Source: Brachycybe producta (taxonomy: Eukaryota > Arthropoda > Diplopoda > Playtdesmida > Andrognathidae). From it: a stretch of DNA of 64,000 nucleotides. The first letter of the stretch is position 1; each line of letters opens with the position of its first letter. This document shows positions 1-64,000 of the stretch, piece after piece. The notes beneath the pieces were generated by a model. The model ran no database searches. It was not told the DNA's origin and was given only the letters and a program-made list of their open reading frames with translations. The translations under genes and the position numbers were made by a program. The stretch covers positions 6,858,479-6,922,478 of the forward strand of contig JAUPFP010000003.1 in assembly GCA_036925085.1 (NCBI GenBank), read 5' to 3'.

Positions 1-2025
1 GGGAACTGCTACAAGCTGAATGGTTTTACTATGCAATTATCCCTTTAGCATAATAATATATAAGGGTTGGCTTCCATATAATTTTTAACATGGTGTGTGT
101 ATAAAAATGCTCTTCCTTTTTATCCAGTGGCAGAAAAAGTGACTATCGGTTTGGGTGATTAAATCTCATGAATCATACAAGTTAGAATGTTGAAATTTGA
201 GTGACATGTTAATCGACACCATTAAATATTTTTAAAAAGTGTTTTTTTTACAAGCATTGGTTCATAAAAAATATAGTCAATCGATGTATGCAATGTGTGA
301 CTTGCTCAGAAACAAAACACCATGTGCTTTTATTTGAATAAATAAATTTATTTTAATCAAAACTCAGTTGTACTTCCTCCACTACTATAACTGGATGTGT
401 TTTGCAAAACAAGAACGGTAAATAAAGCAAAAACTTTAATAAGCGCTGTAAAAAACCTCAAAAATTGAAGAAAACAACTTTCCATGTTAAAAAGAATTAA
501 AACTTATTACCTAAGTACGGTATATAATGCATGAAAAGCATTTTAACTGTGCGAACATTTACGTTAGGACCTTACTGCGACTTTTGTAAATGGTTACAAG
601 TGCTGCAGTGCATACGGATACCATTTTTTGACTTCAGTCTTTGAAAAACTTGGTTCTATGCATACTTATGTGAACTTTTAATTTTAAACTCAGTGGTTCT
701 TAAATATTGGTCAATTCTTTTATCCAAATTAATATAAAATTGTTTTACCGAAAAACCTGTATTGAAAGGTCAATTTACCGTAATACCGATGTAACAAAAT
801 AGACCGGTAATACAGGTTTATCAATAACGATACAACCGGTAATGGAAACCCGAACTGGGATTGTGTCTAACGAAAACATGTCCAGTAGTTGTGCTATTTA
901 AGCCTACATTTTTTTCATTAAAGCTATCAGTGTAAAGGGTATAACAATGTATGTTGTAAGAAATGTGTTGATGTCTTTTTTCACCATAGTGAAAACAAAT
1001 ACAAATGCATTTTTAGGAATTTTTGTTTATTTAAGTCATGATTTAAAAAAAATTGTACTCTACATTAAAAATTTAAATATATAAATTGTTTCATGCACAA
1101 CACAAATTTGAAGAAGCATATCCTTTCATTGTTTGTTAATTATAATTACAAATTATTAATTTAAAATAAAATTAAGTTTTTATTAATTGACAAACTAGTT
1201 AGCTTATGAGCATCACGGTTGGAAAATATCATGATTTTTTTGGAAAATATCAAAATATCGGATATTTTGATATATATTGTGAATTATTTGATATATATCA
1301 AAATATTTTTCACATTTCACCACAGTTATTCACCACTGCAGTCTCACTCAAATTCACTTTTCAATCCATTTTAATGTCTACCTGTTATGAATACTTCGAA
1401 TCATGTAAGAACTAGAAAATGAAATTTAAAATTTTGCACACTAAGAATTTAAAGGCCTTGCTAGAGCTAAATGAAACACTCAGAAATGATAGTTTTTGGA
1501 AGTTTTTTCTTCTGAAAACTGCCTTTTCAGAGTGGAAAATCTGAATACTCTGAAGTTTTGCTTTCAGAGTTTTCATTATGCTATAGACTGCAAATTATTT
1601 TCTGATTTTGTTTTTAGAATATTTTTTCAGATCTCTTTTCATTCAGCTCTAGCAAAGCCTTTAGACAGTAAAATCAATATTAAGTACTAGTATGTTAAAT
1701 ACCGGCAACATTTACAAAACATTTTAGAAACATTTAAGAACCTATAATTCGGTTATGTTAATAAAAAAATCACTAGTTCCCATATTCAACAACTGGGGCG
1801 TCTAGACTTAAGTCCATTAGGCCCATGTTAAGTGAAAAATTACAAAAATACAAAATGTATACTGTTCTTATTTTGACGCTAAAATGGCCCACAATTGTCC
1901 AATTTTCACAGTTCAAAGTGCTATATGCACATTAAAGTATATTTAATAATGTGATTTTTCCAGATTTTAATTTTAAAGTTTTAATCTATTTTTTAAAGTT
2001 GTGAAAATCTTGTTTTTTTATCAAT
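1..2025. other. AT-rich intergenic DNA, no gene recognised
   Basis: Strongly AT-rich, with stops in all frames. The two ORFs of 64-69 codons here have AT-biased composition and no recognisable motif. Around 1240-1310 there is a short run of GATATTT/ATATATC self-complementary repeats. No RNA gene or element end was recognised. Confidence 0.6.
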
Positions 2026-2377
2026 CATGTTAAATCCCATAGGCTAAAAAATGTCCCGACAAAAAGGACGTAAACTTTTTTAATAAGTGGTTTAGAAAAA
2101 TAAAACTTTTTTTAAAATGTTCACAAACATATCTAGTTTAGTGTGATTTTTTTATTTTTTTTAAATTCCATTTAGTTATTAATTAATTATTTTATTAATT
2201 ATTAATTTATTTAACTCATGTTAAATCCCATAGGCTAAAAAAACGCCCCCACAAAAAGGACGTAAACTTTTTTAAGTGGTTTAGAAAAATAAAACTTTTT
2301 TTAAAATGTTCACTAACATGTCTACTTTAATGTAATGTTTTTATTTTTTTTTAATTCCATTTAGTTATTAATTAATT
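2026..2377. repeat. Direct tandem duplication, period about 191 bp
   Basis: Two adjacent copies start with CATGTTAAATCCCATAGGC at 2026 and 2217. Each continues through a block containing AAAAGGACGTAAACTTTTTT and ends in TTAGTTATTAATTAATT. The copies differ by a few substitutions and small indels. No coding potential was seen. This is a local duplication or a two-copy satellite remnant. Confidence 0.8.
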
Positions 2378-2639
2378 TTTTTAATAATTTGTAATGTTTA
2401 TTTTTGTACATGTGACGTCATGCATATGACGTCACATTGCATGCAAACTCTAGGTATAAAGAAAATAATTTATTACCATAAAATGTCACTTTTGGAAAAT
2501 AGCTTTTTTTTTAGTTAATTGCAGGCAGGTGAATTGCAAGGTGGGTGGGTCGTCTGGAGCACCTCTTTAGATGTTTTTATTGCTTTTCAAAAGTGACATT
2601 TACATCTATTTCTATCCCCCTTTTTTGTAAACAACATTG

Positions 2640-2945
2640 TTATTATGTTTTATACATGTGTACACGTGTGTACATATACATTTGTGAACATGCGGACATT
2701 TGCGGACACGTGTGTGAATGTGCCTGCATGTGCGTACTTGTACATACACGTGTGAACGTGCGGGCACATGTGTGAACGTGTGGGCACGTGCATGAACATG
2801 CGGACACGTGCATGAACATGCGTAAACGTGTGCACGTGCACACAAATGCATACACGTGTGCACATGTGCATGCATGTGCACACAAATGCATGCACATGTG
2901 CATAAATGGGTGTACATGTGCATACATGTGGGTGCACATGTATCA
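2640..2945. repeat. Purine/pyrimidine-alternating minisatellite (possible Z-DNA)
   Basis: About 300 bp consist almost entirely of alternating purine and pyrimidine built from ACACGTGTG, GTGCATG, ACATGCG and CACATGTG words. Long ORFs open on both strands are a by-product; they encode only Cys/His/Met/Val/Tyr/Thr/Ala/Arg combinations. This composition is the classical substrate for left-handed DNA under supercoiling and is prone to length polymorphism. No gene is called here. Confidence 0.85.
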
Positions 2946-3885
2946 TATACTTTGATTTTTCTTAAATCTAGTTTTTATTTGTTTTATATTGAGAAAATTA
3001 AACTTTTCAAATCAAATTTAAAATTTCCTCTTGAGACTTTTTAAAACCATACAGGTAGTGTCTTTCCTTTTTTCCCCCTTTCCCTTTTTTGGCACTGACT
3101 CAAATTTTTTAATGAGCTTTCTTGTCAAAAAGATTTATTGTCAGAAAAACATTTTTTTGCCAAATTTGTCTAGACAATTCTTTTTGATAGAAATTGCCGC
3201 CATAGGTAAAAAAACAATAACCGCGCCATCTAACGATTTTTTTTCTAAGTAATTTTGCTATATAGGATCTTAACAGAAATTTGTTGAAATATATTCCAAT
3301 AACCATTATTCATTATAATTCAGTGACTAATGTATGGCCATCACTCTAAAAGCCAATGTGATTTTTAAATTTGAATATATACTGCCCTTAGTTTACTATG
3401 TCTAGATAGTTCTACAATACTTTAACAAAATGACAAACTGAACCCATCCTTGTCAGCATAGGCCCTAGGTGGCTTTTGGCTTTGGAACCTTATTGTGATT
3501 TGAAAGTAGCAACCATTTTTGCAGCTAATGGACGGATATATGAGGCTAATAAAACATGACCTGTCACAGTGATAAGCATAGATAAGAGGTCATGATGAGT
3601 GGTCGGGCCTGTGGAAAAAATTTGCAAAAACCTACGTAGTGTAATTTACACCATGTACAATAAAACTGATATATATTATGATATCTATTACTGATATATA
3701 TTGCTTGGTATATATCTAACAACCCTGATGAGTATATTAACTTATTAGGTAACTTGTGAACATAAATGAATTATTTAGGATTATTTTGTATTTTACAGTA
3801 TTTGAAATTTAGAAAGCATGCATTTGTGAGCTTTTAACTTCAACTTCATAATTTTACCCAACTTATGATGTTTTCCATAACTCGA

Positions 3886-4489
3886 ATCTTCTGATCGCGT
3901 GTTGACTGCACGAAGAAGATTCGAGTTACAGAAATAGTCGGATGGAGATTGATTGTGATCATCCTTCTGTGCAGGGGTGTAGTCTTTGCAGAAGGATGGT
4001 GACCATCTCTCCTCATCGATGCTGATGTACATCTTCCTTTGTCGTTACCAATTGAAGATGTAGCTTCTCCAGGATCTGTATGTCTCCTTGCCTTATGGTG
4101 TCTCCGGCTTGCCTAGAGAAGGATTAGTTTCCAGACAAATAGACAATGCAGTTTCTCATTGCAACACTTTATTCATTCTTGCTCAAAAACATCAAGAGTA
4201 CAAGAATGAATTTTGATATTAAAGATGCGTCCTCGGGCCCATGATGTTGTACGGATATAAATCAAACGTAATACAAAAGTTGAGCAAGTAAGGACGATGA
4301 GCAAAGAGGAGGATGGTCCTTTTATACCTTGGACCTGTGTACACCTACGAGATGTAACCATGTCCAAGTGACCATGGTCCTAAATATCAATCCGCCACTT
4401 CGATATGAGTCAAAGAGGGAGGGACAAGCAGGAGTTGCTTACACCCTAGGCTATGGTTTTGGCGGGATCACAAGTTACTGGGTGTTACA
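3886..4489 (-). repeat. Family C LTR copy C1 (minus orientation)
   Basis: This segment is homologous to 39331-39927 and, over its U3 part, to 42020-42285. On the minus strand it begins TGTAACACCC and carries a TATA box, GGTATAAAAGG, at about 4318-4328. An AATAAAG polyadenylation-like signal follows further downstream (about 4170). It ends near the conserved AGAAGATTCGAGTT block. TG start, TATA box and poly(A) signal in that order support an LTR. The left end is approximate because the copies diverge there. No target duplication was identified. Confidence 0.6.
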
Positions 4490-4677
4490 CATTCAACTTA
4501 GAAATGAAATCGTAAAGATTCAGGGGTGATGGTCAACATTTAGTGTTTTGGAATTAAACAGAATGTCATTACTATCTCGTATTTCTTTTAAATTACACCA
4601 CTTATTTCGTAATGCAACACTTAAGACATTTTTGACACTAATTACACAAAAAAGAACGACTATTTTATGAATACTGG

Positions 4678-5427
4678 TGTGGCAACCAGGTTTGCTCAAT
4701 CAAATTTTTTGATTGAGCAGACAAACTTCCTATGGTGGTCTACCTGACAGCTTGCAGTAGGCTGTTAGGTCGGACGCCATTTTGGTGCCAGCAGACCTCT
4801 CACCATTGGAGTCAATGGGTGAGAGGTCAGAAGTGGCCACTGTCCCCTCCAGGTGGAATTGCCTGGAGGTGTAAATGGCCTAGTCAGCCGTTTGTTCTGG
4901 GCAGTGTGTTGTAGGCAAGTGACAGGACAACAACTTCATGCTGGAGGCCAGGGTGGCCTCCATTGTTCCTTTGTTGAATTCATCTTGTTTGGTTTTTGTG
5001 TATTCTCCATGGGGGCTTGGCTGGTGGGTTTTTCCAGCCAAGTTGTGTGGAGAAAGAACCACTGCTATTTGCTTCATTTTATGTGTGAGTTGAATAAACC
5101 ACCTTTTATTTTACTATAACATTGGTGTCGTGTTTTTTATTGGAAAGTACCGCGGGGAGGGGGGATTTCTGCGGGAATTCACCATCCCTTTTTGGCCTAT
5201 TGTCAGCCGGTACTTGCATTGGCTCGCGGTGGGACCTCTCGTTGTGGTGGCGGATCGTCCATGGGAGACTCCGTGGGAGTCGACGCTACCCAACGTTACC
5301 GTGCGGAGGACTGCTACGGGTACAATCCCGTCCCCGTAATCGGAGTCTGTGTCCGGGTAAGTTCTTGTTCTTTCGGATGACACTAAATTTACTCGAGGTA
5401 TTGTAACGGACCAGTCGGGTCTTTACA
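4678..5427 (+). repeat. Solo LTR, gypsy family B, with CTGG target duplication
   Basis: It starts TGTGGCAACC and ends TTTACA. The 4-bp flank CTGG is present on both sides (4674-4677 and 5428-5431), as expected for a solo LTR left by recombination. Related copies lie at 6289-7090, 10345-11040, 53361-54141, 57808-58604, 60392-61186 and 61246-62043. The stretch GTTGAATAAACC near 5088 provides a polyadenylation signal. This copy is clearly diverged from the 57.8-62 kb copies. Confidence 0.8.
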
Positions 5428-5431
5428 CTGG

Positions 5432-6288
5432 ACGCATTTTGTTAACTACATTTAATACAGACAAGTTCATTTTTACTTGTTAACAATAACTTGTGATTTA
5501 CAATTGTAATTTACAATATTATTGCTCACAAGACTTGTAGTTTTGTGAACAAATGTTCGTGAAACACCTACAACCAACAAGTTGTGATTACAATGACTTG
5601 AAATCTACAATTGTTACTGACAAGACTTCATTGTTTTTTGAAACGGGCCACAGGTCAAGTAACAATATAAATGCAGAAAGTGAAAAAAAGTTTTCTTCTG
5701 TGAAATTTCAAATTTGTATATGTGATTTAAATTAAACAACCCTGACATTGATGGTGACAATCATTTAATCATTTATTTGAGATACATTTACTGAAAGGTA
5801 TGTAACCACAACTTTTGGTGCTTTATGTTCCTGAGGTGGTTCAAAGCAAAATTTAAAAATTACTTTTTTTTTAAGAAATAGTCTTAAATACACTATTGCC
5901 TGATCACTTATTTAATTACATCATGTTAAGAAATTAAAAGGACTTAAGAAAGATGTATGTGAGGGTTTGAGCACATCTATGTATATGAGGCCATTTTTCT
6001 AAAAAAATTATTTTAAATTTTGCCTTAGGTGAAAATATTTTTTGAACTCCAGCTTATGAATCTTGGTGTGTAAGCTAATAAATAGCTTATACATGTACAT
6101 CTATCGTATGACATGCTAAATAAAATCATAATGTTATCTATAATTATCGGATGTGAGTTGTCTGTTTGTATGTATGTATGTATGTATGTATGTATGCATG
6201 CATGTTTGTTAGCTGTGACCAATAAAAACTAAATTTTGTATGGTTACTTTCTACGGCTCTATGAGTGAATTAGGGTATCTGTGATCCG
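5432..6288. other. Intergenic DNA with a (TATG)n microsatellite
   Basis: No gene was recognised. A tetranucleotide run of TGTA/TATG units spans about 6167-6205. The rest is AT-rich, with stops in all frames. Confidence 0.6.
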
Positions 6289-7090
6289 TGACAACGACCC
6301 GACTGGTCCGTCACAATACCTCGGGCAACTCTTGCCCCGTCCAAAAGAACAAGAACAAAACTTACCCGGACACCAGACTCCAAACGGGAACGGGATTGTA
6401 CCCATAGCAGCCCTCTGCATAGCAACGTGGGTCCACGTCGGCTCCCTGGAGTTTCCCTCGCCGGACACGACGGTCGATCCGCCGCCACAATGAGAATATC
6501 GTGGTGGAACCTCTTCCACCGCGAGCCGACGTAAGCACCGGCCGACAATAGGCCAAAAAGGGACGGTGAAAACCCATAGATTTCCCCAACCTCCCCGCGG
6601 TACTCCCCAATAAAACACAACACCAGAAGTAGTAAAATAAAAAGGTTGTTTATTTAACACTTACTGTAGGTTAATGAGATGCAAAATAAAAGCAAATAGC
6701 AGTGGTTATCCTTCCACACAACTTGGCTGGTGCCATCCACCAGCCAAGCCCCCATGGAAAACCAAACAGGCAAACAAAGCCAAACAAAAGATGACACAAA
6801 GAACAATGGAGGCCACCTTGGCCTCCAGCATCAAGATGTTGGTCAGTCAGTCTCCTACAACACACTGCCCAGATTCAATGGCTGACCAAGCCAAAGAAAC
6901 CTCCAGGCAACTCCACCTAGAGGGGACAGTGGTCACTTCTGACCTCTCACCCATTGACTTCAATGGTGAGAGGTCTGCTGGCAACAAAATGGCGTCCGAC
7001 CGAACAGCCTACTATATGCTGTCAGGCAGATCACCATAGGGAGTTCGTCTGCTCAATCAAAAATTTGATTGAGCAGACCAGGTTGCCATA
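6289..7090 (-). repeat. LTR, gypsy family B (minus orientation)
   Basis: The plus strand reads TGACAACGACC at the left end and GGTTGCCATA at the right, the reverse of the family B LTR. Shared blocks include the CACTGCCCAGAT and CTGACCTCTCACCCAT stretches found in every family copy, and CTGCTCAATCAAAAATTTG near the outer end. No matching 4-bp flank was found, so it may be truncated or rearranged. Confidence 0.7.
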
Positions 7091-7364
7091 TACTGCACAT
7101 GCATTACAGGCACAGAAATACCAAAGAGCTTCTAACAACAATTGAAGCTCTTTGGAAATACTAGGCTGGGTCAACTTGTGGTTCTGTACAAAAGTGATTT
7201 CTCAGCAACTACTCAACTGATTTGTATTAAATTCTAAGCATTACTAGAAGCAAAGAGGTGTCAAGTTGTGCCGAAGCATATTTATCATATAGCTTTGTAT
7301 TATAGCCTTTGACTACTGATATTTTGGGACATCAAAATTCAGATTTCGTCAAGCTCTGGCAACT

Positions 7365-8640
7365 GTTTAGTTTTTGATTTGATTTGAAAAATTACTGCAA
7401 ACAGCCATAAAGGCCTATGGCAGAGGGACAAGAGTCCAAGTGCAGCATAGAAAATGCATTGTCAAAACCAGAAAATATAAAACCCCATTGATATAAACCC
7501 AACAACAATTTCAATATTTTTTAATGCTGCAAATATGTGCATTGTCAAAACAAAACAAAATTATGACTCCCATAAAATACGTTTTCCTGCACAAAATCCC
7601 CGGCAAGCGAGTTCCATTGTCGAATCGCCCTAGGAACAAATGACCAGTAATAAGATTCTGTTCGTGCAGAAATCTCTCCAACTTTGTTAGTGTGGTCACC
7701 CCTACCCAAATATAATGCCCTGCAAAGTTTACTTGAAGTAGGTTTAGGGCAAGAGCATTCGATTAAAGATATTAAGACTAAAATCTGAACGTCTTGCAAG
7801 TAAACTATCCCAACCAAGCTCTGAAAGCATTTTAGTTACACTGTCAGCATATCCATATTTACCACAAACAAACCTAGCAGCCCTGTGTTGGACCATTTCT
7901 ATGGAGTGTGCTAAGTCTGCAGTGTGGGGATTCCACATGGAGCTGCAGTATTCTAAATGGGGACGTACTAATGATTGATATGCTATACCTCCCCTCACCT
8001 TAGAATGTGTTGACTAAACCTTAGAATCTGCATAGACTTGGAAATAATCTGTTTGACATGCAGCTTCCAAGAAAGTTTAGCTGTAATCGTTACCCCCAAA
8101 TATTTATAAGAATCTACGTTATTAAGTGGAATGGTCCCTATTCTATATGGAAATATTATTGGATTCCTTCCCCTAGCTACCCTCAATACACAACATTTTT
8201 CCTTATTAAGTTGAAGTTGCCATTTAGAATCAGTAATTTGGCAATCATTCTCAGAGGTAACCTCACGATAAATTATTGTATCATCTGCAAATAGCTGGCA
8301 ATTGCTGCTAACTTGGCTGCTGAGGTCATTGATATATAAAAGAAACAGAAGTGGACCCAACACACTAACGTGAGGAACCCCTGATGTAACCCCTATCCAG
8401 TCAGATTCTGACCCACCTGCAAAACCCTTTGTTTCCTATCACTAAAAAATAAAAGCACCCATTTATACACCTGTTCACCCAATCCATACCCACTAATTTT
8501 TGTCATTAGTTTTGAGTGAGAAACTGTGTCAAATGCCTTGTAGAGATCAAGAAAAACCAAATCTATCTGACTGCCTTTGTCTAAAATTTTTGGAAGGTCA
8601 TCAACTAAAAGAATAAGCTGGGTTTCACTTGAACATTGAC
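7365..8640 (-). pseudogene. 5'-truncated LINE (Jockey/CR1-type) reverse transcriptase relic
   Basis: The minus strand encodes the palm and C-terminal parts of a non-LTR retrotransposon reverse transcriptase. The run GPLLFLLYINDL is followed by FADDT (the catalytic box), W..QLNKEKC, YLGVTI, and RPHLEYCSSMWNPHT with a following thumb segment. Reading frames change at about 7745-8000 and again upstream of 8363, so it is not translatable. The copy lacks fingers, endonuclease and ORF1, as expected of 5' truncation during target-primed reverse transcription. Its 3' tail matches the tail of the plus-strand copy at 42300-44015, so both are one family in opposite orientation. Confidence 0.85.
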
Positions 8641-8770
8641 TTTTCCAGACTTTCTACCACTACATTATTTTTTTCCTTTTGGATCAGTCTGTAAACATCT
8701 CAGAGCAAATGCTTTGCATTGTCCATCAATGTAAGTATGATAGCTCCAAACAAAGTCACTCAAAAAATTA

Positions 8771-10259
8771 TCACTGCTTGAAAGAATTTGATTTTAATGT
8801 GTCCAAAAGTGGATAAACAGGAAAGTAAGTTGTCTCAATAACGTCCATGACCTGTGGACAATAGAATTCATTTTCAGGAAAATCACTGCAAGGGACAGAT
8901 TTGATAGATTTGTCAATTTCCAAAAAAAGAGGTGCAGTGAAACCTTGGAGCGTTGTTTGCAAGTGGTTTGCAAGACGATTAATTAACTTGATAAACGAGC
9001 ATGGTCATGCAATACAAGTAGTACATATACGCTTTGTCTGCCGAGTGTAAGGTGAGCATAACGTGATCACAACTGAACCTTTGTTTTGCTTTGATTATAG
9101 GAGTGCTTTGGATTACAAACACGTTTCTGAATTGAATTATGCTCACAATCCAAGGTTTATCTGTAATTGTGTAAAGTGTACTTAGAACTGATGATTTTGA
9201 TTCTTTTTTTCTGCAAAAAAGCTTGAATCCTGTCCTAAGGATATCCAATCCACTTTCGATTGAATATGTTTTCTGGAGTAATGCCATAAAGCACACAGCA
9301 GCTTTCCTTAAAATTGTTGAAGCAGTCAGAGCCTTGCACAGGAAATGTTTCCTAAAAGCAGTCAAAATATGGACAGTACACAAATGGCTTTCAAATGGCA
9401 CATGCCGTCATTGAATATTGAGTCTGTTAGTCAAATTTAATATCCCAACATGTTTTCAAATAAGCGTGCATTTCACAGCTAACCATACTTAAGATGCATG
9501 CATGAATTATTGCATATAAAAAGTCAACAACAACAACACTAACTGCTTTGTGGCCAGGATTAATTTCCTTAACCTTATAAAGGACATGATCTAGGAAAGC
9601 TCTGATGTCATCCACTCGGTGGCTATTCAAAACCATGTGTGCTAATGGAAAAGAAGAAAAATTAGAAAAGTGAACAATAAGGGAGGGAGTACAAGAAAAC
9701 CTTTTTTGAATCTGTATCAGCCTTTCTTATCAATTGTCCAGTTGTGTCTAGGTGCAGTGTTAAAAATGTTTTTGTTTAGAACAATCCGAAATCAGTTTCA
9801 CCTGACCAAAAGAAACAAATGAACTGTAAATGGATCAAAAGGATTAAAACTTTTAATGTATCCTAGTAGAATAGATTCAGCATTAATTGTTTTCTCCATT
9901 TTCTCTTTAATGCATAGGAGATCAAGTCGAACATCAGATCAGTGCATTTTAGATAAGAGGCAATCTTCGGATTTCATCTTATTCAATGCAGACACAAGAA
10001 ATTTTTCATTAACCAAACTTTAGCTTCTCCACCATGTTTTTTTCTTGCATTCCCTCTTGTATTTTCAAATGATGCTTGTAAGAAAATTAGTTGTCACAAA
10101 CACTTGCACTGGAACCAGTGGTTGTGGTTTGTCATAAATTGTGCAGTTGAATTGGGCAGTGCATTTGCAATGACCATATGCGTTTAGAATCACCTGTTGA
10201 TGTTGAATATCTTGGTGCACTTTTGGCTGGGAAAGAGCAGCAGCCTTGAATTTTTCCAA
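8771..10259 (-). pseudogene. Decayed transposase-like coding segments, family unknown
   Basis: Several minus-strand open segments (10065-10259, about 9840-9950, 9427-9636, 8979-9401, 8771-8962) have protein-like composition and lie in consistent order, separated by frameshifts or short introns. Recognisable features are weak: a Cys/His-containing N-terminal piece (YGHCKCTAQFNC) and the segment HKAVSVVVVDFLYAIIHA, which resembles the second catalytic Asp region of invertebrate DDE transposases. The evidence does not allow assignment to a superfamily. A multi-exon host gene of unknown function is the alternative. Confidence 0.35.
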
Positions 10260-10344
10260 TCTAAATGCTCGACTGTTCTGTCCAATTGAAAGGCTTCAGT
10301 TGCCCTAAAGTGAAATCAAAAATATTATTCCATTCATCAGTTGT

Positions 10345-11040
10345 TTATAATGTCCCAACTGAACCCCTACAATGAACCCCGGCAGTTTTACCAAACTCAC
10401 AGGTACCAGGCTCATTAATGGGGACGGGATCGCACTCGTAGCAGCATCGCACAGTATGAGGGTGGCGTTGGTACAAAGACTGCCAACATGACAAGAATAT
10501 TGCATTGGAACACCGCTTCCATTGCAAGCTGACACAATCCACTGGCTGTGAAAGATGGAAAAAGCATGGTGAAATCCCCGTCGGAATGCCCCCTCCCACT
10601 GGTTAACTCCCTAGAAAACGACACGACACAGTATAAGTGAAATATAAATGATATAGATTTATTTAACACTTATGTTAAAACGATATTTACAGAATTGGCT
10701 GGTCCGCTTGACCAGCCAAATGAGCGTTATACAAAGAACACATGCCAACGGGCCTAAAAGCAAAATGATGCCCAACTGGAGGCCACTTCGGCCTTCAGCA
10801 CTGATGTAACAGCTGAAGACTCCAACACATTGTCCAAAATAAATGGCCTGCCTGGCCATTTAATACCTCCAGGCAGCATCGCCTGGAGGGGGAAGTGGTC
10901 ACTTCTGACCCTCTCATACATTAAACTCAATGGAGAGAGGCCTACTGGCACCAAGATAGCATCGACCTAGTTGCCTACTGTAAGCAACTGAGCAGACCAC
11001 CACTTGGAGTTCATCTTCTCAACCAAAAAAATTTTGATTG
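10345..11040 (-). repeat. Old, diverged LTR of gypsy family B (minus orientation)
   Basis: Its left end aligns with the TGTAATGTCCC terminus of the family (here AATGTCCCAACTG). Internal blocks CTTCTGACC..CTCTCA and AGCAGACCACCA match. The right end is lost near 11040, where it abuts sequence homologous to 62150 onwards. The same order, LTR then 3' ORF, recurs at 61246-63924, suggesting this is the 3' LTR of a minus-strand element. Confidence 0.55.
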
Positions 11041-11044
11041 GAGC

Positions 11045-12480
11045 GAAAGTGGAGCCCATCCACTCCGTAGCCAACTAATGAGGCCACCACGATCCTAACA
11101 GGTAATAGATGAATGGGGCTGCACGCCAGGCTAGACAAACTATCCAGGTATCTAGTCCCATCAGATTCAGAATGCCAAACTTTTTGGACTGGGTTCACTA
11201 CCAAAACCACCTGAAAACCTCCACAACTGAACACAACAACATGGTTCATGTTGTACGGCAGTTGCCGAGCTACCCACAGATCTGGAAGAGGCTCATCTAG
11301 ATGGTAGTATCACGTGGTATTGATAGCCCTCCATTCCTAGGACGGCATACCCATACTTGGTCTATGGCAGGCCATAGACCAAGTATGGGAATGCCGTCCT
11401 CTGGCTCAGGTCTAGGGGAGGTCTATCAAATTTTAAGGCCTAGGGCCGCAAAGACCTCGCCACTGTGACTGAGAGAAGGGTTACCCCACTTCAGGATGAT
11501 GGGATCACAAAATGAGGGAACACTAACTCCTCCTATTGAAGTGCCTTCACCCTGAGGTAGGGGCAAAGTCACACATTGGAGGGTTCCCACCGATCAAACC
11601 CGCAGGTTTGATACCACATCCACCTTCGGGAGGATGGAGGGATGCCGTCAACTATAGAACATGTACAAATTGGTTGCTTCCCAGCTGGCATGCTTGCCTT
11701 AGGATGCCAGGACTCCTTTTCTGCCACAGTGCCTCCACATTCAGCTCCCTGGTGCTTGCTTACTAATGAAGGGTGTCGGACTTTCCTTCCTCTCATGTCT
11801 GGACTTTTTGTCATTCTTTTTATTTTTCTTCCTGTGAGAGGAAGGTTTGCCATGCTTCGAGCCAGAACCCACCGAACTCGAAGACTTACGGGCCGGTCAG
11901 GTGTAGATGCATGGTTAGCCTCTTGCCCACTCGGTCTTCTCCGAAGGTTTTTTGGCCGGAGTCGTACTCTGCTTCGGGGAAGCCCCCGTAGCCGAACAGG
12001 CACCCGAGGTCAGCCACTAGCAGTTTTATCTACCGCACCATGGGCTGGTGCCTTCATAGATTTTATCACCTCCCTCTTCGCGATTTGCTGCTGGCCAGCA
12101 GCAGTAGTTACTCGCAAATCACTCACAACTGGAGCGACACCATGACCGACAAGAGGTTCCCGTGTCCTGAGCGGGTCCCTGGCCAAAGTTCCCCACACGG
12201 GGGAACTGCACGACCTGGAGCTCAAACTCCTGCTGATCTCTGGGGCCTAAATCACGACAAATAATGGCCTCCACAGATGCTGCTTGAGCCATAAAGATCC
12301 TCAATTTATGATCCCCGCTCATAGATGTCTTCGGACGATGGGAGGATCTCCCTCGACCAGAGGGCTTGACCCTCTTTCCTCCACTTAGGTTTCCGTCTAC
12401 TGGTGGGGTGTGAGGGTGGGGATGTTTCTGTACCTTCCCACCACCACTCGCAGATTTACCCATCTTGCTCGCCGGTCCCT
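11045..12480 (-). pseudogene. Relic of the family B 3' ORF (ORF-C)
   Basis: This stretch aligns at low identity with 62150-63924. Shared landmarks are GTGGAGCCCATCCACTC at the 3' side, the RPSGRG-type basic segment, and a start region encoding MGKSASGGGKVQK at 12463 (MGKSVSGGGGKGQK in the better copy). Frames are broken many times, so no protein is made. In the intact copy the ORF is a long basic Ser/Lys/Pro-rich protein preceded by a coiled-coil-like stretch. The part at 11341-11399 has been replaced by an inverted duplication. Confidence 0.6.
11341..11399. repeat. Near-perfect hairpin within the ORF-C relic
   Basis: The arms 11341-11368 and 11371-11399 (GACGGCATAC..GGTCTATGGC and its complement) pair with one mismatch across a 2-nt loop. 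The homologous segment near 62680-62760 lacks the inverted copy. The hairpin therefore arose locally, for instance by fold-back template switching. Confidence 0.85.
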
Positions 12481-13004
12481 TTTGGAATTACCGGACTGCC
12501 AGCTAGAGCATCCAGCTACCGCTTCGGGCAGACCCGAAACAGCAACCGGACTTAAACATTAAAGACATAGTTGTGTATGTTTCTCTTATCTACAATATAA
12601 CTTGTAACAATTAAAAGCAATCCAGCATTTCTTTTATATTTTTTATTTATATTAAAGACATTTTTGTATGTTTGTCTAATTGAACAAAATTATGCAATTT
12701 TTTTTTGTGTAGCTTTGATTTATATTTTTTTAAATTTAATACAGTATTATCTGATTTGCCTTTTTCCCATTTCACTGTATGTAGCAACACCAAACACCGT
12801 ACTACTTGTGTTGCCAGTGCCACCTATCAACCAATAAATAATTAATTAATCTCCTTTTTATGAACGGTGCAACTGTGCAGCAACCTTCTCCTTCAACTTA
12901 ACCATGACCAAGCGGGAATCTTGTAACGTCACAGAGCTATTCCAAGGCCCTTTCCTATTGGCTGAACATTATGAGCACACCTTTCCTATACCACAGAATA
13001 AATA

Positions 13005-14322
13005 TATATACAAAAGGGAAACTCTCGTGCGGCGCCTTTTAGGTTGCTGTGACAGAATTTCATGACCTTGAACTGAAAGCTTTTCTTATTTTAACCGGTT
13101 ACTTGATGGCCGCCATTTTGAAATTTATTACTATGTTTGGTTGTTTTGTGGTATTCATTTGATTAAATGGAAACATGAGGAAACAAATACAATTTTAAAT
13201 GTGAAAAATTTGAAGAAAAAATAATCAAAAAGAATCAAATTCAAATCGTTTTAATCTTAATTAATAAAAGTATATGTAATTAACATAAAATGATAAATGT
13301 AATTTTTTTATTCAGATTATTTTTTTAATAAATGTTATTTTAAAATTTAAGTTTTTATTTTTTTTTTAATAAATTTCAGTTTTTAATTTTGTTTTTAAAT
13401 TTCAGTTTTTAAATTTTAGTTTTTAAATTTTAGTTTTTAAATTTTAGTTTTTAAATTTTAGTTTTTAAATTTTAGTTTTTAAATTTTAGTTTTTAAATTT
13501 TAGTTTTTAAATTTTAGTTTTTAAATTTTAGTTTTTAAATTTTAGTTTTTAAATTTTAGTTTTTAAATTTTAGTTTTTAAATTTTAGTTTTTAAATTTTA
13601 GTTTTTAAATTTTAGTTTTTAAATTTTAGTTTTTAAATTTTAGTTTTTAAATTTTAGTTTTTAAATTTTAGTTTTTAAATTTTAGTTTTTAAATTTTAGT
13701 TTTTAAATTTTAGTTTTTAAATTTTAGTTTTTAAATTTTAGTTTTTAATTTTATTTTTAAATTTCAGTTTTAATTTTGTTTTTAAATTTCAGTTTTCAAT
13801 TTTAGTTTTTTATTTTATTTTTAAATTTTATTTTTAAATTTCAGTTTTTAATTTCGTTTTTCATTTTATTTTTAAATTTTAGTTTTTAATTTTATTTTTA
13901 AATTTCAGTTTTTAATTTTAGTTTTTAATTTTAGTTTTTAATTTTATTTTTAAATTTTAGTTTTTAATTTTATTTTTAAATTTCAGTTTTTAATTTTATT
14001 TTTAAATTTCAGTTTTATTATTATGTAAAATAAATGGAATGGAATAACATGGAAAATATGAAATTTTATAAAAACATTTTTAATTTAAAATTTTTCAACT
14101 TTTATAATTTAAAATTTTTTAACTTTTATATTTTTACAATTTGCCAACTTTTGAATCGTTGCTGTTGCCACAGATCAACACATAACAAAGAGTAATACAT
14201 TTCAAAATGGCGGCAGCTGTGTCACGACATAATAGCAACTAAAATTCTGGGGCGGCGCCGCACATGCGCAGAAAAATTCTGTCACAAGTTAATTGCTCAG
14301 TTTCCCTTCTGTATATCTCCTT
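13005..14322. mobile_element. Inverted-repeat (fold-back/MITE-like) element with internal satellite
   Basis: The left side contains ATATACAAAAGGGAAACT, and the right side contains its near-complement around 14305-14322. Further in, GGCCGCCATTTTGAAAT (about 13108) faces ATTTCAAAATGGCGGC (about 14199), and GACAGAATTT (about 13052) faces AAATTCTGTCAC (about 14275). The interior is AT-only satellite. There is no transposase, so it would be non-autonomous. Exact ends and target duplication were not determined. Confidence 0.5.
13403..13745. repeat. 14-bp tandem array, about 24 near-perfect copies
   Basis: The unit AGTTTTTAAATTTT is repeated about 24 times with almost no variation. It then decays into looser TTTTTAATTTTATTTTTAAATTTCAG units up to about 14015. 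Homogeneity in the core and decay at the right edge are typical of a satellite expanding by slippage or unequal exchange. Confidence 0.95.
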
Positions 14323-14939
14323 GTTCTGTGCCTACACTGTGGCCGCAACTGTCTCTATCCATCGCTCTTAATAGGCAAATAGAAATCGGGACGAACTGAC
14401 GAACGGCAATTTCTAATTGGTTTGACGTTAAAAAAGGCGGAGCACATGACGTCGGACTACATAACCAACCAATTAAAAGTTGCCTGTCGTCATACAAAGG
14501 GCGGAGCCAACTTGTGTCCGTCACGATTTCTAAATGCAAGTAATAAAGTTTACAGTTTCCCTTCTCATACAGGCCGGCCAGCTTCCTATACACTCTATAG
14601 AACTATAAATGGCCGCCGTTATGCACATTATTCCCTGTAGGAGGCGTCACTATTCAATGATGAGCAGACGATATCAGCTTAAAGAGTTGTTACAATTGAT
14701 TATTGCATACAAATTTCTGTAATTTAGTTGTAACATCTGAAAGCAAGAATGGTAAATGCTAAACGAAATACAAACTGAATGTAACAAGTAATAATTATAT
14801 GTACTGACTTGGTTTATATAATATTTATTAGTTTCTTAAAAATGTTGAAAAAGTTACAATTTCAATATGATCACTTCAGCAATAAAATTACAATGTAAAT
14901 CACTTTTAGACATTTTAGAAAAGTTAAATTTATTTTTAT

Positions 14940-15566
14940 TTAAATAGCGGTTTGTTTTATTAAAGAAAAAATTGTGAAAAAGAATAAAATTACAATTGTG
15001 ATAGTTTTCTTCCTAATGTTTTTTTTATAGAAAATCTTTTGTTTATCATACTTATCAGTTAGTGTTGCAGCATAATTTTTTAAATAAGCCTTGAGGAAAG
15101 AATTAACAATTACATTAGGCATTTTTGGGTGTGCTCCTCTGCAATCTATGGAGGGCATGTTTTACATGCTAGCCACGATTTGTGGAAGTCAAGGTTTGGC
15201 TGTATCATATCTGCTAATGTTTTTCGTAAATTTCTTCTTGGCAAGTTTTTAAAAGTCACTGATAGAAAAACATCAACAGCTGCAATAAAATTAATGAACT
15301 TTTTGTTGGGATATAGTAAACCTCCCGCAATCCTGTCCTCGGGTAAGTTCATGTACTGAACTGCCTGATGCTGGTGCAATAATTTGTTCTTCGCATGAAG
15401 CATACTGAACACGGTCATGAACAACTCTGGCTAAGTAACCAGTAACCATGGCAACTGTGGCAATTCTAATAGATGCATCAGGAAACCTTGAATGAAAACA
15501 ATTGATAATGCATGTCATTTGGGTGTACTTTCTGTAAATGTAAATTTTACATATGCTTATACACAC
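14940..15566 (-). pseudogene. Transposase C-terminal relic (DNA transposon), family uncertain
   Basis: Two overlapping minus-strand frames read as one broken protein. The order is VTGYLARVVHDRVQYASCEEQ, then LTRGQDCGRFTISQQKVH, then an alpha-helical segment AAVDVFLSVTFKNLPRR, and finally a Cys-containing end (LACKTCPP). The layout, GYLAR followed by paired Cys, L....GG(R)...S and a C-terminal Cys/His cluster, recalls the C-termini of THAP/P-element-like and related transposases. At least one frameshift (around 15300-15420) makes it non-functional. Confidence 0.35.
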
Positions 15567-16616
15567 TGGGAGAAAGCTGAATTTTCTGAAGGTATTCTTG
15601 TCAAATATCTAGACAACTTTCAGTATCAGGAGAATACAGTTTTTCACTTGCCAAATGTTGTTTCGAAGGAAACAATTCTGATAAAGATGGACATGATACA
15701 TTAGCTGCGTTTGATGGGGCAATCATTTACACCTTCAAAATTTTCTCAACACTTTGAATGACACCTGAAATTAGCAATGTTTAAATGGTTAATGTAAATT
15801 AATGAAAATTAATATTTCTATTTATTTTGCTAAGGAAATCAGCTTTATTATTTCGTCCAGGCACTAAGGCATGTAATACCTAGTACACACAAGATAATTT
15901 AAATGCATTTAAATAATAAACGTGTTCTACAGAGCCCTGTGAAGGGCAACAAACAATATGTCGTCGAATTCAATTTCTTCAGTTAATAATCTCAAAATAT
16001 TGAGTTAATACTTAAATATAATATAGAAACCATTGACAAAATATTGATTTAGAATTTCAATTTAAAATAATAATAAAGTCAATTTGTATTTATTTCATGT
16101 CCTTAACTGGACTCCGTATAATTCACCTGAACCCATTTAATTTCAATTCATTTAACTCATGTGTGTACAAGGTATAAGGCATAATATAGAATATCCTGAT
16201 TGTAGCCTATGGTATTTTCTATCATTGATAGCCAGCGCCACCAAGTGGTAAAAATATAGAAATAGCGGCCATTTTATTTTAAACTATTTTGTAAGTGGGC
16301 CGGCCTGTATTATAGGAGGCTTCTAGACTCTATAATATTATATATTATAGTTCTCTGCCTTCTCTGTTCTCAGTGTTCTGTGCTTCCCCCCTCCCCATAC
16401 TGTGTGTTGGACATCTATCTCAAGAACATCAAAGAAGCTTACCCTGCTCAGAGATTGAGTTTATGTTTTCTTGTGTATTAGCTGTAGTCACACATGTAGG
16501 CTAATTTCTGTTTTAAATTTTTAATTAATCTCAATTCAACTTACAGCTTTACGTACCTTTATGTATCGACTCTTATAGCTCATTGCACAAAAAAGGCTAT
16601 TATAATAAATACTGAA
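15567..16616. other. Region upstream of TRAPPC1
   Basis: AT-rich and without an ORF of note. From about 16300 a C/T-rich segment (TTCTCTGCCTTCTCTG, CTTCCCCCCTCCCC) lies 200-300 bp ahead of the TRAPPC1 start codon. It is the likely position of promoter and 5' UTR, although no TATA box at a convincing distance was chosen. Confidence 0.4.
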
Positions 16617-18799
16617 ATGACAGTTTTTAACTTCTACCTGTTTGATCGGAATGGTATTCTTCTTTACTATAACGAGTGGAACCGTCGAAAACAAAGTAAA
16701 ATGCCTCAATCGGAGGTATGTTAACTCAAGTATTCTTTCTACAAGTTCTATCTAGTACTAGCTGCTAACTGGCAACGTTAGGTCCGCTTCACACGGACCA
16801 TTTTGTAGCGCTTTTTTTTTGGTACGGCTATGGGGATTGATGCGGCTTGTTTCGAAGTTCAAACTAAACACTATTGAAAACACAGACAGCAAGACGCACT
16901 TGTTTGCTCCGCCCTTTTATGAGCGTCATCAATTTCTAATTGGCGTCTTACTTGGTCTGATCTCACATACCCCGCCCTTTTCAATTTCTAATTGGTTTAT
17001 ATTTGGTCTGACGCTCATAAAAAGGCGGGGCCAACAAAATTTTACTGCTTGGTTGGAAGCCTGTGTCAGTGCTTGCCCATGGTATGACGTTTATTCTACT
17101 GTATTCAATGACAAACAAGTGGTGGTCGCCACTTGTGGCAAGTCTCCATCACTTATCGCCACTTGGCGTTTGCCTCGTGTGAACAACATTGTTGTAGTAG
17201 TCTGCTACAGCGACTTTATGTGGCCCTAGAATAGGTGAAAATGTTCTATGGCCTGCTTCACACGAACCATTTTGGAGTCGACTTGTTGCCAAACCGACCT
17301 GTGGTTCGAAAGTAGTCATAGTATTGTTAAGTGAACTGGAAAAAGGTTAACTAGCATGGTCGGTTTTGGTAACAAGTTGACTACATGTTGGCCTTTTTCA
17401 CTTAGGCGGTGGAGTTCGATAGGTTGGGTCGAAGCCTCGAAGGTGCACAATAATGTGAAAGAGCTGTACAACATTAGGCTGGATTCACATGGACCACACT
17501 TGGTTGTGCCACATTTATGTGGTCGTTTTAGCAGATCATTGATTAGTAATAATTACATAGGGTTGTTCACAAAAGGCGACGTCACTGTTTTTTTGCGCCA
17601 CGGTGGTGATGAGTGATTGAGTCCAACAACAAGTGGCAACCTCAGTGGTAACTTTTTAGTTAGTGATGAATCAATGATGGTCATACTAGTGGTATGACGT
17701 GTGAAGTGTTTAATTTTAATAATAAAACCGAAATACTGTATTAAACCAATAATCCCCATACAAAAATAGCTGTCGACGAGTGGCTAACACCGTCTGCCCT
17801 TGAACTAATTACACGAAAAGTGAAAATTAATGGATTATTTTTTTCGTGTTCAAAAATTAAAATATTATTTAAAACTTACACGTTGACCAGTAATTTTAGA
17901 TTTCATATATCTCTGTGTAACGGTAGACCAAAAGGCTACTATAATTTTACTGATTGTTAAAGGAAGGGTTAGCAATAAACCCTAAAGAAAGATTGCACTG
18001 ACTCTTAAGGTGGCCATCCACGATGGGATCTTCACTGACACGGATCTCATTTCTTATTAGTCCATATCCGTTCCTTTTTTAGTTATTGACGTACGGATGA
18101 GATCTGACGGATCCTAAGAGGTTTTTCGAATACATTTTTTTTCGTTTGTCAGCCTGTTGCCACTATGTTGTTAGTAATTCAGGAAATGTTACCACAGAAA
18201 GTCTGAAAGAAGTAAAGTTTATTATAGTGACTTCAGTTTTGCCACCCAGATAACAGAATGTGTCCATTATCCAACGTCCGGCTTAACCGTGACAACTTTG
18301 AATATTAACTAATGTACCATCTTTTGCAGGAGGCAAAGTTGCTGTATGGAATGTTGTTCTCCCTGAAGTCGTTTGTTGCTAAGATCTCCCAACTGGACAG
18401 GTGAGAAACTATGTTTCATTTTAAAATATATTCTTTGAAAGCTCTTTTTATGTTTTTTTTAGCAAAGACATAAGTTTATCATTTAAAACGAGCAAATATC
18501 GTCTGAATTTTTACGAGACACCTTCTGGTCTCAAATTTGTACTCAACACAGATTTGTATGTGACGAACGGAAAGGAATTACTGCACGAAATATATAACAA
18601 AGTATGAAGATACGGATTTACATTTTTTTAAAAATTAATTTGTGTCTATTGTTTTGTTTTTTGTATGTAGATTTATGTTGAATATGTAGTCAAGAACCCA
18701 TTGTGCGACCTTGGAGAATCTATCACTAGCGAACTATTTGGAACAAAGTTAGATGAATTTGTGCGTCTTTCATCTGCATTTACTTTGAAGATCACTTAA
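16617..18799 (+). CDS. TRAPPC1: TRAPPC1 (BET5) homologue, four exons
   Basis: This is the trafficking protein particle complex subunit 1, a longin-like small subunit of the TRAPP core that acts as exchange factor for Rab1/Ypt1 in ER-Golgi transport. Coding exons are 16617-16715, 18330-18400, 18463-18601 and 18671-18799. All introns are GT-AG (donors GTATGT, GTGAGA, GTATGA; acceptors TTTTGCAG, TTTTTTAG, GTATGTAG). Joined, they give 145 codons plus a TAA stop, the usual length of the family. Diagnostic stretches are [13 protein letters not shown] at the start, [13 protein letters not shown] in exon 2, YETPSG and LNTDLY in exon 3, and [11 protein letters not shown] in exon 4, which follow TRAPPC1 in order. 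The first Met is the family start. Intron 1 (1.6 kb) holds repeated GCTTCACACGGACCA-like words. No frame damage was seen, so the gene looks functional. Confidence 0.93.
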
Positions 18800-20604
18800 A
18801 TATATTTACTAGTAAAGGGAATTCTTAAAATATTTATATGGTTCATTGGATCATTGTCTGTCTGAGTTTATTATGATTTATAAAAACTAGCAGTGCAGTT
18901 CATTGGGGGTGTTACGTGGCTATCAGCATGAATGAGATTAGGTATGGTAAAATACATGTACCTGGAGCCTATAGCACAACCTCTACAAGTCCAAGAAGTC
19001 TACAACTTGTAGATGTATAGCTTGCATACACAAACACCCATAACACAAACTGAGCAATGAGACTTGTAAAAATGAATGTAATTTCTACAATTGTAAATGC
19101 ATTTTACTAAACTTATTACTATTGTAACACGTTCTTTTTTTCAGATGTCGATTTGTATTATATTTATTAATATCTTAAAATGTAAATTAAAAAAAAATTC
19201 AGTTAAGATGAGAAAATTGCTTGTTTTTTTGTAATTTACATTTAAGTTTAAAATTTAATTTTATGGTGGTTTTCCACCAAGCCAATGTAAACCAATGTGC
19301 AATTTTTGTTCAGCTGGCAAACTAAATTCTATTAAGTTTATTTTGAATTGTAATGTACTGTACATGTTATTTCAGAAACGTCACTTAGATGGCACTCGCG
19401 ACGCTAATTCTTATTATTGTGGGGTTAGAAAACATGTTTTTAAAAATATATGTATATGTATGTCATAATTAAGAAAAGAATTATCCTACCTTCACAGCCT
19501 GTTGAAATTCCAATAAAATATCCACCAGAGGCGAAAAACTAGCAACCATTTATATGACGGGAAAACTTTTCATTGGATCATTATTTATGTTTTTTTTTGC
19601 AGGCGACCCAACGTAAAAACAAATTTACCAGAGAAGTACAGTTCGAAGGGCTACTGAGTTGTACTTTTACTCTTGTGAGGGTGTAATCAGAATACAACAT
19701 GTTATCAAAGTAAGTTCATTTTCTTTTCTTAATCGTGACATACCTTTTATATTTTAATTAAAACGTTCGAAATATTTTTTTAATAACTTAGCAATATACG
19801 TTTTTAACTATGCAAGTGCCACCTATGTCACATTGCTGGACCAACTTGATTTATCTTCCCTTAACTTAAAAGGCATTTAATCTGGCAAACATGTTATTTG
19901 GCAGGCACCTGTATGGCTGTCTTATGCGTACAGATTTGATCATCAGTCTTGATCATCTACCAACATCCACATTTCACAATATTATACCATGTACAGTGTA
20001 CACAAGAAAGTCCTAGGAACAAGAACTAATACCAAACCAACATGCACTGTATTTTGCATAGCAGAAACACTTGCAAAAACTATTTACCCAGGGTCTTACG
20101 CTTGTAGATAAATGTTAACACTTGATGAGGTTTCTGTAACACGACTTACAAGTTAATGTTTGTATTACAGAATTAGTCTACAAGAGTGGATTTTCACTTG
20201 TAGCTACAAGTGTACTTGTGTTACAGTACATATACAAGTATAACTGTTTATAACAACATGTAGGGCTTGTACTGTAGCTGTTGTGTTATGCAGCCTTGGT
20301 ATATTCGTTTTCGTTTAGGGCCTTCATTCATTCGTTTTGCACGGTTATTTTTGAATTGTCATTTAAACTACAACAATACATGTAGACACACACCTTAATC
20401 TTACAGAAATACATGTACAAACAATGTAATTTTTTCCCTTCATGTATTTTTATGGGTAACTAATTCTAAATTAGTTACTCATAAAAATACAAAAAAATAC
20501 AACATCCACTTTAATGAATATGGAATGGATATGGAATATATATGAAATGGATATACTATATTGCAATACAATAATTTTATAATTCATTTAAAAATACATC
20601 TCAA
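18800..20604. other. Downstream of TRAPPC1: AT-rich, no gene assigned
   Basis: No clear poly(A) signal was singled out. A possible small exon lies near 19602-19709: acceptor TTTTTTTTGCAG before 19602, an ATG in the phrase CAACATGTTATCAAAG, then donor GTAAGT. It could be a first exon of the gene interrupted by the provirus, but there is no independent support. A hairpin occurs at 20443-20490. Confidence 0.4.
20443..20490. repeat. AT-rich hairpin
   Basis: The left arm GTATTTTTATGGGTAACTAA and the right arm TTAGTTACTCATAAAAATAC pair with one mismatch across a short loop. The structure would be cruciform-forming; no RNA gene is implied. Confidence 0.75.
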
Positions 20605-21025
20605 GTGAAATTCATCAAAGAAAAATGTTTCTTCATAGTTCTACTAATAATACTGACTATCTATGACCATCGTGGCCATGCGATGAGCCATGAACGTGAT
20701 CGGACTAAAAAAAATTGTTTGATTTATGGTGCACTTACACATACCACAGGGGAAAAAGGTGAGAATTTTCTAGATGAAACTTTCATCCAACTGGGGACTT
20801 CGAACATCTATGCCAATAGTTGTGCCAAGCCAATTTATTTTTCTAAAGACATCAACAACATCCTCTACAGCAAAATTCGAACTAAAGCGGTGCAGAATAT
20901 GCTGGTAATCATTAATACTTTAAAATTACTTCCAAACACCACTGGGCCTCTGACGGTGACCATAATTAATGGCTTTAAAAGTCCAATTATCATTCCAGTG
21001 TATGCACATTATATTCAACTGTATG
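20605..21025 (+). pseudogene. Signal-peptide ORF interrupted by the provirus, function unknown
   Basis: An ATG-started frame encodes an N-terminal signal peptide (basic start, hydrophobic residues about 9-18, FFIVLLIILTI) and then about 115 residues with one predicted N-glycosylation site (NTTG) and no domain that I recognise. The LTR begins at 21026 inside the frame. Across the empty site, one copy of TATG joins to ACAGCC-type sequence at 33094 and reaches a stop within about five codons. The insertion therefore hits the extreme C-terminus only. It may still be a coding exon of an unknown secreted protein, or a chance ORF. Confidence 0.4.
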
Positions 21026-21697
21026 TGTTACCTGTAGAATTCAGGTAACAAAATCTCACACTTTTTATTTTTTATTTTTGTGTAGAAATATAATACATAA
21101 ACCAGTTCCTCCTCTTTCCCCCCCTTTTTTGTTTTTACCCAAACAAACACACAAAAGAAAAAACCGCCACTTGAAAGAAATAGGCCTATCCAAAACCTTA
21201 CTGTAGGCTAAACATAAAGTTTTAAAAGCAAAAATGCTCCCCTCTCAAAAACTTATAAAGAAACAAAATTCTCCCCTATTTAAACTTAAAAAATCCCATT
21301 TATTACCCCTCCTTAAAATTCATTCTGCTTCTTAACTTCATTATATAACCCCTGTTGACTTTTATCCCCCTTCCTCTTCTCTTGAAAATACCCAGACATG
21401 AGAACTGTCTGGAGAATGAGGAAACAAACAAAATTCCCCCCTCACAGCCCTAGGCCATCTAGCAACCCAAACAAACAAGACCAAAACAGCCAAGTTCATA
21501 CAAAAAACCCAGACAGGAAGAAAAAAATAAAAAATAATTTTTTGTATGTGTATGATGAAGAAACATGTAGAATCTATGCCCCAACATAGATCTTGCATGG
21601 TTCTTTATGTATTTTAATATGTATGTGTCTACAAATTATGTAAATTAACCATTAACCAATGGGAAGCCTCCAGTGCAAGCCTATGAAGGCCATTTCC

Positions 21698-21704
21698 TAT
21701 AAAA
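21698..21704 (+). promoter_or_regulatory. TATA box of the 5' LTR
   Basis: TATAAAA in the context TTTCCTATAAAATGG. Transcription would start about 25-32 bases downstream, near 21728-21738, making everything before it U3. The same box is present in the 3' LTR. Confidence 0.65.
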
Positions 21705-21790
21705 TGGCCAAAAGTTGGCTCAGAAATTATTAGGACTTTGGCTTTTCAGCCATCTACACTGGAGACTTCTCAGCAGTGAATCTTCTACTA

Positions 21791-21797
21791 GGTAAGA
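21791..21797 (+). promoter_or_regulatory. Strong splice donor in the transcribed part of the LTR
   Basis: The context CTAG/GTAAGAG is a near-consensus 5' splice site about 60 bases downstream of the inferred start site, ahead of any ATG. Retroviruses use such a leader donor to make env and accessory mRNAs. The matching acceptor was not fixed; TTTTTTACAG ending at 28305 is a good acceptor but lies beyond the first env ATGs. In the 3' LTR copy the donor could splice into downstream host sequence. Confidence 0.5.
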
Positions 21798-21842
21798 GTA
21801 TTTGAAGGAGACACATATCTGAGCACTGGTTTCCAAATCACT

Positions 21843-22110
21843 GGAGTACTGTGGTTCAGACTGTGTCTAATCAAAATATTGCTTAACTACCTTGAGAAAG
21901 GATAGCTAAACTGATTTTTTGCAGTCTACAATTGGGGTACTATGGTGCTAAAAGTTTCCTTTCCTTTGGAGTACTGTTAGGCCTAAAAGTTTCCATTTGG
22001 AGTACTATAGAAACTATTGGTTTCCAATTATTTGGAGTACTGTAGTGACTATTGGTTTCCATACTTTGGAGTACTGTAGGACTTATTGGTTTCCAAGTTA
22101 GGAGTACTGT
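21843..22110 (+). promoter_or_regulatory. Seven GGAGTACTGT boxes, roughly 34 bp apart
   Basis: Copies of GGRGTACTRT start at 21843, 21934, 21968, 21999, 22034, 22068 and 22101. The last six are spaced 34, 31, 35, 34 and 33 bp, and between boxes recurs TTGGTTTCCA. The array lies downstream of the TATA box and is repeated in the 3' LTR. A phased array of one motif suggests binding sites for a host DNA- or RNA-binding protein, comparable in arrangement to the Su(Hw) insulator array of Drosophila gypsy, though the motif is different. Confidence 0.7.
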
Positions 22111-22625
22111 AGCTCCAAGGGTTCCCAGTGAGGAACTATAAAGAAAAATCAGTTTGGCTAGTGTGGAGGATTCTACATCATCATGGATTTCTATATGTGG
22201 ATTACATTTTATATGTAAGTGTTATATGTATTTTCTTTTACTATTATTTTTATTTTTTATTGACAATATTTAGCTTTTTATACTTTTATTTCATTTTAAT
22301 GGTCATATTACTCATAGCCTTATTTTTCATTTTCTACACATTTTTTCAAATATTATAAACATGTAATTTCTCAAACCCAATTTTTAAGTTAATCTTATTG
22401 TAATATCAATTTTTGTTTAATTGATTAACCCTATGAAAAAATTCCTAAAATAATCCTTTTATAATATTTTGGTAAAGGTCATGTTAATCCCCATTTATGT
22501 TTATATGAATTAAAATAAAATATTCTTTAACTTAAATAAAATTTGAGTCAATTTGATTTATTTTTTATGGGCCTTCATTGACCCCGAACCTTAAGTCAAA
22601 ATTAACTTCAGTTGGTTATTTTCAA

Positions 22626-22631
22626 CAATAA
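22626..22631 (+). terminator. Polyadenylation signal in the LTR
   Basis: AATAAA in CAACAATAAAGC lies about 30 bases from the LTR end. The equivalent site in the 3' LTR would end the genomic RNA. If it is used, R is very long (about 0.9 kb) and U5 very short; upstream AATAAA sequences near 22513 and 22535 are alternatives. Confidence 0.5.
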
Positions 22632-22661
22632 AGCTATACAGCCGGAAAACAACCAACAAAA

Positions 22662-22680
22662 TGGCGCAGTCGACAGGATC
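22662..22680 (+). other. Primer-binding site, tRNA-Ser-like
   Basis: TGGCGCAGTCGACAGGATC starts three bases after the LTR end. It has the form of the serine-tRNA-complementary sites of the errantiviruses 17.6 and 297 (TGGCGCAGTCGG.AGGAT), with about one or two differences. The tRNA identity is inferred from family knowledge, not from a tRNA gene in this window. Confidence 0.75.
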
Positions 22681-22750
22681 TTAAATTTTTTTTTTGGAAG
22701 AACTAAATTAAATCAAATTGACTCTGACCCTTTTATTTTACTAGTATATA

Positions 22751-23212
22751 ATGAATGATCCCTATCTAATTCCATGTCCTTTTAAGAAAAATCATTGTCT
22801 TATAAAAGCCACCAAGTACAACAGTCATTATATGAGATGCCAGTATAGCCCCCGAAATTTACCAACGGTCTGCCCCAGCTCCTCACCTTCTCAAAATTGG
22901 GTAAGCCAGCCTGTATTTAACCTTCCACCACCTATAGAAGATTGGGATAAAGAAATTCAAGAACAATTTGGGGTAGTTCAGGTTGTAGAACCCTATATTG
23001 ATGAACTCAGTCTAAAAGCCATTACTTGTTCTGAAAACTGGGAGGATGAAACCTACACTGAGGAAGATATCCGAAAACTAGAAGAAGAGGCCCGAGCAGC
23101 TCCCAAGTACAGAAGATTTGTAAATTCCAATGAACTGAGTTACATGACAAAAACCCAAAAAAGAGAATATATTGCAAGAATTAGTAATAGACCAGTAAGA
23201 CCAACTCAATAA
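22751..23212 (+). CDS. ORF0: GTSF1/Asterix-like CHHC zinc-finger protein
   Basis: 153 residues ahead of gag, a position where gypsy elements normally have no gene. Residues 9-30 form a CHHC zinc finger (C9-x5-H15-x10-H26-x3-C30; CPFKKNHCL...HYMRC), the fold of GTSF1/Asterix, U11-48K and TRM13. Residues 62-73 (IEDWDKEIQEQF) and 95-100 (ENWEDE) are tryptophans in acidic context. GTSF1 proteins bind PIWI proteins through such a C-terminal acidic Trp region and enable piRNA-guided cleavage or silencing. Only one finger is present, where GTSF1 has two. The C-terminus is basic (residues 118-153). It starts at the first ATG after the PBS and ends 32 bp before gag ATG. Function as a PIWI-pathway ligand or inhibitor is inference. 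The alternative is an RNA-binding CHHC protein unrelated to piRNAs. Confidence 0.75.
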   Translation: MNDPYLIPCPFKKNHCLIKATKYNSHYMRCQYSPRNLPTVCPSSSPSQNWVSQPVFNLPPPIEDWDKEIQEQFGVVQVVEPYIDELSLKAITCSENWEDETYTEEDIRKLEEEARAAPKYRRFVNSNELSYMTKTQKREYIARISNRPVRPTQ

Positions 23213-23244
23213 TACTTTGGAAATAAAACACCTCTTGTTTCATC

Positions 23245-24252
23245 ATGGCTCAGGCTCAGCCAAACGCTCATCTAAATTTCACCTCTCTAATTCCGAGCTT
23301 TTCGGGAGATGAAAAAGGTCCTACTGCGGAAGATTTTTTTCATCATCTAGAGGATGTTGCCCATCTGGCAGAATGGAATGAGGCATTCCAAATAATTATT
23401 TTCAGGTCCAAGTGTCGAGGTTTGGCAGCTGATTTTCTAAGAGACCATCCAGAAGTAAAAGAAATAACCTCACTATCGGATTTAAGATCTCTTATTAAAC
23501 AAAGATTTCAGCCAACAGAGCCAAGGCAAATAACCCTACAGAAATTTTTTGAAGCTAAACAGGGACATGGTGAAACAGCCATAGAATTTATTTCCAAAGT
23601 ACGCACATTTGGTAGGGCAGTAATTGAAGGAACTCCTACCAGAGATCAAATTGTTACTAGAGATAGTATGATACAGGCCCAAATCATAAAAGGGTTGTTA
23701 CCTAAAGTCCGGAGATTTGTCCTGTCTAGAAACCCTAGAAATCTTGATGAAACCATACAAATAGTGTTGGCAGAGGAAGAAAATGATAAACTTACCCAGA
23801 CAAAATATGGAGTAAACACAATTGAGGTAGAGAAAGATAAAGAAATAGAAGACCTCAAAACAAGAATAAAAGGACTAGAAGAAGACTATAAGAAGAAAAT
23901 CATGGCTCTTGATAAACCTAACTCAGATATGAAAGGATTCACATCTCCAGCAGATCAAGCACCACCAAAGCCACACACCTATGTATGTTTTAAATGTCAG
24001 AAACCAGGTCATTTTGCAAAAGATTGTAGAATGCCTACAAATCTACCACAGCACAGCAGACCACCAACACGATGTTATACATGTAATAGGCTAGGTCATA
24101 CCAGTAAATATTGTCAAAATACCAATAGGAATAATCAGCAGGGAAATTGTCAAAGACATTATAATCATCAGCCGAATTTTCAGAGACAGGGAAATAATCA
24201 GGGGCATGGAAACTTTCAGAGATCATCCAACTACCAAAGACAGGGAAACTAA
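23245..24252 (+). CDS. gag: Gag polyprotein with two CCHC zinc knuckles
   Basis: 335 residues. The N-terminal two-thirds have the helical Ty3/gypsy capsid character: FSGDEKGPTAEDFFHHLEDV, then a stretch with L..R...PTE..QITLQKFFEAKQG and FI.K.R. A predicted coiled coil, rich in Lys and Glu, covers about residues 190-222. Two nucleocapsid knuckles follow, C248-F-K-C-x4-H-x4-C261 and C277-Y-T-C-x4-H-x4-C290, then a Gln/Asn/Gly/Arg-rich tail. It forms the particle and packages genomic RNA. The frame ends at TAA 24250-24252 immediately after a slippery heptamer, so part of the ribosomes should continue into protease. No internal damage was seen. Confidence 0.95.
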   Translation: MAQAQPNAHLNFTSLIPSFSGDEKGPTAEDFFHHLEDVAHLAEWNEAFQIIIFRSKCRGLAADFLRDHPEVKEITSLSDLRSLIKQRFQPTEPRQITLQKFFEAKQGHGETAIEFISKVRTFGRAVIEGTPTRDQIVTRDSMIQAQIIKGLLPKVRRFVLSRNPRNLDETIQIVLAEEENDKLTQTKYGVNTIEVEKDKEIEDLKTRIKGLEEDYKKKIMALDKPNSDMKGFTSPADQAPPKPHTYVCFKCQKPGHFAKDCRMPTNLPQHSRPPTRCYTCNRLGHTSKYCQNTNRNNQQGNCQRHYNHQPNFQRQGNNQGHGNFQRSSNYQRQGN

Positions 24253-24310
24253 AAACTCCCTCAGGTAAACTTGCATGTCAAAAAGGGAGAAGACATTTTA
24301 AATCATGCAA
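24243..24310 (+). promoter_or_regulatory. Programmed -1 frameshift signal (slippery site plus pseudoknot)
   Basis: Slippery heptamer G-GGA-AAC at 24243-24249 is in the gag frame and is followed directly by the gag stop TAA. After a 6-nt spacer, stem 1 is CTCCCT (24256-24261) with AGGGAG (24284-24289). Stem 2 is TTGCATG (24271-24277) in the loop with CATGCAA (24304-24310) downstream, forming an H-type pseudoknot with loops of 9, 6 and 14 nt. The -1 frame is open here and leads into protease. GGGAAAC is a known efficient heptamer, used for example by the gypsy-derived gene PEG10. Confidence 0.88.
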
Positions 24311-24719
24311 AATGGTGAACAACATTAGAGAAAAAACTCACGCATGTCCCATATTCTCTGCATGCATTCTGGGCCACAACCTAAACATATTGTATGATAC
24401 TGGAGCTGCTATATCAGTTATTTCTAGGTCCATGTTTAAGTTGTTAAATGAAAAATATGGCCCCCAACTAGAAAAACTAAACAAAGGAGATAATGTTGAA
24501 ATTATTGCTGCTAATGGTGAACCCTTTCCTACTATGGGTTTGTATCTGTTTCCTCTAAAGCTGAATAAACAGAAGACCGAAAAAGTCATTATGTATGTAA
24601 GCGAAAAGGATCTTTCTCCTAAATACCAAATAATTTTTGGTATAAATGCAATTAAACATTTGGGTCTTAAATACGATCCAACAAATGATTGCATTTTCTA
24701 CAAAGGAAAGGAGATATAA
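24249..24719 (+). CDS. pro: Retroviral-type aspartic protease (pro), reached by -1 frameshift
   Basis: The frame enters from gag by frameshift at 24243-24249; an internal ATG lies at 24312. The active-site motif LYDTGAAISVIS has its catalytic Asp at residue 29 counted from that ATG. The flap and hydrophobic core follow, and the family-typical IIFGINAIKHLGLKYD lies near the end. It cleaves Gag and Pol as a dimer in the particle. The frame ends at a TAA (24717-24719), but the same frame stays open immediately afterwards into reverse transcriptase. The stop is therefore either a point lesion or a readthrough site. Confidence 0.9.
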   Translation, partial: LKTPSGKLACQKGRRHFKSCKMVNNIREKTHACPIFSACILGHNLNILYDTGAAISVISRSMFKLLNEKYGPQLEKLNKGDNVEIIAANGEPFPTMGLYLFPLKLNKQKTEKVIMYVSEKDLSPKYQIIFGINAIKHLGLKYDPTNDCIFYKGKEI

Positions 24720-27700
24720 ATTTATAGGAAAGGAGAAGCCATAAAAATCTTAAATTCTGTTCAAACACGGCCAAGAAACCTACAATGGGTTGCTGATGTT
24801 TTAAATAAAACAGAAGAGAGGCATCACGATAAATTGCAACAACTCCTAACTAGCTATTCAGACATTTTTGCATGCAGTCTAAAAGATCTACAACCAACAA
24901 GCAGGGTAACACAGGAAATCCATTTGACAGATCTAGCTCCTGTTTACATTAGGCCGTACAAGGTACCTCAAAAACAGGAGGCAATTTTGCAGGAGAAAAT
25001 AGATGAGTTGCTTGAGGCCAACATTATAAAGCCCTCAGTGAGCCCTTACAGTGCTCCTTGCATGTTGGTAGGAAAACCTGATGGAAGTCACCGCTTAGTG
25101 GTTGACTTTCGAGCCTTGAATAAAAAGGTAATTGGGGATAAATATCCTCTACCTGAACTCATCAGTGTTAGCAACCAATTAGGCAAAGCTACATACTTTT
25201 CTACTCTAGATCTAGCCAGTGGATTTCACCAAATCCCAGTAGAGAAAAATGACCAACATAAGTTAGGGTTCAGTACAACTTCAGGTCATTATGAGTTTGT
25301 TAGATCACCAATGGGGTTGAAAACATCCCCAAATGTGTATCAAAGGCTAATGGATGATGTTCTGAAAGATTTCAAGGGAAAAATCTGCTTTGTATATATG
25401 GATGACATAATAATTTACAGCAACACCATTGAGGAACACTTTGACAGACTTAGACAGATATTTCAAAGACTAAGGGAAGCAAATTTGAAGGCAAAACCCT
25501 CAAAGTGTATTTTTCTAAAAACAGAAATAAATTACTTGGGACACACATTTAAACAGGGATTCATGAAACCAGGCCCAAACAAGATAGAAGCTATAGAAAA
25601 ATTTCCCAGGCCCCACAATGTGAAGAAAATACAAAGTTTTCTTGGTCTGGTAAATTTTTACAGGAGATTCATTCCTGATTGTGCCAAGGTAGCAGCACCT
25701 CTAACAAGGTTGCTGGGAAAAGATGTTCTCTTTCATTGGACTAATGAATGTGAGCAAAGCTTTCGTATCCTTAAAGAAAGTTTAACTTCCTCTCCTGTTC
25801 TGGTAATGCCTGATTTCAATCAGCCATTTTATCTAACAACAGATGCCAGTAACTTTGCAATTGGTGCCATTTTGGAGCAAAAAGTAAATGGATGCTTACA
25901 TCCAATTTCATATGCTAGCAGAAAACTGAACCCAGCTGAACAAAATTATTCAACCACCTGGAAAGAAGCACTAGCCTGTGTATATGGTGTGAATTATTTT
26001 AGGTACTACTTAATGGGTAGACCATTTACCTTAATAACAGACCATAAACCCTTACAGTATCTTATGACCATGAAGAAGGATAAGGCTATGTTAACTAGAT
26101 GGGCCCTTCAGTTACAACAATACAACTTTGAAATTAAATACAGAGAAGGAAAAAACAATGGAAATGCTGATGCCCTCAGCCGAAACCCTCCAGAAGAAGT
26201 AAATGTGCTACAACAAAACATTTCAATATGGGAAGAAAAAGACATAGTAGCTGACCAAAACAAATGCTCAGAATTAAAACCTTTCATAGACTACCTTTCA
26301 GGATACCCTTCCACCCCACAGGTTCAAAAGGAAGTACAAAAAGCAAGACTGTCACTCAATGAAGATGGTTGGTTGATTAAGATAGATGAATCCACAGCCA
26401 AATTAGTGGTACCCAAACAAAAAAGGGCTCATGTCTTGGCAATGTGCCATGATGCAGCATTTTCTGGACATCTGGGTATTGAAAAAACTCAGAACAGGGT
26501 TGAGAAGAAATTTTTTTGGAAAACTCTTAAACCAGATGTCCGAAAATACTGTGAATCGTGTGAATCTTGCCAGGAAAAGAAAAAACCAGTGGGAAAGGTG
26601 TCTCTAATTAAATTTCCTCCTCCATCAAAACCATTTGAAAGGCTAGGACTTGACATTTTAGGGCCATTACCTACATCCAACAAAGGTAATAAATACATAG
26701 CTGTAATCTGTGATTACCTCTCAAAATATCCTGAGGCATTTGCCATCCCAGACCAGAAAGCTGAAACCATAGCAGCACTTTTGGTGAAGGAAATCTTTTC
26801 AAGGTATGGTTGTTGTAGGGAACTCATAACAGATAGAGGAGCCAATTTCACTTCAGAATTAATTCTGAATATGTGCCGATTGCTAGGTATTAAGAAAATA
26901 TTTACCTCAGCATACCATCCACAAACTGATGGTCTAGTCGAGCGTTTCAATGGAACGCTAATGACAATGCTCTCCCACTTTGTCGAAAACGATCAAAGGA
27001 ATTGGGATGATGAATTGCCTTTAGTGTTAATGGCTTATCGAAGTGCTACACATTCTAGCACTAAAGAAACACCCTACTATCTCCTGTTTGGACAAGATAT
27101 GAGTTTACCTTACAACATCCTAACCAGCAAACCAGCACCAATTTACAACATTGAAGACTATGGCAAAGTTCTCACACGAAGATTACAGTCTGCATATCAA
27201 ACAGCTAGAGAGGCCTTAGAAGTTGCTGCTGAGAAGCAACTAAAATATCAATCAAAGGGAAGGAAAATGAAAGAATTTCAACCTGGGGACAAGGTTTATT
27301 TATATGTTCCCCATGTTCCTGTAGGAAAAACAAAAAAATTGGCAAAATTGTGTAGAGGTCCATATAGAATTTTGGAACAGACATCTCCAGTCAACTATAA
27401 AGTTCAACACAAATATCATAATAGGGACATCCAAATTGTGCATGTTGAGCGGTTAAAGCTAGCAAAAGAAAACAGGCCCTGGGATCTCCAGGAAACACCA
27501 GATGATGATTCAAAAGGCAAATCAATTGAAAAGGGTGTACCAAAAGACCAAAGTTCTGATGAAGAATCAAATGAAAATTTTGATGACTCTGGGAGCCCAA
27601 AACTACCAGGAATTACACGTACTGAAAAACGGAAACATACCGGGGAACCATCCCACAAATATGGTCTAAGAAGCAAAGGTCCTGAAAATCTTTTACCTCC

Positions 27701-28274
27701 CCTAGTCCCAAGAAAACGCACAAGGCGTAGTACACAAACCACTCAAAATGAAAGTGTGACGGAATCAGAGGGGGAAGTTTCAATAGAACAGAGAATAGGA
27801 AATGAAGAAGCACTGCCCGAAATTAATCTAGAAGGATTAAGAGAAGCACTAAGGATAGCAATGGATGAAAACTCACAACGAGTTAGCCCCAAAATGGGAA
27901 ATCAACCAGGACAAACTAGCACAAGGTTAGTAGAAGCTGATATCGATGGTCCAAATACTAGCACAATGCTAGAAAAAGACAAAGAACCTTGTAGCACAGA
28001 AATGGAAACAGAGCCGAACAAGGCTCAAACAGGGTTAACAGATAGTGAGACTGAGACATCCAATTCAAGTACAATACCTGATAATAGGAACTCAGTAGGT
28101 ACCTCAGAAATTCTTCCAGTAGCAGGAACAAGCAATGATGTAAATGTAGAAACTGAAGCGAGTACTTCAAAAGAAGATGAAGGAAATGTAGCAGATCGTT
28201 GGTTAGATGCCCTGGCAAAAGCTTTAAACTCCCTGATAAAAAGGTCTATTGGAAGAAATCCAAATAGATGTTAG
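24720..28274 (+). CDS. pol: Pol: reverse transcriptase, RNase H, integrase
   Basis: Open from the codon after the TAA at 24717. Residue numbers count from the codon at 24834 (a TTG, not a likely start). The RT has VDFRALNKK, the catalytic FVYMDD (YMDD 188-191) and FLGLVNFYRRFI. RNase H begins near 335 with TDASNFAIGA. The integrase zinc domain is HHCC, about residues 539-577. The catalytic triad D607, D667 and E703 shows DD35E spacing and ends in GLVERFNG. A GPY/F-like module, GPYRILEQ, lies near 843. The last 280 residues are a low-complexity Ser/Thr/Glu-rich tail, unusually long for gypsy integrase, without a chromodomain. The frame is intact and ends in TAG, overlapping the first env ATG by seven bases. 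It makes cDNA and inserts it. Confidence 0.96.
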   Translation: MYRKGEAIKILNSVQTRPRNLQWVADVLNKTEERHHDKLQQLLTSYSDIFACSLKDLQPTSRVTQEIHLTDLAPVYIRPYKVPQKQEAILQEKIDELLEANIIKPSVSPYSAPCMLVGKPDGSHRLVVDFRALNKKVIGDKYPLPELISVSNQLGKATYFSTLDLASGFHQIPVEKNDQHKLGFSTTSGHYEFVRSPMGLKTSPNVYQRLMDDVLKDFKGKICFVYMDDIIIYSNTIEEHFDRLRQIFQRLREANLKAKPSKCIFLKTEINYLGHTFKQGFMKPGPNKIEAIEKFPRPHNVKKIQSFLGLVNFYRRFIPDCAKVAAPLTRLLGKDVLFHWTNECEQSFRILKESLTSSPVLVMPDFNQPFYLTTDASNFAIGAILEQKVNGCLHPISYASRKLNPAEQNYSTTWKEALACVYGVNYFRYYLMGRPFTLITDHKPLQYLMTMKKDKAMLTRWALQLQQYNFEIKYREGKNNGNADALSRNPPEEVNVLQQNISIWEEKDIVADQNKCSELKPFIDYLSGYPSTPQVQKEVQKARLSLNEDGWLIKIDESTAKLVVPKQKRAHVLAMCHDAAFSGHLGIEKTQNRVEKKFFWKTLKPDVRKYCESCESCQEKKKPVGKVSLIKFPPPSKPFERLGLDILGPLPTSNKGNKYIAVICDYLSKYPEAFAIPDQKAETIAALLVKEIFSRYGCCRELITDRGANFTSELILNMCRLLGIKKIFTSAYHPQTDGLVERFNGTLMTMLSHFVENDQRNWDDELPLVLMAYRSATHSSTKETPYYLLFGQDMSLPYNILTSKPAPIYNIEDYGKVLTRRLQSAYQTAREALEVAAEKQLKYQSKGRKMKEFQPGDKVYLYVPHVPVGKTKKLAKLCRGPYRILEQTSPVNYKVQHKYHNRDIQIVHVERLKLAKENRPWDLQETPDDDSKGKSIEKGVPKDQSSDEESNENFDDSGSPKLPGITRTEKRKHTGEPSHKYGLRSKGPENLLPPLVPRKRTRRSTQTTQNESVTESEGEVSIEQRIGNEEALPEINLEGLREALRIAMDENSQRVSPKMGNQPGQTSTRLVEADIDGPNTSTMLEKDKEPCSTEMETEPNKAQTGLTDSETETSNSSTIPDNRNSVGTSEILPVAGTSNDVNVETEASTSKEDEGNVADRWLDALAKALNSLIKRSIGRNPNRC

Positions 28275-30133
28275 AGGCAGGATGTCTAATGAAACTTTTT
28301 TACAGCCTCCTAATACTTGGGGTATGCAGTCAAGAAGAGAAGAAAGATACCTATGAAGTGGAAATATGTAAATGGGGTAACACTGGAAGATCATGTCGAG
28401 TGGTGACATCCACTGAAAAACCAAAGTATGCACAAAACATCTGTCATGGGGGTTATTGTTATAAGTGCATAATTAAATGGACCACAAGGGTCATAACGTC
28501 AAAAAATGAAACTCTTAATGCATCATCTTTTATCATTGAACAAAGTGAAGAGGTGGGAGGAAATGATGATCTATTTAAATGCCTAAATAGAGGACTGCCA
28601 TGTTCTTGTAAAAATACATCCTGTTCTGGAACAAACCAGTATTGCATGATATCAAATAAATGCAATGGTGAGTTACAAGATTGCCACTGTGAGGTGGTAA
28701 AGGCCAAAACCCAATTCACACATATTGATGTGAATGGAAATGAACGAACGAATTTTGAAATAGCATCCTTCAAAGAATGTTTTTTCAATATCTCGAATCA
28801 TGAAGTCAGTATGGCAACCCAACGAAAATTGTTAGGTACTGATTCTATTAGTACCTCTATGGGTGATCATTTTATAAAGTTTAGTGATCCTGTGGTTACA
28901 GTCAGTACCAAAGGCACACTAATACTAAGAAAAGATGGCATTGAACAAATCTGCCAAATAAAGGATGATAAACAAGTTATCATTCCTAGTGAATTTAGTA
29001 TGGATTCGGGAATGCTCCACATTTTATTTGTGACTTCTGATGGAAAAACATTGGAAGGCACGTTTACAATTGACGGAAATAGCATCTGTCACCGAATAAA
29101 GTGTATATTTTGTTTAACATTTATATATAATCTGTCTTGCATGCCTACATATTTATCTTATGGCATTATTATACTATTGACATTGTTAACAAGTATGTCT
29201 ATTTTATATGTTAGAGTAGCCATAAAAAGTGTCATTGATATTATCAAAATTATATTTAAAGTGTATTTTTCGTTTTATTTTGCTGTTAAAAAATGCTTAA
29301 AATTAAGTATGATCTTAGGAGTAGCAAGTGGAAATGCTATTCGAAGACGAGCCATCCAAACAAAAAACAGAATTGAAAATCTAAGACTGCTTGAAGAAGG
29401 TATACCAAACCCAATAAACCCAAATTTCATGTATATTGTTCTTTTTATTGGAGTTCTTCTTAGTTTATGCTCAGGTGCACAACTAAAGTGTACTGAACAT
29501 AAACTTATTAAATCACAAAATTTAGAGTGCCAAGATACACCAACTGGGAGGAAATGCTTTATATCCACCCAAGCTCAAATCACCCTCACCAATTTAGAAT
29601 ACACATCATGTTTGTGGTTACTAGATAACCAAGAAGAAAATTTGGGCAGTCTGGAAATAACCTTCAATTCTGTAAATTGTGAATGGATGACTCAAAGAAT
29701 GTACTACACTTTTCCCACCAAACTATACACCATAAATCAGGTTGCTTGTCCCCAAAATGCTTACTGTGGCTGGGGCGATCACTGTCATAAAGACTATAAA
29801 TTTGAAGCATTAACAAAAGAAGCTTTAGATTGGCCTGGGATAACAGACTGTTTTGGGGGAGATTCAGGAAGCATGTGCCCAATAATGTTGGACCAACCAT
29901 GCCACCACTTTAGATGGTATCTAAAACCTGATTATTTATATACCTATGAAGTCAAAAGAATAGTTTCAATGTCATGTGCTCCCACAGTCAAAGTAGTACT
30001 CAAATTAAATGGTACAGAAGAAACATTTTTTGTTAAAAAATCCAGAACCCTACCTAGGGATATATCCATTGAAATACTTGGCACATTTGACCAAGCCACA
30101 GACATTATATCTAGGCATCTGAAAACAGCTTAA
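28268..30133 (+). CDS. env: Envelope glycoprotein precursor, phlebovirus-like Gn/Gc layout
   Basis: 621 residues. The second Met (residue 8) precedes a signal peptide (KLFYSLLILGVCSQ). A cysteine-rich ectodomain with N-glycosylation sites follows, then a membrane segment at about 295-318, an internal basic and hydrophobic tail, and a second hydrophobic segment at 387-403 ending in a plausible signal-peptidase site before QLKC. This order (Gn, membrane anchor, tail, internal signal, Gc) is that of bunyaviral (phlebovirus) M polyproteins. The Gc part has GWGDHCH and a Cys/Gly-rich DWPGITDCFGGDSG region, comparable to the class II fusion-loop region. Phlebovirus-type env is documented in BEL/Pao Tas elements; in a gypsy element it would be a separate capture. 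The frame ends at TAA, overlapping the next ATG. Confidence 0.75.
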   Translation: MLEAGCLMKLFYSLLILGVCSQEEKKDTYEVEICKWGNTGRSCRVVTSTEKPKYAQNICHGGYCYKCIIKWTTRVITSKNETLNASSFIIEQSEEVGGNDDLFKCLNRGLPCSCKNTSCSGTNQYCMISNKCNGELQDCHCEVVKAKTQFTHIDVNGNERTNFEIASFKECFFNISNHEVSMATQRKLLGTDSISTSMGDHFIKFSDPVVTVSTKGTLILRKDGIEQICQIKDDKQVIIPSEFSMDSGMLHILFVTSDGKTLEGTFTIDGNSICHRIKCIFCLTFIYNLSCMPTYLSYGIIILLTLLTSMSILYVRVAIKSVIDIIKIIFKVYFSFYFAVKKCLKLSMILGVASGNAIRRRAIQTKNRIENLRLLEEGIPNPINPNFMYIVLFIGVLLSLCSGAQLKCTEHKLIKSQNLECQDTPTGRKCFISTQAQITLTNLEYTSCLWLLDNQEENLGSLEITFNSVNCEWMTQRMYYTFPTKLYTINQVACPQNAYCGWGDHCHKDYKFEALTKEALDWPGITDCFGGDSGSMCPIMLDQPCHHFRWYLKPDYLYTYEVKRIVSMSCAPTVKVVLKLNGTEETFFVKKSRTLPRDISIEILGTFDQATDIISRHLKTA

Positions 30134-30489
30134 TGACCACTAGGGCAATAAATTTAAAAACCACCCCAGAAAAACATATGATCCAGTTAAAACTTGATAC
30201 CAAATGTATTCATGATAAAATATGTTTAACTTCAAGAGTAGGGTCATCTTGTGAAGTTTTTCAGGGTTGTTTTGAAGACCCTCCTTTACAACTTGATCAA
30301 TATAACTTATCTTCTTCCTCCTCAATAGCAGGATATGCCCCAGGGATTCCATTTAGTATGTCTAGTGTAATGCATGACATTTTTGGCTCTTTAGGAACCT
30401 CCCTCTACACATCTGTTGTAATAATTCTGTCTTTAATATTGGTCATATACATGTTCTCATGTGTATTGAGTATTCTAAGGGCCAAGTAA
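30133..30489 (+). CDS. C-terminal env segment with membrane anchor (separate frame)
   Basis: 118 residues whose ATG shares its A with the TAA of the preceding env frame (TAATG). It has four cysteines in the first 50 residues, then a Ser/Pro-rich stem and one strong membrane segment (about residues 90-111, SLYTSVVIILSLILVIYMF) followed by a short tail ending LRAK. It supplies the stem and anchor that the 621-residue frame lacks, so the two belong together functionally. The frame is also open for six codons upstream of the ATG. Either a one-base indel split env, or UAAUG termination-reinitiation expresses it. Which of these holds is not decided by one copy. Confidence 0.7.
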   Translation: MTTRAINLKTTPEKHMIQLKLDTKCIHDKICLTSRVGSSCEVFQGCFEDPPLQLDQYNLSSSSSIAGYAPGIPFSMSSVMHDIFGSLGTSLYTSVVIILSLILVIYMFSCVLSILRAK

Positions 30490-30535
30490 AAGGCCCAATC
30501 AAAAGGCTAAATGGCTTGACCAATGGGAGCCTAGT

Positions 30536-30766
30536 ATGACAGAAAAAAATGTGCTATATAACCAACATACCTTGAAAAAACTTTTAAAAATTGTTACTTG
30601 TTTATGTGTGAGAAATCACAAAAAGTGTAAAGTCGGCATCCAGTTCAGCAACCAAAAAAGTGAAAGTGTAGAAGTGTGTGAATTTGAAGTGTGCATTAAT
30701 CAAACAAAACAAATTCTGTGGAAATGGCATCCTTTGAACAGCAGTTGTGTGCTCCGGATAGACTAA
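30536..30766 (+). CDS. Small Cys-containing accessory ORF, unknown
   Basis: 76 residues with ATG start, between env and the second accessory ORF. It has a basic N-terminal third (HTLKKLLKIV), five cysteines in two groups (TCLCVRNHKKC and VCEFEVC), and one NSS glycosylation sequon near the end, but no signal peptide. I recognise no family. It may be a genuine accessory gene or an exon of one; length alone does not exclude chance. Confidence 0.4.
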   Translation: MTEKNVLYNQHTLKKLLKIVTCLCVRNHKKCKVGIQFSNQKSESVEVCEFEVCINQTKQILWKWHPLNSSCVLRID

Positions 30767-30857
30767 CCAAGGGAATACACACTAAGTTCATGAGAGAACT
30801 ATTGAAAAAAAGAGGGAAGCTAGAGGTGAAACAACAATAGAACTCAAAAAAATAATA

Positions 30858-31388
30858 ATGAGTTCTAAAACCACTCAAATGATTGAAAGGGCCTCTAGAC
30901 AAATAAATAAACTAAAGGCCAAGAACCAAGAAACTACCAAAACATCAACAAGGGCTCCAACATCCACACCAACCTCAACAAAATTATCAACAACTACAAC
31001 ATCATCATCAACACATGGTCTGCAAAAGGAAATTCTTCAGGAAAAGGATGAAATCATTTTCCTGGAAACTGTGCAAGGTGCTAAAAGAAAACTGGAGGAA
31101 CAAGGAACCTCCACAATGAAAAAAAGAAAAAATGAGCCTACCAGCAAAAGGATAAACTCAACCAAGAATTCACCAAAGCCATCCACCACAACTAAACCAT
31201 CAACAAGGGTGAGAAAAGAAACTCTTGACTTAAATGTAGAGGACATTTTGAAAGAAATTCCACTGGTCCCAGCCCTGCTGAGCCCCATACAAGGAAACAA
31301 CAAAGAAGACAACAAAAAGAAAACAAGGTCTCAAAAAAGAAATATGAGACATAAGAAATGTCGCCAATTGTTTAAAACTTTATTTTGA
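30858..31388 (+). CDS. Basic Ser/Thr-rich accessory ORF (Rev/Rex-like layout)
   Basis: 176 residues between env and the PPT. A Ser/Thr-rich linker spans about residues 28-54 (TSTRAPTSTPTSTKLSTTTT). Basic, nuclear-signal-like clusters are MKKRKNE at about 86-92 and KKKTRSQKRNMRHKK near the C-terminus. Between them is a leucine/isoleucine-spaced segment, LNVEDILKEIPLVPALL, resembling a nuclear export signal. Basic RNA-binding-like and export-like motifs together in a 3' retroviral ORF recall Rev/Rex proteins of complex retroviruses; this is an analogy of layout, not homology. It is an uninterrupted frame in the region typical of accessory genes. Confidence 0.55.
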   Translation: MSSKTTQMIERASRQINKLKAKNQETTKTSTRAPTSTPTSTKLSTTTTSSSTHGLQKEILQEKDEIIFLETVQGAKRKLEEQGTSTMKKRKNEPTSKRINSTKNSPKPSTTTKPSTRVRKETLDLNVEDILKEIPLVPALLSPIQGNNKEDNKKKTRSQKRNMRHKKCRQLFKTLF

Positions 31389-31441
31389 AAACATTGCATG
31401 CATGTAAAACTGCATGAAATGTAATTTTGTTGTTGTGGTTT

Positions 31442-31453
31442 AGGGGATAGGAA
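31442..31453 (+). other. Polypurine tract
   Basis: AGGGGATAGGAA directly abuts the TG of the 3' LTR. With one T it is imperfect but correctly placed to prime plus-strand DNA synthesis. Confidence 0.8.
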
Positions 31454-33089
31454 TGTTACCTGTAGAATTCAGGTAACAAAATCTCACACTTTTTATTTTT
31501 TATTTTTGTGTAGAAATATAATACATAAACCAGTTCCTCCTCTTTCCCCCCCCCTTTTTTGTTTTTACCCAAACAAACACACAAAAGAAAAAACCGCCAC
31601 TTGAAAGAAATAGGCCTATCCAAAACCTTACTGTAGGCTAAACATAAAGTTTTAAAAGCAAAAATGCTCCCCTCTCAAAAACTTTTAAAGAAACAAAATT
31701 CTCCCCTATTTAAACTTAAAAAATCCCATTTATTACCCCTCCTTAAAATTCATTCTGCTTCTTAACTTCATTATATAACCCCTGTTGACTTTTATCCCCC
31801 TTCCTCTTCTCTTGAAAATACCCAGACATGAGAACTGTCTGGAGAATGAGGAAACAAACAAAATTCCCCCTCACAGCCCTAGGCCATCTAGCAACCCAAA
31901 CAAACAAGACCAAAACAGCCAAGTTCACACAAAAAACCCAGACAGGAAGAAAAAAATAAAAAATAATTTTTTGTATGTGTATGATGAAGAAACATGTAGA
32001 ATCTATGCCCCAACATAGATCTTGCATGGTTCTTTATGTATTTTAATATGTATGTGTCTACAAATTATGTAAATTAACCATTAACCAATGGGAAGCCTCC
32101 AGTGCAAGCCTATGAAGGCCATTTCCTATAAAATGGCCAAAAGTTGGCTCAGAAATTATTAGGACTTTGGCTTTTCAGCCATCTACACTGGAGACTTCTC
32201 AGCAGTGAATCTTCTACTAGGTAAGAGTATTTGAAGGAGACACATATCTGAGCACTGGTTTCCAAATCACTGGAGTACTGTGGTTCAGACTGTGTCTAAT
32301 CAAAATATTGCTTAACTACCTTGAGAAAGGATAGCTAAACTGATTTTTTGCAGTCTACAATTGGGGTACTATGGTGCTAAAAGTTTCCTTTCCTTTGGAG
32401 TACTGTTAGGCCTAAAAGTTTCCATTTGGAGTACTATAGAAACTATTGGTTTCCAATTATTTGGAGTACTGTAGTGACTATTGGTTTCCATACTTTGGAG
32501 TACTGTAGGACTTATTGGTTTCCAAGTTAGGAGTACTGTAGCTCCAAGGGTTCCCAGTGAGGAACTATAAAGAAAAATCAGTTTGGCTAGTGTGGAGGAT
32601 TCTACATCATCATGGATTTCTATATGTGGATTACATTTTATATGTAAGTGTTATATGTATTTTCTTTTACTATTATTTTTATTTTTTATTGACAATATTT
32701 AGCTTTTTATACTTTTATTTCATTTTAATGGTCATATTACTCATAGCCTTATTTTTCATTTTCTACACATTTTTTCAAATATTATAAACATGTAATTTCT
32801 CAAACCCAATTTTTAAGTTAATCTTATTGTAATATCAATTTTTGTTTAATTGATTAACCCTATGAAAAAATTCCTAAAATAATCCTTTTATAATATTTTG
32901 GTAAAGGTCATGTTAATCCCCATTTATATGTTTATATGAATTAAAATAAAATATTCTTTAACTTAAATAAAATTTGAGTCAATTTGATTTATTTTTTATG
33001 GGCCTTCATTGACCCCGAACCTTAAGTCAAAATTAACTTCAGTTGGTTATTTTCAACAATAAAGCTATACAGCCGGAAAACAACCAACA
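31454..33089 (+). repeat. 3' LTR of the provirus
   Basis: It matches the 5' LTR along its whole length. The differences are a poly-C run two longer near 31551, T for A at 31685, one C fewer near 31870, C for T at 31928, and a 2-bp AT insertion near 32928. It is followed by TATG, the target duplication. It carries the same TATA box, donor, phased repeats and AATAAA as the 5' LTR. Confidence 0.96.
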
Positions 33090-33093
33090 TATG

Positions 33094-33829
33094 TCACAGC
33101 CATTTAAATGTAAGTAAACCATTTAAAATTAAAAAATCTAATATTTTGGCTGAAAAAAAAATTATTAATTAAAAATTCAACAGTATATTTAATTATGGCT
33201 TTTTTGTTTTTTTATAGGAAACTAAAACAAGTTTACAAAATTCTTCTTTACATCTTTTAAGATTTTGTAGTTTTATAATATTCCTGTTTTTCGTTATTTT
33301 GGAAATTCTATTTTATAATTTGACAATGTGTAACTTTTTTTTATATACTATTAATAAAGGGTATTCAATTTTGTTTCTTATTTTCTTATTGTTCTTGTTT
33401 TTGTTTATTTTTTTAAATCAAAGGAAATTGTTGTTTATGATATTAGCTATTGAAGTTAAATTTATTTATAATAAAAATGAGTTCAAAACGTAAGTATATT
33501 CTAATTGCAGCCACCAAACTTAAAATTTTTCTTTAATAATTTTATAAAAAGAGAAAATTTTATCTTATAATTACATTTTTTACCAGTGAATTAAAACTAT
33601 TTTCAACAGTAGCATCTTTCATAACGTTTTAATATTCTTTACTGTCTTTTGTAACCTGATACTATTGTTTCATGGTCAGCTTGTACTATTTTTTTCATGG
33701 TCATTTTTCAGAAACTTGTACAATTTTAATGACATCTTTCATAACCTTGACCAATTTGGGTTGATGTCTTTCATGACTTTGTCCTACTTCTATATTATTG
33801 GTGCTTTGTTTTTGAGTCTTCATTGTGTA
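33094..33829. other. AT-rich host flank of the provirus
   Basis: No gene recognised. A GTAAGT donor-like site lies near 33111, shortly after the stop of the interrupted ORF. Low-complexity TTTT/ATTT runs dominate. Confidence 0.5.
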
Positions 33830-34494
33830 TTATCCCGACTGGACTGTTACAATATCCCAGTCATATTTTTCCCAAAACCTTATTGGACCAGGCTTCAATT
33901 CAAACTTACAAGGCTTACAAAACTTACAAGTAACTATATCTCCTCTATCCCACCTCTCAGGAATAGCACTAACTTTAACAGTAACTCCAGTCCTACAATG
34001 TAAGGTATGCTTTGCTAAGTCAGCTAGCCGATCTAAAACTTCCCCTCCAAACTGTCTACACACATCATTATCCCCCACTTGCAGAACAACTAAGACCTCC
34101 GCTTTTTCCCCACATACCATTCTCTTGATACATTCCTTAACATCTTTAATCTGAGCCCCTGTTAAACAAGCTACACTTTTCCTCTATCTTCACCCACCAC
34201 CCACTTATCTTATTCTGCAGCTAGAGCTGACCTAAACTTTCTTCTCTCTTTTTCTAAAACAACTCCCCAACCTACACCCCCAGTATTATGCTTAAGGGGT
34301 GTAGCAAAAGGCACAGATTCGTTGCTCTGTGAAGGGCCTGGCTGCGACTCAAACACAGCCAGCCTCTCCCTCAGCCAAGCCTTCTCTACCTCAAGCTGCA
34401 CCACCTTCTCCCTCAACTCATGTTCAACAACCTTCCCAGACTCAACCTGTTTTCCTCTACCTGCTTCCAACCTTAACTCTCCTAACAGTTTCAA
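33830..34494 (-). pseudogene. LINE ORF1-like relic (SGNH/esterase-type segment)
   Basis: Two minus-strand frames. The first (34210-34494) is a Glu/Arg/Leu-rich coiled coil (REKVVQLEVEKAWLRERLA) ending in an early stop. The second (from about 34180 down to 33830) reads ACLTGAQIKDVKECIKRMV, then VVLQVGDNDVC, then FGGEVLDRL. A G-A-x-I....V and VGDND-type pair resembles the GNH block of the esterase-like domain found in ORF1 of CR1/L2-type LINEs. Stops and a frameshift near 34150-34210 make it a relic. Assignment is tentative. Confidence 0.35.
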
Positions 34495-34499
34495 CTAGT

Positions 34500-35469
34500 T
34501 TCCCAACCTGAACTTGCTTTCCAGACATAGTATTAACCATTCTAACTTTCTAACAAATTTAGTTCCTAAAAAAACTCTGAATTAGAAACTAGATTCCAAA
34601 TAAAATGGCAATAAGAGAAATTTATGAAGCTTGATTTGTACCTATCTAGTATGGCTTCTCCAAACAAAAATGCAAAACAATGAGAAATTAGCGTTTTTTG
34701 GCAAAACGTTGATATCTCTCAAACCAATGTTCAGATTTTCAATCTGATTACACCAGCGTGTTCAGCAGGCAAAGTTCTATCGGATTCAATAATAAAATCA
34801 CTTCAAATGCTTAATGCTCTATTGCTTTTATATAATGTATCTGGCTGGCTAAATCGGCTAGCCTTACTGTATATATTGCTTACATGGTTTATGTAAGTGA
34901 ATACATTTTTATTTTTATGCATCAACCACTGTGTTGTGTCGTTATATCGGAGAGTAAGCCGTAGGATTTGGGATTATGGTGGGTAATCACTGCTTCCATT
35001 ACTGTCTTCAGTGGGCTATTCGTGTTGGTGCATGATGGAACCATGTGTTGGCCTGTAATGGACCAGTATACACTAAAGGAAAAAGTACTCACTAATGGTT
35101 GGAAATGTCATCCATTGTCCCCATATTAAAATAGAACTTGATTTAATTATACAAAACTACTAACTTATTTACACCTCATAAGTAATAAACTCAATCATTA
35201 ATGATATGAAAATCAAACACAGATCAGAACCACCATAACTTTGTGAGTGAGAACAAAAAAACAACAAAAAAAAGCAATCCCTGGTGCCCTCTAATTCTCA
35301 ACTACAATAATTCATTACAATTTTCCTTGGCTCCAAATTCAAACTTGACAATTCCAATGTACATAATAAAAATTAGAAATCACGTACAAATTATTTTTTT
35401 ACAGAACATCCACACTGGATAATTAAAACTATCATCAATTCCAACACAGCCCCAAGTTGGAGCCTGGCA
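34500..35469. other. AT-rich intergenic DNA, nothing recognised
   Basis: No ORF with protein-like composition, RNA gene or clear element end was seen in this stretch. Confidence 0.5.
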
Positions 35470-36219
35470 CAGTAAGTATCGGGCAAAAATCTTACTGGGG
35501 TATTGTAACGGACCAGTTGGGTTATTGCAATTGGTGGAGGTGCTGGGTATACATACCTTGCCTGTATGATCAAAGGACTGTGGTTTGACCATTCATTCTG
35601 TCAAACCAGCTACACAGCACTAGTACACTGCTGGGCATGGACTTTGGTCCATGGGACACAAGCAGAACATGGTGGAAAGTCAGTTTTACCATGAAGTACA
35701 AAAAACTACTGTCGATTGACCACGGGATGCGGATTTTCATCTGTGAAACTGCACAATCTATGTTTCTAACAATTCGTGTTTTACGGACTTGGTCCATGGA
35801 TTTACCATTTAGAATGGTGGAATTCCATTTCCTTGGTGTTTTAGCCATGTTTGACTGTGATGGCACAGTGGATGGTGGCTTAAACCACAGTTCTGCTGAT
35901 CGCAAGTCAGGGAACCGGTAGGGATGCAGAGTGGGAGTAGCGCTACCATGATGCTGACCATCCAAGTAGGATGAATGGTGAGGTGGCACCTAGCAGTAGC
36001 ATGGACAGTGACACTACTGTAGAGGAAGGCACCATGGGCTGTGTGAGGCAGCTCGCCAGGGATGAATTCGGTTGTACCCTGGCGAGACTGGTTGGGGAGT
36101 TCCTCTTCCATTCGGTCAGCAGCCAAGGGTCCGAATGGCAGAACCCTTGGAAGCTGACGAGATGATTTGGCAGTTTCTTTGCCAGTTCGAAGCACAAGCT
36201 TGGGGCTCAGCACTGGATA
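35470..36219 (+). pseudogene. 5' end of a gypsy family B relic (LTR end, PBS, leader, gag start)
   Basis: The end of a family B LTR (GGGGTATTGTAACGGACCAG...TTATTGCA, ending 35529) is followed by TTGGTGGAGGTGCTGGGTA, the same primer-binding-like block found minus-strand at 49536 and 53360. Then comes a worn leader with GGACTTTGGTCCATGG-type hairpin words (compare ACGGACAAAAGTCCGT) and a broken gag start. This is a plus-strand copy, cut off at 36219 by an LTR of the provirus family. Confidence 0.6.
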
Positions 36220-37720
36220 TGTTGCCTGTGGAATTCAGGTAACAAAGTTACAAACCTTTTTAAATTACATACACTAAATAAAAGATTTTCCTCCTCTTTC
36301 CCTCTCACTTTATTTGGTTTTCTGGTAGCAAAATAGAAAAAAACTGCCACTTGCATAAAATAGGCCTATCTATTGAAACAATAAGCCCAGGAGCAATCCT
36401 GGCTCGTTTTGTCTGGAATTGGCATAGAGCTTTGTCAACACTCTGTACTAACGTACAGAGGTTTGACCTAGTTCTATCAGCTGATGATGCCAATATCCTG
36501 TTTGGGGTCACTCCCAGTCCCACCCCTTCATACAAAGAGATCGTCCTGACAAGCGCCAGCATTAAGTCTATGGGGTTGAAACTTTCTATTGTAAGTTTGT
36601 TTTGATTTAAGATGAGTTATGTTTTTATATTTTGTTGACCACTGGTCAATCATGTTGATTGGCCAGTTTGGTTTTTACTTTTGTTTTTACGCAATCAGGG
36701 GATACTGAGAAAGTGTTCTCAGTATCCTCTTTTTGGGTATAAAAGGCTGTGTATTTTTATGTTTGTTAAGCACTCGAGACAATGAATCTATGCTCAAGTT
36801 TGTTCAGAAGAACAGTCTTTTTGAAGACTAAACAGAGAATCTTTGGAACTCTTAAGCCACTGTCACTATGCTCAAGTTTGTCCAAGAAATAACGAATGAT
36901 GTAAATAAACTGTTATTACACTTAAAATAGTTGCCATATCTTATTTTATAATTTGTGAATCAAATGAAGAACTTCAACATTTTGCCATCTAGGACTGTCA
37001 ACCTAGGTGTAAACCTGGATCTCCAGCCATAGATGAAACTTCAGAAGACAACACGATCCAACCGCTTTTAACGGGCAAAAGCCCGAGGAGTAGCAGACGA
37101 CAAAAGATCCTTAAGACTGTAAAGGTTCTTGTGAGAGGAACTTGTGAGGAAACAAACGGGCCTAATTTGTTCCCTTCCTCCCGAACCAGAGTATGATTAG
37201 TGGCCTAGCCAACCACTTTCTGATCGCTCGAAAGAGCGCTTTGATACTTTTTGACAATTCTATTCACCCCATGAATGTGGTTCGTTACACTACAACATGG
37301 GCCTATGTACGGTGGTCTAGAGAGAAATTACCTAAAGCCAAATTGGTCCCCTCTGAAAAACTTTTTCAAGAAACAAAGTTCTCCCTTTTAACTTTAAACC
37401 CCTATTCATTCACCCTCTTTTTTCCCAAAGTGTTTTCTTCTCAACTATTGTCAGTCCTTATTATATAACCCCTGTTTGCTTTTATCCCCCCTTCCTCTTC
37501 TCTTAATAATACCCAAAATAGACAAAGAGAACTGTCTGGAAAGTGGTGAAAAAACAAAATTCTGCACTCACAGCCCTATTCTACCTAGAAACTCAGACAA
37601 AAAAACAGCCCAGTTCACACCAAAAACTCCAAACAGGATGAAAAATAAATAATTTTTTTTGTATGTGTATTATGAAGAAACATGTAGAATCTACACCCCA
37701 ACATAGATCCTACATGATTC
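36220..37720 (+). repeat. Older, interrupted LTR of the provirus family
   Basis: It begins TGTTGCCTGTGGAATTCAGG, matching the provirus LTR start, and follows it to AATAGGCCTATC at about 36371. It resumes near 37330 (CCCCTCTGAAAAACTTTTTCAAG) and continues to CTACATGATTC at about 37720, where a CT-rich microsatellite replaces the rest. Roughly 10-15 percent mismatches by eye make this much older than the provirus, so the family has been active more than once. Confidence 0.75.
36372..37330 (+). mobile_element. Unidentified insertion inside the older LTR
   Basis: About 0.95 kb with no counterpart in the intact LTRs. It holds TATAAAA at 36738-36744, a duplicated phrase CTATGCTCAAGTTTGT (36789 and 36867), AATAAAC at about 36902 and ATTTTGCCATCTAGGAC at about 36980. 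TATA, poly(A) signal and a primer-site-like sequence in this order suggest an LTR plus leader of another retroelement. Short open stretches at 36351-36605 and 37193-37340 match nothing that I recognise. Confidence 0.4.
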
Positions 37721-37815
37721 TTTTTCTTTCTCTCTCTCTCTTTCCCTCTCTCTCACTTTCTCTCTTTCCCTCTCACTTTCTCTCTCTCTCTCTTTCCCTC
37801 TCTCACTTTCTCTCA
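37721..37815. repeat. CT-rich microsatellite
   Basis: Runs of TCTCTCTC, TTTCCC and CACTTTCTC, a polypyrimidine tract on the plus strand, sit at the boundary between AT-rich DNA and the GC-rich nest of gypsy relics. Confidence 0.95.
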
Positions 37816-38930
37816 TGGTTGATCAACAGGCCAGGCAGCCCCTGGGGCTCCCTCAGGATGAGCCAGGGTCTCAGAAGGAAGGCTCACTGCCGACGTGAAT
37901 TTTGCCATGGCAGCTTCCTTCGGGCTTTCATCCTAGCAGTGTACCTAGCAGCACCGGACTTCTTGAATTTTGAACCATCCTTACGGTACTGCTGGGTAGG
38001 GAACTCCCAGATAGCCTGCTTCTGCCTCCCTGAAGGGTCGACCTGAATTGGACTGTCCTTTCTGGCTGGAGTTCCCTCCCGGGATCTGGTCAGTGACCAT
38101 TTACCCGGGGAGGCCGATCCTCTCCCTTCAGACTCCAGAGTACTCTGAAGAGAAGATACGTCAGCCTCTCCACTGCCGAAAGAAGGGCACCACGTCATCC
38201 TCTGTGGTGTCCATTCCCGCCTCCATGTACCATGACCAGGGTACCTTCCAAGGAGGTATCCCTGCTTTCCTCAGCCAGGGTAGCCAATTCTAGCCAGCTT
38301 TGGTCCGCAGGAGTAACAAGCTTTGTCAGGGAGGTAGCTACTAAACCGGTAGCCGAAAAATCGCTTTCCGGCCGGGCAAGCACCATGGTACACGGCCGTA
38401 GCCATCCCCGACAGTAATCGCCCGGTCGGAACCGGCCAAAAACCTTTTCAGCCGGCCCAAAACCTGCAATTTCTGGTTCGGTACCTTGGGCGGTGATTTC
38501 TACGGGTTTTCACCGTGTAAAATCCCGTTTTCACCGTGTAAAATCTTATTTCCACCGTGCATAACCCGTGACTCACGGTAAAAACCGTCCCTCACGGGAG
38601 TCGCACGGTCGGAATCAACCAAATAAATGTTTGGACCGTCCAAAACCCGTACCAATGATTCAGATGATAAGGGGAGAGGTTTCCATGGATTCGCACCGTG
38701 TAAAACCTCTTTCTGCCCATTAGAACACCATGGTCTACAGTCTAAACCATTCTCCACGGTGGTTTCACGGGCAGAACTGGGAAAAAACACCTTTCGACCG
38801 TCCAAACTCCGTAGAACCTGGTATTCACCAAGTCCCACGGTGTTCGGGCGGTCTTTTGCCGGTAAAAACATGTTTTTTGCTAACATTAACGGCAAACGAC
38901 CGTCTTCATTTAATTTGATAAACAAGCTTG
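37816..38930 (-). pseudogene. Gypsy relic: gag-like segment and hairpin-rich leader
   Basis: 37884-38198 on the minus strand has an open, Arg/Lys/Ser-rich segment with no clear knuckle. From 38490 to 38930 the DNA consists of ACCGTG, CACGGT and CGGTAAAA words like the leaders at 48850-49400 and 52670-53340, but with few complete hairpins. Order and strand agree with the other family B copies (leader right of gag on the minus strand). It is too decayed to define ends. Confidence 0.45.
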
Positions 38931-39099
38931 CACTTAGCTGCTAACTCTACGGGTACAACAGGTAACAGCGGCGGCTTGGCGGCTAAAACATCATTAGCCA
39001 CCTCTACTACCTCCACCCATTTCTCCCTGGGCAACAGCCATCTGTCCATGACAGACAGGCGGAGTCCTATCCAGGGGTCTCTGGGGGCTCAATTTTTAT

Positions 39100-39292
39100 T
39101 TCTTCAAACCAGGCTGTCATCCCACTCCAGGGATCGGCCTGCTCTCTCCCACCAGGGCAGAGACTCCAAATTCTGACGAGCACGCTCCTCCACGGCTTGC
39201 TGGTCAGGCAAGTCACGGACCGGACCGTTAGGAAGGAGATTATCAATCCCCAACCTAGGTTCGCGGACAAACAACAACTGGTACAGAGACAC
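39100..39292 (-). pseudogene. Integrase C-terminal fragment, gypsy family B
   Basis: The minus strand reads SLYQLLFVREPRLGIDNLLP, the typical end of the Ty3/gypsy integrase core (P-Y-x-L-L-F-G-R-x-P-R-L-P), then VRDLPDQQAVEERARQ. A similar GTIDN-IPNGLVR snippet lies minus-strand at 54150-54210. It is only a fragment, cut on its right by the family C LTR. Confidence 0.65.
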
Positions 39293-39330
39293 TTCTGTGC
39301 TCTCTTACACTGCAGTTCATTTTAACCTCA

Positions 39331-39927
39331 CCCGCACGGAGAAGATTCGAGTTGCAGACAGAGTTGGATGGAGACAGATCGTGGTCACTCCTCTGCATGG
39401 GGGTGAAATCGATGCAGGAGAGTGGCGGCCATCTCTCTCTCTTCCGGTTGATGCTGATGTACATCTCCTTTCGGTATCCCGACAAGAGAAGATGTTGTAG
39501 CTGCTGAGAATCGTATAACTCTTGCCCTGTGGAGTCTCCGGCCTCTGAAGAGAAGTTGGTTACATTACAGAAGGACAACGCTGTTTCTTGTTATAACACT
39601 CTTTATTCATCACTTGTAAGAAACACAGAATACAAGGATGAATATGTAAAATGCTAACGGTGCGTCCTCAGGCCCATGATTCGGAATTTATCACGGAATA
39701 CAGGCAAAGGACAAGAACCAAAGACAAAAAGGAGCACGGTCCTTTTATACCTTGGACCTGTGTACACCTGCGAGGTGTAACCAGGTCCAAGTGACCATGG
39801 TCCTATTTGTATCAGTCCGCCGCTTGGGTATGAGTCAGAAAGGTGAGTCAGAGGGGAGGGAGGGACGGTTGAGTTGTTTACCCCCGGGCTATGGTTTTGG
39901 CGGGATCACGATTTACAGGGTGTTACA
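39331..39927 (-). repeat. Family C LTR copy C2 (minus orientation)
   Basis: On the minus strand it runs from TGTAACACCCTG at 39927 through GGTATAAAAGG near 39742-39752 and an AATAAAG near 39605. It ends near the AGAAGATTCGAGTT block. It is homologous to 3886-4489 over its length and to 42020-42285 for its first 265 bp. The three-part order supports an LTR. The inner end is uncertain. Confidence 0.65.
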
Positions 39928-40349
39928 TACCCTCCAACTTTGCTTGGAGTATGTCCTCGTACTCCAGCCAAGGGTGGAAGGTTTTCAAGTTACTCAGCGG
40001 GGAGACATGGGTGGATCCTGTGGACCGTGGACCGTGCATAGAGGTAGTTATGGAGAGGCACTGGCACCGAAGTGTCAGCGCCCCTTAAAAGTGAAAAAAG
40101 GCTGAAAACACACAAAAGAGGCAAACACAATTAATACTCGCTGAGTGGCGAGTCCCTATGGAAATTTAAAAGAAATGCTTATTTATACAAAGGAGTTACA
40201 ACGTATTTTATTTTTTTATAATTTTTTGGTAATGCCACACGGATGGGTGGCAACCACACGAGTACATGTGGTGTGCAGCTATCCCTGCTGCGGAGGGTGG
40301 GGAGGTAGGGGTGTTAATCGTAGGGGTGGTAATCCCACCGAAACTGACC

Positions 40350-41475
40350 TCATCGGTAGCTGGATGCAGCAGACAGCCATTGACCCTGGTCGTCGGAGAG
40401 ATCCCGGTGGAAGATATTAAAGATGTCCCGATCTCCAATGATCTTACGGGAGGACCGTTTGTTGAAAAGTGTAGCCCAAGCGGCGTCCCACAAGATGGCG
40501 ATCCGATAACGGGGATCCAGTTCCGGGATGTAGTGGCGACTAGTGCGGAACGTCTGCCCGGCTGGCAATCCGAAGACGGAGTTGACGAAAGCCTCCAAAA
40601 GGGCTTCCGTGGCCCCATCGATGGCATCTCTGGCGAAACTGATGGTTTCAACAATCCGTCTCCTTGGGAAGACGATGGTAATGAGGACACTTGTCAGGTG
40701 AGAGAGTCCCACAACATATCGCTCCCGGAGGGGGAGGTCCAGACGAGGGAACCCTTCCGCCAAAGAAAAGTGGCCTATGTAAAGGGTGTTGGCCGAGCGC
40801 ACTTCGCGCTGCCATGTGACCCACCGATTGTTGAGTAACCTCTCGCCGGAGGTGGCTGCACAGAACGGACGGTCCAGCAGTAACCGCCCCAGAGTAGCCC
40901 CGGCAGGAGGTACAGTGGGCGGCACGGCTGGTCGGGCTGGTGTTGGAGCCACAGGTTCCAGGGGAACCGATGCGCCTGTGATAGGCCTGGCATGGCGCAG
41001 GGCGGACCGGGCCATATCGCGGGCCCGCTGACATAGTCGCTTCGATGCTGATTTCCTACTCAGCACTTCTAGTGGCTTGGCACTTCCTGGTGGACGGCCC
41101 AGTGCCTCCAGGGGGTCACCTCCCTTTTGCATGACACCTTGCAGAAGGTCTGTGATGGCATTCTGCTTTTTCAAGAAGGCGGCACACTTGGCGGAAGGTG
41201 GCGGCATTAAAGGTGTGGGCGTATGTCTTCCAGAAGGGCGACCCAGAGGTGGCGGAGGAGAGCAATGCGGGACCCGATTGGATGGGCCCCGAGTCTCATA
41301 GCGACGGTCACGGTCCAGTTGGATGCGTAGGTCCTGTAGATCCTGCCTGGCCCTTGGGTCGAAGTTATTGTGCGGCGGAGGGCCGCGTCCAGAGGAACCA
41401 CGTTCCTGCTGGCTTCTTCCGTCGGGTCGGCATCGGGGTGAAGGTTGGGAACCACGAGGCGAAGAGCGACGTGGC
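40350..41475 (-). pseudogene. Large GC-rich ORF of a non-autonomous element, unknown family
   Basis: On the minus strand the frame is open from about 41475 to 40350 (roughly 370 codons); the Met at 41207 is internal. It reads GSSGRGPPPHNNFDPRARQD, then LRIQLDRDRR, a Pro-rich linker, then a compact domain starting RWVTWQREVRSANTLYIGHF and ending HYIPELDPRYRIAILWDAAW. No RT, protease, knuckle or catalytic motif was seen, and I do not recognise the fold. Upstream (41595-42122) another minus frame begins inside the LTR piece and encodes MGLRTLQLELQREAVFRQAA plus a Pro/Ser-rich stretch, probably the N-terminal part separated by a frameshift. It could be a diverged Gag (TR-GAG element) or a captured gene. 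Confidence 0.45.
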
Positions 41476-41594
41476 TACGGCCGTAGAAGAGTCTCGAGTT
41501 GAATGGTGGCCCCTGTAGGCCTGTTGAGGCTCCTTGGGGCGAGCCCCAGTGGAAACCTGAACACCAACAGGTCGGGGAACCACCACTACTGATG

Positions 41595-42122
41595 CTAATG
41601 TCGGGGTTGGTGCGGCGATCTCCTTGCGTGGAGGCATGGCACATCGGGAACTTGGTGGTGACATAATGGTGTATGAGGAGGAGGTGGCGGAGAGATAGAC
41701 GGCACTGGTGAGTGGTGTCGGAATGGCTCCGGTGGCGTTACAGATGGGGAAGGAGACGTAGAGAGGCTAGTCAACAGGGTTGCTGGAGAGTTCAAGGACG
41801 GCGGTGATGGCGTGGCCGATGACGAAGCTTGGGCGGCCTCTTGGAGTCGGGCCTCGATTTGCCGGAGCTCCTCCTTCGGGAGTTGCGCCGTGCAAGGCAG
41901 ACCCAGCTCGATGAGGCGGACGCAAACCGTGCGGAGGTATGCCAGGTTGGCCTTCCCTTCCTTCTTGTCTTTTGCTGCCTGGCGGAAAACAGCCTCCCTT
42001 TGTAGCTCCAACTGGAGCGTCCTCAGGCCCATGATTCGGAATTTATCACGGAATACAGGCAAAGGACAAGAACTAAAGACAAAGAGGAGCGCGGTCCTTT
42101 TATACCTTGGACCTGTGTACAC
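41595..42122 (-). pseudogene. N-terminal part of the same unknown ORF, starting in the LTR
   Basis: A minus-strand frame whose likely start ATG (MGLRTLQLELQREA) uses an ATG provided by the LTR sequence GAATCATGGGCCTGAGGAC. A helical Lys/Glu/Gln-rich segment (KDKKEGKANLAYLRTVCVRL, then PKEELRQIEARLQEAAQ) follows, then Ser/Pro/Thr repeats. The frame ends before joining the 41475-40350 domain; a frameshift near 41480-41650 is inferred because protein-like reading continues in other frames. Confidence 0.4.
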
Positions 42123-42285
42123 CTGCGAGGTGTAACCAGGTCCAAGTGACCATGGTCCTATTTGTATCAGTCCGCCGCTTGGGTATGAGTCAGAAAGGTG
42201 GGTCAGAGGGGAGGGAGAGACGGTTGATAGTTGTTTACCCCCCGGGCTATGGCTTTGGCGGGATCACGATTTACAGGGTGTTACA
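42020..42285 (-). repeat. Family C LTR fragment C3, right side of the unknown element
   Basis: 265 bp nearly identical to the TGTAACACCC...GGGCCTGAGGACGC part of copy C2, including the GGTATAAAAGG box. Homology to C2 stops sharply after GAGGACG, where coding sequence begins. With C2 at 39331-39927 in the same orientation it brackets the unknown ORF. Confidence 0.75.
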
Positions 42286-42299
42286 CATACCATATGAGG

Positions 42300-44015
42300 G
42301 TTTTCTTTCAACATCTCTTTGTATGGAACAAATTGTAACAACTACAGATGGAATAGTCAAGCAACTTCTAAAATTAGACTCAAATAAAACCTGTGGTCCA
42401 GATGGGATATATGCTATCATTTTAAAAAATCTTGCACAAAAGTTGGGTCCATACCTTCAGTTAATTTTTCAACAGTTTAGATGTAGGTATTGTACCAGAT
42501 ATGTGGAAATTAGCTAACGTTAGTCCAATTTTTAAATCAAGAGACAAGTCTCAGGTAACTAATTACAGACCCGTGTCTTTAACCGCAATAGTTTGCAAGG
42601 TCCTTGAACATATATATTCCTCCTCAATGAATTTTCTTATGGAAAACAATCTTTTGTGATAACCAGCATTGGTTTCTTCGGGGGCATTCATGTGAAACCC
42701 AGCTTATTCTTTTAGTTGATGACCTTCAGAAAATTTTAGATAAAGGCAGTCAGATAGATTTGGTTTTTCTTGATCTCTGCAAGGCACTTGACACAGTTTC
42801 TGACTCAAAACTAATGACAAAAATTAGTAGGTACGGATTGGGTGAACAGGTGTATAAATGGGTGCATTCTTTTTTTAGTGACAGGAAACAAAGGGTTGTT
42901 GCAGGTGGGTCTGAATCTGACTGGATAGTGGTTACATCAGGGGTTCCTCAGGGTAGTGTGTTGGGTCCACTTCTGTTTCTTTTATATATCAATGACCTCA
43001 GCAGTCAAGTTAGCAGCAATTGCCGGCTATCTGCAGATGATACAATAATTTATCGTGAGGTTACCTCTAACAATGATTGCCATATTATTGATAGTGACTT
43101 GAAAGCAATAGAGGCATGGTGTTCTCAATGGCAACTTCAACTTAATAAGGAAAAATGTTGTGTAATGAGGGTAACTAGGTGAAAGAATCCAATAATATTC
43201 CCATATAGAATAGGGGCCATTCCACTTAATAACATAGATTCTTACAAATATTTGGGGGTAAGGATTACAGCTAAACTTTCTTGGAAGCTGCATATTGAAC
43301 AGATTATTTCCAAGTCTATGCAGATGCTAAGGTTTAGTCAACATGTTCTACGAAGGTGTCCCAGAGAGGTAAAATGTATAGGATATCAATCATTAGTACG
43401 TCCCCATCTAGAATACTGCAGCTCCGTGTGGAATCCCCACACTGCAGACTTAGCTCACTCCATAGAAATGGTCCAACACAGGGCTGCTAGGTTTGTTTGT
43501 GGTAAATATGGAAATGCTGACAGTGTAACTAAAATGCTTTCAGAGCTTGGTTGGGATAGTTTACTTGCAAGACATTCAGATTTTAGACTTGATATCTTTA
43601 ATCGAATGCTAGAAGGCTCTTGCCCTAAACCTACTTCAAGTAAACTTTGCAGGGCATTATATTTGGGTAGGGGTGACCACTCTAACAAAGTTGGAGAGAT
43701 TTTTACACGAACAGATTCTTATTACTGGTCATTTGTTCCTAGGGCGATTCGACAATGGAACTCGCTTGCCGGGGATTTTGTGCAGGGAAAATGTATTTTA
43801 TGGGAGTCATAATTTTTGTTTTGTTTTGATAATGGATATATTTGCAGCATTAAAAAATATTGAAATTGTTGTTGGGTTTATATCAACAGGGTTTTATATT
43901 TTCTGGTTTTGACAATGCATTTTCTATGCTGCACTTGGACCCTTTTCCGTCTGCCATAGGCCTTAATGGCTGCTTGCAGTCATTTTTAAAATTCAAATTC
44001 AAATTATTGTAGGGC
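42300..44015 (+). pseudogene. 5'-truncated LINE (Jockey/CR1-type) inserted into gypsy integrase
   Basis: Plus-strand reverse transcriptase in several broken frames: LLKLDSNKTCGPDG (fingers), FLDLCKALDTV, SGVPQGSVLGPLLFLLYIND, the catalytic box here degenerate as LSADDT, then QLNKEKC, RPHLEYCSSVWNPHT, and the GWDSLLARHSDFRLDIFNRM thumb. Stops occur near 42515, 42657 and 43182. The 3' end (ATTCAAATTCAAATTATT) falls at about 44010 within integrase codons on the opposite strand. It is the same family as 7365-8640, at roughly 90 percent or more similarity by eye. Confidence 0.88.
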
Positions 44016-44730
44016 CACACGGCAGGCCGTAATTTCTCAAACCATTCACGTTCGCTATTCACTATTCGTACGCTCCGTAAGCCCATTAGCTTGCGGATGG
44101 TATGCTGTCGTGTGGTGCTGCGCTATATTAGTGCTCCCTGAACTTTCGCAAAACCTTGCTACAGAACCGAGATGAGATCTTGTCGGTGTGCCATACACCG
44201 ACAAGATCTCATCTTTCAGCGGCCGTAGCCCTTCGTATTGCCTTCGCCACACCGTACCAGGTGAAGTAGTCCACAATGATCAAAACATAGGTGACTCCAC
44301 CCATGAACGCAGGAAACGGCCCCACAAAGTCCATTCCCCAGGCATGAACTGGGTACTCTGGAACAAACGGTTGCAAGAATCCTTGAGCTCTTGCGAACTG
44401 TCATACTCTGACACGTTTCAAGCCTAACCAGTAGAAACGAGTACGTAACCGTTGGTAGGTCTTGTACTCTCCGAAGTGACCAGCTTCGGAGCTATCGTGC
44501 AACTTCCGCAAGCCGAAGGTTTGACAACACAGTTCTAGTGCGATCCTGTATGGATTTGATGGTATACAGAAGCCTGTTTGCCATCACGAACTTGAACCTT
44601 AAGTTCGAGTCGGGGTCAGTGAAGAGCTCACGCTTCACCTTGGAGCACAAATTATCATTGGCCTGCTCCATAACCCAATCAATCTCAGATGGAACTCGGT
44701 AAATGACATCACAAAGTCCCGGTTAAAGAT
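44016..44730 (-). pseudogene. Gypsy family B integrase relic
   Basis: The minus strand reads HHTTAYHPQANGLTERTNSE, the conserved end of the DDE core (Y-H-P-Q-x-N-G-x-x-E-R), then SEREWFEKLRPAVWPYN at the LINE junction. Further upstream are pieces around 44216-44404. A 20-bp inverted duplication at 44170-44214 interrupts the core between the catalytic residues. It is non-functional. Confidence 0.75.
44170..44214. repeat. Perfect 20-bp hairpin in the integrase relic
   Basis: The arms AGATGAGATCTTGTCGGTGT (44170-44189) and its exact complement (44195-44214) flank the loop GCCAT. It sits inside a coding relic, where an inverted duplication is not expected. Confidence 0.9.
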
Positions 44731-45512
44731 TTAAGGTCGGAATTTACCCATGGCAAACATGATTGCCAAGCATTCCTGCTCGGTGACACTATACCGTGTT
44801 TCAGATCCCTTCATGTGACGGCTATCGTAGGCCAGAACCCGAGGAGCTTTGTCCTCAGGTAACTTCTGGTATACTACGACACCTAGACCATACCCACTCA
44901 CATCGGTGTGAATTAACACCGCACCATGTGGATCATACATGGTCCCGGGTCCGGAGCAACTCCCTCGGCACTTGCTATGTGACCGAGATATTTGACCTTG
45001 TCAAAACCGAAGAAACACTTTGGCTGGAGTTTCAGCTCCGCCGCTCGTAACAGTCTCAGGAGAGTACCTAAGCGTTTGAGAAACTGCTCAAAGGTGTTCC
45101 CGAAGACGATAATATCGTCCAGGTACACCAAGCAGCTCTCCCACTTATGTCCCACCAACAAGGGGTCTAACGCTCTTTGCATAGTGACAGGAGCATTGAA
45201 AAGTCCAAAAGGCATTTTTCGAAACTCAAACAGACCTTGAGAGCAAATGAATGCTGTCTTCTCAATGTCTTGCTCCGTCATCCTGACCTGCCAGTAACCA
45301 CTAGCAAGGTCCAGTGTTGCAAAATACTTTGCTCCAGCTAGCGAATCGAGGGCATCATCGCTGCGAGGTAGCAGGTACTGATCCGCCTTTGTCTGGGCGT
45401 TCAGTCTCCAATAGTCCACACAAAAACGAAAGCCACCATCCTTCTTGCAAACAAGTAAGATAGGCCTTGTGTACGGACTATGTGAAGGTTGGATTACCCC
45501 TGCATCCAACAT
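44731..45512 (-). pseudogene. Gypsy family B reverse transcriptase / RNase H relic
   Basis: The minus-strand RT spans 45512-44913: SPYTRPILLVCKKDGGFRFC, DYWRLNAQT, DLASGYWQV, MPFGLFNAP, the catalytic LVYLDD and YLGHIAS. It passes by a frameshift near 44930 into RNase H (VLIHTDVSGYGLGVVV, then ETRYSVTEQECLA). D-R-L has become Y-W-R-L and TDAS has become TDVS, signs of decay. It is followed on the minus strand by the integrase relic, giving the Ty3/gypsy order. Confidence 0.85.
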
Positions 45513-46146
45513 TTTCGCTACCTCTTCTCTCTCGAACTAACCCACCAGTATCAATCGTATGGTCGACGTGCGGGGTTCCCCCAGCTCTGTATAATCGAAC
45601 AGGAGTGAACAAGTTGAGGACTCTGCGTCCTTTTCTGGTCGCCCCTCTCAACTTAGGCGGAAGCCCACATGTCCGGCCATCTCCATGAGTGGGGTCTCCC
45701 CCTCTCAACTTAGATGGACCGTTAAGTCCCACCACCAGGGCTGCCTCGACAGCTTGAGTTGTCACCACACCCTCCCCTGTTTCCAGGACAATGGGTACGT
45801 CGGTGACGTTCTCAAGCCAGATGTCGTAAGTGCCTTCTTCTGTGGCTTTGGCAATTCCTGCCACCGCCAACAGACCATGGCCACCTAAGGCTTTACGATG
45901 GGGCTCAACGAGAAGGAGCTGTCCAGGGCCAGCATGCTCTACCAAGCTCACGGAAACTATTTTCTGCTCATGAGCTGATAGCCATATGTTCTCCAACAGT
46001 CGTAGGAAACAAACTTTGCCACTCCTAATTGGAAAACTGGTCTCGGCGAGTGCGGGCAATACAACGTCGACCCATCTATCCACCTTTTCAGGATCCGCAG
46101 GCATCCCTTCCGGTATCCCGAAACGAGGGAGTAGCAGAGGCTCCAC
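45478..46146 (-). pseudogene. Family B region between protease and reverse transcriptase
   Basis: A minus-strand frame of 222 codons: LLPRFGIPEGMPADPEKVDR, then VSVSLVEHAGPGQLLLVEPH, KALGGHGLLAVAGIAKATEE and VVTTQAVEAALVVGL. The same stretch, clearly homologous, occurs at 50321-50900. It resembles the beta-rich protease/RT linker of gypsy elements (V-P-A-x-S...G...L-V-E-P). Frame breaks occur on both sides. Confidence 0.65.
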
Positions 46147-46278
46147 TTGAATTGTGAAGCTTTGCCAATGCCTTCGCTAACGAGTTTGGAAGGTGTACCG
46201 AAGTACCCTGCAAGGCCTGGTCGGCCAGTGCTCGCATAAGAGCATCTGGATGTGCTACCAGGATGCTACCTGGATGTC

Positions 46279-46641
46279 TTACCAGAAATATATTTTCCAG
46301 CTCACGATGTCCAACATCAACCCAAACCGAGAAGCCAGGTCAACACCTATAATGGCTTCTCCTTTACCCTCAATGAGAAGATGGGTTTGTATGGACCTCA
46401 CGTGGATTGACACATCCATGTACATGACTCCTATCATGATGGAGTACCTGCCCATGCCCGTCAGGCATGAGGGGAGGTTAACCTGGACTGGTAACCACAT
46501 CTCCTGTGCCACCGACATGCTCATAATTGAAACCTTGGCCCTGGTGTCGACAATCGACTCGACCAGCCGATTGTTCATAGGCACCAGTAACCGTGGTGCC
46601 CCATGCAAATAAGCACGGCTTTGCAATTCCGGAACGGGCAA
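46279..46641 (-). pseudogene. Family B aspartic protease relic
   Basis: The minus strand reads NRLVESIVDTRAKVSIMS, where DTGA has become DTRA, then LLIEGKGEAIIGVDLASRFG (an I-G-V-D-x-x-x-x-x-G end block). The loss of the active-site Gly indicates a dead enzyme. The homologous copy near 51034-51100 keeps VDTGADVS. Confidence 0.75.
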
Positions 46642-46644
46642 CCG

Positions 46645-48465
46645 TCATGGCCCAACATTGCTTCTCCGAGCCTCATCCGTCTTCCCATCCTCAAGAGATG
46701 GTCGTACCGGATGCTCGGGGGTCTGGCTTCCAGTCTCCAAACCAGACCTACCAGGCCTGGGCAACAGCATGGGTGCACCCGCACCTGAAGCCCTCGCAAT
46801 GCCCATACCGTCCAAACCTTCTCCCCTGCGAACAGGGAAGAAAGGTGCCACCCAACTCTCCAGTTGGGCTAGCACAGCTTCCAATGTGGGGCATGGCTTC
46901 GGAAACACCCAAGGGGTAATTTCCGGGTCCGCAGACCTCGCCAGAGGCATCCCTGCTTCATGCAGGATACCCACGTACTTGGACGCTGAACGAAGACGTA
47001 CTTGGACACTGCCCGAAGGTACGTTTCTTCCTCACTTTGCCGGGCACCTGTTTTTAAGCAATCCCGGTCGACTGTAGCTCAGTTCTGCAGCGACCGGTGC
47101 CGGTTTGACGAGGGTGCACCATCGTCTCTGGCAACAGGTAGATAGAACATCTGTCCATCAATACAGATACTCCCAGCTCTGCAGTACCACGGGTGCTAGA
47201 CCTGGTATGTACCGCATCACCGGACTTTTGCCCGGTGATACTCTGGTAACCTCTCCTTGGGCAACAGCCTTTGGACAGTCCTTAAGGTGACCCATCTGGT
47301 TACACTGAAACCATGGACCTGGTTGCCTACGAATAGGACCTCCACCAGCTGTCTGGCCGGACCCTGATAGGGTCGCTGTGGACTTATTTCCACCCTGGCT
47401 CTGCCACTTCGACTTTTTACCCTTTTGCCCTCCGGTCTTGGCAGTAGCTCTGTCCGATTTGGACGGTGCCACTGCCTTCGCACCCGAAAGGTTAGAAGAC
47501 GTAGCAGAGCCCTTTGGCTGTGCCAAGCACCAGAGGCCTTGGCCGTAGCCTTGGTCCCTGGTACCGTGAAGGTACAGGCAGGTAACTCTCCTGCCGTCAG
47601 CATGTCGGCCTCAACCAATATTGCCTTAGTGGTAAAGTTGATTACCGTCTCGGCCTTGAATCCCAGAGATCCGAGAATCGCCGGCTGAAGTTTCTTCTTG
47701 AACCGAAGGAGTCGACAACTCGTCCTCACGAGGAGAAACTCTTTCCACTAGCTCAATGAAGCACCAGTAGAACGCCTAGAGTGGTTCCGCAGGCCCCTGC
47801 ATCATCGCTTCGAAATGGTCGCAACAGGCCTGAGCCCGATTGTTGGTTCCAAAGCACTGAAACATGGCCTGCCTCAGCTCCGGCCAGGTCAGGTTCGGCT
47901 CAAACTCCACCAAACTGGCGTAGTACTCTTCAGCCAGACCATCAAGCAGATATACGTCAGAAAACTGCACCTGGCCTCATCCGTCCAGCATTGAGCCCGA
48001 GCTTTGGCTTCGAACTGCCGGAGAAAAAGCATCATGTCCTGTCGTCCATCATACCGAATGAACGAGTGGACAGGGTTGAAAAACCCAAACGCTTGGACCT
48101 CTGATGGGACAGCCGGTGCAGGCGTCCACGGCACGTACTTACCCACCATGGTGCCCTGCTCCGGTTCCCCGAAGTCTCAGCATAAGGCTCAGCATCCGTG
48201 GGATCCACCAAGTGGACTCGTGGTCGCTGAACGGCCAGAGGAACTCTCCAACCAACTCCCACAGGAGCGGTCCAAGTTCTTCCTGGAGGCATCCCCCCTG
48301 GTGCACAAGCAATGGCGAAAACTCCGGTTGCCCTTCCATGGAAATTGCACCCTGCAACCGCAGGCGGTCAATCCCACGGGCAACCGACCGGAGTTGTTCC
48401 ATGGACATCGACACCAACCATGATGCCGTGTCCACCAAAGAACCAAACTGGGACTCAGTCCTCAC
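46645..48465 (-). pseudogene. Family B gag relic with one zinc knuckle
   Basis: Minus-strand segments in order: the N-terminal part at 48465-48139, AFGFFNPVHSFIRYDGRQDM near 48080, capsid-like LAEEYYASLVEFEPNLTWPE near 47920, a basic linker 47526-47320, and the knuckle WFQCNQMGHLKDC near 47310 (C-x2-C has lost its first Cys, Trp-Phe-Gln-Cys; compare CFGCNQMGHLWKDC in the second copy at about 51710). Several frameshifts. The 52294-51373 copy is homologous. Confidence 0.7.
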
Positions 48466-48849
48466 TGTCCAACCGGATGGGAGGCGGTGGAAGTCAACAG
48501 GCCGGCCATCAGCCGTATGCCTATCCCAGCCGGAGTTCTTCCAACTACTTCTTCACTGTCCAACAATGCTCCACCGGAGACATTGCTACCACTGTGCTGG
48601 TGCACCATCACAAAGTCTCCAGTTGGAGGTTGGTCCGCAGGGACCCCCTATGGCCCCTCGCTTCGTGGAACCACTGTAACCATTCCCGCCAACAGCACCC
48701 CCAACTGGCCGAAAACCACGGCCGACGGTGCGGGAATGCAACTCCAACCCCTTCATTAGATCGCTCCCCCGACCAGACATCGGAGAAATGGGGTCCTGGC
48801 CAATTTCCACCGTGCGAACACCGGAAGAAATGGCCACCCACTCTAATGA

Positions 48850-49400
48850 GGGAACCTACCGTGAAATCCGGTGAATTTACTGACAAAAGTCCGTAAAACA
48901 CCGTCAAACAACGGTAGAACCGTAAACTACCACGGTGTCACGGACAAAAGTCCGTGTCCCATGGTCAGATTTACGTTGGAGTCTTATTATCATTTTCGAC
49001 AGGTGATATACGGACAAAAGTCCGTTATTCACTGTCTAACTTTTGGTAAAAAACCTTTTCACTGTCCTCGAATGGAGATACATGGACACAGGTCCGTAAT
49101 CTACCGTCCACCAACGGTGAAACTCCCATTTTACCGTGTTCGACCGGTGATACACGGACAAAAGTTCGTAATACACCGTCTACTTACGGTAAAAAGCACC
49201 TTTTTAGTGTTCTACAGGTCACGCACGTTAACCACCGTACTACCGGTATACTGACAGTAAAAACAACCGTTATCCTGCATTCGAACGGTCCTACACGATC
49301 AACCACCGTGTTCACCGTCCTACTTACGGATAACCGAGGGCTTTCCCCGGTAACCACCGCGGTATCACAGACAAACCGTCCGTGTCCCACGGTCCTTTAC
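48850..49400 (-). repeat. Hairpin-array leader of family B copy 1
   Basis: Repeated ACGGACAAAAGTCCGT-type inverted words (near 48884, 48943, 49012, 49083, 49155 and 49370) are separated by CCACGGT and ACGGTAAAAC words about 60-75 bp apart. It lies between the PBS (49536) and gag on the minus strand, that is, in the 5' leader of the genomic RNA, where it would fold into a string of stems. Confidence 0.8.
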
Positions 49401-49509
49401 CAGACTACTACGCCCTAAGCCGTGATCTGCCGTAATTACATGAAAAAAATGTCCACGCCCTACCGGCGTACACAATTCCGGTCAAACCGACCGCACAAGA
49501 GAGGTTGGC

Positions 49510-49580
49510 GGTAGCACTACCCAGCACCTCCACCAATTGTAACGACCCGACTTGGTCGTCACAACACCCCGGCAAGTTTT
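49510..49580 (-). repeat. LTR stub and PBS of family B copy 1
   Basis: TGTAACGACCCG at 49538 is the inner end of a family B LTR in minus orientation, preceded (on its minus-strand downstream side) by TTGGTGGAGGTGCTGGGTA. Only about 40 bp of LTR remain before the sequence becomes the 3' ORF relic of the neighbouring copy. Confidence 0.65.
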
Positions 49581-50230
49581 ACCCAACTTACTGCCATGGC
49601 CGACAGGAAGTTCCCTTGTTTTGAGCGGGCTCCGAGCGGGTATTCCCTGCAGGGGAGGGAACTCTGCAGCCCGGCACTCAAACTCCTGTCACTCACTTGC
49701 ACCGACCACACGTGCGATCTGTCAGTGCAAACTTGCTGTCTGAGCTTGAAGCCATTTGAGCTTGTCTTCCAAGCTCTCAGGCTTCCGAGGTTCGAAGGCC
49801 TTTCCTCGACCAGAGGATCTGGCCTTCTTGCCTCTTCAGCTTTCGGCAATTGGTGGGATGTGAGGGCAGGACCTTTTTTGTCCCTTGCCACCACCACCCA
49901 CAGATTTTCCCATTTTACCGTAAGCGGGAATTGGAGGCTGGGCAGCCTTCTCCGCTCGCTGGTCCCTTTTCGGGTTGTCCGACTGCCAGCCTGAGCTACT
50001 GCCTCGGGCGGACCTGAGACAGCAGCCGGCTTCTCTGGCCAGGCAGCCCCTGGACAACCGTCAGGGCGGGTGAAAGGTTCAGCTCGAAGCCCTAGAGCAG
50101 GCGTGAACTTCTTCAACGCCTCCTCCTGAGCATTGAGCTTAGCCTCTCTCTCTGCGAGAGCCTTGGAGCAGTGATCCGTGATCCGTGAGCAGTGATCCGT
50201 GCAGCTCCGGACTTCTTCTTGCGCTTCTTT
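49581..50230 (-). pseudogene. Family B 3' ORF (ORF-C) relic
   Basis: It is homologous to 63600-64000: GTTTTGAGCGG.CTCCG, GCAGGGGAGGGAACTC and the GGTGTGAGGGC.GGAC blocks are shared. The minus strand reads EKAAQPPIPAYGKMGKSVGG near 49920, equivalent to the MGKSVSGGG start region of the 63924 copy. It is broken by several frameshifts. It lies directly after the protease/linker region here because pol has been deleted. Confidence 0.6.
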
Positions 50231-50320
50231 GCGCCGTCCTTCCCCGCGGGTCTTCCCCTCTCAACTTAGACGGCTCTTCCAGCCCTACCACAAGGGCAGC
50301 CTCCACAGCTTGAGCCGTGG

Positions 50321-51100
50321 CTACACCCTCTCCTGTTTCCAGGGCAATAGGTGCATTTCCCACGTTTTCAAGCAGATATCGTACGTGCCAAGCCGGTTAG
50401 CTGCAGCGATACCTGCTACGGCTAACACACCACGTCCACCCAAGGCTTTTCGGTGCGGCTCCACGAGAAGCAACTGGCCAGGGCCGGCATGCTCTACCAA
50501 CATCACAAATACGACACGTCGTACGTGGGCTGGCAGCCAGACATTCTCCCTCAGTCGCAGAGAACAAACTTCTCCGCGCCCAATAGAGGTTCTGGTCTCG
50601 GGCAGCTCTGGTGAAACAATGTTCACCCACCCGTCAACCTTCTCGAGTGCAGGCGGATCCACTGGGAGTTGCTGTCCCGGAGGCAAAGCCCCTGGCGGTC
50701 GAATCGCTTCCACCTCCCTAGGTTCCTCAAGCGCTCGATCGGTGAATGCAGCTTGGAGGGCATCTGGATGTGCAGTCCAGACATCCTCCCAGAAGTAAAC
50801 CTTATGGTGCACGATATCTACCATCAAGCCGAAGCACGAGGCGTGATCAACGCCCAACAACGCTTCGCCCTCTTTTACCAAAAGGAGAAGCACCTTGATG
50901 GTTTTCTTGTGGATGGTCAATTCCACATTTGTGACCCCTACTACCTCGATGGAGTGCCCACCCATTCCAAGAAGAAATGAAGGAACCGCCAGTTCCTCTA
51001 TAGGCAACTCCTTTACTTGTGCCACCGTAATGCTTAGGACGACACGTCGGCCCCGGTGTCTACGATCATCTCCAAGAGATGATCGCCTATCGACACCCAC
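50321..51100 (-). pseudogene. Family B protease end and linker, copy 2
   Basis: 259 codons on the minus strand. The N-terminal 20 residues are out of frame. Then VVLSITVAQVKELPIEELAV, VELTIHKKTIKV, EALLGVDHASCFGLM (end block of the protease) and the linker FVMLVEHAGPGQLLLVEPHR. In the adjacent frame just upstream (51034-51363) lies VGSPRVWVSIGDHLLEMIVD followed by TGAD, so the active site is present but displaced by a frameshift. Confidence 0.7.
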
Positions 51101-51372
51101 ACGCGTGGTGAACCTACGTCGTAGGCCCGGCTCTGAAGCTCAGGAATGGGAACCCGCGGGTTCCCACCATCGACCTTCTGCCTCCCGTCCACCTTACCGT
51201 CCACACCGGACGGTAATTCCAGACGTGCAGAAGACTGGGCCAGTCTCAGAAACCAGCGACTTCCCAGGCACAACAGGAGGTATGGGCGCACCAACTCCTC
51301 CCGCCTGCTCGATGAGCGCACGATCCAGCACCTCACCACTAGGCATGTAGGGTGAGGGGGCAAACCAGCGAT

Positions 51373-52294
51373 TCAGCTGGCTGCACACGGCCTCCAATGT
51401 GTAGCATGGCGATGGAAATACCCACTGGGTAATTTCCGGGTCCGCAGACCTTGCCAGAGGCACCCCTGCCTTACGCAGGGGTCCGGTGACCGGCGGCGGT
51501 TTAACGAGGATTTCTCCTCGTCCTCCACGAGTCGATAGTAGAACTGGCCATAATGAACGGTGGCCAGGTACTTCCGACCCTCCAGCCACACTGGCGCAAT
51601 GCCAGCGGTTGGCTGGAGCTTCTGACTTTCGTCAGGCACCACTCTGGCAATCTGCCCTTTGGCCGCAGCCTTCAGACAATCCTTCCACAGGTGACCCATC
51701 TGGTTACACCCGAAACAAGGACCCAGTCGCCAGAGTGAATATCCTGCACGGTCTGCACTTCGAGGCATTGCCGCCGGCTGACCTACACCAGAGCCTGCCG
51801 TCCATCCAGCGCTGAGCTCAGGTTTTCGCTTCGAACTTGCGGAGAAAAGGCATCAAGTCCTCTCTGCCGTCGTAACGAGCAAACAAGTGGACCGGGTTAA
51901 AAAACCCGAACGCCTGAACCTCTGCTGGAACCGCTGGAGTGGGCGTCCAAGCAGCGACGCTAACCCTGCGAGGCTGCCTGCTCCGGTTCCCCGAAACGTC
52001 AGACTCGGACTCAGCTTCCGAGGGTTTCATCAACTTAACCCTCGGCTGCTGTCCGGGTGCAGGAGGAGCTCCCCGGCCCATCCCCCTCGGAGATAGCCTA
52101 GGTGCTTCCCGCAGAGGTTCCCGCCTGGCCTGCACCAGCGGTACCTCCTCCCGTGCGCTTTCACACACGGGCGACAGTGAACACTCGGGCACAACCCTCG
52201 GTTCGACCACCGACCGAGACAGCCGTCCTTCCAACCGAAGGACATCTATCCCGTAAGCGATCTCCCTGAGTTGCTGCTCGGAGAGCGTGGCCAA
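51373..52294 (-). pseudogene. Family B gag relic, copy 2
   Basis: The minus strand from 52294: LREIAYGIDVLRLEGRLSRS, a Pro/Arg-rich region, then EVQAFGFFNPVHLFARYDGR, DLMPFLRKFEAK. The next segment, 51768-51373, holds CFGCNQMGHLWKDC, a complete CCHC knuckle, and then a protease-side linker. The capsid segment present in copy 1 at 47900-48000 is missing between them, a deletion of several hundred bases. Confidence 0.75.
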
Positions 52295-52669
52295 AAAGGC
52301 CCGGCCTCACGTGCAGTCTCATCCGGGATCTCCAACAAGTCCCTAAGGGGCTGACCGCCCCGTCGAACCGGACGGGCGGCGGTGGAAGCTTGGACAATTG
52401 GCAGCGACCGATAGTCATCCCCGATGAGATCACCATCAGATTCACTGTCTTCCAACGGGTATTCTCCCGGAAGAATGTCACAGCGGCGTTTCCACACCGT
52501 GACCCAGTCCTCCGGGAAATCCCCGCCTACGCTACCGCTTCGTTCCCCTGTTTCCAGGGGATCTCCGCATTCCGCCCCCAAGGGGACGGTTGACTACGCG
52601 GCCGCGTAGCTCCAAACCTGCGTCTGCACCAAGTTCCCGACCTCTTGTCGGTACTTTTGGGGCTGGCTC

Positions 52670-53340
52670 CATTTTTCACCGTAAACGAACGGTAAAATCT
52701 GGACAAAGCCACCAGATAACGGGTTTCCACCGTCGAAAACGGTAAACTCACGAACAAAAGTCCGTAAAATACCGTAATGAACGGAGGGAACCGTGCGAAA
52801 CCGCGGTATCACGGACAAAAGTCCGTGTCCCACGGTAATGTACGGTCAGAGTTTAACCTTACCGGTTTCTACCGCGGTATAACGGACAAAAGTCCATTTC
52901 CCACGGTGTATTTCTCGGTAAAACCTTTTACCACTTTCTACCACGGATCAACGGACAGAAGTCCGTACACCACGGTGTACTTGCGGTAAAACACCGTACA
53001 CCACCGAAAACCACGGTACCGCGGACCGTAGTCCGTGCCCCACGGAAGTTCGACGGTAAATTTACTGTTAACCACGGTACAACGGACCGAAGTCCGTTCC
53101 CCACAGTAAATCACAGTAAAAATACGGTTAACTGCGGTAGATTTACCGTTCACCACGGTATAACGAACCAGTGTCCGTTCCCCAAGGTGAATAACGGTAA
53201 ATATACGGTAAAACGGTGGTTTACGCCGCTGTCCCACGGACCAAAGTCCGCGCCCAGTGGCGTACTCTCACCGCACGGTGATTCGACCGACTAAATGGTC
53301 GAATACACGGTAAATCACCGTGCGAGAGGCGGGGTACAGG
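52670..53340 (-). repeat. Hairpin-array leader of family B copy 2
   Basis: Eight inverted words of the ACGGACAAAAGTCCGT type start near 52751, 52811, 52882, 52951, 53021, 53082, 53163 and 53236. Spacing is 60-81 bp and spacers are built of ACGGTAAA and CCACGGT. The stems keep pairing while changing sequence (GGACAAAAGTCC, GGACCGTAGTCC, GGACCGAAGTCC), hinting at selection or gene conversion for structure. It is located between PBS and gag. Confidence 0.85.
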
Positions 53341-54141
53341 TACCCGGCGCCTCCACCAATTGTAATGTCCCGCCGGACCGTTAGAATACCCCGGTAAATT
53401 CAAACGCCCACGAAACACCAGACGTAAAAACTTACCGTCAACCGGCTCCTTACGGGGATGGGACCGTACCCGTAGCCGCCTCTCCCACGGTGTTCCTCTT
53501 GGGATGTGTCGGCTCCAGGAGCCACCTACGACGAAAAACCACGCCGCCACGCTGAGAATATCGTGGTAGAACGACGGTTCTACCGCGAGCCGACACAAGC
53601 ACCGGCCGAAACAAGTCGACAAAGACGGTGGCGTTGACCCCAACCCGAACAACCCACCCTCCGCAGTACTCCCATACATACACGGACACAAAGTAAGCGA
53701 TGAATAGTGTTTTATTACACTTATGATGTAATGAACGATGATAATAGAAGATGGCAGTATTATTTACACATTGGCTGGATAATCCATCCAGCCAACACCC
53801 ATAAATATACAATAGGCCTAATGGCCAAGGCACAAAAGAATAAGATGAGCTGGACAGTGGAGGTCTCCTTTACCTCCACCCACAGGTCTAGTCCTTACAG
53901 CTGCCAACAACACACTGCCCCGATCCTGTGGTTGACTAGGCCACAGGAAACCTCCAGGCAACTCCACCTGGAGAGGACAGAGGTCACATGTGACCTCTCA
54001 CCCATAGACTTCATGGTGAGAGGTCTGCTGGCACCAAAATGGCGTCTGACCTAACAGAATACTGTAGCTGTCAGGCAGACCACCATAGGGAAATTCGTCT
54101 GCTCAATCAAAATTTAAAATTGAGCAGACCAGGTTGCCACA
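53341..54141 (-). repeat. 5' LTR and PBS of family B copy 2
   Basis: The LTR covers 53361-54141 (781 bp), TGTAATGTCCC to GTTGCCACA on the plus strand. The adjoining 53358-53343 reads TGGTGGAGGCGCCGGG on the minus strand, in the place of a primer-binding site. The hairpin leader and gag follow in minus orientation, so this is the 5' LTR of the copy. Confidence 0.85.
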
Positions 54142-56300
54142 CTGGTCTGGCACATAGCGGACAAGACCATTGGGAATGAGGTTGTCAATCGTGCCAAAAT
54201 AGCTGATACGGAGATGACAGTACTCCTGAACAGGAGTATTGTGGGCCCACCAATCACATTGCCACATATTCCCCTTCCCCCATTAAATCCTTCAGACTGC
54301 CCACAATAAAGGCCAATGTGGCTATTATATACCCCAAGTGGCTCCTCCTAGGGTGGACATGTGCAACACTACACATTTCACGCATATGATCCAATGAAAA
54401 CCTAAGGGGAGAGGCCTGGCTGGGCATAACATGGTGCCTGCCTTGCTGACTAATACAATGAGCCTAGAAGATAATCATCAGGAATTTGTCTGCTCCCCCA
54501 AAGTAATGGGAGAGCCAGACGAGGTCATGACACAAAACATAATATGACAACTATTGTTATACATGTATCATATCTTTATGTTTGTCTTGTGCAGAAAGTA
54601 CAACTTATAGTTTCAGATGTCACAACTTGGGTGGTTGTTTTATGAGTCATAGCATTCTGGAGTTTAATTACAAAAAAATAAATACAACAAAAAATAACCC
54701 GTATGTCACATGGCAGACTTAATATCTTTCTAAAATGACACCTGCTAGTTATTAAAAGGTATTTTCGTAAAAAAAATTGTCTTCAGTCATTTATTTATTG
54801 TTTTAGAGGGTGAACTTTTCAGCCATAAACTTCATAAATTGTTATTCTTGACCATTATTTTTGAGAAATCCTTTTTTTTCCAATGTTGAGGAATGTTTAC
54901 TATCATTCTTCTTGATGACGACAGACAAAAGTATTTTGATTACTTTCCCCTGGAGTTTAACATAAGAGTTAGAGATTTGCGATTTTGAAATAGTTTTTAA
55001 AAATAAAAGTGCACTTACCAATTTTTTGTAATTATATCACTCGTTCAGCATATACTTAAGGTGCACATTGCACTTTGAAAACTTAATATTTAACAACTTT
55101 AAATATAAAAAATGAACCTATTAACCTGACAGTGAAATTTTAAAAATTAACATTTTTTTTTCAAGATTGGGTCTATGGGCTCAATAGAAAAACTATGCTA
55201 GCGCTCAGTGCGGAGATTTCTCAAAGTAATTTTGCGATGTAGTCTCTAAATGGATGCTTTGTGCCAGCAACATATTTTTTTAACTGAGTAAGAGCAACAT
55301 TTTTTCTTGATGCTACATATTTCATATATATGGAAGCCTTGTTTGATTTGGTCAACATATAGAAAAAAAATAAAAGATCGAGTTTCCCCATGATTTCACA
55401 TATCGACAACACGTAACACTTTTTAAATATATATCATAGAAGCAAAAGTTATTTTTACTGTTTGTATCACCAGGTGGCAGGACTTGTTTCATGTTATCAA
55501 CAAATTCAACTTGTAAGGAAGTGAAATTCTAATGTAATTCAATTTTTTTATTTTTGTTGACATGGAGCCCTTACATGCACCACTATGTTTTTCAGCCCTC
55601 ATATTTTGATTTGTGGAAATATGCAATGCTGCACATGGTCCATTGTATTTTGTAGTGAACATCATTAACAGACACAAGCGTGGAATGCCATTTAAATTTT
55701 TTTCCATGATAATATTTGGACCCAGATGCAAAATGACATCATTGACAAGTGTTACATCTATAGCAGCAAATTTATTGTTGAGTCAGACTGAAAATTGCAA
55801 GCCATCATTTTTGAAGATTCAATATTTCAGACCATGCTTGTCACAAACGTATAAAATTAAGAGTTGACGTAACAGTCATAGTTTACGAGAGATAGAGTAT
55901 GTAGTAATCATAGTTATATACGTTTATAAACTAAAGTATATGTAGGTCAAACTTTGACATTGTTGATAAGTCTCCTCTTTGAATGCAACTTTAACGTATC
56001 TTGGATGTTATTTGGCATTGGTTGATGCCTCGTTGATGGCAATAGCAGATTAAGAATGCCTGATAGAAACGCACAGCCGCCAAATATTAAAAATGGAATT
56101 TCAGACGACGTGTAATCACCCTGCAACGAGAAATGATACACATATAAATGTGATATTATCTTACAAAAAGTACATTACTATAGGTCTTTGCAAGAAAAGA
56201 AAATTATAAGTGGTGTCAAAATTCACATTTACTATGTAATACAATACTGCTGTGGAGTACAGAAGTAAATAATAATTATTATTTACTATGTATTATTTAC
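54142..56300. other. Mostly AT-rich intergenic DNA
   Basis: 54150-54210 has a minus-strand integrase end snippet (GTIDNLIPNGLVRY). After about 54540 the DNA is AT-rich; short minus ORFs at 55221-55412 and 55489-55731 have no recognisable motif. No host gene was identified. Confidence 0.5.
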
Positions 56301-56354
56301 TTACATATGTAGATTGTGTATCAATTATAATTGATACACAATCTACATATGTAA
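56301..56354. repeat. Perfect 54-bp palindrome
   Basis: TTACATATGTAGATTGTGTA... meets its own exact complement with no loop, centred at AATTATAATT. Loopless perfect palindromes are unstable in genomes and in cloning. Confidence 0.95.
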
Positions 56355-56462
56355 TAAATTATTTCTGCAAGACCTATATTAAGTTAAACTGGACTAAGAA
56401 CAAATTTTATTCATTCAATGTGTAGTAATAGTTGTCATCCCCTTTTAGGCTTGTTGTAATAA

Positions 56463-56550
56463 TGCAAAATGTTACATTAACTATGCTTCAATTATTTTTC
56501 ATGATGTTATATGAAAAATAATTGAAGCATAGTTAATGTAACATTTTGCA
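56463..56550. repeat. Perfect 40-bp stem hairpin
   Basis: The arms 56463-56502 (TGCAAAATGTTACATTAACT...) and 56511-56550 are exactly complementary, with the 8-nt loop GATGTTAT. The size is within the range of miRNA precursor-like foldbacks, but perfect pairing is more like a recent inverted duplication. Confidence 0.95.
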
Positions 56551-56611
56551 ACATTATCGTTTAAGAAAGTAAAATCAATAAATATACACAAAAACGATAT
56601 TTTATGACTAG

Positions 56612-56725
56612 TCTTCACAGAAGGATGGTGACCATCTCTCCTGATCGATGCTGATGTACATCTTCCTTTGTTACCAATTGAAGATGTTGTTGCCCCTCCA
56701 GGATCTGTATGTCTCCTTGTGGTTC
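56612..56725 (-). repeat. Family C LTR fragment C4
   Basis: CAGAAGGATGGTGACCATCT through CAGGATCTGTATGTCTCC matches 3990-4090 of copy C1 closely, minus a few bases. Sequence on both sides does not match the LTR family. Confidence 0.75.
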
Positions 56726-57807
56726 CCGCCATTCGTTGCTTGCAGGTAGGAGCCGGTGAGAGGTTCGGCGGTCCCCGCCGTTCCACTCTCGATGTCAACA
56801 TCACTGGAGGAGGTAGAAGACATCCTAATTCCTCTCCAGGATCCTCTACCTGACATGCTTAAATGTTCTTACTTTATTTGTCCCGCTGCCGGTAATACTT
56901 CTTAATAATAGCAGAAATCGGCGACCGATCACTCTGCTATTAAAAGAGATGTAGATAGTCTGGAATGTCCGGTGCACAAAGTTGAACACAAACACACAAA
57001 ACGTTTGATGACTGGAAAAAAAAATAAAACTTTGAAAATTGAAGAACTTTGAAAAATCTATGTTGGTGATGGTCAGGAAGTGTTCTTTGAAGAAGCAACA
57101 AGTTGAATGTTAATTGACCACGTTTTGGTCCTATTTTTATATTATATTTTGAAGAATTTGCAGTTGGAAGGGCCAGCCCCTTGGAATGGGACACCTTGCT
57201 CTAATTGGTTTTTCATACTTTCATTTATTGAGGGTAGGGGTTGTCCCACCAATATTAGATATCGAGAGGTGTTGATCCAATTCTTATTACAGGCAGGTCC
57301 TTGTTTATTGTTTTTAAGCAAACAAAAGGAAATAAAGAGTCCTGTGGAGAAGGGCCGTTATTTTTCTTTCACACCAATGTGTGACATTGGCCATTAATTC
57401 TCTCCCTCTCTTTAATGTCTTTTTGGAAAGAAAACATAGGGGGTTGGATTCCCAAAAATTTTATTATTTAATTGAGGGTGACATTTCGAATTTTTTATGA
57501 TTTAATTGATCCCTCAAAACTATCTTCAGTTTTTTCTTTTTGATTCTTGTTCCTTGATCTCTTCTTTGAAGTCCATGAGGTGTTCATCGATCTGGCCCCC
57601 AAACGTAATGGTTTCTTTGAAATTTATTTTCTTTATCAACTGTCTGGGTCATTGACGTCCAATACGTCCATCCATAATAAGGGAACATTGATGTCCAATA
57701 CGTCCATCCATAACAAGGGAACATGGTGTTTTTCTGCATGTCCCTTTTATGGTACTTTATTTTTGTTTTTGGATGTCCTTGACTTGGTTTAGATGTTGTC
57801 TCAAGTG
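56726..57807. other. Intergenic DNA with a 36-bp tandem duplication
   Basis: Two 36-bp copies at 57651-57722 (ATTGACGTCCAATACGTCC.../ATTGATGTCCAATACGTCC...) differ at two positions. The short ORFs here show no known motif. Confidence 0.55.
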
Positions 57808-58604
57808 TGTGGCAACCTGGTCTGCTCAATTTTTAAATTTTGATTGAGCAGACGAATTTCCCTATGGTGGTCTGCCTGACAGCTACAGTAGGCTGTTAGG
57901 ACGGACGCCATTTTGGTGCCAGCAGACCTCTCACCATGAAGTCTATGGGTGAGAGGTCAGATGTGACCTCTGTCCTCTCCAGGTGGAGTTGCCTGGAGGT
58001 TTCCTGTGGCCTAGTCAACCACAGGATCTGGGCACACTACCCAGATCCTGTGGTTGACTAGGTTTTGAATGTGACTAGACCTGTGGGTGGAGGTCTGGGA
58101 GACCTCCACTGTCCAGCTCATCTCAGTCATCTTTTGTTGGCCTGTTGGCTTTTTGCCTTTGTTTAAAGTGCCTTAGAGCTGGTCAAACAGACCAGCCCTT
58201 TACTGTAAATATCACTGCCTTCATCGTTCACGTCGTAAGTGTAGAATTAAACACTTTTTATCTTCATCTTACTTTGTGTGTCCGTGTCTTTATTTGGGGA
58301 GTACCGCGGAGGGTGGGTTTTCCGGTTGGGGCAACACCACCATCTTCACCGACTTGTTTCGGCCGGTACTTGTGTCGGCTCGCGGTAGAACGGTTCTACC
58401 GCGATATTCTCGGCATGGTGGCGTGGTTTTCGTTCGTGTCCATCGAGGGTGGCTCCAAGGAGCTGACACGTCTCCGGAAACACCGTGGGAGAGGCAGCTA
58501 CGGGTATGGTCCCGTCCCCGTAAGGAGCCGGTAAGTGGTAAGTTTTACGTCTGTTCTGGGGTTTAATTTACCGGGGTATTGTGACGTTCCGGCGGGACGT
58601 TACA
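57808..58604 (+). repeat. Solo LTR, gypsy family B, with AGTG target duplication
   Basis: TGTGGCAACC to GACGTTACA, with AGTG on both sides (57804-57807 and 58605-58608). It contains an inverted duplication, 58010-58032 with 58040-58062 (CCTAGTCAACC...GATCTGGG), absent from the sister LTRs at 60392 and 61246. The target site agrees in length with the other solo LTR (CTGG). Confidence 0.9.
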
Positions 58605-58608
58605 AGTG

Positions 58609-60391
58609 CACCACATGGTTGACAGTTGTTTTGAAGGCCACTTGGTCCTGGTGAAGTTATTAAAGTGGATGCCAATATGCAAATATTGGCGGCCGTGTTG
58701 AAAAAATGAAAGTTGTGTAGTTTTTTGTAGTTTGGTGGAGTTTAGGTGATATTTGAGTGTTTTAGGAGTTGTTGTGGGTTATTTTTATTCATTGGAGGTT
58801 CCTTTCATCCCCTCCCCCACCTCTTGACAACTGTCTTCAGTTGTTCCTCTCAAATTCCTCTGTCATTTTTCTGTTGTTTTACTTGGTGATTTGTAGTGTT
58901 TATGTCTATAGCTATAGATTAAACACTAATGGATTATTGTTTACTTAGTCACGTTCGGGTTTTTCAGGAAGTGGTGCTGTGGCTGTCGGAGCTGCTGGTA
59001 GGAGACGTCCATCTCAGGCACCTCCTCCTTGGTGTCATAGTCAGTAATCGGTTCTCCAAACCACTTGATGGTGATCTTTTTCTTCGGCTGTTGGCACTTG
59101 CGGAGAAAGTGCCAAACCTTCCCAAAATTGTAACACGTTGACTTGCTCTTGTCAAGGCTTTCTTGTTAGGTGTCCGTCGTAGATTGTTGTCCCAGATTGT
59201 TCGTCGCAGTTTGATTAGGCTTCTTGTCATGCCTAGAACGATGTGTATTATCTTTAGAGCCGGCGGTGCCCGCTGGCTCTTTGTCGGTCTTGGATGCTCC
59301 TTTACCAGCATGTGGATCAGCTGCTGTTTTAGGTCCCATCAGCCATTTACTCAAGGAACGCAAGACCACCTCCATGTTAATGATGGCATTTGCAAAGTCC
59401 TTGAACAATGTGGTTGGTATGTGATGAACGGCAGTCTGGATGGTTGGATGTAGAGCGCAATGCAACTGACTTATATGCAGCTGATCGTTCAGATGCTCGT
59501 AAACTCAGTCATCAAGTGTCATAAACTTCCAAATGAAGGCCTGCGTACTCTCGCCTTCCGTTTGGAGCATCTCTGTGTACTGTTTTTGCAAGATGGCTAG
59601 TTCGTTAGGTTTTCTGAACTTGTTCACCATCTGCACTCAGTTCAGCCCAAGGAATGCCTCAACGTTCATACCTTAGTTTACTCAGCCATGTGCGGGCGGC
59701 CCTGGTGAAGCACTTTGTGAGATACTCTTCCTTGTGATGGTCGGTGCAGTTGTACAGGTGGATGAACCTGTCAATCCATCAAATTTCTGGATTGAGTTGG
59801 CTGGGTGACGACCACTGTACTTCTTACTGAAGTCTTCAACTGAGTTCTCTCTAGGGGCTGGTCTGTAGATGCCATCTTAAACATTAGACATCCTAGTGTG
59901 CATCAGCACTGCCCCTTGTGGTGGAAATCGTGTCGCATATATTGAAGTGCCTTGTGTCCGGTCTTGGTTCTGAGCTCTTGCTGTCGTTCCGGGGGTGCCG
60001 AGCGGCGGTCGTTACGTGCAGCCCAGAAAAGTGTTGAGATTCAGTGCATGTCATAGTCGGTGGCTCCGCATGCTCGTCTTTATGGTGTGGAATATTAGAC
60101 TGCCCTTGGTGCGAATGTTCGGTTGCCCATGGAGTTTGTGGCCAGTCAGGGTGACGCAGTAGATGGCGCAGGTGCGGTGTGTAATGTCTGTCGTGTCGAT
60201 CACAATGTGCACCGTAGGACTCGGTAACCATAATAGAGAGTTGAAGTCGTTGGAGTCATCGTGATGTCGATGCTTGCGTGTTGCTTGTTGTGGTGTAGTC
60301 AGTCGGTTTGGTGTAAATCGATCGCTCATGCGCTGGGCTACATTTGATGTCAACGTGACCAGTTGTTGTGACAGCTCATTGAGATCGACCC
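58609..60391 (-). pseudogene. Gag relic of another gypsy family
   Basis: Near 59130 the minus strand reads CYNFGKVWHFLRKC, a CCHC knuckle in which the second Cys and the Gly before His are replaced (CYNCGKVGHF..KC expected). Upstream are Lys/Thr-rich (GKGASKTDKEPAGTAGSKD) and helical segments (FKDFANAIINMEVVLRSL near 59390). At 60386 the minus strand starts with VDLNELSQQLVTLTSNVAQR. There are many frame breaks. It abuts the family B LTR at 60392, so it may be the gag of that element's 5' region, distinct from copies 1 and 2. Confidence 0.5.
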
Positions 60392-61186
60392 TGTAACGTC
60401 CCGCCGGACCGTTACAATACCCCAGTAAGTTCACCCCAAAAAGGACGTAAAACTTACCGCTAAACCGGCTCCTTACGGGGACGGGACCGTACCCGTAGCC
60501 GTCTCCCGCACGGTGCTCCTGGGTTGTGCCGGCTCCACGGAGCCACTCCCGACGGACACGACGCAAAACCACGCCACCACGCCGAGAATATCGCGGTAGA
60601 ACTCCGGTTCTACCGCGAGCCGACACGGGTTCCGGCCGAAAGAGGACGGAAAAAGACGGTGGCGTTTCCCCAAACCGGAAACCCACCCCCCTCGCGGTAA
60701 CTCCCCAAGAAATAACACGACACAGGTAAGTGATGAAAATAAAAAGTGTATTTATTTGACACTTACGATGAGTAGATTAAAAACGATGACAGTAATTATA
60801 TTTACACAACTTGGCTGGTCTACTTTGACCAGCCAAGCCCCCATAAATATAAACAAAGGCCAAAAGGCACAAACAAAAGAAGAAGATGAGGCACTGGCCA
60901 GTGGAGGTCTACCTTGACCTCCACCCACAGGTCTAGTCTTGATCACTGCCTACAACCAACTGCCCAGATCCTGTGGTTGACTAGGCCACAGGAAACCTCC
61001 AGGCAACTCCACCTGGAGGGGACAGAGGCCACATCTGACCTCTCACCCATAGACTTCATGGTGAGAGGTCTGCTGGCACCAAAATGGCGTCCATCCTAAC
61101 AGCCTACTGTAGCTGTCAGGCAGACCACCATAGGGGATTCGTCTGCTCAATCAAAAAATTAAAATTGAGCAGACCAGGTTGCCACA
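60392..61186 (-). repeat. LTR, gypsy family B (minus orientation)
   Basis: TGTAACGTCCCGCCGGACC to GTTGCCACA. It is close to the 61246-62043 and 57808-58604 copies. No matching flanks, as expected if it bounds a larger element. The stretch to its left is a minus-strand gag relic, so it is in the position of a 5' LTR. Confidence 0.85.
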
Positions 61187-61245
61187 ATGTAGCTACTTCA
61201 CAAGCTTACTGGACAATCCTGCAGAGGAGTTATGCTCACTGCATG

Positions 61246-62043
61246 TGTAACGTCCCGCCGGACCGTTACAATACCCCTGTAAATTAAACCCCAGAACAGA
61301 CGTAAAACTTACCGCTGACCGGCTCCTTACGGGGACGGGACTGTACCCGTAGCCGCCTCTCCCACGGTGTTCCTCTTGGGACGTGTCGGCTCCAGGAGCC
61401 ACCCACGACGGACACGACGAAAAACCACGCCGCCATGCCGAGAATATTGCGGTAGAACAACGGTTCTACCGCGAGCCGACACAAGTACCGGCCGAAAAAG
61501 GACGGTAGCAGGACGATGGAGATCCCCAAGCGGAATTCCCACCCCCCTTGCGGTACTCTCCAAATAAAGACACGGACACAAGCAAGTGATGAATTAAAAA
61601 GTGTTTAATCACACTTAGACGATTAAAAGATAATATAAGATGGCAGTATTATTTACACATTGGCTGGATAACTCATCCAGCCAACACCCATAAATATACA
61701 AAAGGCAGGGCCAACAGGCCAACAAGCAAAAGATGATTAAGATGATGATCCTGGACAATGGAGGTCCACTTGACCTCCACCCACAGGTCAGGTCTTGTCA
61801 CAAGCTCACAACCAACTGCCCAGATCCTGTGGTTGACTAGGCCACAGGAAACCACCAGGCAACTCCACCTGGAGGGGACAGAGGTCACATCTGACCTCTC
61901 ACCCATAGACTTCATGGTGAGAGGTCTGCTGGCACCAAAATGGCGTCCGACCTAACAGCCTACTGTAGCTGTCAGGCAGACCACCATAGGGAAATTCGTC
62001 TGCTCACTCAAAATTTAAAATTTGAGCAGACCAGGTTGCCACA
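61246..62043 (-). repeat. LTR, gypsy family B (minus orientation), probable 3' LTR
   Basis: Same ends as the preceding LTR, only 59 bp away. To its right, on the minus strand, a purine-rich AGGGAAGTTGAGAGGAT abuts the LTR start, in the position of a polypurine tract. It would thus be the 3' LTR of the element whose 3' ORF is at 62397-64000. Confidence 0.8.
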
Positions 62044-62396
62044 ATCCTCTCAACTTCCCTGTTCCGTCTCGGGAACAGGTCAGTCGAGCCAGCCAGGATT
62101 GCTCCCCGAACCTGACCTTAGGTACCGGTCGGCTTCTCTGGCGGTGTCGCAAAAGTGGAGCCCATCCACTCTGCAGCCCACCGACGTGCTCACCTCAGGC
62201 ACATCTGGCTGTTACGCCACCCAAAACCAGTATCGAAGACCGTTCCCCTAAAACGGCTTTCCTCCAGGGCTCGGAATTCCTCGAAAGGAATATCCTGGAG
62301 TTGCGGACGCGTATGAAGCGTCCGACTTGTTAAGAGGTCTACCAGGGCGACCGCGGGCTCGGTCTCGCTCCCTGGTAGAGGCTCAGTAATGAACTG

Positions 62397-62867
62397 TCAA
62401 GCCATACCTCCTAGGTCGCATCCCAGCAAACATTGGATGAATGGGGCTGCACGCCGGGCTAGACGAACTATCCCGGCATCCAGTCCCACCACATCCAAAA
62501 TTGCAAACGTTTGCTGGACCGGGTTCACGACCATTACTACCGGAAAACCTCCACAACCAAACGCCACCACATGGCGCATGTTGTACGGCGGTAGCCTTGC
62601 TACCCACGGCTCTGGAAGTGGCTCATTCAGACGGTAGTAGCCGTGGTATTGGCAACCCTCCATTCCCGGCTGGTCCTGCCAAAGACCCAGTCGGTTATTC
62701 AGATACACCTCTGCATCTGAATACGGGGGCAATGTGCCAATACGCCGTCCCTCGGCCTCAGGCCTAGGGGAGGTTGACGTTTCTGGTCCTAGGGTATCAA
62801 ATACCCCGCCGCCATGGACCGGAGAGAAGGGTGTACCCCCACTGGGGGTCACGTCTTGTGTGAACAC
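62397..62867 (-). CDS. Second part of the family B 3' ORF, unknown
   Basis: 156 codons overlapping the end of the 63924-62797 frame. It reads GTLPPYSDAEVYLNNRLGLW, HGYYRLNEPLPEPWVARLPP, then HVVAFGCGGFPVVMVVNPVQ and LDAGIVRLARRAAPFIQCLL. The last 60 residues look like a compact, partly hydrophobic domain. I recognise no family. Homologous traces are at 11045-11300. Whether it is joined to the upstream frame by frameshift is not clear, although the overlap of 71 bases would allow it. Confidence 0.5.
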   Translation of the reverse strand: MFTQDVTPSGGTPFSPVHGGGVFDTLGPETSTSPRPEAEGRRIGTLPPYSDAEVYLNNRLGLWQDQPGMEGCQYHGYYRLNEPLPEPWVARLPPYNMRHVVAFGCGGFPVVMVVNPVQQTFAILDVVGLDAGIVRLARRAAPFIQCLLGCDLGGMA

Positions 62868-64000
62868 CGAGTCCTGCCACCGTGGTTCCTTCGCCCTTAG
62901 GTGAGGGCAAAGTCACACGGTGCAGGGTTCCCACTGCTCGAACCCGCAGGCTCGAGACCGCATCCACCTTCGGGGAGGATGGAGGCGTGCCGACCAAAAC
63001 GTCGCGCATCGACCTACCATCCATCCGTGCCGCCTCAACGAGACGGGTATGGACCGGCTGACTCCCGGCCGGCGTGCTTGCCTGAGCACGCCGGGACTCC
63101 TCCTTTTCCGCCACGACGCCTCCAGTTTCGGCTCCCTGGCGCCTACTACTGGAGGGTGTCGGACTTCCCTTCCTCTCACGCTTGGACCTCTTTCGGTCCT
63201 TCTTATTTTTCTTTTTCTTCCCGTGAGAGGAAGGTTGACCATGCGTCGGGTCAGACTTAACTGACCCCGACGACTTACTGGGCCGATCGGGCTTAGGAGG
63301 GTGGTTAGCCCCCTTCGCCTTCTCGGACTCCTTCTTCGAAGGTTTTCCGGCCGGAGCCGTACTCTTCTTGGAAGAAGTGCCCTTAGCCGAGGTGACAGTC
63401 GGGGATGACTGTCCGGAGACAAATCTTCCTCGACCATCCCGAAGGAGAGACTTCTCCTTCGGTGCAAGAGTCGGCTGACTCTTGCTACCAGTCGCTTTGG
63501 CTTCCGCACCATGGGCTGGTGCACTGGAAGCCTGCATCGCCTCCCTCTCGGCGATTCGCTTCTGGCCAGCGATGGTCGTGGCACTCGCAATCGGCGGGAC
63601 GCCACGACCGACAGGAGGTTCCCCTGTTTTGAGCGGACTCCGGGCGGGCATTCCCTGCAGGGGAGGGAACTCCGCAGCCCGGCGCTCAAACTCCTGCCGC
63701 TCTCCTGCACCGACCGCACGAGCGATCTGTCGGTGCAGGCTCGCTGTTTGAGCTTGAAGCCGTTTGAGCTTATCCTCTAAGCTCTCGGGCTTCCGAGGTT
63801 CGGAGGCCTTTCCTCGACCTGAGGACCTGGCCTTCTTACCTCTCGAGCTTTCAGCCACTGGTGGGGTGTGAGGGCGGGACCTCTTTTGTCCCTTACCACC
63901 ACCACCACTCACAGATTTTCCCATTTTACCGGGAGCAGGTACTGGAGGCTGGGTAGCCTTCTTCTCCGCTCGCCGGTCCCTCTTCGGGTTGTCCGACCGC
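62797..64000 (-). CDS. Long basic 3' ORF of gypsy family B (ORF-C), runs off the window
   Basis: 375 codons from an internal Met at 63924, but the frame stays open to the window edge (SDNPKRDRRAEKKATQPPVP upstream). Composition is Ser/Lys/Pro/Arg-rich. A predicted coiled coil lies near residues 48-85 (LEDKLKRLQAQTASLHRQIA...QEFERRAAEFP). Very basic runs include GKKKKNKKDRKRSKRERKG at about 237-255. Relics at 11045-12480 and 49581-50230 show the same ORF. In all three it is next to a family B LTR or the protease/linker region on the same strand, as a 3' gene where env would be. It could be a DNA- or RNA-binding accessory or a Gag of another element. No signal peptide or membrane segment was seen, so it is not an envelope. 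Confidence 0.6.
   Translation of the reverse strand, partial: RSDNPKRDRRAEKKATQPPVPAPGKMGKSVSGGGGKGQKRSRPHTPPVAESSRGKKARSSGRGKASEPRKPESLEDKLKRLQAQTASLHRQIARAVGAGERQEFERRAAEFPPLQGMPARSPLKTGEPPVGRGVPPIASATTIAGQKRIAEREAMQASSAPAHGAEAKATGSKSQPTLAPKEKSLLRDGRGRFVSGQSSPTVTSAKGTSSKKSTAPAGKPSKKESEKAKGANHPPKPDRPSKSSGSVKSDPTHGQPSSHGKKKKNKKDRKRSKRERKGSPTPSSSRRQGAETGGVVAEKEESRRAQASTPAGSQPVHTRLVEAARMDGRSMRDVLVGTPPSSPKVDAVSSLRVRAVGTLHRVTLPSPKGEGTTVAGLGVHTRRDPQWGYTLLSGPWRRGI

Follow-up and report, generated by a model that had tools for sequence, protein, structure and literature searches.

The 64,000-nt stretch of Brachycybe producta DNA analyzed here (hereafter, the window) harbors an env-bearing element of the Ty3/gypsy type, in which gag is preceded, on the far side of the primer binding site, by an open reading frame, here termed ORF0, whose product is probably a true homolog of GTSF1/Asterix (UPF0224). 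On the basis of its sequence, we tentatively propose that ORF0 is a captured, one-finger homolog of GTSF1 that may act as a PIWI-engaging decoy devoid of full cofactor activity, a reading whose chances we put just below even.

The features of the element are listed in Table 1. Over 1632 aligned positions its two LTRs agree at 1630, the alignment containing three small gaps, and the element is flanked on both sides by a 4-bp target-site repeat (TATG); hence, the insertion looks recent. The LTRs, the primer binding site and the target-site repeat are hallmarks of Ty3/gypsy elements, and the domain order (gag, protease, reverse transcriptase, RNase H, integrase) is that of the Ty3/gypsy elements (Metaviridae). 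ORF0, the first long ORF past the 5' LTR, follows the primer binding site (from 22662) and precedes the ATG of gag (23245), which starts 32 bases downstream of it in a different frame. This map of LTRs, primer binding site and gag bears out an earlier note on this DNA, which had placed ORF0 ahead of gag in a retrovirus-like element; the extent of the frame and its four finger residues are also exactly as that note had described them, and W50, W65 and W97 are present, with W65 inside EDWDKE. The primer tRNA of the window element may be a tRNA-Ser.

Table 1. Features of the window element and of two cassettes in sister elements
Feature	Position	Strand	Basis or remark
LTR element	21026-33089		env-bearing Ty3/gypsy type
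5' LTR (TGTTAC...AACA)	21026-22658	+	LTR comparison
Primer binding site TGGCGCAGTCGACAGGAT	22662-22679	+	
ORF0, one-finger GTSF1-like protein, 153 aa	22751-23212	+	
ORF0 CHHC finger (C9, H15, H26, C30)	22775-22840	+	
C41-P42, possible second-finger relic of GTSF1	22871-22876	+	
EDWDKE motif (W65)	22937-22954	+	alignment to vertebrate GTSF1 EDWDKD
SENWEDE motif (W97)	23030-23050	+	host GTSF1 counterpart SENWEL
gag, two CCHC zinc knuckles	23245-24252	+	ORF and Pfam
Aspartic protease	24312-24719	+	ORF and Pfam
Reverse transcriptase, RNase H, integrase, long C-terminal tail	24834-28274	+	ORF and Pfam
env, Phlebovirus_G2 fusion domain (E 3.7e-19)	28268-30133	+	ORF and Pfam
3' LTR	31454-33089	+	LTR comparison
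Sister cassette	L047:653-1841, L044, L036 (G000:C7)		
Sister cassette	L048:750-1841, L045, L039 (G000:C13)	-	

Three further observations concern the coding content of these elements. Ahead of the 3' LTR, a Ser/Thr/Lys-rich ORF of 176 aa without Pfam match (30858-31388) is a possible further accessory gene. Protease and reverse transcriptase share one frame (24198-28274), which a stop codon interrupts in the window copy and which is open in copies of other lineages (L022, L031 and L032); the pol gene of the window copy may thus be broken, or its stop may be read through. Finally, env-like ORFs of the phlebovirus type were recognized by eye after pol in L022, L023, L025, L030 and L032.

ORF0 is not restricted to the window, since 42 matches to it were found in the organism's own genome (295 Mb). 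Ten of these are stop-free from residue 1-2 to at least residue 147, with nine of the ten beginning with ATG, and two other insertions carry an ORF0 identical to that of the window. The closely inspected copies were sorted by sequence into six lineages: A (the window, L002-L008 and L012/L013), B (L009-L011), C (L014, which overlaps L025), D (L015, which overlaps L032, together with L016 and L018-L021), E (L022, L023 and L030) and F (L026 and L031). The open frame is conserved across the six lineages, and gag or a gag remnant lies downstream of ORF0 in at least one copy of every lineage, with no gag ORF found in the inspected stretch after ORF0 in L010 and L026.

The comparison of substitution rates across copies that the earlier note had proposed was carried out with the NG86 method and gave dN/dS values of 0.11-0.33 in 16 of the 26 between-lineage pairs, the other ten yielding no dS. 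The ratio is 0.11 for A-B, 0.16-0.18 for D-E and 0.18-0.19 for E-F, and ranges from 0.12 to 0.33 in the remaining estimable pairs, which are near saturation because their dS lies between 1.6 and 4.6; within-lineage pairs are too close to use (no synonymous change in D-D and a ratio of 1.63 at a dS of 0.011 in E-E). The notion that ORF0 is a chance or artefactual frame without function, with which the empty outcome of the Pfam and NCBIfam scans of ORF0 would agree, is therefore rejected as extremely improbable, given that the frame is conserved over six lineages and that between-lineage dN/dS is far below 1. At the same time, dN is higher in ORF0 than in gag in all ten pairs for which both genes are available, by 2.2- to 4.1-fold if the mosaic D-F pair (9.9-fold) is set aside, with ratios of 4.1 for A-B, 2.8 for D-E and 2.2 for E-F (N-terminal ORF0 part only). 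Taken together, the low dN/dS and the excess of dN over gag indicate that ORF0 is maintained as a protein, yet is evolving faster than gag. As a separate observation, lineage F, examined by comparing L031:2572-7193 with L032 and L022, comes closest to D in gag and pol (150-base windows reach 99%) and to E across ORF0, a mosaic pattern suggesting that the ORF0 segment has been exchanged by recombination.

The kinship with GTSF1 put forward in the earlier note is upheld by a phmmer search of the PDB, by a profile match to the host gene and by alignment to vertebrate GTSF1s, but not by Pfam. In the CHHC profile search that the note had asked for, naming beforehand the lack of a significant match as evidence against its claim, none of the eight ORF0s significantly matched the Pfam CHHC model (PF05253). 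A phmmer search with the lineage A ORF0 against 177,635 PDB sequences, on the other hand, retrieved mouse GTSF1 as its sole match (E 1.3e-5), and GTSF1 was also the best match, at non-significant E-values, for the ORF0s of lineages B (0.091) and C (0.023). It likewise ranked top for the eight-row ORF0 profile, but at an E-value of 0.1. The solved structure of GTSF1 is PDB entry 6X46. When a custom GTSF1 profile was used, only two of the eight ORF0s outscored all of 20,000 shuffles.

Comparison with the GTSF1 gene of the host itself was made possible by its location, with a piece of mouse GTSF1, at L035 (G000:C24:568397-569380), where two finger exons and a Trp exon are present; the exons were modelled by eye, exons 4-5 being hand-made, and the neighboring gene presumably encodes a protein resembling an acireductone dioxygenase. 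Aligned by hhalign, the ORF0 profile and host GTSF1 yield a score of 39.0 (E 6.2e-6), which none of 400 shuffles equaled (best shuffle, 22.1). Split into finger and tail, ORF0 matches the corresponding part of the host protein both times (0 of 200 shuffles in each case), and the crossed comparisons of finger against tail are negative. Host exons 4-5, having been chosen partly by likeness to ORF0, were omitted from one comparison, in which exons 1-3 alone match the ORF0 profile at the Trp motif (E 3e-4, 0 of 200 shuffles). When the host locus was scanned blindly as 545 segments, the two finger exons came first (E 7e-4) and third (E 0.053) with the ORF0 finger profile, and the host Trp exon came first with the ORF0 Trp profile, at a weak E-value of 0.13. 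The C-terminal likeness between ORF0 (FVNSNELSYMTKTQKREY) and host GTSF1 (FRNPSTLSGMKPAQKKAF) is tentative, because exons 4-5 were picked by eye partly on its account and were missed by the blind scan, being absent from its best six of 545 segments.

An automatic MAFFT alignment that included 21 vertebrate GTSF1s, out of 120 listed, superimposes the ORF0 finger on finger 1 and EDWDKE on EDWDKD, and it brings C41-P42 onto the first Cys-Pro of GTSF1 finger 2, with a C-x10-CP spacing equal to that of host GTSF1. The split profile comparison, however, puts the ORF0 finger on host finger 2, and the parentage of the ORF0 finger (finger 1 or finger 2) is thus ambiguous. ORF0 appears to share with GTSF1 a CHHC finger of the IxAxxYxxHxxxC pattern and has in common with it, at the level of sequence, an acidic Trp tail with EDWDK; the motif SENWE is a further common feature of ORF0 and host GTSF1, and the two proteins are of similar length (153 aa and, in our own gene model, 159 aa). 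GTSF1/Asterix, in contrast, has two tandem CHHC fingers, of which ORF0 has one, the second being reduced to CP, and ORF0 differs also in being intronless and encoded by a retroelement. In the tail, E95, W97, E98 and E100 are invariant across all eight aligned ORF0 rows. As for the zinc ligands, the GTSF1 finger follows the pattern CPx4Hx9Hx3C in the accessible part of PMC9539491; lineages A and B have C-H-H-C ligands with x10 where the GTSF1 pattern has x9, and in four of the six lineages (C-F) the second ligand is Cys instead of His. C-H-H-C was considered as the ancestral state of ORF0, and C-C-H-C is at least as likely, since finger ORFs in sister elements carry CPx4C.

Structure prediction, also suggested in the earlier note, did not yield a confident finger: AlphaFold2 reached a pLDDT of 40.5 for ORF0 alone and of 59 when the 21 GTSF1s were supplied as the alignment, with confidence in the C-terminal helices only. 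A search of 5.77 billion protein sequences, which scores only candidates sharing short words and at whose size GTSF1 itself would be hard to reach, returned nothing at E 0.001 or at E 1 for ORF0 alone and for the eight-row alignment; no annotated close relative has therefore surfaced elsewhere. No relatives emerged either when viral contigs were scanned with pol, env and the alignment of ORF0s.

Related elements were identified through gag, for which the organism's own genome contains at least 121 matches, a lower bound in that 120 of 1113 candidates were scored; among the gag matches listed, many have 44-58% identity and lie away from ORF0 sites. The stretch ahead of gag was examined in eight such sister elements (L036-L043), and at E 0.01 the ORF0 profile matches none of them, the Trp ORF of L036 coming nearest (E 0.042). 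Ahead of gag, three of them (L038, L041 and L042) have a primer site and lack any CPx4C ORF, and the other five (L036, L037, L039, L040 and L043) have other small pre-gag ORFs with CPx4C...CxxH motifs. In two of the three sister elements that were followed upstream, a primer site identical to that of the window element lies about 4 kb before gag, and these 4 kb hold roughly eight to ten small ORFs, mostly rich in Cys and His. Several types of small ORF recur among the cassettes of sister elements, and none of ten that were scanned reaches the Pfam cut-off.

One ORF with a CPWx3C...HxxxC finger is present in each of L046, L047 and L048, and these fingers match that of ORF0 in single comparisons (E 1.2e-4, 2.3e-5 and 6.8e-4, respectively) and do not match host GTSF1. 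In a blind scan of the sister stretches, two of the finger ORFs rank first and second (E 0.011 and 0.021) and the third has an E-value of 0.69; searched against the PDB, the L048 finger finds the APLF zinc finger first, at a non-significant E-value of 0.22, and GTSF1 is absent from the list. In addition, L036 and L039 each have a separate ORF containing ERDWDLQ, for which the score against the ORF0 tail is reached by 0 of 100 shuffles in L036 and by 6 of 100 in L039. ORF0 might belong to a home-grown family of small zinc-binding ORFs ahead of gag, its likeness to GTSF1 amounting to finger spacing plus acidic tryptophans. We deem such an origin improbable. It would agree with the several small CPx4C Cys/His ORFs that precede gag in sister elements, with the three finger ORFs that match ORF0 and not host GTSF1, with the C-C-H-C ligands of most ORF0 lineages and with the lack of a Pfam match for ORF0, but it does not account for the finger and tail matching host GTSF1 separately and in the same order while the crossed controls are negative, for three divergent ORF0s all having GTSF1 as their best match among 177,635 PDB sequences, or for the exact EDWDK motif and C-x10-CP spacing.

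Among related elements, the DNA that separates the primer site from gag is found empty, with a single ORF0 or with a cassette, and so constitutes a slot for accessory genes in this clade. The primer sites themselves vary, being TGGCGCAGTCGACAGGAT or one base off in A, C, L040, L042, L047 and L048, TGGCGTCGTGAACAGGAT in B, D, E and L038, and of a third form in L041; this alternation suggests that members of the clade may have changed their primer tRNA.

With GTSF1 as the probable source of ORF0, we propose that an intronless coding sequence resembling GTSF1 was inserted downstream of the primer binding site and ahead of gag in an ancestral element of this env-bearing clade, that the second finger collapsed after capture, and that one finger of RNA type and the acidic Trp tail have been retained under purifying selection, as the sequences support. 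According to the accessible portions of the respective reports, PIWI is bound by W98, W107 and W112 of mouse GTSF1, whose replacement reduces the affinity by a factor of more than 60 and leaves the rate at saturation unchanged (PMC9385479), and W99 of silkworm BmGtsf1L is required for binding of Vreteno and strengthens binding of Ago3 (PMC10711660). The most likely action of ORF0 would be that of a decoy: its Trp tail would engage PIWI-piRNA complexes, or their Tudor partners, on transcripts of the element itself, and in missing the second finger ORF0 would not provide the full boost that GTSF1 gives to slicing or silencing. Since no other ORF precedes it on the genomic RNA, ORF0 could be produced early, and an element that bears env may rely less on the fitness of its current host than a strictly vertical one.

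A different role could rest on the finger. Of the two GTSF1 fingers, the first binds RNA and makes contact with tRNA, as stated in the accessible text of PMC9539491, ORF0 adjoins the primer binding site, and lineage A retains the basic finger positions (IKATKYNSHYMRC vs IRACRFPYHLIKC), one of which is Ser in lineages B and D-F. A GTSF1-derived ORF0 might then serve the element directly, its finger binding the tRNA primer or the genomic RNA for priming or packaging and leaving silencing unaffected. This role seems rather unlikely to us, since it leaves the acidic Trp motif, the most constant part of the tail, unexplained, gag already provides two CCHC knuckles, and the primer site varies between lineages (TGGCGCAGTCGACAGG vs TGGCGTCGTGAACAGG) that have ORF0 in common. 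If the decoy reading is instead extended to the whole clade, these retroelements would encode a GTSF1 mimic as an early, pre-gag counter-defence, and in sister elements the slot would have grown into an arsenal of small zinc-protein antagonists, in which one or two elements would have the GTSF1-like Trp tail encoded by a separate ORF; we regard this broader picture as a possibility, albeit a doubtful one.

Extra ORFs, or an ORF ahead of gag, are features of Ogre-type LTR elements. Host piRNA genes evolve fast, but direct protein weapons of transposons against the piRNA pathway are, to our knowledge, scarce. To judge by its title, a 2013 paper by Fu and coworkers reportedly deals with an anti-silencing factor encoded by a plant transposon, which would resemble ORF0 as a transposon accessory protein acting against silencing and which presumably differs from it in element class, silencing pathway and protein. 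The TART-A retroelement of Drosophila also carries a piece of a piRNA-pathway gene (nxf2), for which counter-defence has been proposed, but the captured piece acts via piRNAs against nxf2, as described in the available text of PMC7785250, whereas ORF0 is an open, selected protein frame. An accessory slot is likewise present in LTR elements of bdelloids, with acquired, exonuclease-like ORF3s (PMC5408684), and Retrosat2 has an accessory ORF of its own, also called ORF0; the accessible text on these two systems describes no relationship to GTSF1 for their extra ORFs. Within the accessible text of the open-licence PubMed Central literature, which does not extend to subscription journals and preprints, no retroelement-encoded GTSF1 was found. 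Host-gene capture and counter-defence by transposable elements are already known in principle, and what is new, within the literature searchable here, is that a retroelement carries a GTSF1-like protein under selection. Judging from their available portions, a 2020 paper considers the examples of such counter-defence surprisingly few (PMC7785250), and a 2025 paper, in which a Drosophila transposon with piRNAs targeting a piRNA factor constitutes a recent exception, calls for more probing of transposon-encoded anti-silencing (PMC12992792).

Against this background, a GTSF1 homolog within an env-bearing retroelement represents a concrete and testable candidate for counter-defence, and ORF0, as a natural one-finger GTSF1, provides a means to probe the role of the second finger. 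If the decoy reading is true, the ORF0 of the element may weaken the silencing of the element itself.
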